NCBI GenBank assembly: GCA_025360645.1
Contig: JANYBT010000036.1
Location: 1 to 59,856, forward strand
DNA from: Acidobacteriaceae bacterium
GTDB lineage: Bacteria > Acidobacteriota > Terriglobia > Terriglobales > Acidobacteriaceae
Direction: 5' to 3'
Length of the DNA stretch: 59,856 nt
Below the pieces are notes generated by a model. It was given only the letters and a program-made list of their open reading frames with translations. It was not told where the DNA came from and did not search any database. This document shows positions 1-59,856 of the stretch, piece by piece. The position numbers were made by a program, and so were the translations under genes. Within the stretch, counting starts at the first letter, position 1. Each line of letters begins with the position of its first letter.

Positions 1-1
1 A

Positions 2-117
2 TTCATCAGCGCCGTGATCGCCATCGCCATCTCTTCTGCGATACTGTTCTATGGCATGAGGTTCGCTCCCCCCATTCGCGCCGCCGAGCATCCCACCGCT
101 GGAGTTCCCGAAGAATG
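2..117 (+). CDS. C-terminal end of a membrane protein (partial)
   Basis: An open frame enters from the left edge and ends in TGA at 115-117. The visible 38 residues start with one hydrophobic helix (Ile/Ala/Ser-rich, about 18 residues), followed by a short polar tail ending in PEE. The stop overlaps the start of the next gene in an ATGA arrangement, so the two are probably translated together. Too little is visible to name the family. Confidence 0.6.
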
Positions 118-1281
118 AGTTGGTTTTACTGGATTGCCGGCTGCGGGCTGGGGTTGGCGTGGTCTTCTCGCATCGTGGACGCGGCCCTCGGGATGCCCCA
201 TGTCGCCGACATCTCCGGCGCGGAATGGAACCGTACAGCAGCGGGCAATCCGCGCGTCACCATCATTGTCCCGGCGCGCAACGAAGCAGACTCCATAGAG
301 GAAACTCTGCATCGGCTGTTGGCCCTCGACTATGCGAACTACGAAGTGATCGCCGTCGACGATCGCTCCACCGATGCGACTGGCGCCACGATGGATCGCA
401 TGGCGGCCAGTCCCGAAGCCCACGGCATCCTGCAAGTCCTTCACATTCACGACCTGCCCGCGGGCTGGATGGGAAAGACCCATGCCATGTGGACTGCCAG
501 CCAACAAGCTAATGGCGATTGGCTGCTGTTTACCGATGCGGACGTGATGTTCAAGCCCGAGTCGCTGCGCCGCGCCCTGACCTATGCAGAAACCGAGCGG
601 GCCGACCATCTGGTGCTGTTTCCCCAGATGGTGATGAAGCGGCCGGGCGAAAAGATGATGATCGCGTTTTTCCAGAGCATGTTTATGTTCGGGCATCGCC
701 CGTGGAAAGTGGCCGACCCCAAATCGAGAGATCACATTGGCGTGGGAGCATTTAATCTGGTGCGCCGCAGCGTGTATGACTCCATCGGCACGTACCAGGC
801 TTTGCGTATGGAAGTACTCGACGACATGAAGCTGGGCAAGGTGATCAAGAACGCGGGCTTCCGCCAACGCAATGTTTTCGGACACGACTTGATTTCGATT
901 CGGTGGGCAATCGGCGCCATGGGGGTGGTCAACAACCTCACCAAGAATTTCTTTGCCGTGCTGTCATTTCAATGGCCGCGCGCGCTCGCCGCCGCGGTGG
1001 CGCTGGGGTTCTTAAACTTGGGCCCGTTTCTCGGCATCTGGTTCGCACACGGATGGCAACGTGCGCCCTTCGCCGTGGCGCTCGGATCCATGCTCATTAT
1101 CTACATTGGGATGTCGTTGCGCTCCCAGGTTCCGCCCTGGTATTTCTTTCTTCACCCCGTCAGTACCGGCTTATTCATCTACACCCTGTTGCGGTCGATG
1201 TCGCACACGCTGTGGAACGACGGGATCGTGTGGCGCGGAACCAAATATCATCTGGAAGAGTTGCGCAAGGGGATGGTGTAG
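115..1281 (+). CDS. Family 2 glycosyltransferase, membrane-associated
   Basis: A GT2-family enzyme of 388 residues that probably transfers a sugar from a nucleotide-sugar to a lipid or membrane acceptor at the inner leaflet. There is an N-terminal hydrophobic segment (residues 1-20), then a GT-A fold beginning at VTIIVPARNEADSIEETL. The nucleotide-binding DDRSTD lies near residue 82, and the metal-binding DAD (FTDADVMF) near residue 142. The C-terminal third holds about three membrane helices. The ATG overlaps the stop of the upstream membrane protein by 4 bases. The architecture resembles the hopanoid/carotenoid-associated glycosyltransferases, but the substrate cannot be read from sequence. 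Confidence 0.85.
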   Translation: MSWFYWIAGCGLGLAWSSRIVDAALGMPHVADISGAEWNRTAAGNPRVTIIVPARNEADSIEETLHRLLALDYANYEVIAVDDRSTDATGATMDRMAASPEAHGILQVLHIHDLPAGWMGKTHAMWTASQQANGDWLLFTDADVMFKPESLRRALTYAETERADHLVLFPQMVMKRPGEKMMIAFFQSMFMFGHRPWKVADPKSRDHIGVGAFNLVRRSVYDSIGTYQALRMEVLDDMKLGKVIKNAGFRQRNVFGHDLISIRWAIGAMGVVNNLTKNFFAVLSFQWPRALAAAVALGFLNLGPFLGIWFAHGWQRAPFAVALGSMLIIYIGMSLRSQVPPWYFFLHPVSTGLFIYTLLRSMSHTLWNDGIVWRGTKYHLEELRKGMV

Positions 1282-1296
1282 GCAGGGGAAGGATTT

Positions 1297-1526
1297 TCAC
1301 GCCCTTTTCAGATCGATCTCCCGCTCTTCGGAGCGCATCGCCGCATAGGAGAGAGCTTGAGCGATATCCTCGGCCTCAAGGTAGGGATACATTTCCAGGA
1401 TTTCCGCAGTGGTGTGCCCTTCGGCGAGCAGGCCTACGATGGTACCGACCGTGACCCGCACATGCCCCGAAGGCAAGGTCTGCCGCCCATCACTTGAGGA
1501 TCGATTGTAATGCGGTCTGTAGCCAT
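1297..1526 (-). pseudogene. Frameshifted DUF433 antitoxin-like gene
   Basis: Read from 1526 on the minus strand, the frame gives MATDRITIDPQVMGGRPCLRGM. After two extra bases near 1459-1462, another frame gives VTVGTIVGLLAEGHTTAEI and runs to a TGA at 1297-1299. Joined, this is a typical roughly 75-residue DUF433 protein, a small winged-helix-like family often paired with a DUF5615 PIN-like toxin. The total length is 3n+2, consistent with a 2-base insertion. No DUF5615 partner follows: the glycosyltransferase gene ends 16 bases further on. It is either a decayed orphan antitoxin or a sequencing error. Confidence 0.7.
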
Positions 1527-1680
1527 TTCATTTCTCCGCGTGCTTCGACTGTAACAGTGAACCAGCCCTGGTTCAAGAAATCAATCGCGCCCGGCCAGAC
1601 GCTTTCTCTTGGGCGAAAGTCTGCGAACCAATCCAACCTCGACCCCGTATCTGCCATCACAACACTTCAGGAGGCTCTCT

Positions 1681-2541
1681 TTGTTCAGTTGCTACTTCTC
1701 CCGTCATCGATGGCTCGGCGGCGTTGCACTGTCTGGGCTGCTGATGGCGGGGTCTTGCGCTTTCGCCGCAACGGAGGAGCGCTCCCTCCCCGATGTCCCA
1801 GCGCTCCTGGCGCGGGTTCGCGACCATCAGGATGCGCTCGAGAAAATTCGCGAGAACTATACGTTCACGGCAAATGTTACGGATCACGAACTCGACAAGC
1901 GCGGGGTTCAAAAGAAGCAGGAGAGCAAGACCTATGACGTCACGTTCGTGGGCCATCGCACTATCTTGCGTCAGACCGCGCTCAACGGCAAAACGCTTGC
2001 TGCCGCCGACCAGGCCAAGGAAGATGCGCGCATCGAGAAGCTGATCAAGGAACTGACCGAAGGGAAGAACCCGCATGATCCCAATGCAGAGCATCAGATG
2101 AAGCTCGGCGTCTTGCTGCGCGCTGAACACTTCAAGAACGGCCGCCGCGAAAAGTTCCGAAACCGAGACGTGATTGTCTTCGACTTCGAGCCCGATCCCG
2201 TATTCAAACCCAGCAGCGATTACGAAAAGTTCTACACCAAAATGGCGGGAACGATGTGGGTGGACGAAGCGGATCTGCAGGTGGCGCGGGTGGACTTTAC
2301 GCTGATCGACGACTTCAAGATCGGCGGTGGCATGTTCTTCGACATGAAGAAAGGAGCCCACTTTGCGGTGGAGCAGGACCGCTTCTTTAACGAGATTTGG
2401 CTGCCGATTTCAAGCAGCGCGCGTTTTGGAGCCAGAGCGGTGCTGTTCTACAACTTCGGTATTGAGGAAACTGCCACTTTCAGCGGGTATCACCAGTTTC
2501 GCGTGAGCACCGAAGAGAAGATCAGCGCGCCGGCGAACTAA
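1681..2541 (+). CDS. Secreted protein of unknown function, LolA-like fold possible
   Basis: A 286-residue protein starting at TTG, chosen because AGGAGG (1669-1674) lies six bases upstream. An in-frame TTG at 1609 has no such site. The start gives a clean signal peptide: basic residues SRHRW, a hydrophobic core, then a cleavage site near SCAFA-A. The mature part is rich in charged residues, alternating strands and turns such as GTMWVDEADLQVARVDF. That pattern is seen in outer-membrane lipoprotein-sorting (LolA/LolB-like) proteins common in acidobacteria. The assignment is fold-level only; no catalytic motif is visible. Confidence 0.75.
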   Translation: MFSCYFSRHRWLGGVALSGLLMAGSCAFAATEERSLPDVPALLARVRDHQDALEKIRENYTFTANVTDHELDKRGVQKKQESKTYDVTFVGHRTILRQTALNGKTLAAADQAKEDARIEKLIKELTEGKNPHDPNAEHQMKLGVLLRAEHFKNGRREKFRNRDVIVFDFEPDPVFKPSSDYEKFYTKMAGTMWVDEADLQVARVDFTLIDDFKIGGGMFFDMKKGAHFAVEQDRFFNEIWLPISSSARFGARAVLFYNFGIEETATFSGYHQFRVSTEEKISAPAN

Positions 2542-2594
2542 GGGAATTTTGTAATTTGGTAATTTTGTAATGGGGTAATTTGAAAACCCACCTT

Positions 2595-2623
2595 ACGTGC
2601 CGCCAGAATAGCGTCCGGCACGT
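2595..2623. terminator. Hairpin between convergent genes
   Basis: Perfect 8-bp inverted repeat ACGTGCCG / CGGCACGT with a 13-base loop, placed between the end of the secreted-protein gene and the end of the AhpD-like gene. It lacks a T tract, so it may act as a bidirectional stop or as an mRNA 3' stabiliser. The stretch just before it (2546-2580) holds AT-rich direct repeats of the type TTTTGTAATTTGG. Confidence 0.5.
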
Positions 2624-2636
2624 GCAGTTCCTCTGG

Positions 2637-3161
2637 TTATTTGGTCGGCTCCATCCGTAGCGCGTTGTTGAAGCGGTTGAAGTAATTAAAAAGACCAATG
2701 GCGGCGGCGAGCTCAATCACCTGGCCTTCATCGAAGTATTTCATCAAGTCGATCCACATGGCGTCATCCACGCCGTTGGAATCCGTGGTCATCTGCTCGG
2801 CCAGCCGCAAGGCCGCTTTGTCGCCGTCGTTAAAGTCGCCGCGGGTTTCAAATTTTGCCAGATCCTGCAGTTGCTCGTCGCTCCAGCCGTGCCGTCTTGC
2901 CAAGACGGTGTGGGACGCCAGTCAATACTCGCACCGATTCATCTGCGAGACCCGCACGAACAGCAACTCCTTCAGTTTGGTGGAAACCGTGCCCGTCGTC
3001 ATCACGGTGCGGAAGTGGGCGATCAGGGTGCGCAGATATTCCGGGCGGTGGGCGACGGTGCGAAACATGTTGGGAACGTTGCCCCGTTCCTTCAGGAAGG
3101 CGTCGTAGATCTCGGCCGTACCGGCATCGACCTGCGATGGTTCAAGGCGGGAGACTCGCAT
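2637..3161 (-). CDS. AhpD-like peroxidase-related protein, probable selenoprotein (in-frame UGA)
   Basis: A 174-residue alkylhydroperoxidase/carboxymuconolactone-decarboxylase-like protein. The frame from ATG 3161 (AAAGGA upstream) reads MRVSRLEPSQ..., then RVSQMNRCEY, a TGA at 2922-2924, then LASHTVLARRHGWSDEQ in the same frame to the stop at 2637. In AhpD-like proteins the redox site is CxxCxxxH. Here Cys77 and His84 are present and the codon at position 80, the second cysteine, is UGA. A hairpin of bacterial SECIS form starts 13 bases after it (separate entry). Family features continue on both sides, including FNYFNRFNNALRMEP at the C terminus. The likely role is thiol/selenol peroxidase or reductase activity. 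The alternative is a TGC-to-TGA nonsense mutation. No selA, selB, selC or selD is in the window. Confidence 0.8.
2892..2924 (-). promoter_or_regulatory. Bacterial-type SECIS element with the UGA codon
   Basis: On the minus strand the UGA (2924-2922) is followed by 13 bases and then the stem CCGUCUU / AAGACGG, 7 perfect pairs (2908-2902 with 2898-2892). The apical loop is GGC. The distance from the UGA to the loop is 20 bases and the loop begins with G. Published bacterial SECIS rules ask for an apical loop 16-37 bases after UGA, an upper stem of several pairs and a G in the first two loop positions; all are met. The element lies inside the coding region, as bacterial SECIS elements do. Confidence 0.75.
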
Positions 3162-3394
3162 GACTTTCCTTTCGTGCTCTCTCCGATTGTAAGTCGGGGG
3201 AGGGATCGCGGGTGAGGAACGACGGGGAGAAACGACCGGCGATTCGGCCTTTGGCACGCGGTCGGCCCGAACGAACGCCGCAGCGAGGCCGGAGCCGAAA
3301 CTCCAGCCTCATGCCTGGGTCGCGGAACCGCAGCGCGCTCGTCCTCGTGGGAATTTGACCAGGAATTCGGCTAGGAATTCCGCTGGCACTCTCC

Positions 3395-3736
3395 CTAGAA
3401 CGACTTCACGGCTGTGGCTTCGTCATCCCTGACGTCGAACACGGTGTACAACTTGGTGATCTGCAGCAGGTCGTGGACTTTCTTGGTCAGATTGAGCAGC
3501 TTTAACTCGCCGCCCTGGTTCTTGGCGGTGGTGAAGGCGCTCACCAACTCGCCGATGCCGGAGCTGTCAATGTAGTTTACGTCGCCGAGATTCAGCAGCA
3601 GCTTTTTGTTGCCTTTGGACAACAGGTCGCGCACGGTGTCGCGCAGCACGACACTGCCTTCGCCCAAAGTGATGCGGCCGCTGAGGTCTACGATGGTGAC
3701 GCCGTCCACCTGCCGAGTGCTGGTCTTCATGCTCAC
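3395..3736 (-). CDS. STAS-domain anti-sigma factor antagonist (SpoIIAA/RsbV-like)
   Basis: A 113-residue single STAS domain. In partner switching the unphosphorylated form binds and sequesters the anti-sigma kinase, and phosphorylation on serine releases it. The conserved phospho-acceptor region [10 protein letters not shown] is present with Ser58/Ser59, and the N-terminal [16 protein letters not shown] strand pattern is typical. The GTG start is favoured by AAGGAGG seven bases upstream; an in-frame ATG lies two codons inside. The gene follows the HATPase gene by 13 bases on the same strand, so they form an operon. Its phosphatase partner may be one of the SpoIIE proteins at 46.8-50.6 kb. Confidence 0.9.
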
Positions 3737-3749
3737 TGGAAAGCCTCCT

Positions 3750-4178
3750 TCACGTGACGGTTGGGCCGTGCACGTGCTTTGTTAATTTAATTTCCGTTCC
3801 GCTATGCGACGGATGTATTTCCACTTTGTCCATGAAGGAGCGGATCAGGAAAATTCCTCGCCCCGACATTTTCAACAGATTCTCTTCCTCCCGTGGATCG
3901 GGAAGCTTGCTCATGTCCAGCCCGCGGCCCTGGTCGCGAATGGTGATCACCAGGTCGTGTGCGGTCCTTTCAAAATCCACCATGACTTTTTTTGCCAGAT
4001 CGTAGGCGTTGCCATGGAGCACAGCATTCACGGCGGCCTCGCGCACCGCCATGGAAATCTTCATCACGTCTTCGTCGTCAAAACCAGCTTCGGTGGCCAG
4101 CCGGGTCGCCACCTCTTCGGCGTGGTTGACCGTCTCCAGCGTCGAATCCATCGTGTACGAGACTCGCTGTGGAACCAT
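3750..4178 (-). CDS. Anti-sigma factor / serine kinase, HATPase domain (RsbW/SpoIIAB-like)
   Basis: A 142-residue GHKL-family protein predicted to phosphorylate the adjacent STAS protein and to bind a sigma factor. The N box is [14 protein letters not shown], the G1 box DQGRGLD and the G2 box [13 protein letters not shown]. The frame stays open upstream to 4322, but those residues are Arg/Ser-rich without family similarity, so ATG 4178 ([12 protein letters not shown]) is taken as start. No clear Shine-Dalgarno precedes it. No sigma factor gene is nearby, so the target is unknown. Confidence 0.88.
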
Positions 4179-4671
4179 AGTCGCACTGCTGCCAGCAACG
4201 CAGAGTTTTCTTCGCCGATAGCGAGATGCCCTGTCGGGCTGCGCAGAACCCGAGTACGAGGGGCAGGAGCGCCCGCCAACCGCGAAGTGAGAAGTTTGCC
4301 TATTCCGACGCACTCTTGTCAACGCGGCCGCCGCGACCAGCTTCGGCGCAGAGGGTTCCCGGGATTGGCCGTCTATGGTTCAGACCGCGAAGGAGGGGCT
4401 TTTGTTCCCGGAAACAGGGGGCGCGAGGGCTGGGCTTTCTTAACTGTTACGCGGGCTGACGGGTGGCACACTCAAGCCCGGTTTTGCGTGAGTCGAGCAA
4501 ATCTCAGAAGAATCTGCTTCGTACCTTGACGACTGATGCGCGTTCAAGCTCCCGCCCCTTGCAAAAAACGCAAGGAGCACGGCACCTTGATCGGGAGGTT
4601 TTTGGCGAGCCCTGTGCTTGAGATATAGTTCGACGGGAAGGCCGGGACACCTGAATACGAGACACAATCGG
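4179..4671. other. Long gap without a convincing gene
   Basis: About 490 bases separate the divergent HATPase and lipoprotein genes. The open frames here are arginine/proline-rich with no start signals or family features, so none was kept. A small hairpin CCTTGC-AAAAAAC-GCAAGG lies near 4559-4577. The stretch probably carries both promoters, but no clear -35/-10 pair could be assigned. Confidence 0.4.
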
Positions 4672-5157
4672 ATGAAGATGTTTGTCTCAGCTTTTGTAGG
4701 CGTGGCCGTGATGCTTAGCGGATGGGGATGTGCTCAAGAAGAAAAGCCCGACTTCCACGAGCGTGTCCGTCTCGAAAGTGCGTTCTCATCGTTCTCGGAG
4801 TGCCTTCAGTCGAAACGGGCAAGGTGCGTTGCCTCAGCCGTCTCTGTTCAAGGGGTCGTGATTGGCGTAGATGAACGCCGACTCTCGAAGAATGCCGTGG
4901 CCAGAGGGCTCGCGACAGACACAGCTCTGCAGTGTCTCTTCTGGGGCACTCGTTGCGGATCAAAGAAATCCTCCGAATGTCCAATCATGAGCCTCGCCAC
5001 AGGTTCGCCTCAATATGGAAAGGCTTACTTTTATAGAGGAAACTGGCAAGCGGAGGTAAGAACCAAAGCGGTCGACGGCATGTGTCCCTTCGAAACGGCA
5101 TTCATTTTTCAGCTAGAAAAAGGATTCTGGAGAGTTGTAGCGATTCCGTATACATAA
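4672..5157 (+). CDS. Putative lipoprotein of unknown function
   Basis: A 161-residue protein with a lipoprotein signal: MKMFVSAFVGVAVMLSGWGC, where the final Cys would be lipidated, followed by AQEEKPDFHERVRLESAF. ATG 4672 is preferred over an earlier in-frame codon because it places the signal at the N terminus. The mature part has five more cysteines, in an ECLQ/ARCVAS pair, a TRCGSKKSSECPI pair and a GMC. The C-terminal pattern FIFQLEKGFWRVVAIPYT resembles SnoaL/DUF4440-type beta strands. Local GC and codon use are lower than in neighbours. Function unknown. Confidence 0.65.
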   Translation: MKMFVSAFVGVAVMLSGWGCAQEEKPDFHERVRLESAFSSFSECLQSKRARCVASAVSVQGVVIGVDERRLSKNAVARGLATDTALQCLFWGTRCGSKKSSECPIMSLATGSPQYGKAYFYRGNWQAEVRTKAVDGMCPFETAFIFQLEKGFWRVVAIPYT

Positions 5158-5310
5158 GAGTGGTTTTCGATTGGGCGCTCCTCTGGGGCGGGACACCCGT
5201 CCTGATTCGCGGTATCGTTCTTTCCTCAGGCACAGTAGTAGGTTGAAGGCCAGGGCATCCGGCCACAAGCCAAAGTTTCTGGCAAGTGGCTGGGGTGCCC
5301 CGGCGATCAA

Positions 5311-5340
5311 TTACACCTACATCTTTTACACCTACATCTT
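5311..5340. repeat. Exact 15-bp tandem duplication at the end of the propeller gene
   Basis: The 15-mer TTACACCTACATCTT occurs twice back to back (5311-5325 and 5326-5340). The second copy contains the stop codon of the minus-strand propeller gene. The arrangement is compatible with replication slippage that created a new 3' end. Confidence 0.85.
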
Positions 5341-6357
5341 GCCAAGTGCGGTGCTACACCCCACCCAAACGTGTGCACCATCGAAGAGAACAGTGAGTGG
5401 GCTCGATGTGGTAGAGCCGCAGGTTGTGAAGGAAGTATTCTGCGTCAGCGGCGCTGTGGTTGACACCCTGTTTACGGTACCGCTGGTAATATTCGTCACC
5501 CAGATGTTGGCGCCGTCATAAGCAATATACTGCGGGAGCGTGCCGACGTTGTAGGAAGTCACGGTCATAGAAGGCAGGGTAATTTTGGAAATTGTATTTG
5601 CGCTCTGGTTTGCCGTCCAAAGGTTGGCTCCGTCAAACACGATGCCGACTGGGCCTCCCGCGACAGTGACGGGCGTACTGGCAACGCAAGATGAGTTAAT
5701 TTTCGTCACCGTACTATTGGTGAAGTTTGTCACCCACATGTTGGTGCCGTCGAATGCCTCGTCATAGACCCGACCACCGACATTGGCACTACAGATTACA
5801 GAACAGCTACTGGTGGAGAATTTGACGACGAATCCATTGTTGGTACCGACCCACATATTGGTTCCGTCAAAAGCGGGCGTATTGGGCCAGAGGCCGTTCG
5901 CCCCCAGGTTGCACGAGGTCACAAACGCGCCATCCGCAGCGCGAATCTTATGTACTAAACTGCTGGCGGGATCGTGTTCCGTGGCCCAGATGTTGACCCC
6001 GTCAAATGCCATATTCGAAGCACTCAAAGAACCGGGAATGGTAAATGTTCCGACCAGAGCGCCGTCGCTGGCTCGCACTTTATCCAGTTGAGAGTTACCG
6101 CCGCTGGTAGAGCCGGCGTGTGAGGCCCAGATGTGCTCTCCGTCAAAGGTAATGCTCCTTGGCGTGCTGAAGTTGTAGTACGTGCCTGTAAGGATCGCGG
6201 AGATATTCGCTTTATACCAAGATTGTTCAGCCAGCTAATTGGGATTTTGGTACTTCCCGACGACAACCTGGTTTTGCCCCATGGCGGATACGACAAGGAT
6301 ACTAACGATGCACGACAATACGGTTAGTCTAACGGATGCTAACTGCGAGTGAGTCAT
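5332..6357 (-). pseudogene. Secreted beta-propeller protein interrupted by an in-frame TAG
   Basis: From ATG 6357 (GGGAGGA five bases upstream) the frame gives MTHSQLASVRLTVLSCIVSI, a signal peptide ending near VSAMGQ. At codon 41 (6235-6237) it meets TAG, then continues without a frame change as LAEQSWYKANISAILTGTYY to the stop at 5332. The body is a repeat of about 40 residues with the signature FDGxNxWV (FDGVNIWATEH, FDGTNMWVGTN, FDGTNMWVTNF, FDGANLWTANQ, YDGANIWVTN, FDGAHVWVG), typical of NHL/YVTN-like propellers. Expression of the whole protein would need amber readthrough. Translation restarting at GTG 6078 would lack the signal peptide. Confidence 0.8.
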
Positions 6358-6799
6358 ATGTCCTCCCTAGAGTAACGAAGTACGCCGCGCGGCTCTAATA
6401 TCTGGACAAGCACTCGGCGTTGTTAAGGCAGCGGCAATTGTACACCCAAGAAAGTTTATGGGAGAGGCATTATGTGGACACCCGATAGATTTGGGTTGGG
6501 GAGCGTGGAGTGAGGGCCGAGGACGTTCCCTTATGGCTCCGTGCAGCGTATTTCTTCACTCCTCCTCCGTAGCGGTCTCCAGAGATTGAGCGCACATCCG
6601 AGGTTTTCTGGAACGATCGTAGGGTTTCATGCAAGGACATTGTTGAGGCTGTTGGCCTAGAGGGGCGCGTTTGCGCTTACACTTTTCCGGGCTTGGAGTG
6701 GGGTCACCCGCGCAGCGGATCCCGTGGGGTGGCGGGAGCGCTTCACTCCAACCGCTTTGTTCTGGATTCTCACGCGCCACTTGCGTATCCTCACAGCAG
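6358..6799. other. Intergenic region, no gene recognised
   Basis: About 440 bases between the divergent propeller and PRC/MgtE_N genes. The frame of the downstream gene is open back to 6671, but the extra residues are unlike the PRC domain and have no ribosome site. The minus-strand frame across 6556-6933 is an arginine/serine-rich shadow. Nothing else was supported. Confidence 0.4.
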
Positions 6800-8041
6800 A
6801 TGCCCACTCTCGCCCTCACCGAACTGCTGGGCGCGCCCGTCATGGATTCTTCGGGGCGCGTCAGTGGACGAGTCCGCGAAGTGGCGCTTGCTCTCCAGGA
6901 AGACCGCGCCCGCGTCTCCGCACTTATCGTCAAGACCCGCAGCGGCGACAGAACCTTGTCTCTGCTATCCGTCTCTTCGTTGAACGGCGTGGTTCGTGCC
7001 AGCAGCCCCTTTCAGGACTGGCCGGTTAGCCAAGACGCGGAGCAATTTCTTTTTCTGGCGCGCGACCTGCTCGATCAGCAAGTCATTGACATCAACGGCC
7101 GCAAGGTCGTCCGGGTCAACGACATCGATCTGCTGGAGGATCGGTTTGGCGAACACCCTGGACTGCGCGTGGGCTCGGTCGATATCGGCGCGCGCGGCGC
7201 CATCCGCCGTCTGCTCAAGGGAATCGTTCCCGCAGTCATCTTGCACCCACTACTACTGAGAATCCCGCCCCGTCTCATCCCCTGGGACTACGTGGACCTG
7301 CTGGAGCGCGATGCCACCCGCCGCGTCAAACTGAAAATTTCTTACGAGCGCCTGGCTCGCCTCCATCCCGCCGACATCGCGGACATCGTGGAAGACCTGG
7401 CGCCGGATGATCGCGAAGCCGTGTTTGAGACCCTCGACGATGAGGTGGCCGCCGATGCCTTGGGAGAAATCGAGCCCAAAGTGCAGAAGGCCATCGTCGA
7501 ATCGCTGGACTCCGACCGCGCCGCGGACATTGTCGAAGAGATGGAGCCCGATGCGGCCGCCGACCTGCTCGGCGATCTCAGCGCTGAGCGTTCCGAAGAA
7601 ATCCTGGTGCAAATGCAGCCCGAAGAACGCCAGGAGGTGACCGATCTCCTTGAGTTTGAAGAGAGCAGTGCCGCGGGACGCATGACCACGGAGTATTTGT
7701 CGCTGCGCTTTGACGGCACCGCCTACGACGCCATCGAGGCGCTGCGCCGGTTCGAGGGTGGCGTCGAATCTGTGAACACGTTCTACCTGGTGGATTCTCG
7801 TGGCACCCTGGTCGGCGCCGTCCCCCTGCCCAATGTCGCGTTGGCCAGCCCCACTACGCCGCTACTGGCTCTCGCCCAGGAGCCGCTCATCTCCTGCCAC
7901 GCCGATACAGAAGAAAAGAAAGTCGCCGAACTCTTTGACAAATACAACCTGCTCACCCTGCCGGTGATTGACGATCACGGCCAACTGACGGGCGTCATCA
8001 CCTCCGACGACGTGATTAGCCTCTTGCGCCAAAAACTATAG
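6800..8041 (+). CDS. PRC-barrel / MgtE N-terminal / CBS-domain protein
   Basis: A 413-residue soluble protein. Residues 1-70 and about 80-140 look like two PRC-barrel units (LTELLGAPVMDSSGRVSGRV and DLLDQQVIDINGRKVVRV). Residues about 180-310 match the MgtE intracellular N domain: a helical repeat with HPADIADIVEDLAPDDREAV and MEPDAAADLLGDLSAERSEE. The end holds a CBS pair (GRMTTEYLSL... and LPVIDDHGQLTGVITSDDV). The MgtE transmembrane channel is absent, so this is not itself a transporter. It may sense Mg2+ or a nucleotide and act on a separate partner. ATG 6800 is chosen because PRC similarity begins there. Confidence 0.85.
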   Translation: MPTLALTELLGAPVMDSSGRVSGRVREVALALQEDRARVSALIVKTRSGDRTLSLLSVSSLNGVVRASSPFQDWPVSQDAEQFLFLARDLLDQQVIDINGRKVVRVNDIDLLEDRFGEHPGLRVGSVDIGARGAIRRLLKGIVPAVILHPLLLRIPPRLIPWDYVDLLERDATRRVKLKISYERLARLHPADIADIVEDLAPDDREAVFETLDDEVAADALGEIEPKVQKAIVESLDSDRAADIVEEMEPDAAADLLGDLSAERSEEILVQMQPEERQEVTDLLEFEESSAAGRMTTEYLSLRFDGTAYDAIEALRRFEGGVESVNTFYLVDSRGTLVGAVPLPNVALASPTTPLLALAQEPLISCHADTEEKKVAELFDKYNLLTLPVIDDHGQLTGVITSDDVISLLRQKL

Positions 8042-8042
8042 T

Positions 8043-8066
8043 GGCATAGCACCTTTGTGCCATGCC
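8043..8066 (+). terminator. Hairpin directly after the PRC/MgtE_N gene
   Basis: GGCATAGCAC-CTTT-GTGCCATGCC forms a 10-bp stem with one A-C mismatch and a 4-base loop, starting two bases after the stop codon. A C-rich run rather than T follows, so it may stop transcription with Rho help or protect the 3' end. Confidence 0.5.
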
Positions 8067-8162
8067 CCCCACCGCTGGGCCATTGGCGTCATCTCCCGTT
8101 CACTTTAATTTGATAGGAGGAGCCCTGCGCCAAGCGCTGGTGGGGTGGCCCAGGGGGGGTCA

Positions 8163-8327
8163 GTGCTGGGTTTGATAAAACATCTTTGGAACGACGAGTC
8201 GGGTCAGGACATTGCGGAATACGCGGTGATGCTGGCGGTGATTCTCGTCATTGTGGTCGGAACCATTCGTCTGATTGGATCCCGGGCCGACGCGGTCTTT
8301 TCTTCGGTGGGCAGCTCCATCCACTAG
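8163..8327 (+). CDS. Flp/Fap-type pilin, stand-alone
   Basis: A 54-residue type IVb pilin. The short leader GLIKHLWNDESGQDIAEYAV is followed by the hydrophobic assembly helix MLAVILVIVVGTIRLIG. The conserved Glu (AEYA) sits at the position expected for +5 of mature Flp pilins, next to the GQ/DIAEY processing region. GTG 8163 is preferred over GTG 8145 because AGGGGGG precedes it closely. No tad/flp assembly genes (prepilin peptidase, TadA ATPase, secretin) are in the window, so it must use machinery encoded elsewhere, or it is a remnant. Confidence 0.85.
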   Translation: MLGLIKHLWNDESGQDIAEYAVMLAVILVIVVGTIRLIGSRADAVFSSVGSSIH

Positions 8328-8373
8328 AACACGGGTGCTGCCGGCATTTCCGACGCCTGGCGTAACGCGCTGG

Positions 8374-8649
8374 CTAGTCGCTGCTCTCTTCCCCATCGAT
8401 TCTGATGCGCAACGATTTCAGGAACTTCACGTCGTGGTCGTTGATCGCGAATTCTGGGTCACTATCCTGTGGCGTCCCCGCAACCTCGCCTTGCTTGCTC
8501 ACTCCGATGGTCGCCTCCAGCACCAGGAACACGTCATACCCACCTTCTTTGATCTGCGACACTACGCGTGAGATGGGTTCGGAGTCTGACAGCGATTCGT
8601 TGATCGCCTCGCCCAGTTCCTTCATCATGTCTTTCAGCCGTTGGTCCAC
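8374..8649 (-). CDS. Small conserved-looking protein of unknown function
   Basis: A 91-residue acidic protein, with GTG 8649 (VDQRLKDMMKELGEAINESL) chosen because a G-rich ribosome site lies just upstream. The frame is open to 8706, but those residues are not protein-like. It has an N-terminal amphipathic helix, a strand-rich centre (GGYDVFLVLEATIGVSK) and a C-terminal FLKSLRIRIDGEESSD. It is convergent with the Flp pilin gene. No family recognised. Confidence 0.65.
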   Translation of the reverse strand: MDQRLKDMMKELGEAINESLSDSEPISRVVSQIKEGGYDVFLVLEATIGVSKQGEVAGTPQDSDPEFAINDHDVKFLKSLRIRIDGEESSD

Positions 8650-8714
8650 AAGCCCCCCAGAAAACCTTTCCCTTTGACCCGCCCCATATCGATTCCAGCG
8701 TCCCAATGTTTACC

Positions 8715-8734
8715 CGTCACAAAGTTTTGTGACG
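8715..8734. promoter_or_regulatory. 20-bp palindromic operator candidate
   Basis: CGTCACAAA-GT-TTTGTGACG is a 9+9 bp perfect inverted repeat. It lies between the minus-strand 91-residue gene and the plus-strand gene preceding methylmalonyl-CoA mutase, about 40 bases before the GTG at 8776. The dyad has TCACA/TGTGA half-sites in inverted order relative to a CRP box, so it suits a different dimeric repressor. The regulator is unknown. Confidence 0.55.
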
Positions 8735-8775
8735 ATGATAGCTATTCTAATCCGCTACGCTGCTAAAATCACTAT

Positions 8776-9111
8776 GTGGCGAGTGCTTCGAGCTTTAAGA
8801 CCCTGGGCAATCTGGCGCGACTGGCAGGCCGGCGACTGAACGAGGGTCGCCTGTCCAGTGCCGTGTGGAAAGCCGCCCTCACCACCGCCCGCTCCACCGG
8901 GCAAGTGCTCCACCAACTCTGGTTGGAAGTGACTGGCTTTGTTTTCCTTTTCATCGCGAGCTTTGGCGTCCTCGGCTTGGCACGCGAGTATCCCAAATAT
9001 CAATCAACCCACAATTCCAGCCGGCTGATCGTTGCCATCTGTTTCACCCTCGTGTTCGGATGGTTTGGTATCAGTTCGTTTTGGCGCGTGAAGAAGAAAC
9101 GCAGAAACTGA
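8776..9111 (+). CDS. Small two-helix membrane protein
   Basis: A 111-residue protein starting at GTG. An N-terminal amphipathic half ([20 protein letters not shown]) precedes two hydrophobic segments, [15 protein letters not shown] and [19 protein letters not shown]. It ends in a basic tail, RVKKKRRN, which would remain in the cytoplasm. It stops 26 bases before the methylmalonyl-CoA mutase start and is probably co-transcribed. Function unknown. Confidence 0.65.
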
Positions 9112-9137
9112 TCGAAAAATTTTCGTCAGGGGTGGAT

Positions 9138-10760
9138 ATGACCGACCTCAAGACTGCCGACCCCGTCAAGACTCGAGTCTCCAAACAGCACATTCCTTCT
9201 GCCATCTCCGTGCGTCCTCTGTACACCCCCGCCGACCTGGCGGGTTGGGACTACGACCGCGATGCGGGCTATCCCGGCCAGTTTCCTTACACCCGCGGGG
9301 TGCAGGCCACCATGTACCGCGGCCGGCTCTGGACCATGCGCCAGTACGCGGGCATGGGCGACGCCGAGGAATCCAACAAGCGCTATAAATATTTGCTGGC
9401 CAACGGGACTACCGGGCTCTCGGTCGCTTTCGATCTGCCCACCCAGATCGGCCTGGACTCTGACAACCCGCTCTCTGCGGGCGAAGTCGGCAAGGTCGGC
9501 GTTGCCATTGATTCCGTCGAAGACATGCAGCGCTTGTTCGAGGGCATCGAGCTAACTAAAATTTCCACCTCGATGACTATCAACGCCACCGCCAGTATTT
9601 TGCTGGCGCTCTACGTGACGGTCGCCAAGCGGCAGGGCGCGGACATCCGCAAACTCCAGGGTACGGTGCAGAACGACGTGCTCAAGGAGTACATTGCGCG
9701 CGGCACCTACATCTACCCGCCGCATCAGGCCATGCGCATCATCACCGACCTGTTTGCCTGGACCAACCAGAACGTTCCCGAGTGGAACACCATTTCCATC
9801 TCCGGCTACCACATGCGCGAGGCTGGATCCACCGCCGTCCAGGAAGTCGCCTTCACCCTGGGAAATGGCATAGCCTATGTGCAAGCGGCGGTGCAGGCCG
9901 GCCTCGACATCGACAAGTTCGCTCCCCGGCTCAGTTTTTTCTTCAATGCGCACAACAATTTTCTGGAGGAGGTCGCCAAGTTTCGCGCCGCGCGTCGCAT
10001 GTGGGCCCGCATCATGCGTGACCGATTTGGCGCCCGGAATCCCAAGTCGTGGATGCTGCGCTTTCATACCCAGACCGCCGGTTCCACGCTCACCGCGCAG
10101 CAGCCGGAGAACAACATTGTCCGCACCGCGTTGCAGGCCCTGGCCGCGGTGCTCGGCGGGACGCAATCGCTGCATACCAATTCCTACGACGAGGCCCTCG
10201 CTCTGCCCACTGAGCAGTCTGCACGCATCGCTCTGCGGACCCAGCAGATCATCGCCCACGAATCCGGCGCGCCCCAGACCATTGATCCGCTAGCCGGCTC
10301 TTACTACATCGAGTCGTTGACCAACGAGATCGAAACCCACGCCAACGCCTACCTCGAAAAGATTGACGGCATGGGCGGCATGTTGAAGGCGATCGAGCAC
10401 GGCTACGTGCAGCAGGAAATCCAGAACGCTGCCTACGAATACCAGCAGTCGGTGGACCGCATGGAGTCGGTGGTGGTCGGGGTGAACAGCTTTGCCGTCG
10501 GAGAAGAGAAGGCCATTCCCACCCAGCACATTGACCCCGCGCTCGAGCCTCGGCAGGTGGAGCGCCTGCACGCATTGCGGGCCCGCCGCGACCGGCAAAC
10601 CTGGGCCGCCACCATTCAAGCCGTCGAAGACACGGCACGCACTGGCGACAACTTGATGCCGCGCATCCTGGCGGCTGTAGAAGCCAACGCCACTGTCGGC
10701 GAGATCTCCGACGCTATGCGCAGAGTCTATGGCGAGTACAAAGAGGCGGTTGTGGTATGA
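9138..10760 (+). CDS. Methylmalonyl-CoA mutase, large (catalytic) subunit
   Basis: A 540-residue protein covering only the TIM-barrel substrate domain of the B12-dependent CoA mutases, which interconvert (R)-methylmalonyl-CoA and succinyl-CoA. Family motifs: [57 protein letters not shown] and [19 protein letters not shown]. The roughly 130-residue cobalamin-binding domain (DxHxxG) is absent, so a separate small subunit encoded elsewhere is expected. ATG 9138 is chosen: similarity begins soon after and CAGGGGTGG lies just upstream, while the upstream extension overlaps another gene. A related mutase (ethylmalonyl- or isobutyryl-CoA) cannot be ruled out by eye. Confidence 0.9.
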
Positions 10761-10799
10761 CCCGCACAGGCTGACCAACAGATTGAGAGAGAGTTCCCA

Positions 10800-11813
10800 A
10801 TGGCTTGGCGAGTAATGATTGCGATGATGTGGGCTCTTGGCGCAGCGGCTTCTGGACAGGTCACCCTGCCCATCGAGGTGTCCCATACCTACCCCTTGGC
10901 GGCGCCGTTTGATCAGCTTGTTCTTCCGCTGAAGTGCGATGCGGATCGCAACTTGTACGGCCGCTTCGGAATCGTTCCGGGAACTACCAGCCTGGTCAAG
11001 ATCGCCGCGGATGGGCATGCCGTTTCGAAATTTGACTATAGTCAGGTCCCTAAAGTCGAACGTAACATGCTTGCTGATTTCTTCGTCACTCGGGACGGTG
11101 AAGTCTATGCTCTAGCTCAAACCAGCAGTGATTCCTACCTTGCGCTGCAATTCTCCAACGACGGCGCGCTCAGGCGCAAGACTGAGATCAGAACCACCAC
11201 CGCTGGCACTCTGGCTCAGTTTGTCACGGTGGCGCAGTTTGTCGCATTGCCCAACGGCAATTTCTTCATTTCCGGGACGGCTCACATCGACCGCCAGACT
11301 TCGTCGCCATTTGCTTCCATCTACAATGCCGAGGGAAAGCGGGTACGCGAGATCAAGTTCCGGGACGCGCCGGTTGGCAAGAGCCAACTTCACAGAGCTG
11401 CAAAACCAAGGACCCCGGACGCGGGAAAAGTTGCTTGGGGATTAGCCACCTTGGGTGACGACCAGAACCTATACATCATGCAGGCGAGAAGCTCGGCTGT
11501 AATGATCTATGTGCTCAATGCCGACGGACGTCAGATTCGCACGCTGACGGTGCCGCTGCCCGTCGAGAAATCTTCCGCCCTCTACTTTGCGGTTGAAAAC
11601 GGGCGAGTCGCCATCGCGTTCGCATCGAATGACGGCCCCGGATTCGAGAATGACAAGCTGCGAATCGCCGATTCCAGATCGGGGAAACTCATGGTGGATT
11701 ATCAGATGGGGCCGGAAACAGGGGACGGGCTCGCCTGTTACGCCAACGGCAAGGCGAGTTTCCTTTCCCTGATCCCAGACAACGAGAAGATTATTGAGGC
11801 CGAGGTGCGTTAA
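10800..11813 (+). CDS. Secreted beta-propeller-like protein of unknown function
   Basis: A 337-residue protein with signal peptide MAWRVMIAMMWALGAAASGQ. The body is made of repeated short strand units with Asp-Gly turns (LVKIAADGHAVSKFDY, FFVTRDGEVYALAQ, LGDDQNLYIMQ, VLNADGRQIRTLTV), the pattern of six- to eight-bladed propellers. GAGAGAG lies before the ATG. It begins 40 bases after the mutase gene on the same strand, but a functional link is not evident. Confidence 0.7.
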   Translation: MAWRVMIAMMWALGAAASGQVTLPIEVSHTYPLAAPFDQLVLPLKCDADRNLYGRFGIVPGTTSLVKIAADGHAVSKFDYSQVPKVERNMLADFFVTRDGEVYALAQTSSDSYLALQFSNDGALRRKTEIRTTTAGTLAQFVTVAQFVALPNGNFFISGTAHIDRQTSSPFASIYNAEGKRVREIKFRDAPVGKSQLHRAAKPRTPDAGKVAWGLATLGDDQNLYIMQARSSAVMIYVLNADGRQIRTLTVPLPVEKSSALYFAVENGRVAIAFASNDGPGFENDKLRIADSRSGKLMVDYQMGPETGDGLACYANGKASFLSLIPDNEKIIEAEVR

Positions 11814-11944
11814 CAGTCCATCTGTTCCGCGTCGATTTTGGCGGCGCTCTCGTCGTTGCTCTTCCATCCGGCTGACAGGCAACGCCTCCCCATGTTAGGG
11901 TGATAAGTTCCGTTATCTCCGGCAGCCGCCGCTGCCTTCGAGGA

Positions 11945-13087
11945 ATGCTTCTGTCCGCTGCCGCTCCCATCGTTCGCAAGACCGCGCTCAACGCCGTGCA
12001 CCGTGCCATGGGCGCCAAGATGGTCGAGTTCAATGGCTGGGACATGCCCGTCGAATACCCGGGCTCCGGCGGCATCATCGCCGAACACCTGGCGGTCCGC
12101 AACGGGGTGGGCATTTTCGACGTCAGCCACATGGGCGACATCCGCTTCCATGGCCCTCAGGCTCTCGCCGCCGTCCAGCATATTTCTATGAACGACGCGG
12201 CCAATCTCGCCGTCGGCCAGGCGCAATACTCGGCGATGCTTTACCCGCAGGGCACGTTTGTGGACGACGTCATCGTGCACCGGCTGGCGGAAGACGACTA
12301 TCTCCTGGTCATCAACGCCGGCACTCGCGAAAAGGATTTCCAGTGGGTTCGCGACAACACGCTTCAGTTCGACTGCGCGGTCGAGCACCTCTCTGACGAC
12401 TTCACCCAGATCGCCATCCAGGGTCCCAAGGCGGTCAACCTGCTGCAAAAGCTCACCGATGCCGATCTGAGCGCGGTCAAGTTTTATTGGGTCACGCGCG
12501 GTACCGTCTGCGGCATCCCCAACGTCCTTATTGGACGCACTGGATACACCGCCGAAGACGGCTTCGAAATTTATATTCCCGCCGACGAAGCCACCAGCGC
12601 GCGGGTGTGGAACGAGATCCTCGCAGCGGGCACGGAGTTTGGCGTGGTCGCCTGCGGCCTGGGCTCGCGCAACACGCTCCGTCTCGAAGGCAACCTGTCT
12701 CTCTACGGGCACGAGATTTCCGATACCATCAACGTTTGGGAAGCCGGCCTCGATCGGTTCTGCAAGATGGACAAGCCGGATTTCATTGGCCACTCCGCTC
12801 TCGCCCAGGCGAAAGCGGAAGGCGGGAAGCGCACCCTGGTCGGACTGGAAATGGTGGAGCGCGGCATTGCTCGCGACGGCTACAAAGTGCTGGACGAAAA
12901 CGGCCGCGAAATCGGCTATGTCACTAGCGGGTCGCCGGCGCCCTTCCTGAAGAAGAACATTGCGCTGGCTTACGTTCCCGTCGAGTTTGCCGCAGTCGGC
13001 AGCACTGTTAAAGTAGAAATTCGCGGCCAGGCGGTGAAGGCCCAAGTGGTGCCTTCGCCATTCTATAAACGCCTGAAAAAGGCGTAG
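11945..13087 (+). CDS. gcvT: Glycine cleavage system T protein (aminomethyltransferase)
   Basis: A 380-residue T protein. It moves the aminomethyl carbon from the lipoyl arm of GcvH to tetrahydrofolate, giving 5,10-methylene-THF and ammonia. Clear features are ALNAVHRAMGAKMVEFNGWDMPVEY at the N terminus, FDVSHMGDI, GRTGYTAEDGFEIY and the folate-site region ACGLGSRNTLRLEGNLSLYGHE. ATG 11945 matches the usual family N terminus; the frame is open to 11900. It heads the cluster gcvT-gcvH-gcvPA-gcvPB. I looked for a glycine riboswitch in 11814-11944 and saw none. Confidence 0.95.
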   Translation: MLLSAAAPIVRKTALNAVHRAMGAKMVEFNGWDMPVEYPGSGGIIAEHLAVRNGVGIFDVSHMGDIRFHGPQALAAVQHISMNDAANLAVGQAQYSAMLYPQGTFVDDVIVHRLAEDDYLLVINAGTREKDFQWVRDNTLQFDCAVEHLSDDFTQIAIQGPKAVNLLQKLTDADLSAVKFYWVTRGTVCGIPNVLIGRTGYTAEDGFEIYIPADEATSARVWNEILAAGTEFGVVACGLGSRNTLRLEGNLSLYGHEISDTINVWEAGLDRFCKMDKPDFIGHSALAQAKAEGGKRTLVGLEMVERGIARDGYKVLDENGREIGYVTSGSPAPFLKKNIALAYVPVEFAAVGSTVKVEIRGQAVKAQVVPSPFYKRLKKA

Positions 13088-13133
13088 CGCCGCACGGTTT
13101 GATTTTTTTAGAAGCCAGGAGCAAAAAGCTATT

Positions 13134-13514
13134 ATGCCCTCTCCCACTGACCGCAAATACACCAAGGAACACGAGTGGATCACCGCCGACGGCACTATGG
13201 GCATCACCCATCACGCTCAGGAATCGCTCGGCGACATCGTCTTTGTGGACCTGCCCAAAGTTGGCGCGGAACTCACCGCGGGCAAGACCTTCGGCACCGT
13301 CGAATCGGTGAAAGCCGTCTCCGATCTCTACGCGCCAGTCTCGGGCACCATCACCGAAGTCAACGAAACGCTGGCCACCGCCCCTGAGCAAGTCAATAAA
13401 GACGCTCATGGTTCCTGGATGCTCAAGCTCAAGCTCAGCAACCCCTCGGAGATGGACAGCCTGCTCTCCGCCGCCGACTACGACAAGTTTGTCACCGAAG
13501 AAGCCGGACACTAG
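13134..13514 (+). CDS. gcvH: Glycine cleavage system H protein (lipoyl carrier)
   Basis: A 126-residue H protein that shuttles the aminomethyl group between the P, T and L proteins on a lipoyl lysine. The attachment motif GTVESVKAVSDLYAPVSG is intact, with Lys60 as the lipoylation site. KYTKEHEWI at the N terminus is typical. AGGAG lies about 12 bases before the ATG. It follows gcvT by 46 bases. It is a useful internal comparison for the GcvH-like protein at 18.7-19.3 kb, which lacks this lysine. Confidence 0.96.
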   Translation: MPSPTDRKYTKEHEWITADGTMGITHHAQESLGDIVFVDLPKVGAELTAGKTFGTVESVKAVSDLYAPVSGTITEVNETLATAPEQVNKDAHGSWMLKLKLSNPSEMDSLLSAADYDKFVTEEAGH

Positions 13515-13556
13515 AGAAGCGTGCCCAATCTCAAGCTCGTTCAACACCAGCGTGCG

Positions 13557-13602
13557 GACCGCATAGCAGCCTTTGGCCCTGTACCCGGTGCCCTATGCGG
13601 TC
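13557..13602 (+). promoter_or_regulatory. Long-loop inverted repeat between gcvH and gcvPA
   Basis: A perfect 10-bp inverted repeat GACCGCATAG / CTATGCGGTC encloses 26 bases, inside the 195-base gap between gcvH and gcvPA. A T-rich run (TTAATTTTTTCTTT) follows about 30 bases later. It could be an attenuator, a processing site that sets P-protein levels, or a protein-binding dyad. Confidence 0.5.
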
Positions 13603-13709
13603 GAAGGAACGCTTTACACGACAATTCGCCCTTAATTTTTTCTTTCACGGCACACTGATCCGGATGCCGCAATCAAATCGCTTCCGGGCTGCATCAAAAG
13701 TAGGTTCCC

Positions 13710-15089
13710 ATGCGCTACTTACCGAAATCTCCCGCTGACCGCGAAGCGATGCTCCAGACCATCGGGGTTCGCTCCATAGACGACCTGTTTGCTCCCATCC
13801 CGGCTGAATATCGCCTCACCCGCGACCTCAATATCCCTCGCCAGATGGCCGAATCCGAGATCGTGGACTGGTTCCGCCAGCGTTCGCGCGAGAGCGGCGA
13901 AGGCTACACCAGCTTTCTCGGTGCCGGAGCCTATTTGCACTACCGGCCCGTGGTGATTGACGCGCTCATCTCCCGCGGCGAATTCCTCACCGCTTACACT
14001 CCCTACCAGGCCGAGTTTGCCCAAGGCACGTTGCAAGCCATTTTCGAATTTCAATCCATGATTTGCGAATTGACCGGCATGGAGGTTGCCAACGCTTCCA
14101 TGTATGACGGCTCCACCGCCGCCGCCGAAGCGGTTATGATGGCGGCGCGCCTCACCGGACGCAGTTCGGTTCTGATCGCGCGCAGTCTGCATCCCGAATA
14201 TCGCGAGGTGATGGCCACCTACGCCACGCATCAGGGCCTGCCCATGTCCACCGTCCCCTTCACCGCCACCGGCCGCATCGATCTGAAGGGACTGGAGCAA
14301 TCCATCACTCCGGAAACTGCCTGCGTCCTGATCCAGTCGCCCAATTTCTTTGGCGTGATTGAAGATGTGGATGCCATCGCGGAAATCGCTCACAAACATG
14401 GTGCGCTGCTGGTGGTCTCGATTGCCGAAGCCGTCTCTCTCGGCATCGTCGAGCCTCCGCGCTCGGCCGATATCATCGCCATGGAGACCCAGTCCTTCGG
14501 CGTACCTCTCGGGTTTGGAGGCCCTTACTGCGGCGTCATCGCCACCCGGGAGAAGTTCGTACGCCAGATGCCAGGCCGTCTGGCCGGACAAACCACTGAC
14601 TCCAACGGCAAACGCGGGTTCGTCCTCACCTTGGCAACGCGTGAGCAGCACATCCGCCGCGAGAAGGCGACCTCAAATATCTGCACCAACCAAGCCTTGG
14701 TTGCGCTGATGGTCAACATCTTCATGACCATCTACGGCAAAGTCGGACTGAAAGAATTGGCCAAGCAAAACCTGGCGAAGACCGAGTATGCAGCCCAGCA
14801 ATTCGGCAAACATGCAAAGCTGCTGTTTTCCGGTTCTCCTCGCTTCAACGAATTCGTAGTCGAAACCAGCGAAGATCCATCCGCCATCAACGGCCGCCTG
14901 CTCGGGCACAAAATCACTGGTGGCCTGACCCTGAAGAAGTTCTTTCCCGAGCTCGGCAACGCCGCCTTGTGGTGCTGCACTGAAATGACCACCCGTTCCG
15001 CCATTGATACCGCCGTAGGATTGGTTGCCGACAGCGAACGCTCCGTCCGCAGCATGAACGATTCCAGCATCGAGGAGCAAGTGCGATGA
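13710..15089 (+). CDS. gcvPA: Glycine dehydrogenase (decarboxylating), subunit 1
   Basis: A 459-residue N-terminal half of the split P protein. With GcvPB it decarboxylates glycine on pyridoxal phosphate and loads the aminomethyl group onto GcvH. Recognisable segments: [72 protein letters not shown] and [25 protein letters not shown] text near residue 320. This subunit lacks the PLP lysine, which resides in GcvPB. The TGA overlaps the next ATG (ATGA), giving coupled equal translation. Confidence 0.95.
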
Positions 15090-16582
15090 AGCACATCACC
15101 CGCAAAGCCACGCGCCACATCAGCCAGAACGAAGGCCTAATCTTCGAGAAGTCCTCACCCGGAAAAGCTGCGTATAAATTGCCTCCGCTCGATGTGCCGG
15201 AAGTGGACGTTGCCGCTCTGCTCGGCAAAGCCGAGCGCAAGGACCTTGGCAACATGCCCGAAGTCAGCGAGATCGAAATCATCCGCCACTTCACCCGCCT
15301 CTCCACCTGGAACTACGCCATTGATCTCGGCATGTATCCGCTGGGCTCCTGCACCATGAAATACAATCCGCGCGTCAATGAAGCCGTGGCTCGCGTCGAA
15401 GGCCTCGCCAACGGCCACCCCTATCAGCCGGAGAAGATCTCGCAAGGCGCGCTGCGAATCATGCAGACGCTGAGCGACTGCCTGCTCGAAATCACGGGCA
15501 TGGACGCCATCACCCTGCAGCCCGCCGCCGGCGCCCAGGGCGAACTCACCGGCCTGCTCATGGTCCGCGCCTACCATCAATCCAAGGGCAATCCGCGCAA
15601 GAAGGTCCTCATCCCCGATTCCGCACACGGCACCAATCCCGCCACCGCCGCCACAGTCGGATATGCGGTCGAAAACTTGAAGTCAAATTCCCGTGGCATG
15701 GTCGAAATCTCCGCGCTCGAAGCCCAGATGAACGAAGACGTCGCCGCCCTCATGTTGACCAATCCCAACACTCTGGGAGTTTTCGAGGAAGAGATTCACA
15801 AAATCGCCGCATTGATGCACGCCAAGGGCGGACTGCTCTACATGGACGGCGCCAATATGAACGCCCTGGTCGGCAAAGTCCGTCCCGGCGACTTCGGGGT
15901 GGACGTAATGCACCTCAATCTGCACAAGACTTTCTCCACTCCCCACGGTGGCGGCGGCCCCGGCTCCGGCCCGGTCGCGGTGAAACAGATTCTCGAGCCC
16001 TTCTTGCCCACCCCGATCTTGGTCAAACACTCCGACGATACGCTGGGCTTTGAGTACAACCGTCCCCAGTCGGTGGGCCGGGTCCGCGCCTTCTACGGCA
16101 ACTTCGGAATGTTCGTGCGCGCCCTCGCCTACATCTTCGCCAACGGTCCCGATGGCCTCCGCCAGACCACCGAAGACGCTGTGCTCAACGCCAACTACAT
16201 TCGCAAGGGTCTCGAAGGCGTGTACGACCTGCCCTATTCGACCCCCAGCATGCACGAGGTCGTATTCAGCGACAAGATCCAGGCCCGCAAAGGCGTCAAG
16301 ACCATGGACATGGCCAAGCGCCTCATCGACTACGGTTTCCACCCCTACACCACCGCGTTTCCCCTCATCGTCTCCGGCGCTTTGATGATCGAGCCCACCG
16401 AGAGCGAGCCCAAAGAAGAATTGGATTTGTTCATCGAGGCGATGAAGTCGATCGCCGAGGAAGTGGAAGAAGACCCGGAGTTCGTGCTGGGCGCGCCCTA
16501 TAACTCCCGCATCTCACGCCTCGACGAAACTATGGCCGCGCGCAAGCCGGTGCTGCGCTGGAAGCCCGAGCCCAAAGCCTGA
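15086..16582 (+). CDS. gcvPB: Glycine dehydrogenase (decarboxylating), subunit 2
   Basis: A 498-residue PLP-carrying half of the split P protein. The Schiff-base lysine lies in [20 protein letters not shown] near residue 280, preceded by the PLP-phosphate region [16 protein letters not shown]. Also visible are [17 protein letters not shown] and [13 protein letters not shown]. It ends the gcv run. No lpd (L protein) is nearby, so the shared dihydrolipoyl dehydrogenase must be encoded elsewhere. An imperfect hairpin (AGCAGG ... CCTGCT, about 16583-16617) follows the stop. Confidence 0.96.
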
Positions 16583-16664
16583 AGCAGGAGGACGATGGAA
16601 GCTTCGCCCGCCTGCTTACTGCCATCCTGCACTAGCGAAGAGGTTTCGATTCGGCACTCCACTC

Positions 16665-17831
16665 TCACGCCTCCGCCACCCGTCCCACCGTCCAGCGCGG
16701 CCGCGCCGCAACCTTCGGCAGGATGTCCAGGTAGATGACCGCGTATCGAAACGCCATCACCACCGCTGCCAGAATCATCAACGTGGACGCAAATTCCGTC
16801 CACTTTGGGATGTAGTACACCCCCGAACTGGCTTGCAGCCCGGTGATCGACACATTCAGCCGGTTGGTCATAAATCCCGCCACCACCATTGCGCACGTCC
16901 AGTACAGCGTTTGCGGGTTATTGCGAATCTTCTCCCGGCTCAACAGCACCAGCGGCCCGACCACAAACAATCCCATCTCCAGCCAGAACGACCACGATTC
17001 CTCCCGCCACCGGAACATGTATGGCATCGCGTTGTGGGTGATCAGGTCCACGAACCGGAACATTGCATACAACGCCAGAAGTGGCGCGATCAGCCGGCTC
17101 ACTTCGCTCAACACTGCCGGATCCACATCCGCCTTCAACGACCGGATGGAGAGATACATTGCCATGATGGTGACCGCCAGCCCCGCAGGAATCGCCGACA
17201 AGTAGAACATCGTCGGCAACGACGCGCTGTACCACAACGGATCCAGCTTGCCCTTGGTGATCAAGTACAGGCCGCCCAGAAACGACTGGTGCAGCGACGA
17301 CAAAACGACGCCGACCATCACCAACGCAATCAATACCTCATGGTGCCACTTTAAGTACCAGTTGCGCAGCCCCTCCCAGGGGATTTTCTCCACCAGTGCC
17401 GGCGAAAACTCCAGCGCCAGCACCGTGGTATACAACATCACGCACCAGCTAATCTCAAACAGCATCGAGTGGCGGTTCCACATGAAGATGGGATGCCAGA
17501 TTCTCCACGGCAGCCCCAACTCATACATCATGCCGGCAATCACGCTCAAGTAGCCGAGGAACGACACCAGCACCGCGGTGCGCAGCACAGGGCGATAGCG
17601 CTCGAATCCGAGTAGATACACCGCTGCCGCAATCGCGAATCCACCTGCTGACAGTCCCACTCCGCACAGCGTTCCCATCCCCACCCATAGTCCCCAAGGT
17701 TGCGCATCGGTCAGGTTGGTCGCGCGTCCCAGTCCCCATGCAAAGCGCGCATATGTCGCATACAGTCCCGCCGCGAAGATGAGTCCCACCATCCCCCGCC
17801 ACAAAGTGATCTTGTTGCTAAGCCCTTTCAT
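16665..17831 (-). CDS. HybB/NrfD-family integral membrane subunit
   Basis: A 388-residue protein with about ten transmembrane helices, of the NrfD/HybB type that passes electrons between an iron-sulfur subunit and the quinone pool. Family-like segments are WGLWVGMGTLCGVGLSAGGF, LGLPWRIWHPIFMWNRHSML and LKWHHEVLIALVMVGVVLSS. Acidic and histidine residues lie in the helices that usually line the quinone pocket (EISWCV, HHE). It is the last gene of a three-gene minus-strand set with the HybA-like protein (58 bases upstream) and a GcvH-like protein. No hydrogenase large or small subunit is present, so the electron donor or acceptor is unknown. ATG 17831 has AGGAGG nearby. Confidence 0.88.
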   Translation of the reverse strand: MKGLSNKITLWRGMVGLIFAAGLYATYARFAWGLGRATNLTDAQPWGLWVGMGTLCGVGLSAGGFAIAAAVYLLGFERYRPVLRTAVLVSFLGYLSVIAGMMYELGLPWRIWHPIFMWNRHSMLFEISWCVMLYTTVLALEFSPALVEKIPWEGLRNWYLKWHHEVLIALVMVGVVLSSLHQSFLGGLYLITKGKLDPLWYSASLPTMFYLSAIPAGLAVTIMAMYLSIRSLKADVDPAVLSEVSRLIAPLLALYAMFRFVDLITHNAMPYMFRWREESWSFWLEMGLFVVGPLVLLSREKIRNNPQTLYWTCAMVVAGFMTNRLNVSITGLQASSGVYYIPKWTEFASTLMILAAVVMAFRYAVIYLDILPKVAARPRWTVGRVAEA

Positions 17832-17889
17832 AAGACCTCCTTTTCACGCACTGCAGACGTCCGAAGCGTGCACATTGAAACTCGAACTG

Positions 17890-18624
17890 CTACCGCTCCC
17901 GCCGTTCTTCATCCGCCACCGCCACCCGCCGCTGTGTGATCCAGTAGATCCCAGACAGCACCGCTCCTCCCACCATCACCACGGTCGGTACATCGCCGAG
18001 TGCATTTGCCGTCAGCACTGGCATCGGCTGCTGCGGTGCGGCGGCAAAGCCCAGCTTCTCAAACGCCACATCCGAAAGGAAGAACACCGAAGTTCCCCCT
18101 GCCTCCTGACTGCCATAAATGTGCTTCACATATTTGGCATCGCCCAGAATCCGCCGCTCCGCTTCCTCCAGAATTTCGTCGCGCCAGCCCACAATGGACG
18201 CCCCCGTCGGACACGCTTCGACACACGCCGGCAGCTGACCCGCCGATTGCCGAGCTGCACACATGTCGCACTTCTTGACCAGCGGCGCCAGTTTCGACCA
18301 CTCATATCGCGGCACGCTGAACGGACACGCTACCACGCAATACCTGCATCCGATGCACTTCGCACCGTCATAGGTCACCGGGCCCGTCGCCGTCTTCCGC
18401 AGCGCTCCCACCAGGCACGCCGAGGCGCAGGCCGGGTCTTCACAGTGCATGCACATCCTCCGCACGAACTTGTCGCCGTGCTCTTCGATCACCGTCAACG
18501 CCGTCGGCGAGAGCCGTGCCTCCGTCTCCATTGGGAATCCATGCACCTGCTTGCACGCCTGCTCGCAACTCTGGCATCCGATGCACTTCGTGATGTCCAC
18601 CAGGATTGCCCGTGTCTTCTCCAT
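17890..18624 (-). CDS. HybA-like four-cluster ferredoxin with C-terminal anchor
   Basis: A 244-residue iron-sulfur protein with four cysteine groups: CIGCQSCEQACK, CMHCEDPACASAC, CIGCRYCVVACP and CDMCAARQSAGQLPACVEACP. These are the layout of HybA/DmsB/NrfC electron-transfer subunits with four [4Fe-4S] clusters. A C-terminal helix (VPTVVMVGGAVLSGIYW) anchors it, as in HybA. No Tat or Sec signal precedes the first cluster, whereas HybA of enterobacteria has one, so a cytoplasmic orientation is suggested. ATG 18624 (MEKTRAILVDITKC) is preferred over the open upstream frame. It lies between the GcvH-like and HybB-like genes. Confidence 0.88.
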   Translation of the reverse strand: MEKTRAILVDITKCIGCQSCEQACKQVHGFPMETEARLSPTALTVIEEHGDKFVRRMCMHCEDPACASACLVGALRKTATGPVTYDGAKCIGCRYCVVACPFSVPRYEWSKLAPLVKKCDMCAARQSAGQLPACVEACPTGASIVGWRDEILEEAERRILGDAKYVKHIYGSQEAGGTSVFFLSDVAFEKLGFAAAPQQPMPVLTANALGDVPTVVMVGGAVLSGIYWITQRRVAVADEERRER

Positions 18625-18684
18625 GACTCTCTCCTTTCCGAATCTCGTCCCCGATCTCACCACTGGCGCGGCCTGCTCTATGGC

Positions 18685-19341
18685 TTAGGCGAGGAAAAAC
18701 TCCCTCACCAGTCGCTGCCGCACTTCCGGCGCAACTCGCTGCAGCAACCCCGCCAGCGGCACGCCACCATCCGCCGCCATCGCCGGAGCCATCTCCGCCA
18801 CCATCCCGTTCAACCGAGTCAGGTTGTTCTGCATCCATGGCGCCACCATCCCACCCTGCACCAGATTGTTTTGGTTGATGTCCAGATCCGGCGCCTTCAC
18901 CGTCGCAACCCAGCCCTTCTCGTAGGGATCGCGCGTCACCATCCCCGGCTCTTGCATCACATCGGGATTGATCGCCGTCACCACTCCCTCGACGGGCGAA
19001 AGAAACTCTAACGCCAGGCCGCCGCTGTGCACTGTGAACAGCTTCTGTCCCTGCCGTACCCAGCGGTTCTCGCCCGTCGTCTCCACTCGATCAATCGTGC
19101 CCAGCAGGTTCGCCGCGAACCCGTCCAGCCCCACCCGCGCATAGTCCGCGCCTTCCCTGGCCATCCAAGTGTGTCCGAAATGGAAGCAGTACCCCTGCGG
19201 CACCGCCACGCCTAGCGAGCGCTCCAGCCGCGGCGTCGGTGGCCCCACTTGCGGCCGCGCTACCATCGCCTCTTTGCTTCCGCGGAAGTAGGTGATGGTC
19301 ATCACCAGCAGAAAAGTCAGCAGTACAAACAGGATCGACAT
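18685..19341 (-). CDS. GcvH-like membrane-anchored protein lacking the lipoyl lysine
   Basis: A 218-residue protein. ATG 19341 has GGAGG nine bases upstream. An N-terminal helix (SILFVLLTFLLVMTITYF) is followed by positive residues, implying a cytoplasmic body. Residues about 55-160 align with the window's own GcvH: LGTIDRVE with GcvH LGDIVFVD, GQKLFTVHSGGLALEFLSP with GKTFGTVESVKAVSDLYAP, and VEGVVTAIN with VSGTITEVN. The GcvH lipoyl Lys falls on Gly here, so it cannot carry lipoate in the normal way. The C-terminal 60 residues are helical and unrelated. It is the first gene of the HybA/HybB-like set, so a structural or assembly role there is likelier than glycine cleavage. Confidence 0.8.
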   Translation of the reverse strand: MSILFVLLTFLLVMTITYFRGSKEAMVARPQVGPPTPRLERSLGVAVPQGYCFHFGHTWMAREGADYARVGLDGFAANLLGTIDRVETTGENRWVRQGQKLFTVHSGGLALEFLSPVEGVVTAINPDVMQEPGMVTRDPYEKGWVATVKAPDLDINQNNLVQGGMVAPWMQNNLTRLNGMVAEMAPAMAADGGVPLAGLLQRVAPEVRQRLVREFFLA

Positions 19342-19623
19342 ACACCCTCCTGGTTCGGTTGCTCTGTTCCTTGCGTGGTGGAGAGTGCACGTAGAGGGCA
19401 AATCCTCCGTCCATTTGTTTTCAATTACTTGCGTAACCAGGCAGGGTTACTAAAGTCTGTCCCGCTACTGCATTTTGCTTGCGGCCATTGCATTTTGCAT
19501 GGGTCTCGGCGGGTTGCGGCGCGGGGATGGCATTCTTACCGCGCCACACCGTTTCGCCAAACCGCCCTCCTCCGTACCTGGCTTGCTAATGCAGAGCCGA
19601 GAGCGGCGCGCTACACTCCTGTC

Positions 19624-20118
19624 ATGCGGGTGCTGGGCATTGATTGCGGGACCGAGTTCACCGGATATGGCGTCGTCGACCTGCTTCCCGACAACCGGTT
19701 GGTCTGTCTCGATTGCGGCGACATCAAACTCTCCAAGCGCCAATCCATGGCCGTGCGCCTGTCTCACATCTATCTCCGCCTGCACCACCTCATCACTCAG
19801 CATCAGCCTGACGAAGTTGCCATCGAAGACGTGTTCTATGCGCTGAACGTGAAATCGGCGCTCAAGCTCGGACAGGTTCGCGGCGTCGCCATGCTAGCCG
19901 CGGCTATCGCCGGCTTGGAGGTGGCGGAATATTCTCCGCTCTCCATCAAATCGGCGGTGGTGGGATATGGCCGCGCGCAAAAGGAGCAGGTACAGCACAT
20001 GGTCACGCTCCTGCTCAAGCTGGACGCGGCGCCCGAGTCTCCCGACGCCGCCGATGCCTTGGCCATTGCCATCTGTCACTTGCATACCGCGGCCACCTTG
20101 CGGGCTCAGGCTCGCTAG
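19624..20118 (+). CDS. ruvC: Holliday junction resolvase RuvC
   Basis: A 164-residue endonuclease that cuts Holliday junctions made during recombination, acting with RuvAB. The catalytic acids are in place: Asp7 (MRVLGIDCGTEFTGYG), Glu68 (VAIEDVFYALN), Asp141 and Asp144 (SPDAADALAIAICH), close to the E. coli spacing. ATG 19624 is chosen because Asp7 then sits at its usual place; the frame is open much further upstream but without similarity. ruvA and ruvB are not adjacent. Confidence 0.96.
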   Translation: MRVLGIDCGTEFTGYGVVDLLPDNRLVCLDCGDIKLSKRQSMAVRLSHIYLRLHHLITQHQPDEVAIEDVFYALNVKSALKLGQVRGVAMLAAAIAGLEVAEYSPLSIKSAVVGYGRAQKEQVQHMVTLLLKLDAAPESPDAADALAIAICHLHTAATLRAQAR

Positions 20119-20188
20119 CTCCCATGCTCAACCTCACCGACCACTCCCTTGACGAACTTCCCTCACTTCGCCATGATGACCTTGCCGC

Positions 20189-20887
20189 ATGAGAGTCATT
20201 TTGCAATTCGTGGTCTGCCTGTGGAGTGTAGTTGGCTTCGCCCAACCAGTCCCCACCCTCACCTTTACTCTGGATTTTCCTCGCTCCGACCCCGAGCACT
20301 ATGTGATCCGGGTCCAGTCCGATGGCAAAGCCAGCTACGACTCGCGAACCGCAATGGCGCCCACCGCCACTCATTCCGGCAACGATTCGACAGACGAGCC
20401 AGCCACGGGTTCCAATGATGCCCCGGCGGCGGACCAGTTCCACTTGGACTTCATGCTCTCCGCCCGCACCGCCGCCCGCGTGTTCGAGCTGGCCGCCAAG
20501 GCCAGATATTTTCAGTCGCCGCTGGAAACCCGCCACAAGGGTTTGGCCGCCATGGGCCAGAAGACCCTGGCTTATCAGGACGCGCAACGCACCGGACAGG
20601 CAACCTACAACTACTCCGAACAGCTCCCGGTGCAGGAGCTAACCCAAATCTTTCAGACTCTGGCGGCCACCCTCGATTTCGCCCGCCGTCTCGACTACGA
20701 CCACCGCTATCAGAAACTCGCGCTCGACCAGGACTTGAAGCGCATGGAACTGATGGCCAAGTCTCATAGCCTGGTGGAGCTGCAGGCCGTCGCTCCCATC
20801 CTGCAACAGATTGTTGCCGATCCCAGCGTCATCAATGTGGTCCGCTCGCGCGCCCAGGCATTGCTGCAAAAGGCCCCGACGAATTAG
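20189..20887 (+). CDS. Secreted protein of unknown function
   Basis: A 232-residue protein with signal peptide MRVILQFVVCLWSVVGFAQ. A strand-rich first part (TLTFTLDFPRSDPEHYVIRV) is followed by a low-complexity Thr/Asp/Ala linker (residues about 55-80) and a helical C-terminal half (QFHLDFMLSARTAARVFELA, LDQDLKRMELMAKSHSLVEL). It follows ruvC by 70 bases. No family recognised. Confidence 0.7.
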   Translation: MRVILQFVVCLWSVVGFAQPVPTLTFTLDFPRSDPEHYVIRVQSDGKASYDSRTAMAPTATHSGNDSTDEPATGSNDAPAADQFHLDFMLSARTAARVFELAAKARYFQSPLETRHKGLAAMGQKTLAYQDAQRTGQATYNYSEQLPVQELTQIFQTLAATLDFARRLDYDHRYQKLALDQDLKRMELMAKSHSLVELQAVAPILQQIVADPSVINVVRSRAQALLQKAPTN

Positions 20888-21103
20888 CCTTCCTCCCCAC
20901 TCCGGCGGAAGCACCGAATTCCGCCTAGCCCGCAAGTTCCCCCTCCCTTTGGCCGATAGCCTTGGTTAGGAACCTGCATATTGGACCTCATGAGGACGAC
21001 ACGGTTTAAGACCTTCGTCACCCAGTATGCCGGTTTCTGCCCGGGCGGAATCGCAGGGCAGGGAAGCGGGTCGGGAAACAGGTTGGAACGGGAGTAGGCC
21101 GCA

Positions 21104-22003
21104 ATGGTCGCGATTGTTGGCATTCTGGTGGTGTTCGGAGCAGTGGTCGGCGGGTATCTGATGGAGCATGGCAACCTCCGGGTGCTGCTCCAGCCCGCCG
21201 AATTGCTCATCATCGGGGGGGCCGCCGCCGGAACCGTGTTGATCGCCAACCCGCTGCACATGCTCAAGCAAATCGCGGCCGGCGTCGCCGGAGTCTTTGG
21301 CGGCTCCAAGTTCAACCAGCAGCTCTACCTGGATTCGCTCAAGATGATGTATGACCTGCTGAACAAGGCCCGCAAAGAGGGTCTGATGGCGTTGGAATCC
21401 GACGTGGAAGAGCCTGAGAAGAGCCCGATCCTGTCGCAGTATCCGGCCTTCCTCAAAGACCACCACACCTGTGCTTTCGTGTGCGACACCATGCGCACCG
21501 CCATTACCGGCGGCGTGGAGCCCTTTGAATTCGACCAGATGATGGAAGTAGACATGGAGGTGCATCACCACGACGCCAGTGCTCCCATTGCCGCGCTCAG
21601 TACCACCGCTGATTCGCTGCCCGGCCTCGGAATCGTGGCCGCCGTGCTGGGTGTGGTCATCACCATGGGCGCTCTGGGTGGCCCACCCGAACAAATCGGC
21701 GAAAAAGTAGCGTCGGCTCTGGTGGGCACATTTCTGGGCATCCTGTTGTGCTACGGGCTGGTGGGGCCGCTGGCCGCGAATATGGCCAAGGCGGCGGATG
21801 ACCACCATGCCTACCTGCATGTGTTGCGCGTGCTCATGACCTCCTTCATCAAGGGCACCCCTCCCATCATGGCGGTCGAGATTGCGCGCCGCGCCGTACC
21901 TGGTCACGTTCGGCCGCGTTTTCAGGAACTGGAGAAGTTGTGCCGCAGCGGGGCCAGTGCCATGGCGGCTCCGGCAGCCGCTTCCGTAGCCCCAGGGGAG
22001 TGA
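21104..22003 (+). CDS. motA: Flagellar motor stator protein MotA
   Basis: A 299-residue stator subunit that couples proton flow to flagellar rotation in the inner membrane. The N-terminal VAIVGILVVFGAVVGGYLMEHGNL and AELLIIGGAAAGTVLIANP helices, the cytoplasmic loop, and the later pair LPGLGIVAAVLGVVITMGAL and GTFLGILLCYGLVGPLA match MotA. GGGAG lies 10 bases before the ATG. motB follows after three bases. No other flagellar genes are in the window, so motility depends on genes elsewhere, or the stator serves another ExbB-like role. Confidence 0.92.
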   Translation: MVAIVGILVVFGAVVGGYLMEHGNLRVLLQPAELLIIGGAAAGTVLIANPLHMLKQIAAGVAGVFGGSKFNQQLYLDSLKMMYDLLNKARKEGLMALESDVEEPEKSPILSQYPAFLKDHHTCAFVCDTMRTAITGGVEPFEFDQMMEVDMEVHHHDASAPIAALSTTADSLPGLGIVAAVLGVVITMGALGGPPEQIGEKVASALVGTFLGILLCYGLVGPLAANMAKAADDHHAYLHVLRVLMTSFIKGTPPIMAVEIARRAVPGHVRPRFQELEKLCRSGASAMAAPAAASVAPGE

Positions 22004-22006
22004 CCC

Positions 22007-22852
22007 ATGGCCGACTCCAGCGAACGCCCCATCATCATCGTCAGGAAGAAGGCCTCCCACGGCGGGCATCACGGCGGCGCTTGGAAAGTTGCCTATGCTG
22101 ATTTCGTCACCGCCATGATGGCCCTGTTTATTGTCCTCTGGCTCATGAACACCAACAAGCAAGTCCAGGAAGCGGTAGGGGGATACTTCAAAGACCCTAC
22201 CGGAAAATCCCGCCCCGCGGGCGCCGGCCAAACGGGATCGGGAGCCGCCGCCCCCATCGGATCGGGCGAGAATTTTGCCCTCACCAGGGCCAACATGGCG
22301 GAATTGAAGGACCAGTTGCAGAAGTCCATGCAGCAGATGACCGACTTCGACCGGTTGAAGAACCAGATCGAAATGACCGTCACTGCCGAGGGCCTTCGCA
22401 TTGAGATGATGGAATCGGAGAAAGGCACGTTCTTTGATACCGGCGCGCCTTCGCCCAACTCCAAAGGAAAGCAATTCATGGTCGCACTGGCCCAGCAGCT
22501 CGCCACCCTGCCTAACAAGATTTCCATTGAAGGGCATACCGACTCCAAACCCTATGTGGGCAAGAGTGAATACAGCAACTGGGAACTCGCCGCCGACCGC
22601 GCCAATGCCGCCCGCCGCATCATGCAGCAAAACGGATTGCGCGCTGACCAAGTGATGCAGGTACGCGGCTTTGCCGACCAGCACCTGCGTCATCCCGAGG
22701 ACCCGCTCAACCCGTCCAACCGCCGCATTTCGCTGATAGTCCAGTACGTCGTCAAGGATCCTCCTGACCCGAAAGACGCCGCAAAAGAAGCTGTCCAGGC
22801 CAAGCCGGAGCCAGCCCAGACCACGGCCCAGCCGAATCCGGCCGCTCCTTAA
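22007..22852 (+). CDS. motB: Flagellar motor protein MotB (OmpA-domain)
   Basis: A 281-residue protein pairing with MotA. The basic N terminus (RPIIIVRKKASHGGHHGGAW) is followed by the single membrane helix VAYADFVTAMMALFIVLWLM. Its Asp32 corresponds to the essential proton-carrying Asp of MotB. After a Gly/Ala-rich linker comes an OmpA-type peptidoglycan-binding domain (residues about 140-250) with ISIEGHTDSKPY and NWELAADRANAARRIM. The end is a Pro/Ala-rich tail. Confidence 0.93.
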   Translation: MADSSERPIIIVRKKASHGGHHGGAWKVAYADFVTAMMALFIVLWLMNTNKQVQEAVGGYFKDPTGKSRPAGAGQTGSGAAAPIGSGENFALTRANMAELKDQLQKSMQQMTDFDRLKNQIEMTVTAEGLRIEMMESEKGTFFDTGAPSPNSKGKQFMVALAQQLATLPNKISIEGHTDSKPYVGKSEYSNWELAADRANAARRIMQQNGLRADQVMQVRGFADQHLRHPEDPLNPSNRRISLIVQYVVKDPPDPKDAAKEAVQAKPEPAQTTAQPNPAAP

Positions 22853-22961
22853 CGCTGCCCCTCCAGCGACTCGTCGCTCTTTGCGCCCGCTTCAAGGCTC
22901 GCGCCCCACACCCGCTTGCGCCCCTCACCCCTATCCTCGTTTCCGCTATACTAATTAGGCC

Positions 22962-23492
22962 ATGTCAGTGATCAAGAATATCGGCGCCATCGCCAAAGGG
23001 ATGAGCATCACCTTCGGCGAGATGTTGCAGCCGACCACGGTGGAAAACTATCCCGACGGCCCTGGCCCGCTCAAGGGAGCGCAATTCCAAGAGCGTTTTC
23101 GCGGCACCCATGTGCTGCAGCGCGACGAAAATGGCCTGGAAAAGTGCGTGGCCTGCTTCCTGTGCGCGGCCGCCTGCCCCTCCAATTGCATCTACATTGA
23201 GGCCGCGGAAAACACCGCTGAGCAGCGCATCTCCGGCGCCGAGCGCTATGCCAAGGTTTACAACATCGACTACAATCGATGTATTTTCTGCGGCTATTGT
23301 GTGGAAGCGTGTCCCACCGATGCCATCACCCATGGACACGGGTTTGAATCGGCGACGTTCAACGCTAGCGCCCTGGTGTATCGCAAGGAGCAGATGCTAT
23401 CGCCGACCCCGGCCCATATGGGATCGAACTCTGTGTTCAACCATGCGGATGTCGAGGCCGGAGCGCCCGCACTTCCCCAGGCAGGGAGTTAG
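22962..23492 (+). CDS. nuoI: NADH-quinone oxidoreductase subunit I, stand-alone
   Basis: A 176-residue complex I subunit carrying the N6a and N6b [4Fe-4S] clusters on the path to quinone. The two motifs are [15 protein letters not shown] and [16 protein letters not shown]. The N-terminal helix region ([13 protein letters not shown]) and the YPDGPGPL and RFRGTHVL segments fit bacterial NuoI. It stands alone between motB and metH, outside a nuo operon, with its own terminator. It may be the only copy or a second copy beside a full nuo cluster elsewhere. Confidence 0.93.
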
Positions 23493-23521
23493 AGAGTTTT
23501 CAGAATCCATTCGTAAATTCT

Positions 23522-23550
23522 GACGCCGGCCTGCATGTGGGCCGGCGTTT
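23522..23550 (+). terminator. Rho-independent terminator of nuoI
   Basis: ACGCCGGCC-TGCATGTG-GGCCGGCGT is a 9-bp perfect GC-rich stem with an 8-base loop followed by TTGTGT, about 30 bases after the nuoI stop. It separates nuoI from metH. Confidence 0.8.
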
Positions 23551-23650
23551 GTGTAGGGCGGCACGCGATCTCGGTTTGGGCAGATCTGAACGCGGAATTC
23601 GAAGAAGAGAAAACGCTCATGAACGAGTACCTGGAAAAGCTCAACACGCA

Positions 23651-26600
23651 ATGACCGATTTTCTACAGACCGTGAAAGAACGCGTCGTCGTCTATGACGG
23701 CGCCATGGGGACCAATATCCAGTTCCGCAACCCCAGTGTCGACGATTTCTGGGGCAAAGAGGGATGCAACGAACTCTTGGTCTTGAGCCGTCCTGACATC
23801 ATTCGCGATATCCACGCCGCCTTCTTCGCCGTGGGATGCGATGTGGTCGAGACCAACACGTTTGGTTCCACCCGGATCGTACTGGCCGAATACGACCTGC
23901 AAGATCAGACCGCCGAGCTCAACTTGGCGGCGGCCAGGCTCGCCAAGCAAGTCGCGCTCCAGTTCTCCACCCCGGAGCGCCCGCGATTCGTGGCTGGCTC
24001 CATGGGCCCCACCACCAAGCTGCCCTCCCTCGGACACATCCTGTTTGACGCCATGGCGGCGGCCTACCAGGAGCAAGCCCTCGCGCTCATCGAAGGTGGC
24101 GTGGATGTTCTTCTGATCGAGACCTGCCAGGACCTCCTGCAAGCCAAGGCAGCGCTCGCGGGCACCTTCGACGCCATGCAACGTGCGGGCAAACGCCTGC
24201 CGGTCAGTGTTCAAGTGACCCTCGAAGCTACCGGCACCATGCTGCTGGGCACCGAAATCGGTGCCGCCCTGACTGCGCTGGAGCCTTACGACATCGACAC
24301 CATCGGTCTGAATTGCGCCACTGGCCCGGTTGAGATGAACGACGCTGTCCGCTACCTCGGACTCAACTGCACCAAGCATATTTCAGTGCTGCCCAACGCC
24401 GGACTCCCCCACAATGATGGTGGCCGCGCGGTTTACAAGCTCACTCCGCAGGAACTGGCGCTCAACCTGAAGCACTTCGTCGTGGACTATGGTGTGCGCA
24501 TTGTGGGCGGCTGTTGCGGCACTACGCCCGACCACCTGAAAGCCGTGGTGGATGCGGTGGCAGGTGTGGTTCCCACGCCGCGCGATGTCAAGCCCGCCGG
24601 CGCCGCTTCCAGCGCTTACACCTCCGTGCCCCTCGATCTCGATCCCAAGCCACTGATCGTGGCCGAAGAAATGAACACCACCACCCGGGTCGAGCATTTC
24701 CGCAATCTGGTGCAGAGCCGCAACTACGACGAGATCCTCGCCCTAGCCAAGCGCCTCTCCAACGAAGGCTCGCACATGCTCGACTTGTGCTGCGCCATCG
24801 TGGGCGAAGACGAAAAGGGGTATATCAGTTCGATATTAGAGAAAGTGGCAACCCGCGTTCCCGCGCCCATCCTCGTGGATTCCACCGAGGCCGACGTCGT
24901 CGAAGAGGCGCTCAAGCGCATTCCTGGCAAGGCCATCATCAACTCCATCAACCTCGAAGATGGCGAGAAGCGCACCTCTAAAGTCCTGCCCATGGCCAAG
25001 CGTTATGGCGCGGCGGTGATCGCTCTCACCATTGACGAAGACGGCATGGCGCTGACCGCCGACAAGAAAGTTGCCATCGCTCATCGCATCTTCGATTTGG
25101 CGACTCAGAAGTACGGCATCCGTCCAGTGGACCTCATCTTTGACGCCTTGACCTTGCCGATTTCCACCGGCCAGGAGGAGTATCGGACGGCCGGAGTGGA
25201 GACCCTCAAGGCGGTGGCTCGCATCAAGAAAGAGCTGCCCGAAGTCTCCACCATCCTGGGCGTCAGCAATATTTCCTTCGGACTTGATGCCTACTCGCGG
25301 CGCGTCTTGAACAGTGTTTTTATGCACGAAGCGGTGGACAATGGCCTCGACATGGCGATTGTCAACTACAGCAAAATTTATCCCTTATACAAAATTCCTC
25401 AAGTAGAAGTTGAACTGGCGCGAAAGTTGATCCATCGTGGCGAAGAAGCCGGCGATCCCCTGGCCGCCTACATGAATTACTTCTCCGCGTTGAAGGGCAA
25501 ACCGCAGACCACGACCACCGCTCATGTGGAGACCCTCTCCATTGAAGACAAGCTCAAGTTCGCCATCATCAACGGCGAGAAAGCGGTTGGAGACGGGGCG
25601 CACCGCAAGACCTTGGAAGAACTCCTCGAGGTCGCGCTGCTCGAGTACTCACCCCTGGAGTTGATCAATACCGTGCTGCTCGATGGCATGCGCACGGTCG
25701 GCGAGCTGTTCGGCGCGCGCAAGATGCAGTTGCCTTCGGTCCTGGATTCGGCGGCTGTGATGAAGCAAGCCGTCGCCTACCTGGAACCGAAAATGGAAAA
25801 GACGGCGGGCTCGCAGAAGGGCACCATCGTCCTGGCTACCGTCAAGGGAGATGTTCACGATATTGGTAAGAACCTGGTCGATATTATCCTTTCCAATAAT
25901 GGCTACCGGGTTATTAACCTTGGCATCAAGCAGCCGGCGGACGTCATCATCAAAGCCGCCTTGGAACACAACGCCGACGCCATCGGACTGAGTGGCTTGC
26001 TGGTCAAATCCACTCTCGAGATGAAGTATGTGATTCAAGATCTGCAGCGGCAGAACTTGACCTTCCCTGTGATCTGCGGCGGCGCGGCCTTGACTCGCAA
26101 GTACGTGGAGGACGATCTCCGCCGCGAGTATTCGAGCGCGGTGTTCTATGCCGACGATGCTTTCGCCGGTCTGCACGTCATGGAAGACTTGGCATCCTCC
26201 AATGGCGCCGCGGAGTCGCGCTTAGCCGAGGGCCGGACGGTGAAGGAGTATTCCAAGGCCGCAGCGGTGGACGCAGAAACCGGGCCTGTCTTCAGCGAGC
26301 GCAGCGCCGTGGTGACTGATGCACCCAGCATCCCCGTGCCGCCGTTCTGGGGCGTGCGGGTGAAGAAGGATTACGACCTCCGCGAAATCTTTGCTTACAT
26401 CAACGACACCGCTCTGTTCAAAAACCAGTGGCAGTTGAAGACCGCTTCCCAGGAAGACTACGCCCGTCTGGTCGAGCAGAAATATCGGCCCATCAAGATG
26501 GAGCTGCAAGAAGAAGTTGCGGCCAGCGGTTTATTTGAGCCGAAAGTTGTGTGGGGATATTTTCCCGCCCAAAGCGATGGCAATGATGTCGTCATCTATC

Positions 26601-27118
26601 ACCCAGGCGGCGCTGCCGAGCAGGTCCGCTTCACTTTCCCGCGTCAGAGGGAAGGCCGCAAGCTGTGCATCTCTGATTTCTTTGCGCCCAAGGCTTCCGG
26701 CAAGATGGACGTGATCGGCCTGTCCCTGGTCACCATCGGCGCCAAGGCTTCGGTCGAAACCCAGCGCCTGTTTGAGGGTGGCAAATATACCAAGTATCTG
26801 TATCTCCACGGCCTGAGCGTGGAAACCGCCGAGGCGCTCGCCGAATATCACCACAAGAAAATGCGCGAAGACCTGGGCATCGCGGCTCAGGATTCGCCCC
26901 ATGTCCGCGATTTATTCCATCAGAAGTATCAGGGCTCGCGTTATTCCTTCGGTTATCCTGCGTGCCCCAATCTGGAAGATCAAACGAAATTGTTTGTCCT
27001 GCTTAAGCCGGAAGAGAACGTAGGGGTGCGGCTGACCAGCGGGTTTCTGCTGGAGCCGGAGCAGAGCACCTCGGCGATCGTCGTGCATCATCCCGGCGCA
27101 AAATATTTCGTGGTCTAG
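23651..27118 (+). CDS. metH: Methionine synthase, cobalamin-dependent
   Basis: A 1155-residue full-length MetH transferring methyl from 5-methyl-THF through cobalamin to homocysteine. Domains in order: homocysteine-binding (1-320; [15 protein letters not shown], zinc ligands in GGCCGTT), pterin-binding (about 350-620), cap (about 650-735; [20 protein letters not shown]), B12-binding with [20 protein letters not shown] (about 740-870) and the SAM-dependent reactivation domain (about 900-1155; [20 protein letters not shown]). ATG 23651 begins at the conserved N terminus. Its ATGA overlaps the TGA of a 33-codon frame that has no usual start codon. No cobalamin or SAM riboswitch was recognised upstream. 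Confidence 0.96.
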
Positions 27119-27130
27119 CCGCCCTCATCT

Positions 27131-27232
27131 TCAGCGCGTTTTTAGCCAGATGTATCCCATCACGTGCAGCACCACCAGCACCAACAGCGTGATGACGAAA
27201 ATCACGATGATTTCCAGACGCGGCTTCGCCAT
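27131..27232 (-). CDS. 33-residue single-pass membrane peptide
   Basis: A 34-codon frame: MAKPRLE, a 22-residue hydrophobic helix (IIVIFVITLLVLVVLHVMGY), then IWLKTR. Positive residues at both ends flank a helix of exactly membrane length. The ATG lies 4 bases after the stop of the acyl-CoA ligase gene on the same strand, so it is probably the last gene of that transcript. It is convergent with metH. Too short for similarity by eye. The coherent amino-acid pattern and position support it as a real gene. Confidence 0.6.
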   Translation of the reverse strand: MAKPRLEIIVIFVITLLVLVVLHVMGYIWLKTR

Positions 27233-27235
27233 TCG

Positions 27236-28804
27236 CTACTCCAACGCTTGCCTAAGTTCGCGTCGCAAGATCTTGCCCGACGGCGTCCGTGGAACCGCCT
27301 CCACAAACCGGATTTCCCGCGGCTGTTTGTAAGACGTAAGCCGTTCGCCAACGAAGCCGCAGATTTCCTTTTCCAGCTCCGGCGATGCTGCCACCCCCGC
27401 GCGCAGCACGATGAATGCGCACGGAATTTCTCCGGCCTCCGCATCTGGCCGCGCCACCACGCCGCAATCCCGCACTGCCGGATGCTCCAGCAACACTCCC
27501 TCCACTTCCGCCGGTGCCACAGGAAAGCCTTTGTACTTGATCATCTCTTTGCGCCGGTCCAGCACCATGTAGAAGTCCTGCACATCGCGGCTCACCACAT
27601 CGCCTGACCAGTACCATCCATCCCGCAACACCGCGGCCGTCGCTTGCGGTTCCTTCCAATATCCCAGCATGAATTGCGGCCCGCGCATCACCAGTTCGCC
27701 CGGCTCGCCAATCGCAACTTCGCTGTCGTTCAGGTCGAGCACGCGGCAATCGGTTTGTGCCACCGGCCGGCCAATAGATTCAGGCCGATAGAGCTCAGGC
27801 GTGATGTATCCCACGTGTGTGACCGGCGACGCCTCGGTCATGCCATAGCCCTGCATCACCAGGGCTCCGGTCAGCGTCGTGAAGCGGCGCGCCAGTTCCG
27901 CCGCCAGAGGTGCGGCGCCCGACTTCACCCAGCGCAAGCTGTGTTGTTTGGGGAACAGTCCCTGCTCAGCGGCCTGGCACAGCCCGTTGATGGCGGGCGG
28001 AACCAACGGCATCATGCTGACTCCGTCCGACACCAGCCGCTTCAGGATTTCCGGCACGTTGAATCGCGGCATCAAGATTAGCGTCGCGCCCAGCACCAGC
28101 ACTGGATTCAGCACCACATTCAGTCCGTAGATGTGGTACAGCGGCAGAATCGAGAGCACGGTGTCATCGTGTTTCAGTTCCGTCGTATTGGGGGCAAGGA
28201 ACTGAAACACATTCGCCACCAGGTTGGTGTGCGACAGCATCACTCCTTTGGGCAATCCGGTCGTGCCGCTGGAATACGGCAGAGCGCCCAGGGTTTGGTC
28301 GGCCGCTGCGCCAGGCTCGGGAAGCGGGCGGGGCGTCGCGTTCAGCAGATCGCGAAAGTTTTCTGCCCCGGAATGCGGCTGGCGCGTAGCATAAACCCGC
28401 CGCAGGCTTGGCAGATCGCCAAGGTGTACACCCTCAAGTTGCGGGCCATCGCTGATCAGCATGGCCGCGCCGGAGTTCGCGAGTTGATGATGCACTTCGC
28501 GGTCGCGGTAGGACGGGTTGAGCAACGTCGGTGTCCCGCCCGCAAGTGTGATGGCATGGTAGGCGATGCAGAATTCCCAGGAGTTCGGCAGGAAAATACC
28601 GACCACCTCGCCGGGTTGCAGCCCCGCCTTGAGCAACCCGTGGCCCAGACTCTCGACCAGCGCGCCATACTCTGCGTAAGCCAGGCGGCGTCCGCACGAT
28701 GTATCCACCACCGCGGTTTTTTGTCCAAAGCGGCGGCAACTCTCCAGCACCAGATTGTGGACGAACACCCCAGTGGGATCGGCGTAAAGTCGAGTACGAA
28801 GCAT
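27236..28804 (-). CDS. AMP-dependent acyl-CoA synthetase / 4-coumarate-CoA ligase-like
   Basis: A 522-residue ANL-superfamily enzyme activating a carboxylic acid with ATP and then forming the CoA thioester. Core motifs: LPYSSGTTGLPKGVMLSHTN (A3, P-loop), MQGYGMTEASPVTH (A5), YWSGDVV (A7), LDRRKEMIKYKGFPVAPAEVE (A8) and the catalytic Lys in RTPSGKILRREL (A10). The overall order resembles 4-coumarate/fatty acyl-CoA ligases; the acid cannot be named. A glutaredoxin-like gene lies 53 bases upstream and a membrane peptide 4 bases downstream. Confidence 0.88.
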   Translation of the reverse strand: MLRTRLYADPTGVFVHNLVLESCRRFGQKTAVVDTSCGRRLAYAEYGALVESLGHGLLKAGLQPGEVVGIFLPNSWEFCIAYHAITLAGGTPTLLNPSYRDREVHHQLANSGAAMLISDGPQLEGVHLGDLPSLRRVYATRQPHSGAENFRDLLNATPRPLPEPGAAADQTLGALPYSSGTTGLPKGVMLSHTNLVANVFQFLAPNTTELKHDDTVLSILPLYHIYGLNVVLNPVLVLGATLILMPRFNVPEILKRLVSDGVSMMPLVPPAINGLCQAAEQGLFPKQHSLRWVKSGAAPLAAELARRFTTLTGALVMQGYGMTEASPVTHVGYITPELYRPESIGRPVAQTDCRVLDLNDSEVAIGEPGELVMRGPQFMLGYWKEPQATAAVLRDGWYWSGDVVSRDVQDFYMVLDRRKEMIKYKGFPVAPAEVEGVLLEHPAVRDCGVVARPDAEAGEIPCAFIVLRAGVAASPELEKEICGFVGERLTSYKQPREIRFVEAVPRTPSGKILRRELRQALE

Positions 28805-28857
28805 GACGAGCGATTCTAGCGGAAGTAACCGAACGCCGGGAAGTCACCCCCGCGCCG

Positions 28858-29106
28858 CTACCCCCGCTCCAGCCTGCGCAGAAACTCTTCCTCATCCATG
28901 AAGTACTTAAACGCTTTGCGGCCGTGCAGAAATACCACCGGCACTTCCTCGTTGTACAAACCCAACAGTTCCGCGTCGGCATCGATGTCGATCTCTCGCC
29001 AGGTGAAAAGCGCTCGCGACTCCAGACGCACCAGGCTGGCCTTGACCACCTCGCACAAATGGCACCCCTTGCGGGAGTACAAGATCACCTCGGGCGCGAC
29101 CGGCAT
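28858..29106 (-). CDS. Glutaredoxin-like (DUF836-type) thiol protein
   Basis: An 82-residue thioredoxin-fold protein starting at MPVAPEVILYSRKGCHLCEVV, where CHLC is the redox CxxC. The strand TWREIDIDADAELLGLYNEEVPVVFLHG contains the cis-proline loop (EVPVVF). This composition fits the small glutaredoxin-like DUF836 family. The frame stays open to 29142, but ATG 29106 gives the natural N terminus. It is divergent from the SDR gene with 84 bases between starts, so they share a promoter region. Confidence 0.82.
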   Translation of the reverse strand: MPVAPEVILYSRKGCHLCEVVKASLVRLESRALFTWREIDIDADAELLGLYNEEVPVVFLHGRKAFKYFMDEEEFLRRLERG

Positions 29107-29190
29107 GTGCTGAAGTTTAGCCGTTCTCAGGCGCTTTTCCAATGCCGAGAGTCTCGCCCCCGCCGAAGCCCGCGCGGTACAATCCCACCC

Positions 29191-29958
29191 ATGGCGAACG
29201 TAACGACGAACCCAGCGACGACCGCAACCGGAAAGCTCGCAGGCAAGACCGTGCTGGTCACCGGAGCGGCCAAGCGGTTAGGCCGCGCCATCGCGCTGGC
29301 CGCGGCGCGAGAGGGCGCGGATGTGGCCATCACTTTCCACCACTCGGCAAAAGACGCCCAGCATACCGTGGTCGATATTGCCGGCTGTGGCGTGCGGGCG
29401 GTCGCGTTGAAATGCGACGTCACCGACGAGAAGAGCGTGAAGGCGATGGTCAAAGAGGCGGTCCGCGAGTTGGGCGGCATTGACGTGCTGGTCAACAACG
29501 CCGCCAACTATGAAACCGTCGAGTTCGAACACATCACCGTTAAGCAGTGGGACGCCATTTTCGCCTCCAATACCCGCGGCCCCTTCCTGGTGTCTCGCGC
29601 CGCTCTGAAACAACTTCGCTTGCGCGGCGGGAAAATTATCAACTTGGGTTCGCTGGGCGGGCTCCGCCCGTGGGCCACCCACGCGCACTATTGCTCGTCC
29701 AAAGCGGCGCTGCACATGCTCACCCGCGTCATGGCCAAGGCCCTCGCGCCCCAGATTGCCGTAAATGCAGTCGCCCCCGGCATGATCGATCTTGCCGAAC
29801 CCTCCGCTGCCGCTTTCATGCGCCAGATGGCCAAACAGACCCCGATGCGCCGCAATGGAACCGGCGAAGAAATCGCCGCCGCAGTGATGTTCTTCGCCAC
29901 CGCGCCCCATTTCATCACCGGACAGGTGCTGACCGTGGACGGAGGATTGGGATTGTAA
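29191..29958 (+). CDS. Short-chain dehydrogenase/reductase, pteridine-reductase-like
   Basis: A 255-residue Rossmann-fold SDR. The cofactor loop VLVTGAAKRLGRAIAL has the Arg in TGxxxRxG seen in NADPH-dependent FolM/PTR1-like pteridine reductases. NNAAN follows near residue 105. The catalytic Ser is in IINLGSLGG, and Tyr/Lys are in HYCSSKAALHM. The C terminus GQVLTVDGGLGL is standard. A dihydrobiopterin or dihydrofolate reductase role is possible but not provable from sequence, since 3-oxoacyl-ACP reductases share most of these motifs. Confidence 0.85.
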   Translation: MANVTTNPATTATGKLAGKTVLVTGAAKRLGRAIALAAAREGADVAITFHHSAKDAQHTVVDIAGCGVRAVALKCDVTDEKSVKAMVKEAVRELGGIDVLVNNAANYETVEFEHITVKQWDAIFASNTRGPFLVSRAALKQLRLRGGKIINLGSLGGLRPWATHAHYCSSKAALHMLTRVMAKALAPQIAVNAVAPGMIDLAEPSAAAFMRQMAKQTPMRRNGTGEEIAAAVMFFATAPHFITGQVLTVDGGLGL

Positions 29959-30017
29959 TTGCCACGGAACGGTGGCGGAGATGACAAACGCGACCGTTCG
30001 GAGCCCGTCCGTCGAAT

Positions 30018-30040
30018 AAACTTCGCAATTCGCGAAGTTT
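30018..30040. terminator. Perfect hairpin after the SDR gene, containing operator-like palindrome 1
   Basis: AAACTTCGC-AATTC-GCGAAGTTT is a 9-bp perfect stem with a 5-base loop ending in TTTT, a plausible terminator for the SDR gene. Its core TTCGCAATTCGCGAA (30022-30036) matches a second palindrome at 30091-30105, so it may instead be, or also be, an operator for the downstream toxin-antitoxin locus. Confidence 0.6.
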
Positions 30041-30090
30041 TGTGATAGGGTCATAGGCGATGGCAGTCCGGTCTAAACTCCGGGCATCTG

Positions 30091-30105
30091 TTCGCAAAGT
30101 GCGAA
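30091..30105. promoter_or_regulatory. Operator-like palindrome 2 upstream of higBA
   Basis: TTCGCAAAGTGCGAA shares the form TTCGCAA-NNN-GCGAA with the site at 30022-30036; the centres are 69 bases apart. It lies about 55 bases before the higB start. HigA antitoxins commonly bind paired palindromes upstream of their own operon, so these are candidate autoregulatory sites. Confidence 0.55.
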
Positions 30106-30159
30106 TCGATGGTTGGCTTTGAATGGAATTCATCGATCCATAGAGCGAGCGGAGAGACA

Positions 30160-30443
30160 GTGCGCGTCATATCGAGAAGGGCATTGCTGGATGCAGCGCG
30201 TCGGCACAATGACCTCGAGGCCCCGCTTGATGTGTGTACAGATTTGCCAAGAAATCCTCTTGGACATGTTTGAACGACATCCGGGCGACATGGCGCGACA
30301 CCGACGTGGTCGATAGATGGACTGTATTTAACATCAAGGGCAACGGCTATCGACTCATTGCAAGCATCAATTACAAAAGCCAGACCGTTTTTATAAAGAG
30401 CGTTCTGACCCACGCAGAATACGACAAGGGCGCGTGGAAGTAG
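30160..30443 (+). pseudogene. higB: Frameshifted HigB-type mRNA interferase toxin
   Basis: From GTG 30160 (GGAGAGA just upstream) the frame reads MRVISRRALLDAARRHNDLE and APLDV, then fails. From 30237 the +2 frame continues as YRFAKKSSWTCLNDIRATWR and ends VFIKSVLTHAEYDKGAWK at 30443. Together they make a normal HigB toxin of about 95 residues with one base missing after 30236; a Trp codon TG(G) before YRF would restore it. The length is 3n+2, as expected. The antitoxin gene is intact. Either the toxin is inactivated or the assembly has an indel. Confidence 0.8.
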
Positions 30444-30490
30444 GGGAACAAGATTCGCGTGAACCGATGGCGGGAGAAAGTGAGGAAAAA

Positions 30491-30889
30491 ATGGGGGCAG
30501 CAGCAGTTCTGGACTATCGAACTTTGCTTTCTCGTGCAGAGCCGAAAGTGATTCACGACGAGAACTTGAATCAGAAGTTCATCGCAATGCTCGCCGAGAT
30601 GAATGATCGGTGGGATACACTCACCGCGCCCGAGAAGGAGTTGTACGAGCTTCTGGTCCTGATTGTTGAGAACTTTGAAAGCAAGGCCTACACTCTTCGC
30701 AGTGCAACCCCAATTGAGATCATCGCCGAATTGATGCTGGCGAATGGACTGAAGCAAAAGGATTTGGTTGGAATCTTTGAGACTGCCAGCGTGGTATCCG
30801 AGGTTCTTAGCGGCAAGAGAGAATTGACGAAGGAGCACATCAAGCGCTTGAGCGCACGCTTCCACCTCTCTCCGGCCTTGTTTTTCTGA
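30491..30889 (+). CDS. higA: HigA-family antitoxin, HTH transcriptional regulator
   Basis: A 132-residue protein with N-terminal LDYRTLLSRAEPKVIHDENL, typical of HigA antitoxins. A Cro/C1-type helix-turn-helix sits in the C-terminal half (EIIAELMLANGLKQKDLVGIFETASVVSEVLSGKR). ATG 30491 is preferred because GAGGA lies just upstream and homologous proteins begin near this point. In-frame ATG 30467 or GTG 30434, which would overlap the toxin, are alternatives. It would neutralise HigB and repress the operon. With the toxin broken it may persist as a repressor only. Confidence 0.85.
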   Translation: MGAAAVLDYRTLLSRAEPKVIHDENLNQKFIAMLAEMNDRWDTLTAPEKELYELLVLIVENFESKAYTLRSATPIEIIAELMLANGLKQKDLVGIFETASVVSEVLSGKRELTKEHIKRLSARFHLSPALFF

Positions 30890-30952
30890 TTTCCTTCCGC
30901 GCCCCTCATTCCCCGGAAACTACATGAATTGGAATTGTAGTTGTCCAGAAAA

Positions 30953-30993
30953 GTAATACCTGTTATCCTTACTTACAGAAAGCCAGGTATTAC
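30953..30993 (+). promoter_or_regulatory. Inverted repeat covering the vapB leader
   Basis: GTAATACC (30953-30960) and GGTATTAC (30986-30993) form an 8-bp perfect dyad around 25 bases. The right arm ends one base before the vapB ATG and covers the place of its ribosome site. It could be the VapBC operator or an mRNA hairpin that limits translation. Confidence 0.6.
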
Positions 30994-30994
30994 C

Positions 30995-31246
30995 ATGAAA
31001 TATTCCGGCAGTCTCACCAGCAAGGGTCAGGTGACGGTGCCCAAGGAAATTCGGCGACGGCTAGGCTTGAAGTCGGGCGACCGGGTCGAGTTTCTGGTCA
31101 ATGGCCGGTCGGTCGTGGTCCAGAGAGCTGGAAACACAGAGGAAAATGTTTTCGCGAAATACGCCGGCATCCTCGGCCCTTTCCCGGGAGGCGAGCAAGG
31201 GCGCAAGAAGTGGCTGCGAGACTTGCGGGGTCACGGCGACCAGTGA
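30995..31246 (+). CDS. vapB: VapB-type antitoxin, AbrB/SpoVT swapped-hairpin domain
   Basis: An 83-residue protein. Residues 1-48 are an AbrB/MazE-like DNA-binding domain (SGSLTSKGQVTVPKEIRRRL, LKSGDRVEFLVNGRSVVVQR). The C-terminal 35 residues would bind the toxin. The stop overlaps the toxin GTG in a GTGA arrangement, the normal coupling in vapBC operons. The frame is open upstream to 30941, but the domain starts at ATG 30995. The leader dyad suggests self-repression. Confidence 0.9.
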   Translation: MKYSGSLTSKGQVTVPKEIRRRLGLKSGDRVEFLVNGRSVVVQRAGNTEENVFAKYAGILGPFPGGEQGRKKWLRDLRGHGDQ

Positions 31247-31656
31247 TCACCGCGATCGACACCAACGTAATCTCGACCCTGTGGTCGAAGGAACCCGCCA
31301 CGGCGGAAGTTATTCTCCGATTGCAACAGGCGGCGCGGGTTGGACCGCTGATCATTTCCGCCCCAGTTTTTGCTGAGCTTCTTGCCCACCCCGGAGTTGA
31401 CCATGCACTCGTGGTGGAGTTCTTAACCGGCAGTGGCATAAGGGTTGACTTTGATCTAAACGAAGAGATCTGGACCCTTGCGGGATCGAGCTTTGCCACC
31501 TATGCCGCACGAAGGCGCAAGTCAAGAGGCCATCAACCAAGACGTTTGCTCATAGACTTCTTGATTGGTTCTCATGCTGTGCTGCGCGCCGACGTTCTCT
31601 TGACCCGGGATCCTGACTTGTATCGCCGTGATTTTCCAACCCTGCAGCTTGCCTAG
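31243..31656 (+). CDS. vapC: VapC-type PIN-domain ribonuclease toxin
   Basis: A 137-residue PIN-domain endoribonuclease. The acidic metal ligands are Asp6 (ITAIDTNVIS), Glu45 (PVFAELLAH), Asp105 (LLIDFLIGSHA) and Asp123 (LLTRDPDLY), so the active site looks complete. GTG 31243 overlaps the vapB stop and is the natural start. This module is intact, in contrast to the neighbouring higBA. Confidence 0.9.
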   Translation: MITAIDTNVISTLWSKEPATAEVILRLQQAARVGPLIISAPVFAELLAHPGVDHALVVEFLTGSGIRVDFDLNEEIWTLAGSSFATYAARRRKSRGHQPRRLLIDFLIGSHAVLRADVLLTRDPDLYRRDFPTLQLA

Positions 31657-31703
31657 CTCTCCGCCCCGCCGACCTGCTACTCTGCTGCATTGTCATCCTC
31701 ACT

Positions 31704-32297
31704 ATGAAAAAACAAATTGTCTCCCTAGCCGCATTTGTCTTGCTGTTGGCCACACTCTCCACTGCTCAACAAATCCCCGACCATCCCGGCCTCGAAAAGG
31801 GCGACCACGAAATCCAACTGTGGACGGGCGGCGGATATTCCGTTCCGGGCGGCACCAAGAGCACCGGCCTGTTCAACCTCGGCCTGCGCTATGGTTGGGT
31901 GCTCACCGATGCGCACTTGCCCAGCATCTTGAAAGGACGCTTTGAGTACGCAGTGGACGCGGTCCCGGTGTTCGTGGTCTTTCAGCCATCGAACACCGCC
32001 TATGGCGTCGGCCTCAATCCCCTCGGCCTGAAGTGGAATTTCGTACCCCGCGGAAATGTGGCGCCTTACGTGGAGCTTGGTGGCGGCACGCTGTTCACCA
32101 CTCAGAACGTGCCCTTCGGAACATCGAAAGTGAATTTCACCAGCGGCGCAGCATTTGGCATGCACTTCCTGCAAAAGCGTACTTGGAGTGTCGAGGTCCG
32201 CTACCAGCACATTTCCAATGCAGGCTTAACCGTGCCGAATCCCGGCATCAATACAGTGCAAGTCCGGCTAGGCATCGGCAGTTTCTCCCATCACTGA
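31704..32297 (+). CDS. Lipid A 3-O-deacylase (PagL)-like outer-membrane protein
   Basis: A 197-residue protein with signal peptide MKKQIVSLAAFVLLLATLSTAQ and an amphipathic beta-strand pattern fit for a small outer-membrane barrel. The C-terminal block SVEVRYQHISNAGLTVPNPGIN holds the His-x-Ser pair of PagL acyloxyacyl hydrolases. Substrate would be the 3-O acyl chain of lipid A. The barrel ends VRLGIGSFSHH. The distance between His/Ser and a catalytic Glu cannot be confirmed by eye, so activity is inferred from the family. Confidence 0.75.
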   Translation: MKKQIVSLAAFVLLLATLSTAQQIPDHPGLEKGDHEIQLWTGGGYSVPGGTKSTGLFNLGLRYGWVLTDAHLPSILKGRFEYAVDAVPVFVVFQPSNTAYGVGLNPLGLKWNFVPRGNVAPYVELGGGTLFTTQNVPFGTSKVNFTSGAAFGMHFLQKRTWSVEVRYQHISNAGLTVPNPGINTVQVRLGIGSFSHH

Positions 32298-32319
32298 CAA
32301 AGCCCAAGCGCGTTGCCGT

Positions 32320-32438
32320 GGGGTTACCCTGTGTCCTCCGCGTCCTCTGTGGTCAACGCCTTTGACTTTGCCTTTGGGGTTACCCTGTGTTGCCCTTTGT
32401 TCCCCCGTGCCCCCTGTGGTGAACGCCTTTGACTTTGC
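32320..32438. repeat. Dispersed intergenic repeat, two tandem units
   Basis: Two related units (32320-32371 and 32376-32438) each start GGGGTTACCCTGTGT and end CAACGCCTTTGACTTTGC or GAACGCCTTTGACTTTGC. The second contains GTGCCCCCTGTGGTGAACGC. The reverse complement of this text recurs at 54773-54862, so it belongs to an interspersed family placed between genes. Confidence 0.8.
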
Positions 32439-32505
32439 TGAATGACCTCCCGTCCCGCGCTTCCGGTTTGCCCTCGACCAACCGCGCCTTATATTCTTTT
32501 CTCGT

Positions 32506-34038
32506 ATGTCCACGCTGGTTGAATGTGTTCCCAATTTTTCAGAAGGCCGCGACCAATCCAAAGTGGACGCCATCGTCGCCGCCATGAACCTCCCTGGCGT
32601 GTTCCTGCTGGACCGCGAAATGGACACCGACCACAACCGCTGCGTCATTACCCTGGTCGGAACCCGCGAAGCCATTCAGGAAGCCGCCATCCTCGGCGTG
32701 GGCAAGGCGGCCGAGCTGATTGACCTGAACACGCACCAGGGAGCGCATCCCCGTATGGGCGCCGCCGACGTCATTCCCTTCATCCCCATTGACGGCCTAA
32801 CCCTGGAAGACTGCGTGGCCATGGCCCGGCAGGTGGGAGCGGAGATCTACCGGCGCTTTGGCGTTCCGGTGTATTTATACGAGGCGGCGGCGAACTCGCC
32901 AGAGCGCCAGAATCTGGAGAACATTCGGCGCGGGCAGTTTGAAGGCATTCGTGCCGACATCGCCACCAACCCGGCCCGCAAGCCCGACTTTGGCGAAGCC
33001 AAATTGCATCCCACGGCTGGCGCTACAGTGGTTGGCGCCCGCAAGGCCCTCGTCGCCTACAACGTTTTCCTCAACACTCCCGACGTGGACATCGCCAGGA
33101 AAATCGCCAAGGCGGTGCGCTTTTCCTCGGGCGGGCTCCGCTATGTGAAGGCCGCGGGATTTCTGGTGCGTGGCATGGCGCAAGTCTCCATGAACCTCAC
33201 CGACTTTGAACAGACTCCCGTCCATCGCGTGTTTGAATATGTGAAGCGGGAAGCTGCACGCTATGGCGTCGTCCCGGTTTCGAGCGAGATCGTCGGTCTC
33301 GTCCCCAAGAAGGCGCTGGAGCAGGCGGCCGAATGGTTTCTGCAAGTCGAGAATTTTGATTCTTCGCTGATTCTGGAGAACCGTTTAGCGGCGGTGATGG
33401 GCGGGAAGATGGCGGTGGGCGGATTGCGCGCCGGCGTCGAGCCGTTCATCGAACAACTGGCCGCGCCGACTGCCACGCCCGGCGGCGGCAGCGCAGCGGC
33501 GGCGAGCGCAGCCATGGCGGCTGGCCTGGCGGCGATGGTCGCCGGCATGTCGCGCGGCAAGAAAGCCTATGTGCAGCATGAAGCCCAGTTGAGCGCAGCC
33601 CTCGCTCGGCTCAGCCCGCTGCGCGAGGAACTGAAGGCAGCCATTGATGCCGACGCCGATTCTTACAACTCCGTGATGAAGGCCTACAAGCAGGCCAAAG
33701 CAGCCAACCACGCAGCCAACGACCCAGCCAACGACGCAGCCGATGGCGACCGCCTGATCGAGGCGGCTCTGCACCTTGCCACTATGGTCCCGCTGAACGT
33801 GGCCGAGAAAGCCAGCGAGGTGGCGCAGCTCGCCGAGACCCTGCAGCCGATCACCAATCCCAATATGAAATCCGATTTGATCACCGCCCTCGCGCTAGCC
33901 GCAGCGGCGATCACCGGCGCGCTGGCCAATGTTGAGATCAACCTGGAGTCCGTGAAAGACGCGAAGTTTCAGGCGGAAGTACGAAAGCGAGTTGCTGCTC
34001 TCCACCACGGAGAGGCTGCGACGCCAGGGAAAGCATAG
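32506..34038 (+). CDS. ftcD: Glutamate formimidoyltransferase / formimidoyl-THF cyclodeaminase fusion
   Basis: A 510-residue bifunctional enzyme of histidine degradation. It moves the formimino group from formiminoglutamate to THF and then releases ammonia to give 5,10-methenyl-THF. The transferase part (1-300) begins TLVECVPNFSEGRD and includes NTHQGAHPRMGAADVIPF and the His of FGEAKLHPTAGATVVGAR. The cyclodeaminase part (from about 310) has APTATPGGGSAAAASAAMAA and MVPLNVAEKASEVAQL. A four-copy 12-base repeat inserts Ala/Asn/Asp text in the cyclodeaminase part (separate entry). No hut genes are adjacent. Confidence 0.93.
   Translation: MSTLVECVPNFSEGRDQSKVDAIVAAMNLPGVFLLDREMDTDHNRCVITLVGTREAIQEAAILGVGKAAELIDLNTHQGAHPRMGAADVIPFIPIDGLTLEDCVAMARQVGAEIYRRFGVPVYLYEAAANSPERQNLENIRRGQFEGIRADIATNPARKPDFGEAKLHPTAGATVVGARKALVAYNVFLNTPDVDIARKIAKAVRFSSGGLRYVKAAGFLVRGMAQVSMNLTDFEQTPVHRVFEYVKREAARYGVVPVSSEIVGLVPKKALEQAAEWFLQVENFDSSLILENRLAAVMGGKMAVGGLRAGVEPFIEQLAAPTATPGGGSAAAASAAMAAGLAAMVAGMSRGKKAYVQHEAQLSAALARLSPLREELKAAIDADADSYNSVMKAYKQAKAANHAANDPANDAADGDRLIEAALHLATMVPLNVAEKASEVAQLAETLQPITNPNMKSDLITALALAAAAITGALANVEINLESVKDAKFQAEVRKRVAALHHGEAATPGKA
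33700..33747 (+). repeat. Four 12-bp tandem repeats inside ftcD
   Basis: Units GCAGCCAACCAC, GCAGCCAACGAC, CCAGCCAACGAC and GCAGCCGATGGC encode AANH-AAND-PAND-AADG. The period is a multiple of three, so copy changes keep the frame. It lies in a helix-helix connection of the cyclodeaminase domain and is probably tolerated there. Confidence 0.85.
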
Positions 34039-34125
34039 ACTTGAGTTGAGGCGGGTGGGAGACGGCGGGATGTCTCCGCGCATCTAACTGTCCAAGAGAA
34101 TCACCAGACCAATTTTGAGGTATTT

Positions 34126-35055
34126 ATGAAACGCATAATTCTGGCATTTTTTCTGATGATGGCGTCGGCGGCGTGGGCTATGCCGCTGGGAACTTCGGCG
34201 CGCACCTTGATTCCCAAGCAGGTGCAGCAGATTGTTTCGGTGGATTATCGGGCGCTGAAAGATTCCACCACGGCGATTGCGCTCAAAGAGCAAGTGCTGC
34301 CTGACAGCATGAAGCAATTCGAGACTGCGTTGAAGGGCGTGGGAATCAATCCCGACAAAGATCTGGATCAGTTGACCTTCGCTTCCTACCGCGCGGTCAA
34401 AAATGGAGTGCAGACTTTCGGCGTGGCTCAGGGGCCATTTCCCACCAAGGCCGTAATGAAGAAACTCAAGCTGAAGAAGATCAAGCCGACCAAATACTTC
34501 ACGACAGACATTTATCCCATGGGCAACGGGATGTTGATGACATTCCTGGACGACAACACCCTGGCGTTCGGTAATACGACGGCGTTGCATGGCGCGTTGG
34601 ACGCCCGCGATGGACGCGTTGAGAGCTTCGATTCGAATACCGAAATGACAGACCTGGTGGGGTCGGTCGAGGGCGGGCCGGTGTGGAGCATTCTGGACCA
34701 GAAGGGCACTCAGAACATGATGCGCTCCGCTTTGGGCCAGGCTGCGGGCATCGCCGATTTTGAGACGGTGAAGAAGCGCCTGTTGGGCTCGCGCTACACC
34801 ATGAGCTTCACCAGCGGAGTGAATTTCGACTTGGACGTGGTGACTGCGGATTCGGTGACTGCGGCGACACTCTCTGCCCTGGTGAAGGGCGGGATGCTGT
34901 ATCGCAAGTTGAATGCGTCCCCGACTGAGAAGGTGGCGCTGGACAGCATGACGGTGGAGTCTTCCAGTTCCAACTTGCAACTACACTTCAAGACGGACGA
35001 CCAGAAGTTCCAGGCGCTGATGCATTCGGATTTATTTGCGACCGTGTCGCACTAG
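34126..35055 (+). CDS. Secreted protein of unknown function
   Basis: A 309-residue protein with signal peptide MKRIILAFFLMMASAAWAMP. Segments such as LIPKQVQQIVSVDYRALKDS, FGVAQGPFPTKAVMKKLKLK and FLDDNTLAFGNTTALHGALD suggest a repeated alpha/beta fold, with similar text in the two halves. The start is the only ATG near the signal, and GAGGTATTT lies just upstream. A strong hairpin follows the stop. No family recognised. Confidence 0.75.
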   Translation: MKRIILAFFLMMASAAWAMPLGTSARTLIPKQVQQIVSVDYRALKDSTTAIALKEQVLPDSMKQFETALKGVGINPDKDLDQLTFASYRAVKNGVQTFGVAQGPFPTKAVMKKLKLKKIKPTKYFTTDIYPMGNGMLMTFLDDNTLAFGNTTALHGALDARDGRVESFDSNTEMTDLVGSVEGGPVWSILDQKGTQNMMRSALGQAAGIADFETVKKRLLGSRYTMSFTSGVNFDLDVVTADSVTAATLSALVKGGMLYRKLNASPTEKVALDSMTVESSSSNLQLHFKTDDQKFQALMHSDLFATVSH

Positions 35056-35530
35056 AATCGGCGGAGAGGCTCTTGCTCTTCGCGTGGCGGCTTTGAGGCA
35101 TTTCCGCCACGCGACAGGGCTTGTCGGTGACCGATTCCCCGTAACTCGTTGAAAACGTCTGTAAGTTGTTGAAAACTATGAGGTCGCGGGGCGAGCTTTT
35201 GAAGTTTGGGTGGCGGGAGCGAGTTTCAGCCAGCCGAATTCGCAGTTCGGTCCTTGCGTAGAATGCCATCCAGTGGCTCTACGGAGCCCGTAGGCGAAGG
35301 ATCGCCCTTGGAGGCAACCTTGGGGCCACCCGGTGGATTACTGCGCGCTACAGCGCGTCCTCGAGCAAAAGTGTGCAAATGTTTGCATACTCTCGAATTT
35401 TTATAATAACTAAAACAATTCCGTTCTTGGAGCGATGCACTTTGTCTGCCAGCTCTGCCGGCCCTTCCGCCGAGGGACTTTCGCTGCACGCGACTCCCGG
35501 AATTTGAAGATTTGCGAGAACGCGCCGCGA
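35056..35530. other. Gap of about 475 bases without a gene
   Basis: It contains the hairpin at 35081-35113, a repeated TTGTTGAAAAC / CGTTGAAAACG motif near 35148-35180, and an AT-rich patch near 35390-35420. Open frames on either strand lack starts or protein-like composition. No RNA gene was recognised. Confidence 0.4.
35081..35113 (+). terminator. Strong hairpin after the secreted-protein gene
   Basis: CGCGTGGCGG and CCGCCACGCG form a 10-bp perfect stem around a 13-base loop, 26 bases after the stop codon. No T tract follows. Confidence 0.6.
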
Positions 35531-35911
35531 TCACTCTCCGGTCAACCACGCAAACTGCTTGGCATTGAGCGGGACCACGCTCAAGCGGCCTTGGCGAACC
35601 AGCGGAGAGTCGGCGAACAGGGCATGGGCCTTGATCTCAGAAAGCGTGCGCGGCTGGGCGAGGGCTTTTCCGGCTTTGATTTTCACTTTCGGGTTCTTAG
35701 GATCCGCCGGGTCCACGCTCACCACCGTGGCGGTTCCCACCGCGCTCTTCTCGTCGCCGGTGTGGTAGATCACGAGACGGTCGCCGGGATGCATTTCGCG
35801 GAGATGCTTGACCGCGGCTGGGTTGGTGACGCCATCCCAGATGGTGGTGCCTTCGCGCAACAGGTCGGCGAAAGAGTAAACCGTTGGTTCGGTCTTGAGC
35901 AGGTAGTCCAT
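35531..35911 (-). CDS. EVE-domain protein
   Basis: A 126-residue EVE-domain protein (PUA-like fold), starting MDYLLKTEPTVYSFADLLRE. Conserved features are the N-terminal LLKTEP, the TIWDGVTNPAAVKHLREMHPGD motif and RLVIYHTGDEKSAVGTATVV, the aromatic-cage region that in this family reads modified bases. In bacteria such proteins are thought to bind modified cytosine in DNA or RNA. The upstream open frame to 36070 is cysteine/arginine-rich and not included. Confidence 0.85.
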   Translation of the reverse strand: MDYLLKTEPTVYSFADLLREGTTIWDGVTNPAAVKHLREMHPGDRLVIYHTGDEKSAVGTATVVSVDPADPKNPKVKIKAGKALAQPRTLSEIKAHALFADSPLVRQGRLSVVPLNAKQFAWLTGE

Positions 35912-36081
35912 ATCCAGCCTCCGAGCAGTTACTATCTCACGGTCAGAAACGGGGAGACAAATCGAGGTTCGCCGTCGATGGAGAAGTGCAATGCACCCGG
36001 CGAAATGCAGCGGAGAAAAACATGGTTGAGCCTTGGTAGGATTACGACGACAAGGGGCGGAGGAAGACAAGCGTTCGCACT

Positions 36082-37221
36082 CTACGGCACCCAGTCGGCG
36101 ATAAAGATATTGGTTTCGTGAGGCGCTTTGGCGTTGCGGTTGGAGGCCCAGACCAGATGCAAGCCGTTGGGGCTGAACATGGGAAAGCCGTCAAAGCCAA
36201 GGCTGAAGGTGATGCGTTCCAGGTGGGTGCCCTTGATATCGATGGAATAAAGCTCGAAGTTGCCCATGGTCCCCTGGGTGGGGTCGGAGGCGTAGTTGGT
36301 GGAAAAAATGACGCGTTGGCCATCGGGGAAGAAACTGGGCGCGAAGCTGGCGGCGTTCAGTTCGGTGATGTGGCGCTTGGCGGTGCCATCGGCGCGCATC
36401 AACCAGAGTTCCAGGGTGGTGGGGCGCACCAGGTTCTCCTGCAAGAGCTGGCGGTATTGAGCGGTTTCTTTGGCGCCGTGAGGATGGTTGGCGCGATAGA
36501 CAATCCATTCGCCGTCGGGGGAAAAGAACGGGCCGCCATCATAGCCGATTTCGTGGGTCAGGCGTTTCACGTTCTTGCCATCGCTGTCCATGGAGTAGAT
36601 ATCGAGGTCGCCCATGCGCATGGAAGTGAAAACGATTTTGCGGCCGTCTTTGGAGAGAGTGGCCTCGGCGTCGTAGCCCGGGGTGTCGGTGAGCTGCTGG
36701 ACGTCGGAGCCGTCGTCGTTGGCGGTGAAGATATCATAGGTGGGATAGATGGGCCAGACATAGCCCTGGGAGTAGTCGGGGCGCGGCGGACAGTCTGGGC
36801 TGCCCAGATGGGTGGACGAGTAGAGGATGCGCTGAGGAACCCGGTGGAGCGGGAGGTTCAATAGGCTGGGCTTCAAGAAATAGGCACAGGTGGTGCGGCC
36901 CTTGCCGGTGGAGACCATTTGCTGGTCGCTGCCGTCGAGGAACATGGTGAAGATTTGATCGCACTTCAGGTTGGCGCGGGTAGACTGAAAGATCAGACGC
37001 AGGCCATCAGGGGAGAAGTAGGCCTCGGCGTTCTGGCCGCCGAAAGTGAGCTGGCGGATGTTCTTGAGGTGCTTTTCCTCGCCCGGAAAGGGGCCAATGC
37101 CAGGGAGAGCCGGGGTTGGGGCGGCAGCTGGGGCGACAGCGGCGGGAGACTGGGTCTGCTGCGAGGATGCGGTACCGGCGGCACAAACGATCAGAGCAAG
37201 AACAATCAGTCTGATTTTCAT
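36082..37221 (-). CDS. Secreted TolB-like PD40 beta-propeller protein
   Basis: A 379-residue protein with signal peptide MKIRLIVLALIVCAAGTASS followed by an Ala/Pro-rich linker. It has at least six PD40/WD40-like blades with the signature FSPDGxxIxF: AYFSPDGLRLIFQS, LSKDGRKIVFTSMR, FFSPDGEWIVYRAN, FFPDGQRVIFSTN and MFSPNGLHLVWASN. TolB-like repeats bind proteins or peptides in the periplasm; no enzymatic domain follows. The start is divergent from the DUF4440-like gene with only 45 bases between starts, so they share a compact promoter region. Confidence 0.85.
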   Translation of the reverse strand: MKIRLIVLALIVCAAGTASSQQTQSPAAVAPAAAPTPALPGIGPFPGEEKHLKNIRQLTFGGQNAEAYFSPDGLRLIFQSTRANLKCDQIFTMFLDGSDQQMVSTGKGRTTCAYFLKPSLLNLPLHRVPQRILYSSTHLGSPDCPPRPDYSQGYVWPIYPTYDIFTANDDGSDVQQLTDTPGYDAEATLSKDGRKIVFTSMRMGDLDIYSMDSDGKNVKRLTHEIGYDGGPFFSPDGEWIVYRANHPHGAKETAQYRQLLQENLVRPTTLELWLMRADGTAKRHITELNAASFAPSFFPDGQRVIFSTNYASDPTQGTMGNFELYSIDIKGTHLERITFSLGFDGFPMFSPNGLHLVWASNRNAKAPHETNIFIADWVP

Positions 37222-37266
37222 GGGATTATAACGATAGTCTAACAAATCAAGTTGCGGAGAATGCAA

Positions 37267-37740
37267 ATGAAAAAAATGCTGGTGGCGATGGTGGGCATCT
37301 GCACTCTGGTGCTAGGGGCGCAAGGCAAGGACAAAGGAAAAGCAACCATGAGCGGGGCGGAGCAGCTGATGAAGATTGAGGCTGACTTCAATCAGGCCGC
37401 CGCCGGGCATGGGGTGGACGGCTTCATGTCGTACTTCGCCGAAGACGGGGTTTCGGTGCAGAACGGCGGAGGGATTGTCACCGGGAAAGCGGCCATCCGC
37501 GAATCGCTGAGCCCGTGGGGGCCGGACCTGAGCCTGACCTGGAAGCCGGTAAAGGCAGAGATGGCCGCATCGGGCGACCTGGGCTACACCTTCGGCAACT
37601 ACGTTCTGAAGGCCAAGGACAAAAACGGCAAGATGGCAACCCAATACGGCAAGTATGCGACGGTCTGGAAGAAGCAGAAAGACGGATCGTGGAAAGTGGC
37701 GATGGACATGGGCAATGGCAGCCCGGCACCGGCGGAGTGA
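37267..37740 (+). CDS. Secreted SnoaL/DUF4440-like protein
   Basis: A 157-residue protein with signal peptide MKKMLVAMVGICTLVLGAQG. The mature part is one NTF2-like cone fold: SGAEQLMKIEADFNQAAAGH and GFMSYFAEDGVSVQNGGG, then GKAAIRE, GYTFGNYVLKAKDKNGK and the final YATVWKKQKDGSWKVAMDMG. This is the DUF4440 pattern. ATG 37267 is preferred to 37252 or 37264 because the signal peptide starts there. Ligand unknown. Confidence 0.82.
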   Translation: MKKMLVAMVGICTLVLGAQGKDKGKATMSGAEQLMKIEADFNQAAAGHGVDGFMSYFAEDGVSVQNGGGIVTGKAAIRESLSPWGPDLSLTWKPVKAEMAASGDLGYTFGNYVLKAKDKNGKMATQYGKYATVWKKQKDGSWKVAMDMGNGSPAPAE

Positions 37741-37827
37741 ATGGCGGCTGAGGCTGCGCGCGGATCATTACGGGTGGCGCGGTGGGTTCGAATTGCGCCA
37801 CCCGGTTCGGTTGAGGTCGAAAGAGTT

Positions 37828-38862
37828 TTAGCTGAAGCGCACTTTGATGTCGGGGCCTTTATCCAGGTGGATGCTGTCAATGAAGCGCACTTTGCCGGTG
37901 CGGAGGGTCATGATGACTGAGGACGTGCGGATGCCTTCGCCGAAGAAGCGGACGCCTTTCATGAGCGCGCCATCGGTGACGCCGGTGGAGGCGAAAATAA
38001 GTTGCTTGCCGGGCGCCAGGTCTTCGGCTTCATAGATGCGCTTCTTGTCGGTGATGCCCATGCGGGCCATGCGTTCTTCCTGCTCAGGACCGTTGACCAC
38101 CAGCCTGCCCAGCATGTAGCCGTTGAGGCAACGGATGGCGGCAGCGGTGATGACGCCTTCAGGTGCGCCGCCGGAGCCCATGACGGCATGGACGCCGGTG
38201 CCGATGACGGCGGCGGCGATGCCAGCGGAGAGGTCGCCATCGCCAATCAACTTGATGCGTGCGCCGGCGGCGCGAATGTCGGCGATAAGTTTCTCGTGGC
38301 GCTCGCGCTCCAACACCATCACCACCAGGTCTTCCACGTCGCGACCAAGGCGCTTGGCGATATTCCTGAGATTATGTTCGACCGGCGCGTCCATTTCCAC
38401 CGCGTCTTTGCAGTCTGGGCCGACCACAATTTTTTCCATATAGCAGTCGGGAGCGTTGAGCAGGCCGCCAGTTTCGGAGGCGGCGAGCACGGTGATGGCG
38501 CCGGGGGCTCCGGTGGCGCAGAGGTTGGTGCCTTCGAGAGGATCGACGGCGATGTCCACGCCGGGGACGTTGGCGCCGTCGGGAAAGCGGGCGCCGACTT
38601 TCTCACCGATATAGAGCATGGGGGCTTCATCGCGTTCGCCTTCGCCGATGACGATGGTGCCGTTCATGGGCACGGTGTCCATGGTCTGGCGCATGGCCTC
38701 GGTGGCGACATGGTCGGCGTACTTGCGGTCGCCCTGGCCCATGGTGCGGGCGGAGGCGATGGCGGCATTTTCGACCACGCGCAATAGCTCGAGCGCAAGA
38801 TCACTCTCCAGATTTTCTCCAAAACTCTTGGCTTTGACTTGATCGCGTTCGGATGTTGACAT
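37828..38862 (-). CDS. glpX: Fructose-1,6-bisphosphatase class II
   Basis: A 344-residue GlpX-type phosphatase of gluconeogenesis, also able to act on sedoheptulose bisphosphate in some relatives. The metal and phosphate site [18 protein letters not shown] is clear. [18 protein letters not shown] and [18 protein letters not shown] are also typical. The ATG is 13 bases before the window's next feature on the divergent strand region, with GGAGG in the leader. It is divergent from the CMD-family gene. Confidence 0.94.
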
Positions 38863-38974
38863 GAGGCCTCCACAGAAATGAGTGCGGCTGAAAACTATAA
38901 ATCATGGAGTGGGGATAGGGAAGTGGGGAGGGTCGGCCACTTCGAGGAAGCGGAAAATCTGCTACGCTCTCGCC

Positions 38975-39376
38975 ATGACTATGGAGCGCAAAGAGCCGGT
39001 ATTTGTGCACAGCGAGAAGGAAGTGTGTGACAAGAGCGGCATTGCCCGGAAGTTCATCGAGACGCGGGCACGGTTAAACGTCAACGTGGATGCGGCGGAC
39101 AACTTTCTGGTGAAGCGGTTCTACAACATTGATCACAACACGTACTTGGAGGGCGCGTTGCCGGCCAAGACGAAAGAGCTGATGGGGCTGGTGGCGTCGG
39201 CGAGTTTGCGGTGCGATGACTGCATCCATTACCACATCATCCAGTCGTACCGGCTGGGGGCGTCGCGAGCGGAGCAGGAAGAAGCCATCAACGTGGCGCT
39301 GGTGGTGGGAGGAAGCATCGTCATCCCGCATTTGCGGCGAGCCTACGAGTTGCTTTCGGAGTTGTACGCGGGATGA
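38975..39376 (+). CDS. Carboxymuconolactone decarboxylase (AhpD-like) family protein
   Basis: A 133-residue CMD-family protein with redox motif CDDCIHYH (CxxCxxxH), here with both cysteines encoded normally, unlike the UGA-containing relative at 2.6-3.2 kb. The helical layout (AKTKELMGLVASASLRCDDC, GASRAEQEEAINVALVVGGS) is typical. ATG 38975 or 38981 is the start; the frame is open further upstream across the promoter region. A 54-codon ORF begins four bases after its stop. Confidence 0.85.
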   Translation: MTMERKEPVFVHSEKEVCDKSGIARKFIETRARLNVNVDAADNFLVKRFYNIDHNTYLEGALPAKTKELMGLVASASLRCDDCIHYHIIQSYRLGASRAEQEEAINVALVVGGSIVIPHLRRAYELLSELYAG

Positions 39377-39379
39377 GCG

Positions 39380-39544
39380 ATGCGGGCAGCACCGTGGGTT
39401 TGGGGCGACACGCAGAACTCAATCATTACCAAAAAAGTTGATGGCAAGAAAATCATCTACAAGCAAAGTATTAGCAAGAACATGATTAGCGATAACATTA
39501 TTAGCAAGAAAAGTGTTGACTATAAGGTTATCGGAAGGAAATGA
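39380..39544 (+). CDS. Small basic ORF of five-residue repeats, overlapping the Rieske gene
   Basis: A 54-codon frame: MRAAPWVWGDTQNS followed by five-residue units ITKKV, DGKKI, IYKQS, ISKNM, ISDNI, ISKKS, VDYKV and IGRK. It starts three bases after the CMD stop and its TGA overlaps the Rieske ATG (ATGA), so the spacing is that of an operon gene. Composition is far more A+T-rich than all neighbours. The product would be strongly basic (about 13 Lys/Arg). It may be a coupling leader peptide, a recent repeat expansion that happens to be open, or an AT-rich insertion. No homology is claimed. Confidence 0.45.
   Translation: MRAAPWVWGDTQNSIITKKVDGKKIIYKQSISKNMISDNIISKKSVDYKVIGRK
39425..39541 (+). 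repeat. 15-bp-period AT-rich degenerate tandem repeat
   Basis: About eight units of 15 bases. The clearest are ATTAGCAAGAACATG, ATTAGCGATAACATT and ATTAGCAAGAAAAGT (39470-39514). Earlier and later units diverge but keep the 15-base phase and an AAG or AAA in the third codon. Confidence 0.75.
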
Positions 39545-40629
39545 CCGGCGAGAAAATGAGTTTCGACGTTGACCGCAATCTGGCGCGGGCGTGGACGCTG
39601 CCCTCGCGCGCTTATTTTGATCCCGAGGTGTTTGCGGCAGAGCAAGAGAAGGTCTTCCGGCGAACCTGGCAGGTGGTCGGGCACCTGGCGCAGGTGCGGG
39701 GCGCAGGCGATTACTTTACTTGCGAACTGGCGGGCGAGCCGCTGCTGATCACGCGCAATCGGGCGGGAGAACTGCGGGGTTTCTACAATGTGTGCCGGCA
39801 TCGCGCGGGGCCTCCCGCAGAAGGATGCGGGTCGCGCAAACTTTTCCGCTGCGGGTATCACGGCTGGACCTACGACTTGAACGGCGGGTTGGTGCATGCG
39901 CCGGAGTTCGAGGGTGTTGAAGGATTTGAGCCGCTACAGTTTGGGTTGGCTCCGGTGCGGGTGGAGGAATGGTTCAACCTGATTTTCATAAATCTGGATG
40001 CCCATGCGGGCCCGCTCGGCGACGTTCTGGGATCGCTTCCAGCGCAGGCAGGCCGCTTCGACTTCCGCAGCATGAAGCGTTTCGAGCGGCGCACCTACGA
40101 CATGAAGTGCAACTGGAAGACTTACGTGGACAATTACCTGGAAGGTTTCCATTTGCCCAGCGTCCACCCCAGCCTGAACCGGGAGTTGGACTATAACGCT
40201 TATACCGTCGAAGCCTACGAGAATCACGTGCGGCAGTGGAGCCCGATCCGGGGGGCGCAGGTCGGCGATGCCACTTCGCGCCGCTATCAGGAGTCGCGCG
40301 AGGATTTGACGACCGATTATTTCTGGACGTTCCCCAATTGGATGCTGAACTGCTATCCCGATAATGTGTCGTTGAACATCATCGTGCCGCTGGAGGTGGG
40401 GCGGACGCTGGCGATTTTCGAGTGGTATTTGCCGGGAGCGGATTTGCAAAGTGCAGCGGCGAAGGCAGCAGTGGATTTCAGCGATGAGATCCAGAGGGAG
40501 GATGCGGCGATTTGCGAGACCGTGCAGAAGAACCTGCACTCGCGAAGTTACGAGCGGGGACGTTTTAGCGTGAAGCAGGAAGCGGGGGTGCATGCATTTC
40601 ATCGCATGTACGCGGAGGCGATGGGTTAG
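39541..40629 (+). CDS. Rieske non-heme iron oxygenase, alpha subunit
   Basis: A 362-residue ring-hydroxylating/demethylase-type oxygenase. The Rieske [2Fe-2S] ligands are Cys85 and His87 (CRHRAG) and Cys104 and His107 (CGYHGWTYDLNG). The mononuclear iron site is in DNYLEGFHLPSVHPSLN (two His), with a later acidic ligand expected. The layout resembles choline monooxygenase/GbcA-like quaternary-amine oxygenases, but the substrate is open. No ferredoxin reductase is adjacent. ATG 39541 overlaps the upstream small ORF; MSF at 39556 is a possible alternative start. Confidence 0.9.
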   Translation: MTGEKMSFDVDRNLARAWTLPSRAYFDPEVFAAEQEKVFRRTWQVVGHLAQVRGAGDYFTCELAGEPLLITRNRAGELRGFYNVCRHRAGPPAEGCGSRKLFRCGYHGWTYDLNGGLVHAPEFEGVEGFEPLQFGLAPVRVEEWFNLIFINLDAHAGPLGDVLGSLPAQAGRFDFRSMKRFERRTYDMKCNWKTYVDNYLEGFHLPSVHPSLNRELDYNAYTVEAYENHVRQWSPIRGAQVGDATSRRYQESREDLTTDYFWTFPNWMLNCYPDNVSLNIIVPLEVGRTLAIFEWYLPGADLQSAAAKAAVDFSDEIQREDAAICETVQKNLHSRSYERGRFSVKQEAGVHAFHRMYAEAMG

Positions 40630-40829
40630 CGGAGAACGGCGCGAGCGTTGTTGGCGTCGAACCGAAACGTGGAATCAACGAGTTGCGAGCCGATGTTAAA
40701 TTGTACTTCCGCTTCCAGGCAATGGGAACGACGTTTGACGGCACGATTGACTCGCGCTGTGCAATGCCGCCATGCGTGCTCGGCGAAGACACACACGCAA
40801 AAACAACTTCGTCAGTCTTCTTCCATGCA

Positions 40830-42005
40830 CTACTTCCCGAACGAGGAATGGAGGGCGTGCCCCCCGTACTTCTGGGCGTCGCCAGCAGCCTTCACCACCG
40901 CAGCCATGCCAAAGAACTCGTGCGTGGCACCTACGTAGATTTTGCGATCGACCTTCACGCCTGCCTTCTGCAGCGCCGACTCGAGCATCGCGCCGTCTTC
41001 GCGCAAAGGGTCGATCTCCGCATTAATGATAGTCACGGGTGGTAGGCCCTTCAGATTGGCGTGAACAAGATCGAGGCGGAGGTCCATCTTGTCGGAAGGC
41101 TTAGCCAACAACTTGTCCACGAACCACTCAATCATGGCTTTGTTGAGCGGCTTGGCGGTTGCGCTGTCAACGTAGGACCTGGTGTTCAAATCTCCGGTTT
41201 GGCCCACGGGATACACGGCAAGAATGTGCGTAGGCGCCTGAAGCCCTGCATCGCGTGCAGCCACTGCTGTGGCAATCGCCAAATTTCCGCCCGCACTTTC
41301 CCCGGCCAACGCCAAACGCCTCGGGTCACCCTTTAGGCTCACGGCGTTGGCAGCCGCCCATTTGTAAGTTGCCAGAGCGTCGTCCCAAGCCGCGGGGAAC
41401 TTTGCCTCCGGTGCCAGTCGGTAGTCGGACGAGATGACAATCGCCTGCGCCTCCTTGGCCAGCCCTCGGGCACCCCCGTCGTACACCTCTTTGCTAGCAA
41501 TCACCCAGCCGCCACCGTGAAAGTACACAATCACCGGGAATGGACCTGGACCATTTGGGGTATAAACACGCGCTGCGATATTTCCCGCGGCACCCGGAAT
41601 CTCGCGATCGATGCTTGTGACGCCGGGCACAAGCGCGGCCGGCGAGGTGTCCTTGCCTTGCGTTTTGAGTATTGCGATGACTGCGTCGGCGGGAGTCGGC
41701 TGTTTGCGAGCTTCGGCGGGCGTCAGCGTCTCGATGGGCTTGCCGCCCATCGAAGCCAACTGGTCCAGGACGGCTTGCATGTCCGAGTCTGCTTTGAACC
41801 GCGTACCCGTTTTCGCCATCGCCGGGGTCTCGGACGAAAAGGCAGGAGCAGCCAGCAGCGTGCTGAACACGACGCTCGTGGTTATGGCCAGGCTCATGAG
41901 GGTAGCTGCCGCTATGCCAGGAGAGCGCCGTGCTTTGCCGATTTTTCCATCGGGAACGTTATCTTCACTAACGTCTTTCGGTCTGTGGCAAATCAAAACT
42001 TTCAC
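40830..42005 (-). CDS. Alpha/beta hydrolase, hormone-sensitive-lipase-like esterase, exported
   Basis: A 391-residue esterase of the HSL (family IV) group. The oxyanion motif HGGGWV, nucleophile elbow AGESAGGNLA, catalytic Asp in AEIDPLREDG and His in GATHEFFGMA are all present. GTG 42005 is chosen because GGAGG lies five bases upstream (an in-frame GTG at 42029 has none). The N terminus has a long polar stretch before a hydrophobic segment (AAATLMSLAITTSVVFSTLLAA), so it is either exported with a long n-region or anchored in the membrane. Convergent with the Rieske gene. Confidence 0.87.
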   Translation of the reverse strand: MKVLICHRPKDVSEDNVPDGKIGKARRSPGIAAATLMSLAITTSVVFSTLLAAPAFSSETPAMAKTGTRFKADSDMQAVLDQLASMGGKPIETLTPAEARKQPTPADAVIAILKTQGKDTSPAALVPGVTSIDREIPGAAGNIAARVYTPNGPGPFPVIVYFHGGGWVIASKEVYDGGARGLAKEAQAIVISSDYRLAPEAKFPAAWDDALATYKWAAANAVSLKGDPRRLALAGESAGGNLAIATAVAARDAGLQAPTHILAVYPVGQTGDLNTRSYVDSATAKPLNKAMIEWFVDKLLAKPSDKMDLRLDLVHANLKGLPPVTIINAEIDPLREDGAMLESALQKAGVKVDRKIYVGATHEFFGMAAVVKAAGDAQKYGGHALHSSFGK

Positions 42006-42313
42006 AGCAGCCTCCAGTGAGCGTGACACCGCCCACAGTGCTTAGTTTGGGACTTAGAGGCTTCGGTTTAAATCCCGTGAATAATGTACAAGGGGCATGC
42101 CGATGCTGTACGTGTACTAAAGAGCATCTTCACAGAGATGTGCGAAGAGCCTGATAGGAGTGGCGTCCCTGGCGGGACTCGGTCATTCCGCTTTGGCTTA
42201 CTTAGCACTTACATGGGCTAGTCAGTGCCGCCGCTAGGCGGCTGGTGCATGGGTCACTCCAGTTGTTGGCTATGCCGCCGCAACCTCACTGGAGCATCGG
42301 GATGCAGCAAAAT

Positions 42314-43070
42314 CTAGCGAGCCCAGTGTTGCACCCATGTCGCGAAAGTGTGCCAAGCGGCGGTTTTGCCGACCGGTATACGGACCAATTGTGCGATTAC
42401 CAGAAGTGCACTGGCGCTCAGAGTTGCGCGGTGTGGTTTACGAGTGGACCAAACGTCGTATCCCACCAAAATCAACAGAAATATCCAGGAAAGAGCCGCG
42501 GCAACAAGATTTCGACGGTAGCTGAAAGCGAACGGCAAACGGGCTATCGCCGCGATCAGCAATGCCGTCGTCGCGACGTAAATAAAGCGCTTGTGCGCAG
42601 GCGGATCGCGCCGAGCACGATACGCGGAGAACAGAAGCGTTGCGAAAATCGCGATGTCAGTCAATGACAGGATGTAAAAGACTTTTGTATCCCGACCCAC
42701 CGCACCAGCCCCCCGGGACCAGCGAATCGGTAGCGGCCATCACGCCGAAGACAATCATCAGACATCCCAAGAAAAACCCTGCCACGCCTAAACGCCGATG
42801 CAGGTCGGTGCGGCCCACTGAGACCAGCGAGGTCTGGGTGACTAACAAAAGAATCCAGCACGAGAACGCGGCACCATGGATGTGGATGATCAGGCTTGGC
42901 AGCGGTGCATGAAAGATCCCGGCAAGAAAATAAGTGCGTGCAAAACCGGAAAACGCAGTGACCAGCATCAACAAAGACATGCCGCTGAAAAACAAATGAT
43001 CGAATCGACGACCTGGAAGGCTGACTTCAGGCGGGGTGGGTCTGCCAGGATAGGTTGTGCTTGTCACCAT
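42314..43070 (-). pseudogene. Multi-pass membrane protein split by a frameshift in a G6 tract
   Basis: From ATG 43070 the frame encodes a membrane protein (RRFDHLFFSGMSLLMLVTAF, LHRRLGVAGFFLGCLMIVFG) up to AATDSLVPGG. The continuing half lies in another frame, VGRDTKVFYILSLTDIAIFA to the stop at 42314, with RARRDPPAHKRFIYVATTAL. Removing one base from the run of six G (plus-strand C6 at 42709-42714) joins both into one protein of about 250 residues with six or seven helices. The joined protein looks like a DUF2306-type or similar family; I am not certain of the name. Mutation, phase variation and an assembly error are all possible. Confidence 0.75.
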
Positions 43071-43280
43071 TGTCCCTCGAAAGAGGAACGGACTGGTCGA
43101 GACTCACTGCCGCTCCAAAAGTGTCTCGAGGATCATAGACGGAGCGGTGATGCAGGTCAACGTCGGAGCCGAAGGCAGTCTGAGAGATGTCGGCAGCCGG
43201 GGAGATGTGCGAGGCGGGCAATCATCCCAATTGACGATAGAGTGCCCGCACGCTCCTTGACCGGAAAACCTGGCTGCTTG

Positions 43281-46200
43281 TTACTTGCCGCCGAGGGCGT
43301 CCTTGGCATGGTAGTTGGGATAGGTTGGCCTCTCATACTTGCGCAAGGGGTGGTTGGCTAACTCATCCATCAGGATCTGCACGGTGCGTTCGAGTTGGGG
43401 ATCGTGGCCCAGGCGGACTTGCGCAGGATCCAACTCGACATCAACATCCGGCGCTATGCCTTTGCCTTCGACCTCCCACTCGCCCGTTAGACCATAGAGC
43501 GCGACGCGGGGAGCGGTGACACCGCCTCCGTCGATCAAGCTGGGATAGCCGTAGATGCCGACCAGACCGCCCCAAGTCTTCTTGCCCACCAAGGGCCCGA
43601 GTTGGGCCTTGCGGAAGTACCAGGGCATGGCGTCGCCGCCGGAACCGGCCATTTCGTTAATGATCATGGCTTTGGGCCCGTAGATAGCGGCGCCGGGACT
43701 GGATTGATCTTCGCCGTCGCGCGCGGTGATGAGGCTGTTGAGGGGGCGTTTCAGGTAGTCAATAACATAATCGGCGAGATCGCCGCCGCCGTTGAAGCGC
43801 TCGTCGATGACCGCGCCTTCCTTGCCCACCTGGGCGAAGAAGTAGCGATTGAAGTTAGTGAAGCCATCCCCCGCAGTGTTAGGGAGGTAAACATAGGCGA
43901 GGCGTCCGTGGCTAAGTTGCTCGACCTTACGGCGATTGCCCTCGACCCAGTCTAAGTGGCGTAGAGCAGTCTCGTTAGGAATGGTGACGACGGTGACGTC
44001 GCGGGCTTTCTTGACATCGGGTGTGGGGCCAACCTTGAGTACGGTCTGCTTGCCCGCGGTGCCTTCAAAGAAGCGATAGATTTCGTCGTTTGCGGTCAGG
44101 TCTCTGCCGTTGACAGCGAACAGATATTCGCCGGGCTTGACGTTAACTCCGGGCTGGGTGAGGGGCGCCTGGGCTTGCGGGTTCCAGTTTTCGCCGTTGA
44201 AGATTTTGGTGAAGCGGTAGCGGCCGTTTTCGAGCGAGTAATCGGCGCCGAGCAGGCCGACGCCAACCTCCTTGATCTCAGGCCGGTAGCCGCCGCCGAC
44301 AAACACGTGGCCAAGGCTGATTTCGCCCAGCGCTTCTTCCAGCAAGTAAGTGAATTCGTCGCGCGAGCCGAGATTGTCGAGGTAGGGCTCGTAGAGGCGC
44401 GCGGCCTTTTCAAGATTGAGGCCGTGGGCGTTTTTGTCATAGAGGAAATCGCGCTCAATGCGCCAAGTCTCGTGGAACATCTGACGCCACATGGCGCGCG
44501 GCTCGACATACACCTGCATGGCGTCGAGCTTGAGCGGGCCTTCGCCAGGTTTGGGCTTGCCGCCGGCGGAGGGCGGTTCGTCGGTGCCGGCAACGATGAA
44601 GTCTTTGTCCTTGCGATAGATGAGCTTGGAACCGTCGAAGCTGAGATCGAAACCGTTCGCCTCGTCAATGAACTTGTCGGCTTTGCGCTTGCTCAGGTCG
44701 AACTTGTAGATGGTCTGAGTGGGATTGTCATCATTGACCCGGAGCACCAACGGACCTTCGCCGAGAAACAGGACACCCGACTTGCCGGTGCGCAGATTGA
44801 GATAGTTGCGGGCGGGGATGGGCAGGGCGAGAATGCGTTGACCGAAGCCGTCGAGGTCGATTTGTACGACGACCTTTTCGGGAGTGGCGTCGTCGGTTTT
44901 GCCGGGCTTGTGGTCGCTCTCGTCTTTGTCGCTTTTGATTGGGCCCGCAAGCTCAACGACACTCAGCTTGCCCTTTTTCTTGTTCGGGTTCTGGTCGGCG
45001 TCCTTCTGGGCTTCCGCTTTGGCAGCCTCTTTGATTTTTTCTTCGTCGCTCTCGGGAGCGAGCGGGGAGGGCAAGTCCTTGCTCAGTACGGCGACATAGA
45101 CGTTGCGGCTGACCGGGTGATCGAAGGAGGACATATCGAGCCAACTGCTGCCCAGCCCGACGTCGGTGCTGGCGGTGAAGTAGAGATACTTGCCGTTCTT
45201 GTCGAATTGGGGGAACTGGGTATCGCTCAGCCCATCGGTGAGTTGGAACGTGTGGGCTTGCTCGACGGAATAGGCCATGACGGCGTGCAGGTGGCTGGGC
45301 AACTGTTTGAGGTAGGCGATCCAATGGCTGTCGGGCGACCAAGCGGCCTGCATGTCGCGTTGCGGAGTATCGAAGCGATCGGTATCGAGCAGCGTAATCT
45401 TGCCGGTGGCAACATCGATCATCCATAGGTTGAGCCGCTTATCGCTGTAGCAGATCTTGCCGCCGTCGGGGGACCAGACCGGGTCGTAAAAGAACGAAGG
45501 CGATTTGCCGAGGGACCAATGTTTGACCTCTCCCTGACCGTCCTGGGGGCGAATCTGCAATTCGTATTCTCCGGGCTCATCGGAAAAATAAGCGATGCGT
45601 TTGCCATCGGGCGACCAGGCGGGATCACGGTCGGCCACTGCGGGGCTGTGAGTCAGGTTGCGAATATCGCCTTTGTCAGTGGGGGCGGTAAAAATTTCAC
45701 CCCAAGATTCCAGGACGGCGCGGACTCCGGCGGGGGAGAGGTGGAAGGTGGCGATCTGCTTGGGGTCGACGTTGACGAACTGGGGACGGACTTCGGGCAA
45801 ATCGCCGGCCATGTGGACGGGGATGGTTTTCAGTTGCTGGGTGGCATAGTCAAAGAAAAGGAGCGCGCCAAACTGCTCAATGACGATGCCGCCGGGGCCG
45901 GCAGAGGCGGACTTGAAATCGAAGCCGGTGTTTTTGAATAAAGGGCTGACCGTCTTGGCGGCGGTGTCGTATACGTAAAGGCTCTTGGGGCCGTCGCGGT
46001 CTGAGAGGAAATAAATCTTGTCGCCCACCCACAGGGGATTGAAGTCGTTGGAGTTCTGGCGGGGGATGCTTTCGACGCTGGAATCCTTGAGGTCGGCGAT
46101 CCAGATGGGAGTGGTTTGGCCGCCGCGATAGCGCTTCCAGGCGCGCTGCCACTGGATGTGAGGCACGTAGGCGAGGTGGGAGGCGTCGGGGGAGAGGGAG

Positions 46201-46682
46201 CCCTTTTCGGCGATGGGCAAAGGATATTCAGAAGGGAAGCCGCCGCTGGTGGAAACGCTGAACAGGTTGTCATTGCCGCGGGAATAGCCGACGCGGGGAG
46301 AGAGAAAAAGAACGCGCTGCGAGTCGGGAGTCCAGCCGACGACGACATCGTCGCCGGGATGGTAGGTGAGGCGGCGGGGCTGGCCACCGGCGGCGGGAAT
46401 CAGGTAGACGTCGCGGTTGCCTGCATAGTTAGCAGTGTAGGCGATCCAGGAACCATCGGGCGAGAACACCGGACCGGCGGTGGCCTGGGCGGCGACGGTC
46501 AAGCGTGTAGCCTCGCCACCATCGCGAGAGACGGTCCAGATGTCGCCGCCGTAGAGGAACGCAATCCGGGTCGGGCTAAGCGATGGATTGCGCAGAAGCA
46601 AAGGGGCCTGCGCCGTTGCGGACAACGAAAGAGAGAAGATGGCTATGGCGAGGAGACTTAACGAGAACATCAGCTTGCGCAT
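43281..46682 (-). CDS. Tricorn-like S41 protease, secreted
   Basis: A 1133-residue protease with signal peptide MRKLMFSLSLLAIAIFSLSL. It carries an N-terminal PD40/WD40 propeller (residues about 30-330), a second propeller (about 330-560), a charged linker (DADQNPNKKKGK), a tricorn C1-like region, a PDZ-like domain (about 810-890) and the C-terminal S41 catalytic domain. The nucleophile Ser is in INEMAGSGGDAMPWYF, and the conserved ERFNGGGDLADYV region lies before it. It would degrade peptides in the periplasm. The length and domain order match bacterial tricorn homologues. Confidence 0.92.
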   Translation of the reverse strand: MRKLMFSLSLLAIAIFSLSLSATAQAPLLLRNPSLSPTRIAFLYGGDIWTVSRDGGEATRLTVAAQATAGPVFSPDGSWIAYTANYAGNRDVYLIPAAGGQPRRLTYHPGDDVVVGWTPDSQRVLFLSPRVGYSRGNDNLFSVSTSGGFPSEYPLPIAEKGSLSPDASHLAYVPHIQWQRAWKRYRGGQTTPIWIADLKDSSVESIPRQNSNDFNPLWVGDKIYFLSDRDGPKSLYVYDTAAKTVSPLFKNTGFDFKSASAGPGGIVIEQFGALLFFDYATQQLKTIPVHMAGDLPEVRPQFVNVDPKQIATFHLSPAGVRAVLESWGEIFTAPTDKGDIRNLTHSPAVADRDPAWSPDGKRIAYFSDEPGEYELQIRPQDGQGEVKHWSLGKSPSFFYDPVWSPDGGKICYSDKRLNLWMIDVATGKITLLDTDRFDTPQRDMQAAWSPDSHWIAYLKQLPSHLHAVMAYSVEQAHTFQLTDGLSDTQFPQFDKNGKYLYFTASTDVGLGSSWLDMSSFDHPVSRNVYVAVLSKDLPSPLAPESDEEKIKEAAKAEAQKDADQNPNKKKGKLSVVELAGPIKSDKDESDHKPGKTDDATPEKVVVQIDLDGFGQRILALPIPARNYLNLRTGKSGVLFLGEGPLVLRVNDDNPTQTIYKFDLSKRKADKFIDEANGFDLSFDGSKLIYRKDKDFIVAGTDEPPSAGGKPKPGEGPLKLDAMQVYVEPRAMWRQMFHETWRIERDFLYDKNAHGLNLEKAARLYEPYLDNLGSRDEFTYLLEEALGEISLGHVFVGGGYRPEIKEVGVGLLGADYSLENGRYRFTKIFNGENWNPQAQAPLTQPGVNVKPGEYLFAVNGRDLTANDEIYRFFEGTAGKQTVLKVGPTPDVKKARDVTVVTIPNETALRHLDWVEGNRRKVEQLSHGRLAYVYLPNTAGDGFTNFNRYFFAQVGKEGAVIDERFNGGGDLADYVIDYLKRPLNSLITARDGEDQSSPGAAIYGPKAMIINEMAGSGGDAMPWYFRKAQLGPLVGKKTWGGLVGIYGYPSLIDGGGVTAPRVALYGLTGEWEVEGKGIAPDVDVELDPAQVRLGHDPQLERTVQILMDELANHPLRKYERPTYPNYHAKDALGGK

Positions 46683-46761
46683 TCGGATACTCCTAAATTG
46701 ACCGCAGAATCTTTACATGCTGGGAACCGCGAGGTCAACGAAACCGCAGGGTTGCGACGGG

Positions 46762-47919
46762 CTAGCTCACCTTTACCAGTAAGCAAGTCAAATCATCATG
46801 CTGGGGGGCATTGCCTACGAAGGCGTCCACCGCATCCACCATGCGCTGCAAGAGTTGTGCGGGAGAGAGGGCGACGCCGGCTTCAATCACGGCCGCCTGG
46901 CGGGCCTCGCCATACTCTTCGCCGCTGGTGGATTCCGCCTCCACCATGCCGTCGGTGAAGATGATCAGCCAATCGCCGGCGGCGAGGGTAACGGTTCCGG
47001 CCTGATAGACAGCGTTGGGCATGATGCCGAGGGGGAGACCGCCGGCTTCGAGACGTTGAACGGCGCCGTTGCTGCGCCGCAGGATGGGAGCGTTGTGCCC
47101 GGAGTTGATGTAGGTGAGAGTGCGGGTCGCGGTGTCGAGTTCGCCGAGAAACGCGGTGGTAAATCGCAGGCCACCCTGGCTGTTGGTGCAGGCATAGCGG
47201 TTCATGCCCGCGACCAGTTCCGGGAGCGAACAGCGGGTATCGGAGAGAGTGCGCAGGCTGGCCTGGAAAGTCGCCATCAACATCGCGGCGGGAATGCTCT
47301 TGCCGGCGACGTCGGCGATGGCCAGCAGCACATTGCGTTCGCCTTCTAGGGGAGCGGGGCGGGGAAAGACGTCATAGTAATCGCCGGCGACGGTGTTGGC
47401 GGCGCGGGTGAGATAGGCGATGGCGAAACCGGGGATCTGCGGCGGGGCGCCGGGCAAGAGCCACTGCTGAATGTCGCGGGCAATTTCCAGGTCGCGCTTC
47501 ATCACCACGCGGTCGGCGATTTCCAGCATGAGCAGAACAAACAACAGGAGGCCGCCGAAAAAGCGGAAGTCGAACTCAACGATGTGGATTTGTCCGGTGC
47601 GGCTGGAAAAGGTGAATCCCCCGCCTGGGAAGAAGAGCATCACCAGACCCAGCAACAGCAAGACGCGGCGTGCGGGACTGAGCTTATCGAGAATCGCCCA
47701 GAACAATTTCTTGGCGGTGTGCCAGAAGTACTGCCTGCGGGATTCCCCGGTGCGATCGTCAATGCCGCTGAAATAGAGACGGTAGCTGGAGCGTGCATCC
47801 CGCTCGAACTGCGACCAGAGCTGGTTGACTTCCAGCCCATCGCTGACCCGCTGCCAGAATCGGCGGAGGGAGGTCTTGAGATCTGTCTTGTGGACTCGGG
47901 GTTGGAAAAAGGTGGGCAT
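46762..47919 (-). CDS. PP2C/SpoIIE-family serine phosphatase, membrane-linked
   Basis: A 385-residue protein. The N-terminal soluble stretch is followed by two hydrophobic segments (RRVLLLLGLVMLFFPGGGF and FFGGLLLFVLLMLEIADRV) and a short signalling helix. The SpoIIE/RsbU phosphatase domain (about 160-385) keeps the metal Asp residues in GDYYDVFPR, IADVAGKSIPAAMLMA, FTDGMVEAES and HDDLTCLLVKV. Such enzymes dephosphorylate STAS antagonists and activate sigma factor release. It sits 31 bases downstream of a larger paralogue with the same domain. Confidence 0.9.
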   Translation of the reverse strand: MPTFFQPRVHKTDLKTSLRRFWQRVSDGLEVNQLWSQFERDARSSYRLYFSGIDDRTGESRRQYFWHTAKKLFWAILDKLSPARRVLLLLGLVMLFFPGGGFTFSSRTGQIHIVEFDFRFFGGLLLFVLLMLEIADRVVMKRDLEIARDIQQWLLPGAPPQIPGFAIAYLTRAANTVAGDYYDVFPRPAPLEGERNVLLAIADVAGKSIPAAMLMATFQASLRTLSDTRCSLPELVAGMNRYACTNSQGGLRFTTAFLGELDTATRTLTYINSGHNAPILRRSNGAVQRLEAGGLPLGIMPNAVYQAGTVTLAAGDWLIIFTDGMVEAESTSGEEYGEARQAAVIEAGVALSPAQLLQRMVDAVDAFVGNAPQHDDLTCLLVKVS

Positions 47920-47950
47920 AGGAAGACTTACCGCGTTGGGCGGCGTGGGC

Positions 47951-50578
47951 TCATCGAACCCGCAAGACGATCAGCGTCATATCGTCGTGCTGCTTGGCGC
48001 CATTCACAAAAGCGTCTGCGTCGAGCATCACGCGCTGGATGATGTCGGCAGAAGGGAAATTGGAACAAAGCTGAACGCTTTCTATCATAGCCGCTTCGCC
48101 CCATTCGTCGTCGTCGGGATTCATGGCTTCGCTAATGCCGTCGGTAAAGCCCACCAGAATGTCGCCGGAGGCAAGGGTAACGGAACCTTGCTCGTAAGCG
48201 GCGTCTTCAATCAGGCCGACGACGGTGCCGCCGGATTCCAAGTGGGTGACGCTCCAGGCGGGCTGAGAGTGGGCGGGGCGGGCAGGCAGAGCACGGAGCA
48301 GCAGGGGCGGATTGTGGCCGGCATTCACGTAGGAGAGCTGCTGGTTTGCCGGATTGTATTGGGCGTAAAAGAAAGTCGCATAGCGATTGGAAGACGAGGC
48401 CTCATAGACCAAGCGGTTGACGTTGCTCATCAGGCCCGCGAGATTGTCCGGGGCGCGGGTAGCCTCGCCGCGCAGAGAAGCTTGGAGCGAAGCCATCATG
48501 AGGGCGGCGGCGATGCCTTTTCCGGAAACGTCGCCGATGGCCAGGCCGAGTTGGCCGGCGGGCAAAGCGAGGAAGTCGTAGTAGTCGCCGCCGACTCCAA
48601 GAGCGGGACGGCAGGCCCCGGCAAATTCCACGCCGGCGATGGGAGGGAGTTTCTGCGGGAACAACCGCTCCTGAACTTCGCGGGCAATTTCGACTTCGGC
48701 ATTGAGGCGCTCGCGGTGGGCCACCTCCACGGCGATGGTCTTCATCAACTGGGCGTTTTCCAAGGCGAGGCCGGTTTGTACAGCGACTGATTTCAGCAAG
48801 CGGACATCGGTGCTGGAGTAGGGTTCCTGGGAGAGCTTTTGTCCCAGGCTGATGAAGCCGAGGAGTTGGCCGCGAGCGTTGAGGGGCAGCAGAAGCTCGG
48901 ATTGGAGCTGCGCGACCCGACGGCGGTCATCGTTGCTGATGCCGGGTTCGCGGTTGATCCAGGAATCCTGGTCGTCGAGATAAACCCGTGCGGGTTCCGG
49001 CTCGGTGGCAAGCAGTCTCATGGCCGGGCTGGCGCTGGGGAAACTGACATTGGGAATGGAAGCAAAGCCGGTGGCAAAGGCGGGCTGGAAAGTACCGTCC
49101 GCGCTCAACAAGACCGCGACTCGTGGCACGTGGAGGGTCTGGGAAAGGCGCTCGGCGACCAGTTGAATCAGAGGCCGGGGCTCGATCATGCTGCGCACCT
49201 GATCGCTCAAATCGCTGAGCACCCGGTCGGTATCGTAGGCCTCGCGGAAAAAGCGGCGGTCGGTCCAGTCGCGGAGGCGGTCGCCAAAGCGGCGGATCAG
49301 GAGAACGGCGGCGATCGCGGCGGCGGCGGCGATGGCTTTCTCCGCTTTGGTGGCCGCGCTTCCGTTGTTGATGGAGAGCCCAGCGGCGACCACCACGCCG
49401 ACCGCGAGCACCTGCAGGACGCGGATGCCGTTGCGCGCGAGAGCGTATTGCAACCCTTGCCGGACTGCCACGCGAACATCCATGGCGCGCTGCACCACAA
49501 TGGCGTAGGCAAGAACCAGGGGGAACAGAGCGAGCAGAGAGAGGGCGGCGATGACCACCCACTGGGGAAACAGATCCAACGCCGGGAGTTTGCGGACGCT
49601 GGAAGCCAAGGTCACGATCAGGGCGGGGGTAAACGCCACTGTGGAGCCCCAGTAGATCAAGCGGATGCGTCGCCTGGCATCGGTGGAAAAGAGGTTAAGT
49701 TTGGCTCCCATGGCGGCGAAGAAACTTCCCACGATCGCATAGCTGAGGATCTGCGCCACGCCATTGAAGCGGAGCATGGTGTTTTCAAGGGACTCCACGG
49801 CCGCGTAATTGTTGAGGGCGCCCATAGCCACCACGATGTCGGCGACGCTGCTGAGTGTGATTGGCATCACTCCCACCCAGAACATGATGTTCCAGATTCG
49901 GCGGAGCCCGCTCTCCGGGGGAAAGGGTTCGGGAAAATAGTATCCGAACAGAAACATGGAGAGCGGAAACAATGCCTGGAGCACAGTGTGGTAGAGCGTG
50001 GCCACTTCGCGGATTCCCGGCCCCCAGCGCTCAATGCCATAGATCTCCAGGACATGGGGAAAGGTGAGCATTACCAGCAGGAGGATCCAAGCCAGGCGAT
50101 CGCTGGGCCGGGCCAACACCGCCCAGATTCCCAGCAGCAGACAAACGATGGGCACGGCGATATGGAGAAGCAGTTCGAGCGCCAGCCCTTGCCACTGGCG
50201 ACGCTTGGGGGTGGCATGAAGAAGCACTGTGTACTCGCCCTGCCCGGCACCGGCCGAGCGCAGAGTGACGGAGAGCGTTTGGCCGGGGTGGGTACGGGTC
50301 ACTTCTTCGCCCAGGACGGCAGTGCCGGTGTAGGGGCGCCCGTTAATTGTCAGGATGGTGTCGCCCGGATGGATGCCCGCCGCTACGGCTTCAGGGGACG
50401 CGATCAAGTGGCCGCCATTGGCGGTTTGGGGCTCGAAGAAAGGCAGAGAAACCTGGAAGTCGCGCATCACTTCGGCGATCAGTAAGGCTTGATAGAGAAC
50501 GGCCACCGCGAATAGCAGTGCCGCCAGCAGGTAACGAGTTGTGAGATTCTTTCGGATCACCAGCGGCGTCGCCCTCAA
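47951..50578 (-). CDS. Multidomain sensor phosphatase: PDZ, 7-helix membrane domain, GAF, PP2C/SpoIIE
   Basis: An 875-residue sensor. After an N-terminal helix comes a PDZ-like domain (IHPGDTILTINGRPYTG, residues 65-120), then about eight helices (130-430), then a GAF domain (about 465-620; LIQLVAERLSQTLHVPRVAV and VAVQTGLALENAQLM). A linker helix (AEVEIAREVQERLFPQKLP) leads to a complete SpoIIE phosphatase domain (GDYYDFLALPAGQ, GDVSGKGIAAALMM, FTDGISEAMNPDD, HDDMTLIVLRV). An external or membrane cue would be converted into dephosphorylation of a STAS protein. Which STAS protein is the target cannot be seen; a candidate is at 3.4 kb. Confidence 0.9.
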   Translation of the reverse strand: MRATPLVIRKNLTTRYLLAALLFAVAVLYQALLIAEVMRDFQVSLPFFEPQTANGGHLIASPEAVAAGIHPGDTILTINGRPYTGTAVLGEEVTRTHPGQTLSVTLRSAGAGQGEYTVLLHATPKRRQWQGLALELLLHIAVPIVCLLLGIWAVLARPSDRLAWILLLVMLTFPHVLEIYGIERWGPGIREVATLYHTVLQALFPLSMFLFGYYFPEPFPPESGLRRIWNIMFWVGVMPITLSSVADIVVAMGALNNYAAVESLENTMLRFNGVAQILSYAIVGSFFAAMGAKLNLFSTDARRRIRLIYWGSTVAFTPALIVTLASSVRKLPALDLFPQWVVIAALSLLALFPLVLAYAIVVQRAMDVRVAVRQGLQYALARNGIRVLQVLAVGVVVAAGLSINNGSAATKAEKAIAAAAAIAAVLLIRRFGDRLRDWTDRRFFREAYDTDRVLSDLSDQVRSMIEPRPLIQLVAERLSQTLHVPRVAVLLSADGTFQPAFATGFASIPNVSFPSASPAMRLLATEPEPARVYLDDQDSWINREPGISNDDRRRVAQLQSELLLPLNARGQLLGFISLGQKLSQEPYSSTDVRLLKSVAVQTGLALENAQLMKTIAVEVAHRERLNAEVEIAREVQERLFPQKLPPIAGVEFAGACRPALGVGGDYYDFLALPAGQLGLAIGDVSGKGIAAALMMASLQASLRGEATRAPDNLAGLMSNVNRLVYEASSSNRYATFFYAQYNPANQQLSYVNAGHNPPLLLRALPARPAHSQPAWSVTHLESGGTVVGLIEDAAYEQGSVTLASGDILVGFTDGISEAMNPDDDEWGEAAMIESVQLCSNFPSADIIQRVMLDADAFVNGAKQHDDMTLIVLRVR

Positions 50579-50624
50579 CGGCGAAGGACGATTGTAAATG
50601 GAGCGACGGATTGCAGGAACCGGG

Positions 50625-51638
50625 TCACCCGAACAGTGTCAGTTGCGCCGCAAGAGGCGGATGTGTGCGCAGGCTGGCATGGAGGTTCTCGGCGGGGATG
50701 CCGTGTTTCCTGCGCAGGCTGGTCATCAGCAGGGCGATGCGCTTGCCATAGGCGGGGCTGAGAAAGGCGCGGTCGCCGAAGCGTTCGCGATAACTGTCGA
50801 CCAGGTGAGGGAAGTGTTCTTGCAGAAAGGGCAGGAAGACGGCCGCTGAACAGGGTTTGAGAAACAGCGGATTAGCGGCGACGTAACGGGCGCTGGCGGC
50901 GGCTGCGGCTTCGACCACAGACTCCAAATTCTTATGACTGTCGGTGATCCCGGGCATCACTGGACAACACAAGACGCCGCTGGCGACGCCGGCAAGATTC
51001 AGTTGGCGGACCGTTTCCATGCGCAAGTCGGGCCGGGGCGCGCGAGGTTCGAGGATGCGGGCCAAGTCGGCATCCATGGTGGTGATGGTCAGGTTGACGA
51101 AGATGCGGTTGCGCCGGCCAATCTCGCGCAGCAGTTCGACGTCGCGCACGACCAGGTTGGACTTGGTGACGATCCCCAACTCGAGACCCTGGTGGCGCGC
51201 CAGTTCTTCCAGGATGGCGCGCGTGACTTCATAACGGCGTTCGGCGGGCTGGTAGGGGTCGGTGGCGGTGCCGATGGCGATTTCCTCGCCCGGTTTCACC
51301 TTGCGCAGTTCACGCCGCAGCAGCTCGGCGGTGTGCTGCTTGACGAAAATCTTGCGCTCGAAGTCGGCTGGATCGCGCAGCTCCATGAACTCGTGGGTAT
51401 AACGGGCGTAACAGTATTTACAGGCGAACTCGCAGCCGCGATAGGGATTGATAGCCCAGGCGAAGGGGAGGCCGCGGCGACTGGCGCAGCGGTTGAGCAA
51501 GGAACGGGACTCGAGGTCGAAGTATTCGACGTCATGACCCTCGCGCAGAGACTCCCCCTGCGCGGCCAGCCGGGCGATGCCGGTGAGGCCGGACAGGGGA
51601 GAGGAGGGGAGAATTGGCAACCACGAAGTATTCGCCAT
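50625..51638 (-). CDS. Radical SAM protein, SPL/Rv2578c-like (PA0069 family)
   Basis: A 337-residue radical SAM enzyme. The cluster motif is CEFACKYCYARY (CxxxCxxC), preceded by SRRGLPFAWAINPYRG, the signature of the PA0069-like family related to spore photoproduct lyase. IGTATDPYQPAERRYEVTR is also typical. Substrate unknown. The upstream gap has no ribosome site of note except near ATG 51638. Confidence 0.88.
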   Translation of the reverse strand: MANTSWLPILPSSPLSGLTGIARLAAQGESLREGHDVEYFDLESRSLLNRCASRRGLPFAWAINPYRGCEFACKYCYARYTHEFMELRDPADFERKIFVKQHTAELLRRELRKVKPGEEIAIGTATDPYQPAERRYEVTRAILEELARHQGLELGIVTKSNLVVRDVELLREIGRRNRIFVNLTITTMDADLARILEPRAPRPDLRMETVRQLNLAGVASGVLCCPVMPGITDSHKNLESVVEAAAAASARYVAANPLFLKPCSAAVFLPFLQEHFPHLVDSYRERFGDRAFLSPAYGKRIALLMTSLRRKHGIPAENLHASLRTHPPLAAQLTLFG

Positions 51639-51705
51639 TTGTTCGCCTATGATAGCATGAACACAGCGAGGGTCAAGAGTTAAGTTAGGGCTCTCTGCGG
51701 CGCTC

Positions 51706-53172
51706 TTACTGCGGCGGCGGTGGCACTTCCTGCGGCTTGCCGCCGGGCGGAGGCGGAATGGTGATGTCCACCCTGGTGACCGGGCCGAGGGAGTCCAGCG
51801 GTTTGTCGAACTCGGCTGGGTTGCCGACGATCAGCACGGCTAGCTGGTCGCGGTGGAGGTACTTGGCGGCGATGCGGGCCACGTCGGCGGTGGTCACTTT
51901 CTCAATGCCAGTGCGATACTTCTCCAGAAAATCCGCGGGGTAGCCGTAGAACTCGTAATTCATTCGTTCGGCCAGCACCTTGTCGGGCGAATCGAAGTTA
52001 AAGATGAACGAGTTCAGAATGGTGTCTTTGGAGCGGGCGATTTCCTCATCCGTGATGGGATTCTTTTGCAGGCCGTCAATGTCTTCAAAGAGGGCCTGAA
52101 TGGATTCGATGGTGCTCTGGCTCTTGGTACCCATGGAAAATCGGACGACGCCGGGATGGTCGAAAGAAGTGCCGATGCTGCCGCCGACCGAGTAGGCCAG
52201 GCCGCGTTTAGTGCGGATGTCCTGAATCAGTCGCGACGAGAAGCCGCCGCCCATGGCATCGTTAAAAACTTCGATGGCGTAGTAGTCGGGATTGTCGCGA
52301 CGTGTGCCCAGTTCCACCATGCGGATATTGCTCTGGTTTACATCTCCCTTGGCGACAAGATAGTAGCCGGGCTTGGCAGGCTGAAACTCGATGGCGGGCG
52401 GCTTGGCTCCGGGGCCCTTTTGCCAGGAGGCGAAAGCCTGCCGGAGCTTGGCTTCCATGGCAGTGGGATCGAAGTCGCCACTCACGCCCACGATCATGTT
52501 GTTGGGATGGACGTAGGACTTGTACCAGGCCAGCAGGTCTTCGCGGGTGACGGCCCCGATGGTGGCGTACTCGGCGCTGCGGGCATAAGGATTGGCGGCG
52601 CCATAGGCCAGTTTGGCGGCTTCGCGGCCTGCAATCTGGCCGGGATCATCGTTGCGGCGGGAGATGGCATCGGCGTATTCATCCAGGGCCAAGTCGATCT
52701 TGTCCTGACGGAACTCGGGCTCGCGCAGAAGTGCGACCACCAATTTGAATACATCGTCGAAGTCGGGCTTCAGGCAAGACCAGCTAATTTCGGTCGAGTC
52801 GGTTAAGCTACCGGTTTCCAGTTTGGCGGCACGAGCTTCAAGGAAATCATCCATCTGGTCGCCGGTTTGGGATTTCACCCCGCCGGTGCGCCAGGTGTTG
52901 CCGTAGAGGTTGACCAGCCCGATTTTGGCCGCAGGTTCGTCGCGCCAGCCCCCGCGAATCCGGATGGAGCCATCAATCAGCGGCAGCTCGTGGTCCTCCT
53001 GCAGAAAAACCACCATGCCGTTGGGGAACTCCACGCGCTTGGGTTGCTGCGGTTGGAAGGCATGGAGTGGCGGGATGGGTATCTTCGACCACTCGGTGGA
53101 CTGGGCGGGCGAGAGCGAGACCAGCGTCAGCAGAGCGAAGGCGAGGAATGCGATGCGCCGGATGGTGTTCAT
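51706..53172 (-). CDS. M16-family peptidase-like protein without the zinc motif
   Basis: A 488-residue protein with signal peptide MNTIRRIAFLAFALLTLVSL. It shows the M16 fold (VEFPNGMVVFLQEDHELPLI, RGLAYSVGGSIGTSFDHPGV). At the place of the HxxEH zinc motif the sequence reads GLVNLYGNTW, so it is not catalytic. In bacteria such subunits pair with an active M16 peptidase, as in PqqF/Ymx-type or mitochondrial processing heterodimers. Its ATG overlaps the stop of the active partner (ATGA), so they are made in equal amounts. A Pro-rich tail (PPPGGKPQEVPPPP) ends the protein. Confidence 0.9.
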   Translation of the reverse strand: MNTIRRIAFLAFALLTLVSLSPAQSTEWSKIPIPPLHAFQPQQPKRVEFPNGMVVFLQEDHELPLIDGSIRIRGGWRDEPAAKIGLVNLYGNTWRTGGVKSQTGDQMDDFLEARAAKLETGSLTDSTEISWSCLKPDFDDVFKLVVALLREPEFRQDKIDLALDEYADAISRRNDDPGQIAGREAAKLAYGAANPYARSAEYATIGAVTREDLLAWYKSYVHPNNMIVGVSGDFDPTAMEAKLRQAFASWQKGPGAKPPAIEFQPAKPGYYLVAKGDVNQSNIRMVELGTRRDNPDYYAIEVFNDAMGGGFSSRLIQDIRTKRGLAYSVGGSIGTSFDHPGVVRFSMGTKSQSTIESIQALFEDIDGLQKNPITDEEIARSKDTILNSFIFNFDSPDKVLAERMNYEFYGYPADFLEKYRTGIEKVTTADVARIAAKYLHRDQLAVLIVGNPAEFDKPLDSLGPVTRVDITIPPPPGGKPQEVPPPPQ

Positions 53173-54686
53173 TGCGCACCTCCCGGAACCGCTGCCGCTT
53201 GTTTGAGGTTTTCGTTGATGCCCACGGTGCGGTTGTTCTCCTGAAAGGTCTGATTGGCAACGCGCCGGATATTGGCTTTGGTCACCCGGTCAATTTTGTC
53301 GACGGAGCGGAACAATTCGCGCCAGTCGCCGAAGCGGGACTGGTAGATGGCCAACTGAGTGGCGAGCCCGGAATTGTCGGCGAGGCCGCGAATCAGGTCG
53401 GCCTTAGCGCGGGTCTTGATCATCTTGAGTTCCTCATCGCTGATGTCTTCCTTCTTTACGCGCTCGATTTCAGCGTGGATGGCTGCGCCCATTTCCGCCG
53501 GGGTGTGGCCGGGCAGGGGCACCGCGTAGAAGGCGAAGAGGTGGGGATACTTGGTTCCGGGAAATCCCGAGAACCCGGCCGACGCTGCGGCGATTTTCTT
53601 GTCGCGCACCAGGGCGCGATAGAGACGCGAAGTTCGTCCATTGGACATAAGGTCGGCAATAGCGTCATACACCGCATCGTCGGCAGAACGGTAGTCGGGC
53701 CGATGGTAACCTTCGATGTAAAAGGGCTGCGCGGATTGGCGAAGAGTGACGGTGCGCTCCGACCCCTGCGGAGGTTCGGTGGTGGTGCGGTCGTCGGGCC
53801 GGGGTCGGGCCGGCAGCCGGGCGAAGTACTTTTCGACCATCGGCATCGCCTCGGCGGCCTTCACGTCTCCGACCACGGCCACCACCAGGTTGGCTGGGAT
53901 GTAGTAGTGGTTGAAGAAGTTCTGCGCATCGGTGGCGGAAAACGAATTGAGGTCGGACATCCAGCCGATAGTAGGCCGATGGTAGGGATGCGCCTGGAAG
54001 GAGGCGGTGATGAACTGCTCCACCAATTTTCCAATGGGGTTGCTGTCGGTGCGCAGGCGGCGTTCTTCAATCACCACATTGCGCTCTTTGTAGAACTCGC
54101 GCATCACCGGATGCTGAAAGCGCTCCGACTCCATGTAAGCCCAGAGCTCCAGGCGGTTGGAGGGAAAAGAATAAAAATAGTCGGTCTGGTCGTCGCTGGT
54201 GCTGGCGTTCATGCCTTCGCCGCCTTGCCGTTCCACGATCTCGCTGAACTCGTTGGGCTTCACGTAGCGGTCGGCGTCAGCGATGGAGTCTTTCCAGGCT
54301 TTCTCCAAGTCTTTGAGTTTCTGGTCGTCGCGGCCCACCGTCCGGTCGCGCTCGGCAAGGAAAGCGCTGTAGTCGGTCTCGACTTTGGCAAGCGCGGCTT
54401 TTTCTTCAGCAAAATTCTTCGAACCAATCTTGTCGGTGCCCTTGAAAGCCATGTGCTCAAACATGTGAGCCAGGCCGGTCTTGCCCATGGGGTCCTGCGC
54501 CGAACCGACGTCCACCAGGGTAAAGAACGAAAACACGGGGGCTTCGGGGCGCTCACAGATGATAATGGTCAAGCCATTGTCGAGCTTTTTGACCGTGGTG
54601 CGTTTTTCGAATGAGGCGAGGTCTTGGGCGCCAGCCAGGAGAGAGAAGAAAAGCAGAATCGGAACCAGGGAAAACCGGGATTTCAT
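53169..54686 (-). CDS. M16-family zinc metalloprotease, active subunit
   Basis: A 505-residue secreted peptidase with signal peptide MKSRFSLVPILLFFSLLAGA. The zinc site is intact: GLAHMFEHMAFKGTD (HxxEH) with the downstream Glu in FYKERNVVIEERR. A lysine/aspartate-rich coiled insert (residues about 95-140; SAFLAERDRTVGRDDQKLK) follows the zinc site, as in several bacterial pitrilysin homologues. It is the first gene of the M16 pair. ATG 54686 gives the signal peptide; the open extension to 54779 does not. Confidence 0.92.
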   Translation of the reverse strand: MKSRFSLVPILLFFSLLAGAQDLASFEKRTTVKKLDNGLTIIICERPEAPVFSFFTLVDVGSAQDPMGKTGLAHMFEHMAFKGTDKIGSKNFAEEKAALAKVETDYSAFLAERDRTVGRDDQKLKDLEKAWKDSIADADRYVKPNEFSEIVERQGGEGMNASTSDDQTDYFYSFPSNRLELWAYMESERFQHPVMREFYKERNVVIEERRLRTDSNPIGKLVEQFITASFQAHPYHRPTIGWMSDLNSFSATDAQNFFNHYYIPANLVVAVVGDVKAAEAMPMVEKYFARLPARPRPDDRTTTEPPQGSERTVTLRQSAQPFYIEGYHRPDYRSADDAVYDAIADLMSNGRTSRLYRALVRDKKIAAASAGFSGFPGTKYPHLFAFYAVPLPGHTPAEMGAAIHAEIERVKKEDISDEELKMIKTRAKADLIRGLADNSGLATQLAIYQSRFGDWRELFRSVDKIDRVTKANIRRVANQTFQENNRTVGINENLKQAAAVPGGAQ

Positions 54687-54772
54687 GCAACCTCCGTGCT
54701 CGATTAGACGCGCGAGCGGGAAGTTCGAAAGTAAGCGGGGGTGGGGGAGATTGTCAAACGGGGCGCGGATGA

Positions 54773-54862
54773 AAGGCAAGGGCGTTCACCTCCAGGGGGC
54801 ACAGGGTACACAGGGTAGGGCGAAGGCTTTCACCACAGGGGCATAGGGTACGCAGGGTAGGG
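54773..54862. repeat. Second copy of the dispersed intergenic repeat, inverted
   Basis: Two tandem units of about 42-45 bases (CACAGGGTACACAGGGTAGG and GCATAGGGTACGCAGGGTAG, each followed by GCGAAGGCTT or GCAAAGGCTT). The reverse complement, including GTGCCCCCTGGAGGTGAACGCC, matches the repeat at 32320-32438. It lies in the divergent promoter region between the M16 and LigD-polymerase genes. Confidence 0.75.
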
Positions 54863-54940
54863 CAAAGGCTTAAGGACTCGTTTTATACTGGAGCCTTTCA
54901 ATACCAAGGCCGCTTAGGTTCTTACGAGGCACGCGCAGAC

Positions 54941-55969
54941 ATGGGCGATTCAATAGTCGAGGTCGGAGGCCGGCGGTTGAAGCTGACCAATCTGGAGAAA
55001 GTCCTTTACCCGGCGGCCGGCTTTACTAAGGGGCAGGTGATTGACTACTACGCTCGCATTGCACCAGTGCTGGTACCGCATTTGGCGAACCGGCCGCTGA
55101 CGTTGAAGCGGTATCCCAATGGGGTGGATCAGGATTATTTTTTCGAGAAGAATGCGACCGCGCATCGCCCGGAGTGGGTGAAGACGGCGGCGGTATGGAG
55201 CCGGCACAATCGGCGGAACATTGAGTTTGTACTGGCGAACGACCTGCCGACCGTGGTGTGGCTGGCCAACCTGGCCGCGCTCGAACTGCATCCGTTGCTC
55301 TCCCATGCCGATGACGTCAACTGTCCGACTATGCTGGTGTTCGATCTGGATCCGGGACCGCCCGCGACCATTGTGCAATGCTGCCAAGTCGCGCTGCGGC
55401 TGCGGGAAATGTTCGAGCACTTTGGGCTGGAAAGTTTCCCCAAGACTTCAGGCTCGAAGGGAATGCAGATCTATGTCCCGGTGAATACTCCTGTGACCTA
55501 TGAGCAGACGAAGACGTTTGCCCACGCCACCGCGCGCCTGCTGGAGCAGGAACTGCCAAAGCTGGTGGTTTCGGAGATGAAGAAGGAAATTCGCGGCGGC
55601 AAAGTCTTTATCGACTGGAGCCAGAACGATGAGCACAAGACCACGATCGGAGTGTATTCGTTACGGGCCCGCGAGCGGCCAACAGTTTCGACGCCCATCA
55701 CTTGGGACGAAGTGGAGAGCGCGCACAAGAAGAAAGACGCAAAGATGCTGGTGTTCGAGACGAAGGATGTGCTGGCGCGAGTGGAGAAACTGGGGGACCT
55801 GTTCGCTCCTGTGCTGACGGTTCGGCAGAAGCTGCCCGGAGTTGCGGGAGTGACGGCTGTGCGGCCAACGCGGAAGTCGATCAGCCTGGCGGCGCAAGCG
55901 GAAGAGCCATCGCCCACGGGCAAGAAGGCGGCGAAGGCCCGTCCGGCGGCCAAGAAGCGGAAAAAATAG
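54941..55969 (+). CDS. LigD-type DNA polymerase domain protein, stand-alone (NHEJ)
   Basis: A 342-residue archaeo-eukaryotic primase-superfamily polymerase, as in the polymerase domain of LigD. It fills gaps at broken ends in non-homologous end joining. Visible motifs are the catalytic FDLDPGPP (DxD), SFPKTSGSKGMQIYVPV and the downstream FIDWSQNDEHKTTIGVYSLRARERPTVSTP. The nuclease and ligase domains of full LigD are absent. The C terminus is a basic tail (GKKAAKARPAAKKRKK) that could bind DNA. ku and ligD ligase genes are not in the window. The start is ATG 54941. Confidence 0.9.
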   Translation: MGDSIVEVGGRRLKLTNLEKVLYPAAGFTKGQVIDYYARIAPVLVPHLANRPLTLKRYPNGVDQDYFFEKNATAHRPEWVKTAAVWSRHNRRNIEFVLANDLPTVVWLANLAALELHPLLSHADDVNCPTMLVFDLDPGPPATIVQCCQVALRLREMFEHFGLESFPKTSGSKGMQIYVPVNTPVTYEQTKTFAHATARLLEQELPKLVVSEMKKEIRGGKVFIDWSQNDEHKTTIGVYSLRARERPTVSTPITWDEVESAHKKKDAKMLVFETKDVLARVEKLGDLFAPVLTVRQKLPGVAGVTAVRPTRKSISLAAQAEEPSPTGKKAAKARPAAKKRKK

Positions 55970-55989
55970 TCGGGGAAGGAAAGGCACTT

Positions 55990-56706
55990 ATGGCGGTTCT
56001 GTATGCGGGTACCTCGGGATGGGCCTATCCCACTTGGAAGCCGGGGTTCTATCCCGAGAAGTTGGCGCAGAAGAAATTTCTGCAGCACTATGCGACGCAA
56101 CTCAATACCGTGGAGGTGAACTACACCTTCCGGCAGTTGGTGAAAGACACGACCGTGGCCAAGTGGCTGGAAGAGACCCCGGAGCCTTTCCGATTCACGA
56201 TCAAGGCCCACCAGATGATGACCCACATCAAGCGGCTGAAAGGCGCGGGGGAATTCCTGGCGCGGTTTCTGGAGACGCTGGAACCATTGGCGCACGAGAA
56301 GCGGCTGGGCCCGGTGTTGTTTCAACTGCCTCCGAATATGAAGGCGGATGTAGAGGTGTTGGCGGCGTTTCTGGATCTGTTGCCCCGTTCTTTGCGGACT
56401 GCATTTGAGTTTCGCAACGAATCCTGGTTTGCCGAATCGACCTATGCAGTGCTGACGAAATACAATGCGGCGCTGTGCGTGGCCGAGAGCGAGGAACGGG
56501 AGACGCCCGATGTGGTCACGGCCAACTTCTGCTATTGCCGCTATCGCAAGCCGGAGTATTCGGAGGGCGAACGAGCGGCGATGACAAAGCGGATTCAAGA
56601 GCATTTGGGAGCAGGCCGCGAGGTATTCGCTTACTTTAAGCACGAAGACACGCCTGACGGTGCGCTGGCGGCGGTCGAACTGCTGCGTCAGGTGGCAGGG
56701 AAGTAG
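55990..56706 (+). CDS. DUF72-family protein
   Basis: A 238-residue TIM-barrel-like DUF72 protein: VLYAGTSGWAYPTWKPGFYP, QLNTVEVNYTFRQL, FTIKAHQMMTHIKRL, GPVLFQLPPNMKAD and FEFRNESWF are family landmarks. The biochemical role of the family is not established; it often sits near DNA-repair genes. It follows the LigD polymerase gene by 20 bases and is probably co-transcribed with it and with the recombinases downstream. Confidence 0.9.
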   Translation: MAVLYAGTSGWAYPTWKPGFYPEKLAQKKFLQHYATQLNTVEVNYTFRQLVKDTTVAKWLEETPEPFRFTIKAHQMMTHIKRLKGAGEFLARFLETLEPLAHEKRLGPVLFQLPPNMKADVEVLAAFLDLLPRSLRTAFEFRNESWFAESTYAVLTKYNAALCVAESEERETPDVVTANFCYCRYRKPEYSEGERAAMTKRIQEHLGAGREVFAYFKHEDTPDGALAAVELLRQVAGK

Positions 56707-56764
56707 AGCTGCCGCATCTGCGTGGTTACTGGGGCGAACGTCCGATAACGGGCATACTGAAAGT

Positions 56765-57685
56765 GTGCCGCAGGATGCCAATGCCGCCGTGCTCGCCGGG
56801 TTCCTCGATTACTTGAAGATCGAGAAAGGACTGGCGCCGCTGTCCATTCAAGCGTACAGCAGCGACCTGAAACAGTTCGCGGAATTCCTGGCCAGAAAGC
56901 GCAACCTGGCGACGGCGCGCCGCGAGGATGTACAGGCATTTCTGCAAAACTTGTTTTCGCATCAAGTGGATGCCCGCAGCGTGGGGCGCAAGCTCTCGGC
57001 TTTGCGGCATTTGTACCGCTACTTGCTGCTCGACTGCAAAATCAAGAGCGATCCCACCCTGAACATCGAGACTCCCAAGCAATGGAAGGTGCTGCCGAAA
57101 TCACTTTCACTCGAGGAGACGGCGGCGATCCTGGTTCGGCCTGCACGTGGAACTTCAGCGTGGTCGCAAGCACTGGCCTGCCGCGATCGAGCCATGCTGG
57201 AAGTGCTCTACGCCGGGGCGCTACGGGTTTCCGAACTGGTGAACGTCAAGCGGGAAGACCTGAAGCTGGAAGTGGGTTACATGTTGGTGCGCGGCAAGGG
57301 AGACAAAGAACGCATGGTGCCTTTGGGACGCGCCGCGCAAAAAGCTCTCATCGCTTACCTGGAAGAGGCGCGGCCGATGCTTGCGGCAGAGAAGATTTCG
57401 CCGCTGCTGTTTGTCGCGCGCGGCGCCAAACGAATTACCCGCCAGCGAGTGTGGCAGATTGTGGGCGAGTCGTCGCAGGCGGCGGGACGTCACGCCTCGC
57501 CGCACATGCTGCGGCATTCCTGCGCCACTCACATGGTGGAAAACGGCGCCGACCTGCGTACCGTGCAAACTATTCTTGGCCATGCCGATATTTCAAACAC
57601 GCAGATCTATACCCATCTCGCCATGGATCGCCTGAAGAGCGTTTACACCAAGCACCATCCCCGCGGGAAGGCGGTGCGGAGTTGA
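56765..57685 (+). CDS. XerD-like tyrosine recombinase
   Basis: A 306-residue tyrosine recombinase. The N-terminal SAM-like core-binding domain ([20 protein letters not shown], residues 10-95) is followed by the catalytic domain with Arg in [13 protein letters not shown], His-x-x-Arg in [11 protein letters not shown], His in [10 protein letters not shown] and nucleophile Tyr in [11 protein letters not shown] 56765 (VPQDANAAV) is the best start. With the next gene it forms a tandem pair comparable to XerC/XerD, which resolve chromosome dimers at dif. Which of the two is XerC and which XerD cannot be settled by eye. Confidence 0.9.
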
Positions 57686-58575
57686 CGGCGGCGGAGAAAT
57701 CGATCGCAAAGTTTCTCGACAGCTTGCGGCAGCGCAACGCCTCTCCCCATACCATCAAGGCCTATGCGGGAGACTTGGCAGTTTTCGCCGGTTACGTGGG
57801 AAGCCGCGATTGGAAGTCACTCGACCACCTGGCCATTCGCGGATTTCTTTCGCAGCTCTATGCCAAGGGCTTGAGCAAGACTTCGGTGGCCCGCGCGCTG
57901 GCGGCAGTTCGGTCGCTATTTCGCTGGCTGGCGCAGGAAGGAGTGGTGGAGCAGAACCCGGCCAAGCTGGTGGCCACGCCGCGCCTAGCCAAGAAATTGC
58001 CGCGGGTGCCGACTATCGAGGAGATGAATGGGGTGCTGGACGGCGCGATGCCGGAGATTGCGTCGTTCCCGGAACGCGACCGACTGTTGCTGGAACTGCT
58101 GTATGGCTGTGGGATTCGGAACTCGGAGCTGGTGGGCATTAACCTGGACGACATTCGGCTGAGCAGCGAAGTGATTTTGATTCGCGGAAAAGGGAAGAAG
58201 GAGCGCTATGTGCCCTTCGGCGGCGCGGCCATGGAAGCGCTGAAAGTTTATCTGCCCTGGCGGCAGAGTCTGCTGGCCACGTTGCGCAAGACCAACCCCG
58301 CATTGCTGTTAAACCAGCGGGGCGGGCGCTTGACCACGCGCAGCATCGGACGAATCGTCAAACGCATCGCCGTGGCCCGCGGGCTGTCGCCGGACGTGCA
58401 TCCTCACACACTGCGCCACGCTTTCGGAACCCACATGCTGGAAGAGGGCGCGGACCTGCGTGCCATCCAGGAGTTGCTGGGCCACGAACGCCTCGCCACC
58501 ACCCAGCGCTACACCCAGCTCACGACGAAGCATGTTCTGGCGGTGTATGACCAGACGCATCCGCGGGCAAAGTAG
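57682..58575 (+). CDS. XerC-like tyrosine recombinase
   Basis: A 297-residue tyrosine recombinase. TTG 57682 overlaps the stop of the previous recombinase (TTGA), which fixes the start at [15 protein letters not shown]. Catalytic residues are Arg in [34 protein letters not shown] and Tyr in QRYTQLTTK. It has the same fold and order as its neighbour but is clearly diverged. The 3' end overlaps the end of the convergent AMP-ligase/PlsC gene by 56 bases. Confidence 0.9.
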
Positions 58576-59856
58576 CGGACGGAGTTTGGCTGTGTAGGTC
58601 CGCCCTCATCGCGACGATCTTCGCCTTCAGGGCCGCGGTCAAGTCGTCGTAAGCCGCTTCACTCGCTTGACTCGCCGGCGGAGGATAAATCGGGTCGCCG
58701 ATCATCATGCGCATCTGGGTGAATTTCTGGAACGACTTCTGGTGACGCGGCCATGCTTCGTAAAAACCTTCAATCGCGATGGGGACGATGGGCGCTTGCA
58801 AGTGGATGGAGAGAATCGCGGCGCCTTTGCGAAACGTCTTGGGGGTGCCGTCAATGGAGCGTTCGCCCTCGGGATATAGCATCAGGATGCGTCCGTGACG
58901 CAACCCGAACGCGCCAGCCTTCATCGCGGGAACCAGGTTGGCATCGGGATCCACGACCACCACTCGCAACCATCGTGCTATACGGTTCATCAACCCGGAG
59001 CCGAAAAGATCGCTGGTGCCAATGGCAAAGCTGTCGGAAAAAGCGTTCCAGGGAAGAATGCTGCCCAAGACCACGGGATCAAGATAGCTCTGGTGGTTGG
59101 AGCACAAGATGTAGGGAGCGTTCAGGGGAAGTTTTTCCAGGCCGGCAACCTTCAGGTCAAAGCGATCGCGGGCGATCATTTGAACCAAGCGAGTCAGGCT
59201 GAACCAAAAGATATCGCGGAAGGGAGCAGTGCGGGCGAGGTCGAGCACGGCGGGATCGGTGGGGTCTTCCTGGAGAATTGTGGTCCAGCCTGCGAGCTGA
59301 GTTCGGGGCGCACGAGTTTGGCCGCTGCCCATACCGTCCAGAACCGCGTCCACCAGTTCGCGGACGGAGTAAATCTCGCTAATGCGAGCCTCTTCCACGT
59401 CTCCGCCGAGTTCTTCCTCCAGCGCGGCCAAGAGTTCGACGCGTTGCATGGAATCGAGGCCGAGGTCGAGCTCAAGGTTGTTGGCGGGGGCAATCTTGGC
59501 GGGGGCGTTGCGGGCTCGCTGGCGGATGACGGCGAGCGCTTGCTGCACATCGCCCCGTTCCAGCCACGCAATCTCTTCGGGCGTGAGAGGCTTCTCCGCG
59601 TCCACATCATCGTCGCCCGCTTGTTTGCCCTGGTTGGCGCGCACCCGCTTCTCAATCTCAAAGCGCTTGAGCTTGCGCGTAGTGGTGCGAGGCAAGTCTT
59701 CCTGCCAGATCTCATAACTGCCGAGCCGCTTGGTGGAGGCGATCTGCGGTGAAAGTCCCTCGATGTCGAAGCGGATGACCTCTCTAGCGTTGACGATCTT
59801 GCGCTGTTTCAGCACATCAAAGTTGGGGACGACTACGCCATGCAGCCGCTCGGAAG
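58520..59856 (-). CDS. AMP-ligase / acyl carrier / PlsC acyltransferase fusion (3' part, partial)
   Basis: A minus-strand gene running off the right edge; about 445 residues are visible. First comes the C-terminal part of an AMP-binding ligase ([26 protein letters not shown], and the A10-like [13 protein letters not shown]). Next is an acyl-carrier domain with phosphopantetheine Ser in [16 protein letters not shown]. Last is a PlsC-type acyltransferase with NHQSYLDP (HX4D), [10 protein letters not shown] and [13 protein letters not shown]. Such a fusion can activate a fatty acid, hold it on its own carrier and pass it to glycerophosphate or another acceptor at the membrane. Its end overlaps the recombinase gene. 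Confidence 0.88.

Follow-up and report, generated by a model that had tools for sequence, protein, structure and literature searches.

We propose that a gene on the minus strand of the window, that is, the whole 59,856-nt stretch of Acidobacteriaceae DNA analysed here, encodes a bona fide selenoprotein belonging to an established type, the AhpD-like CxxU selenoproteins (TIGR01926 class), with a probability of about 0.95. This proposal is based on the position of an in-frame UGA codon, the covariation of the SECIS hairpin that follows it, the Sec machinery of the genome, the alternation of Sec and Cys among the homologues and the predicted fold. AhpD-like CxxU selenoproteins have been known from the literature ever since the survey of the Sargasso Sea (PMC1088965), and the earlier statement that such proteins had already been described agrees with the accessible text of three papers (PMC1088965, PMC2398784 and PMC13188914). 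We regard as new the subgroup from Acidobacteriota, the high regularity of its SECIS and the Sec/Cys switches in its history. The open-licence literature, in its available portions, yielded no description of an acidobacterial AhpD-like CxxU subgroup and little on selenoproteins of Acidobacteriota; in the available part of deep-Sep, Occallatibacter riparius is credited with 3 known selenoproteins, given there without their names.

Results

An AhpD-like frame with a single in-frame UGA

The preliminary description placed the gene at 2637-3161 and omitted the strand; the coordinates hold, and the gene lies on the minus strand (Table 1). Its claim of one AhpD/CMD frame broken only by a UGA at the second Cys of CxxCxxxH was borne out, as the sole stop within the 174 residues is the TGA at 2924-2922, inside C77-E-Y-U80-L-A-S-H84. 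Support for the start at ATG 3161 comes from homologues whose N terminus, MRISRL or MPRISR, falls on the same residue, and from an AGGAAAG shortly before the ATG. Coding constraint extends past the UGA: in comparison with the homologue L018, the 94 downstream codons show 16, 14 and 44 differences at codon positions 1, 2 and 3, respectively, and four other homologues likewise display constraint 3' of the UGA. A second Sec codon or a broken frame was considered for L018, L020, L022 and L173, which carry an extra TGA or TAG, and was rejected, the extra stops being upstream of the start codon.

Table 1. Positions of the predicted selenoprotein gene, its key codons, its hairpin and its upstream neighbours in the window
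Feature	Coordinates	Strand	Remarks
Predicted AhpD-like selenoprotein gene	2637..3161	minus	174 codons including one UGA-Sec; ATG 3161, TAA ends 2637
In-frame UGA, predicted Sec80, second position of CxxU	2922..2924	minus	same codon in 43/110 homologous loci
Cys77, first residue of CxxU	2931..2933	minus	invariant in 30-row alignment A1; Thr in TxxC clade
Glu65, counterpart of AhpD proton-relay glutamate	2967..2969	minus	conserved >=90%; spacing as in PA0269
His84, proton-relay histidine	2910..2912	minus	invariant in alignments A1 and A3
Probable ribosome-binding region AGGAAAG ahead of ATG 3161	3162..3176	minus	sequence
Predicted bacterial SECIS hairpin	2892..2908	minus	13-nt spacer after UGA, 7-bp stem CCGUCUU/AAGACGG, GGC triloop
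STAS protein, anti-sigma factor antagonist type (RsbV-like)	3395..3736	minus	Pfam STAS; TIGR00377 71.7 vs 53.45
RsbW-like ATPase (HATPase_c_2), next upstream	3750..4223	minus	Pfam

The hairpin downstream of the UGA

The two strands of the hairpin (2908-2902 and 2898-2892) pair exactly around a GGC loop at 2901-2899. A perfect 7-bp stem with a GGC loop had been reported before, and this part stands; the distance of 20 bases does not apply to the stem, which starts 13 nt past the UGA, but to the loop, which follows after 20 nt. As set out in the available text of PMC13188914, the bSECIS model describes a stem-loop right after an in-frame UGA, with a stem of 4-16 bp, a loop of 3-9 nt, a G in the first two loop positions and a UGA-to-loop distance of 16-37 nt. 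The element agrees with this model in stem, loop size, loop G and distance, and the earlier view that it falls within the classic bacterial limits is correct (7 bp, a 3-nt GGC loop and the loop at 20 nt). It also has the two properties by which we judged a SECIS, namely covariation in Sec genes and absence from Cys homologues.

Each of the window's 1664 TGA triplets, counted over both strands, was examined for a hairpin of at least 6 Watson-Crick pairs with a triloop starting in GG or GU at 17-24 nt. Three of them have a comparable hairpin, and among these only the AhpD-like UGA is flanked on each side by more than 5 open codons in frame (128 upstream and 94 downstream). In a free-register search for bSECIS-like stems, at least 6 bp were found in 12 of the 41 aligned homologues with a TxxC motif and in 2 of the 20 with CxxC; because such stems occur among Cys forms too, the hairpin by itself is not decisive. 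The decisive evidence is the combination of fixed register, covariation and the contrast between Sec and Cys genes. An Rfam scan of the window returned no family at the gathering score. A covariance model of the element, run on its own genome, recovered above noise only the element itself (a training member, 48.6 bits; next E 0.137), and failed to pick up the Sec-type SelD described below when 150 of 2534 first-look candidates were scored.

Sec and Cys forms among relatives

We searched 200 genomes of the same family, 97 of which had a match at E<=1e-20, and compiled 110 homologous loci: 30 fetched ones (23 UGA, 7 Cys) and 80 named ones (20 UGA), the latter being the best 80 of 242. The best 80 of the 242 confirmed loci all have titles that name Acidobacteriota or genera of that phylum, in keeping with the acidobacterial context proposed earlier. 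The 110 loci comprise 43 CxxU, 25 CxxC and 42 TxxC forms, with Cys at codon 80 in the 67 that lack the UGA. After removal of 17 duplicates, 93 distinct proteins were used for the tree and the register counts. When the hairpin was scored in its fixed register, 31 of the 32 UGA rows had 7-8 bp, as against 0-1 bp in 60 of the 61 Cys rows. Alignment of homologues at the UGA codon, a check suggested in the preliminary description, thus revealed many close relatives that share both the UGA and a covarying hairpin.

Covariation was measured on two sets, both of which retain the atypical UGA locus L030. Across the 32 distinct UGA rows, compensatory change occurs in 4 of the 7 pairs (reached by 4/500 shuffles), with 21 double-change cells (0/500 shuffles). 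With other families of the phylum included and L157 (genome G077) left out, 45 distinct rows gave 97.8% paired cells, 49 double-change cells and a score of 0.468 (0/500 shuffles for each), as well as compensatory change in 6 of the 7 pairs (7/500 shuffles). The count of further pair types in the 45 rows was no higher than in shuffles (10 versus a mean of 9.0, matched in 153/500). The covariation measures for this set fall when the strands are slid by 1-3 columns. The other families came from a phylum sample of 396 genomes searched with a cut of E 1e-45, in which 25 matched, 13 of them outside the family; all 13 extra-family homologues are UGA-type with stems of 6-8 bp, a figure that must be read with the cut in mind, since it favours near homologues and may miss more distant Cys forms.

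Among genomes with a close homologue, the search detected SelA in 24 of the 26 that carry the UGA form, as against 10 of the 32 that do not (Fisher p 2.4e-6, a value that overstates independence because the genomes are related). This comparison leaves out G194, in which a partial match stops short of the site, and the second piece of G077; for unfetched loci the Cys state means that no stops lie inside the match. Two genomes with the UGA form, G119 and G184, showed no SelA even at E 0.001; as SelB scores above its cut-off in both, the missing SelA is likely to reflect an assembly gap. Across the 200 sampled genomes of the family, 117 have SelA.

Several loci deserve separate mention. L030 (1735-1785, minus; one-contig genome G031, with SelA and SelB) keeps the UGA and has lost the standard hairpin; it has a 5-bp hairpin, CUGCC-AGUU-GGCAG, 11 nt past the UGA, and its residues resemble those of the Cys clade (NSHCQLAEKH). 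A relocated SECIS and a gene in transition are suggested here as alternatives. L157 (G077 contig 108, 41398-41933) is a UGA homologue with a GUU loop and a frameshift after the hairpin that leaves two overlapping pieces, for which an assembly error or a decaying copy may be considered. Two more AhpD-like paralogue groups (L139-L144 and L146, about 33% identity) have a UGA at the same CxxU position and hairpins of 7-9 bp with GGC or GUC loops; L139, L142 and L146 were rejected as members of NF053654 (58-77 bits versus 310) and are also far below the NF041238 cut-off. The paralogues L151, L152 and L153 have an S-x-x-A motif, both redox residues being gone. The near-identical TxxC copies L081, L085 and L086 sit on three contigs of the metagenome bin ZJ2.bin14 and are possibly co-binned strain variants.

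Sec machinery and other UGA genes of the genome

A search of the source genome (3.8 Mb, 158 contigs, 99.89% complete) for selA, selB, selC and selD, which the preliminary description had suggested, found a complete Sec-decoding set: SelA (E 1.8e-131), SelB (634 aa, with SelB winged-helix domains), tRNA-Sec (Rfam 71.2 bits; anticodon UCA by ARAGORN) and SelD (361.5 bits). A second tRNA-Sec candidate just passes the Rfam model (47.2 versus 47), but ARAGORN calls it tRNA-Ser and it was discarded. SelD (L047, contig 103, 10512-11441, minus) itself contains an in-frame TGA (SVKAAG-U-ASK), and its hairpin has the geometry of the AhpD-like element, with 13 nt, 7 bp and GGC. A molybdopterin oxidoreductase gene (L193, PF00384; contig 87, about 5536-6813, plus) has an in-frame UGA in the context ISNQARI-U-HSSTVPGLG, which we take to be typical of Sec formate dehydrogenase, and a hairpin, GUGCCC-GGUCU-GGGCAC, 12 nt past it. 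With a UGA and a hairpin in each of the AhpD-like, SelD and formate-dehydrogenase-like genes, it appears that three or more genes rely on the Sec pathway.

On contig 107 of the same genome (L004, L154), selB (22063-23967, plus) is convergent with a Cys-type AhpD-like paralogue (about 24077-24700, minus), the two stop codons being 109 nt apart. Another molybdopterin oxidoreductase match (L192, contig 10, 5246-6052) contains an in-frame TAA and is perhaps a broken gene.

Family, fold and active site

The window protein scores 53.9 against 23 on the Pfam CMD model PF02627 and barely passes TIGR01926, a model of peroxidase-related enzymes, with the ATG start (82.3 versus 81.8 bits); a longer GTG start scores 81.5, below the cut-off. 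All 30 members of the first alignment match TIGR01926 at E<=0.001. The seleno-aware NCBI models, which describe homologous AhpD-type (seleno)proteins, respond poorly to it: NF053654 (GroundWater_YciW) gives 83.9 against 310 and NF041238 (AhpD_rel_CFYUT) 42.8 against 175, both far below cut-off, and NF041047 (GSU3128) reported no match at E 0.001. The AhpD-like CxxU selenoproteins on record (TIGR01926/COG2128 YciW; Sargasso Sea AhpD-like; GOS 'AhpD-like 1') have the family model TIGR01926 in common with the window protein and also share the CxxU motif and a SECIS after the UGA, according to the accessible parts of PMC1088965, PMC2398784, PMC13188914 and PMC9312934. The acidobacterial subgroup differs from them in its own regular element (13 nt, 7 bp and GGC), in deep branches that are Sec forms within our sample and in a location mostly downstream of STAS/RsbW-like genes.

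An AlphaFold2 model built on an alignment of the window protein with 39 named homologues has a mean pLDDT of 95. Its best PDB matches are Deinococcus radiodurans AhpD (DR_1765, 6k40) and, tied with it, 2prr (Z 23.0, rmsd 1.8, 173 residues); DR_1765 shares the fold and has CxxC at the active site, with Cys rather than Sec, at 24% identity. The Bmp8 debrominase (6ohi/6ohj) also shares the fold (Z 20.2) but has 22% identity and another substrate class, and Mycobacterium tuberculosis AhpD is a more distant match (Z 11.5). Sec80 of the CxxU redox motif aligns with Cys of the homologues, and each of the 40 sequences in alignment A3 has either Cys or Sec at position 80. By pairwise alignment, the spacing Glu65-x11-Cys77-x-Tyr79-Sec80-x3-His84 equals that of the Pseudomonas aeruginosa PA0269 relay, given as Glu36-Cys48-Tyr50-Cys51-His55 in the available text of PMC3141380, and all five positions are kept. 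The Glu-x11-Cys-x2-Cys-x3-His relay is thus shared with PA0269 and M. tuberculosis AhpD, in both of which the redox residues are Cys, not Sec. Human sestrin 2 retains only the first Cys (PMC4674687, in the part available).

These features suggest the following course. The hairpin directly past the UGA would recruit SelB with Sec-tRNA(UCA), and Sec would be inserted at position 80 in place of termination. The product is predicted to adopt the all-helical AhpD/CMD-family fold, in which Glu65, Cys77, Tyr79, Sec80 and His84 would make up the AhpD proton-relay active site. Sec80 or Cys77 would be oxidised, a Cys77-Sec80 selenylsulfide would then form, and a dithiol donor, presumably of the lipoyl or thioredoxin type, would reset it.

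Gene neighbourhood

The best NCBIfam matches of the RsbW-like ATPase encoded upstream are anti-sigma factors, at scores below their equivalog cut-offs. Among the UGA rows, 25 of 32 have both a STAS and an RsbW-like gene on the same strand no more than 1.5 kb upstream; the pair is seen in 2 of 20 CxxC rows and in none of the 41 TxxC rows. An upstream stretch of 1 kb or more was available for 32 UGA, 14 CxxC and 28 TxxC rows. This neighbourhood follows the clades and is not by itself a sign of a functional tie. The distance from the STAS stop to the AhpD-like start is 233 nt in the window and only 9 nt in L039. Such gaps between neighbours on the same strand make co-transcription with the STAS/RsbW-like genes plausible.

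History of Sec/Cys switching

To avoid circularity, the columns of residues 77-92 were omitted from tree building. The 93-row tree requires 3 changes of the UGA label and unites the TxxC rows in a single, supported clade (100/99). This clade (within L078-L130, 42 of the best 80 of 242 loci; mostly named Acidobacteriaceae or Acidobacteria) has Thr in place of the first Cys and keeps Cys80. On an 88-row tree with phylum homologues and paralogues, the ingroup still requires 3 changes, with Cys rows nested inside Sec rows; with the mixed outgroup 6 changes are needed overall, and the root is weakly placed (58/38). The extended tree includes 8 of the 41 TxxC rows and leaves out L155, L159-L164 and L168. 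A single clade of all 28 Cys rows was rejected (p 0.0008); without L127 it was not rejected (p 0.166). Together, the clade tests and parsimony support two independent Sec/Cys switches, and three are most parsimonious.

In L127 (3515-3565) a TGT codon for Cys directly precedes a hairpin of 8 bp with a GGC loop, intact and in the usual register, and SelA was searched for in the genome of L127, whose completeness is not stated, and not found. Judged by its sequence, L127 is a SECIS fossil behind a Cys codon. For FdhA and HesB-like proteins, SECIS remnants have been described (available part of PMC1794560).

Discussion

The most direct objection to a selenoprotein is that the UGA is a nonsense mutation in a pseudogene, or a sequencing or assembly error in a Cys gene, with the hairpin arising by chance. 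The assembly is split into 158 contigs, of which the window is one, and free-register hairpins of at least 6 bp do occur in 14 of 61 Cys rows, one of them being the L127 fossil. However, the UGA recurs at this codon in loci from many genomes and in every extra-family match, the hairpin covaries in a fixed register, coding constraint continues past the UGA and SelA is associated with the UGA form. For the AhpD-like family as a whole this reading is already untenable, and for the window gene it is scarcely credible; the earlier judgement that a chance nonsense mutation is unlikely is thereby upheld. Equally improbable is a UGA that acts as a real stop and yields two separate or alternative proteins, an N-terminal product of 79 aa and a C-terminal product made by re-initiation. 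It is true that mechanical ORF calling breaks the gene into two pieces, with a TTG at 2903 in the second, but the active site would then be divided between C77 and H84, the Cys homologues are one continuous chain and the hairpin shares its geometry with the one that follows the UGA in SelD of the same genome. Granted a real selenoprotein, its most likely activity is hydroperoxide reduction by a thiol/selenol peroxidase, which we consider probable from the family. It would be rather unlikely for it instead to be a selenol reductive dehalogenase like Bmp8 or a dithiol/selenylsulfide reductase serving as an AhpC/Ohr-type adaptor. The fold does match that of Bmp8, and Sec is useful for dehalogenation in deiodinases. 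AhpD can also feed electrons to AhpC and, in Corynebacterium, to OsmC, as reported in the accessible text of PMC8945050. Against these activities, the closest structures (Z 22-23) are AhpD or peroxidase-related/antioxidant proteins, several of which are themselves uncharacterised, all proton-relay positions are kept, and the recurrent neighbours tested are regulators with no halogen genes among them. Loss of the AhpD-like protein of D. radiodurans, in which the CxxC matters, leads to higher H2O2 sensitivity (PMC8945050, same portion).

Sec looks ancestral in the acidobacterial AhpD-like subgroup. On balance, we lean towards a joint history in which the Acidobacteriota AhpD-like family was Sec-based from its base and returned repeatedly to Cys (up to three independent events, one with a fossil SECIS), one lineage passing from CxxU through CxxC to TxxC, and in which a stress-regulation locus of the RsbW/RsbV-like kind is linked with the Sec form. 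The opposite course, in which Sec arose from Cys in this family, would challenge this history but not the selenoprotein itself. The published record favours it: Cys-to-Sec events number 33, in 17 families, and Sec-to-Cys events 15, in four families, with FdhA and SelD making up two thirds of the latter, and the row for AhpD-like COG2128 in Table 1 ('2, -, 2, -') seems to be Cys-to-Sec only (PMC1794560, in its available part). The outgroup paralogues, moreover, mix Cys and Sec around the weakly placed root, and without L127 one clade of Cys rows is tolerated. Against it stand the 3 ingroup changes with Cys groups nested among Sec forms, the uniformly Sec extra-family matches (subject to the E 1e-45 cut noted above), the intact SECIS of L127 behind its Cys codon and the rejection of one clade for all Cys rows, and we regard a Cys-to-Sec origin as unlikely. 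If the Sec-ancestral history is true, it runs opposite to the published Cys-to-Sec trend of thiol oxidoreductases.

Our results support a selenoprotein subgroup in Acidobacteriota. As the seleno-aware NCBI models are far below cut-off or silent for the window protein, genes of this type may be cut at the UGA in annotation. The homologues with Sec, with Cys and with Cys followed by a fossil SECIS provide a natural experiment on why a peroxidase-type enzyme keeps or drops Sec, and the same set allows a direct comparison of Sec80 and Cys80 enzymes.
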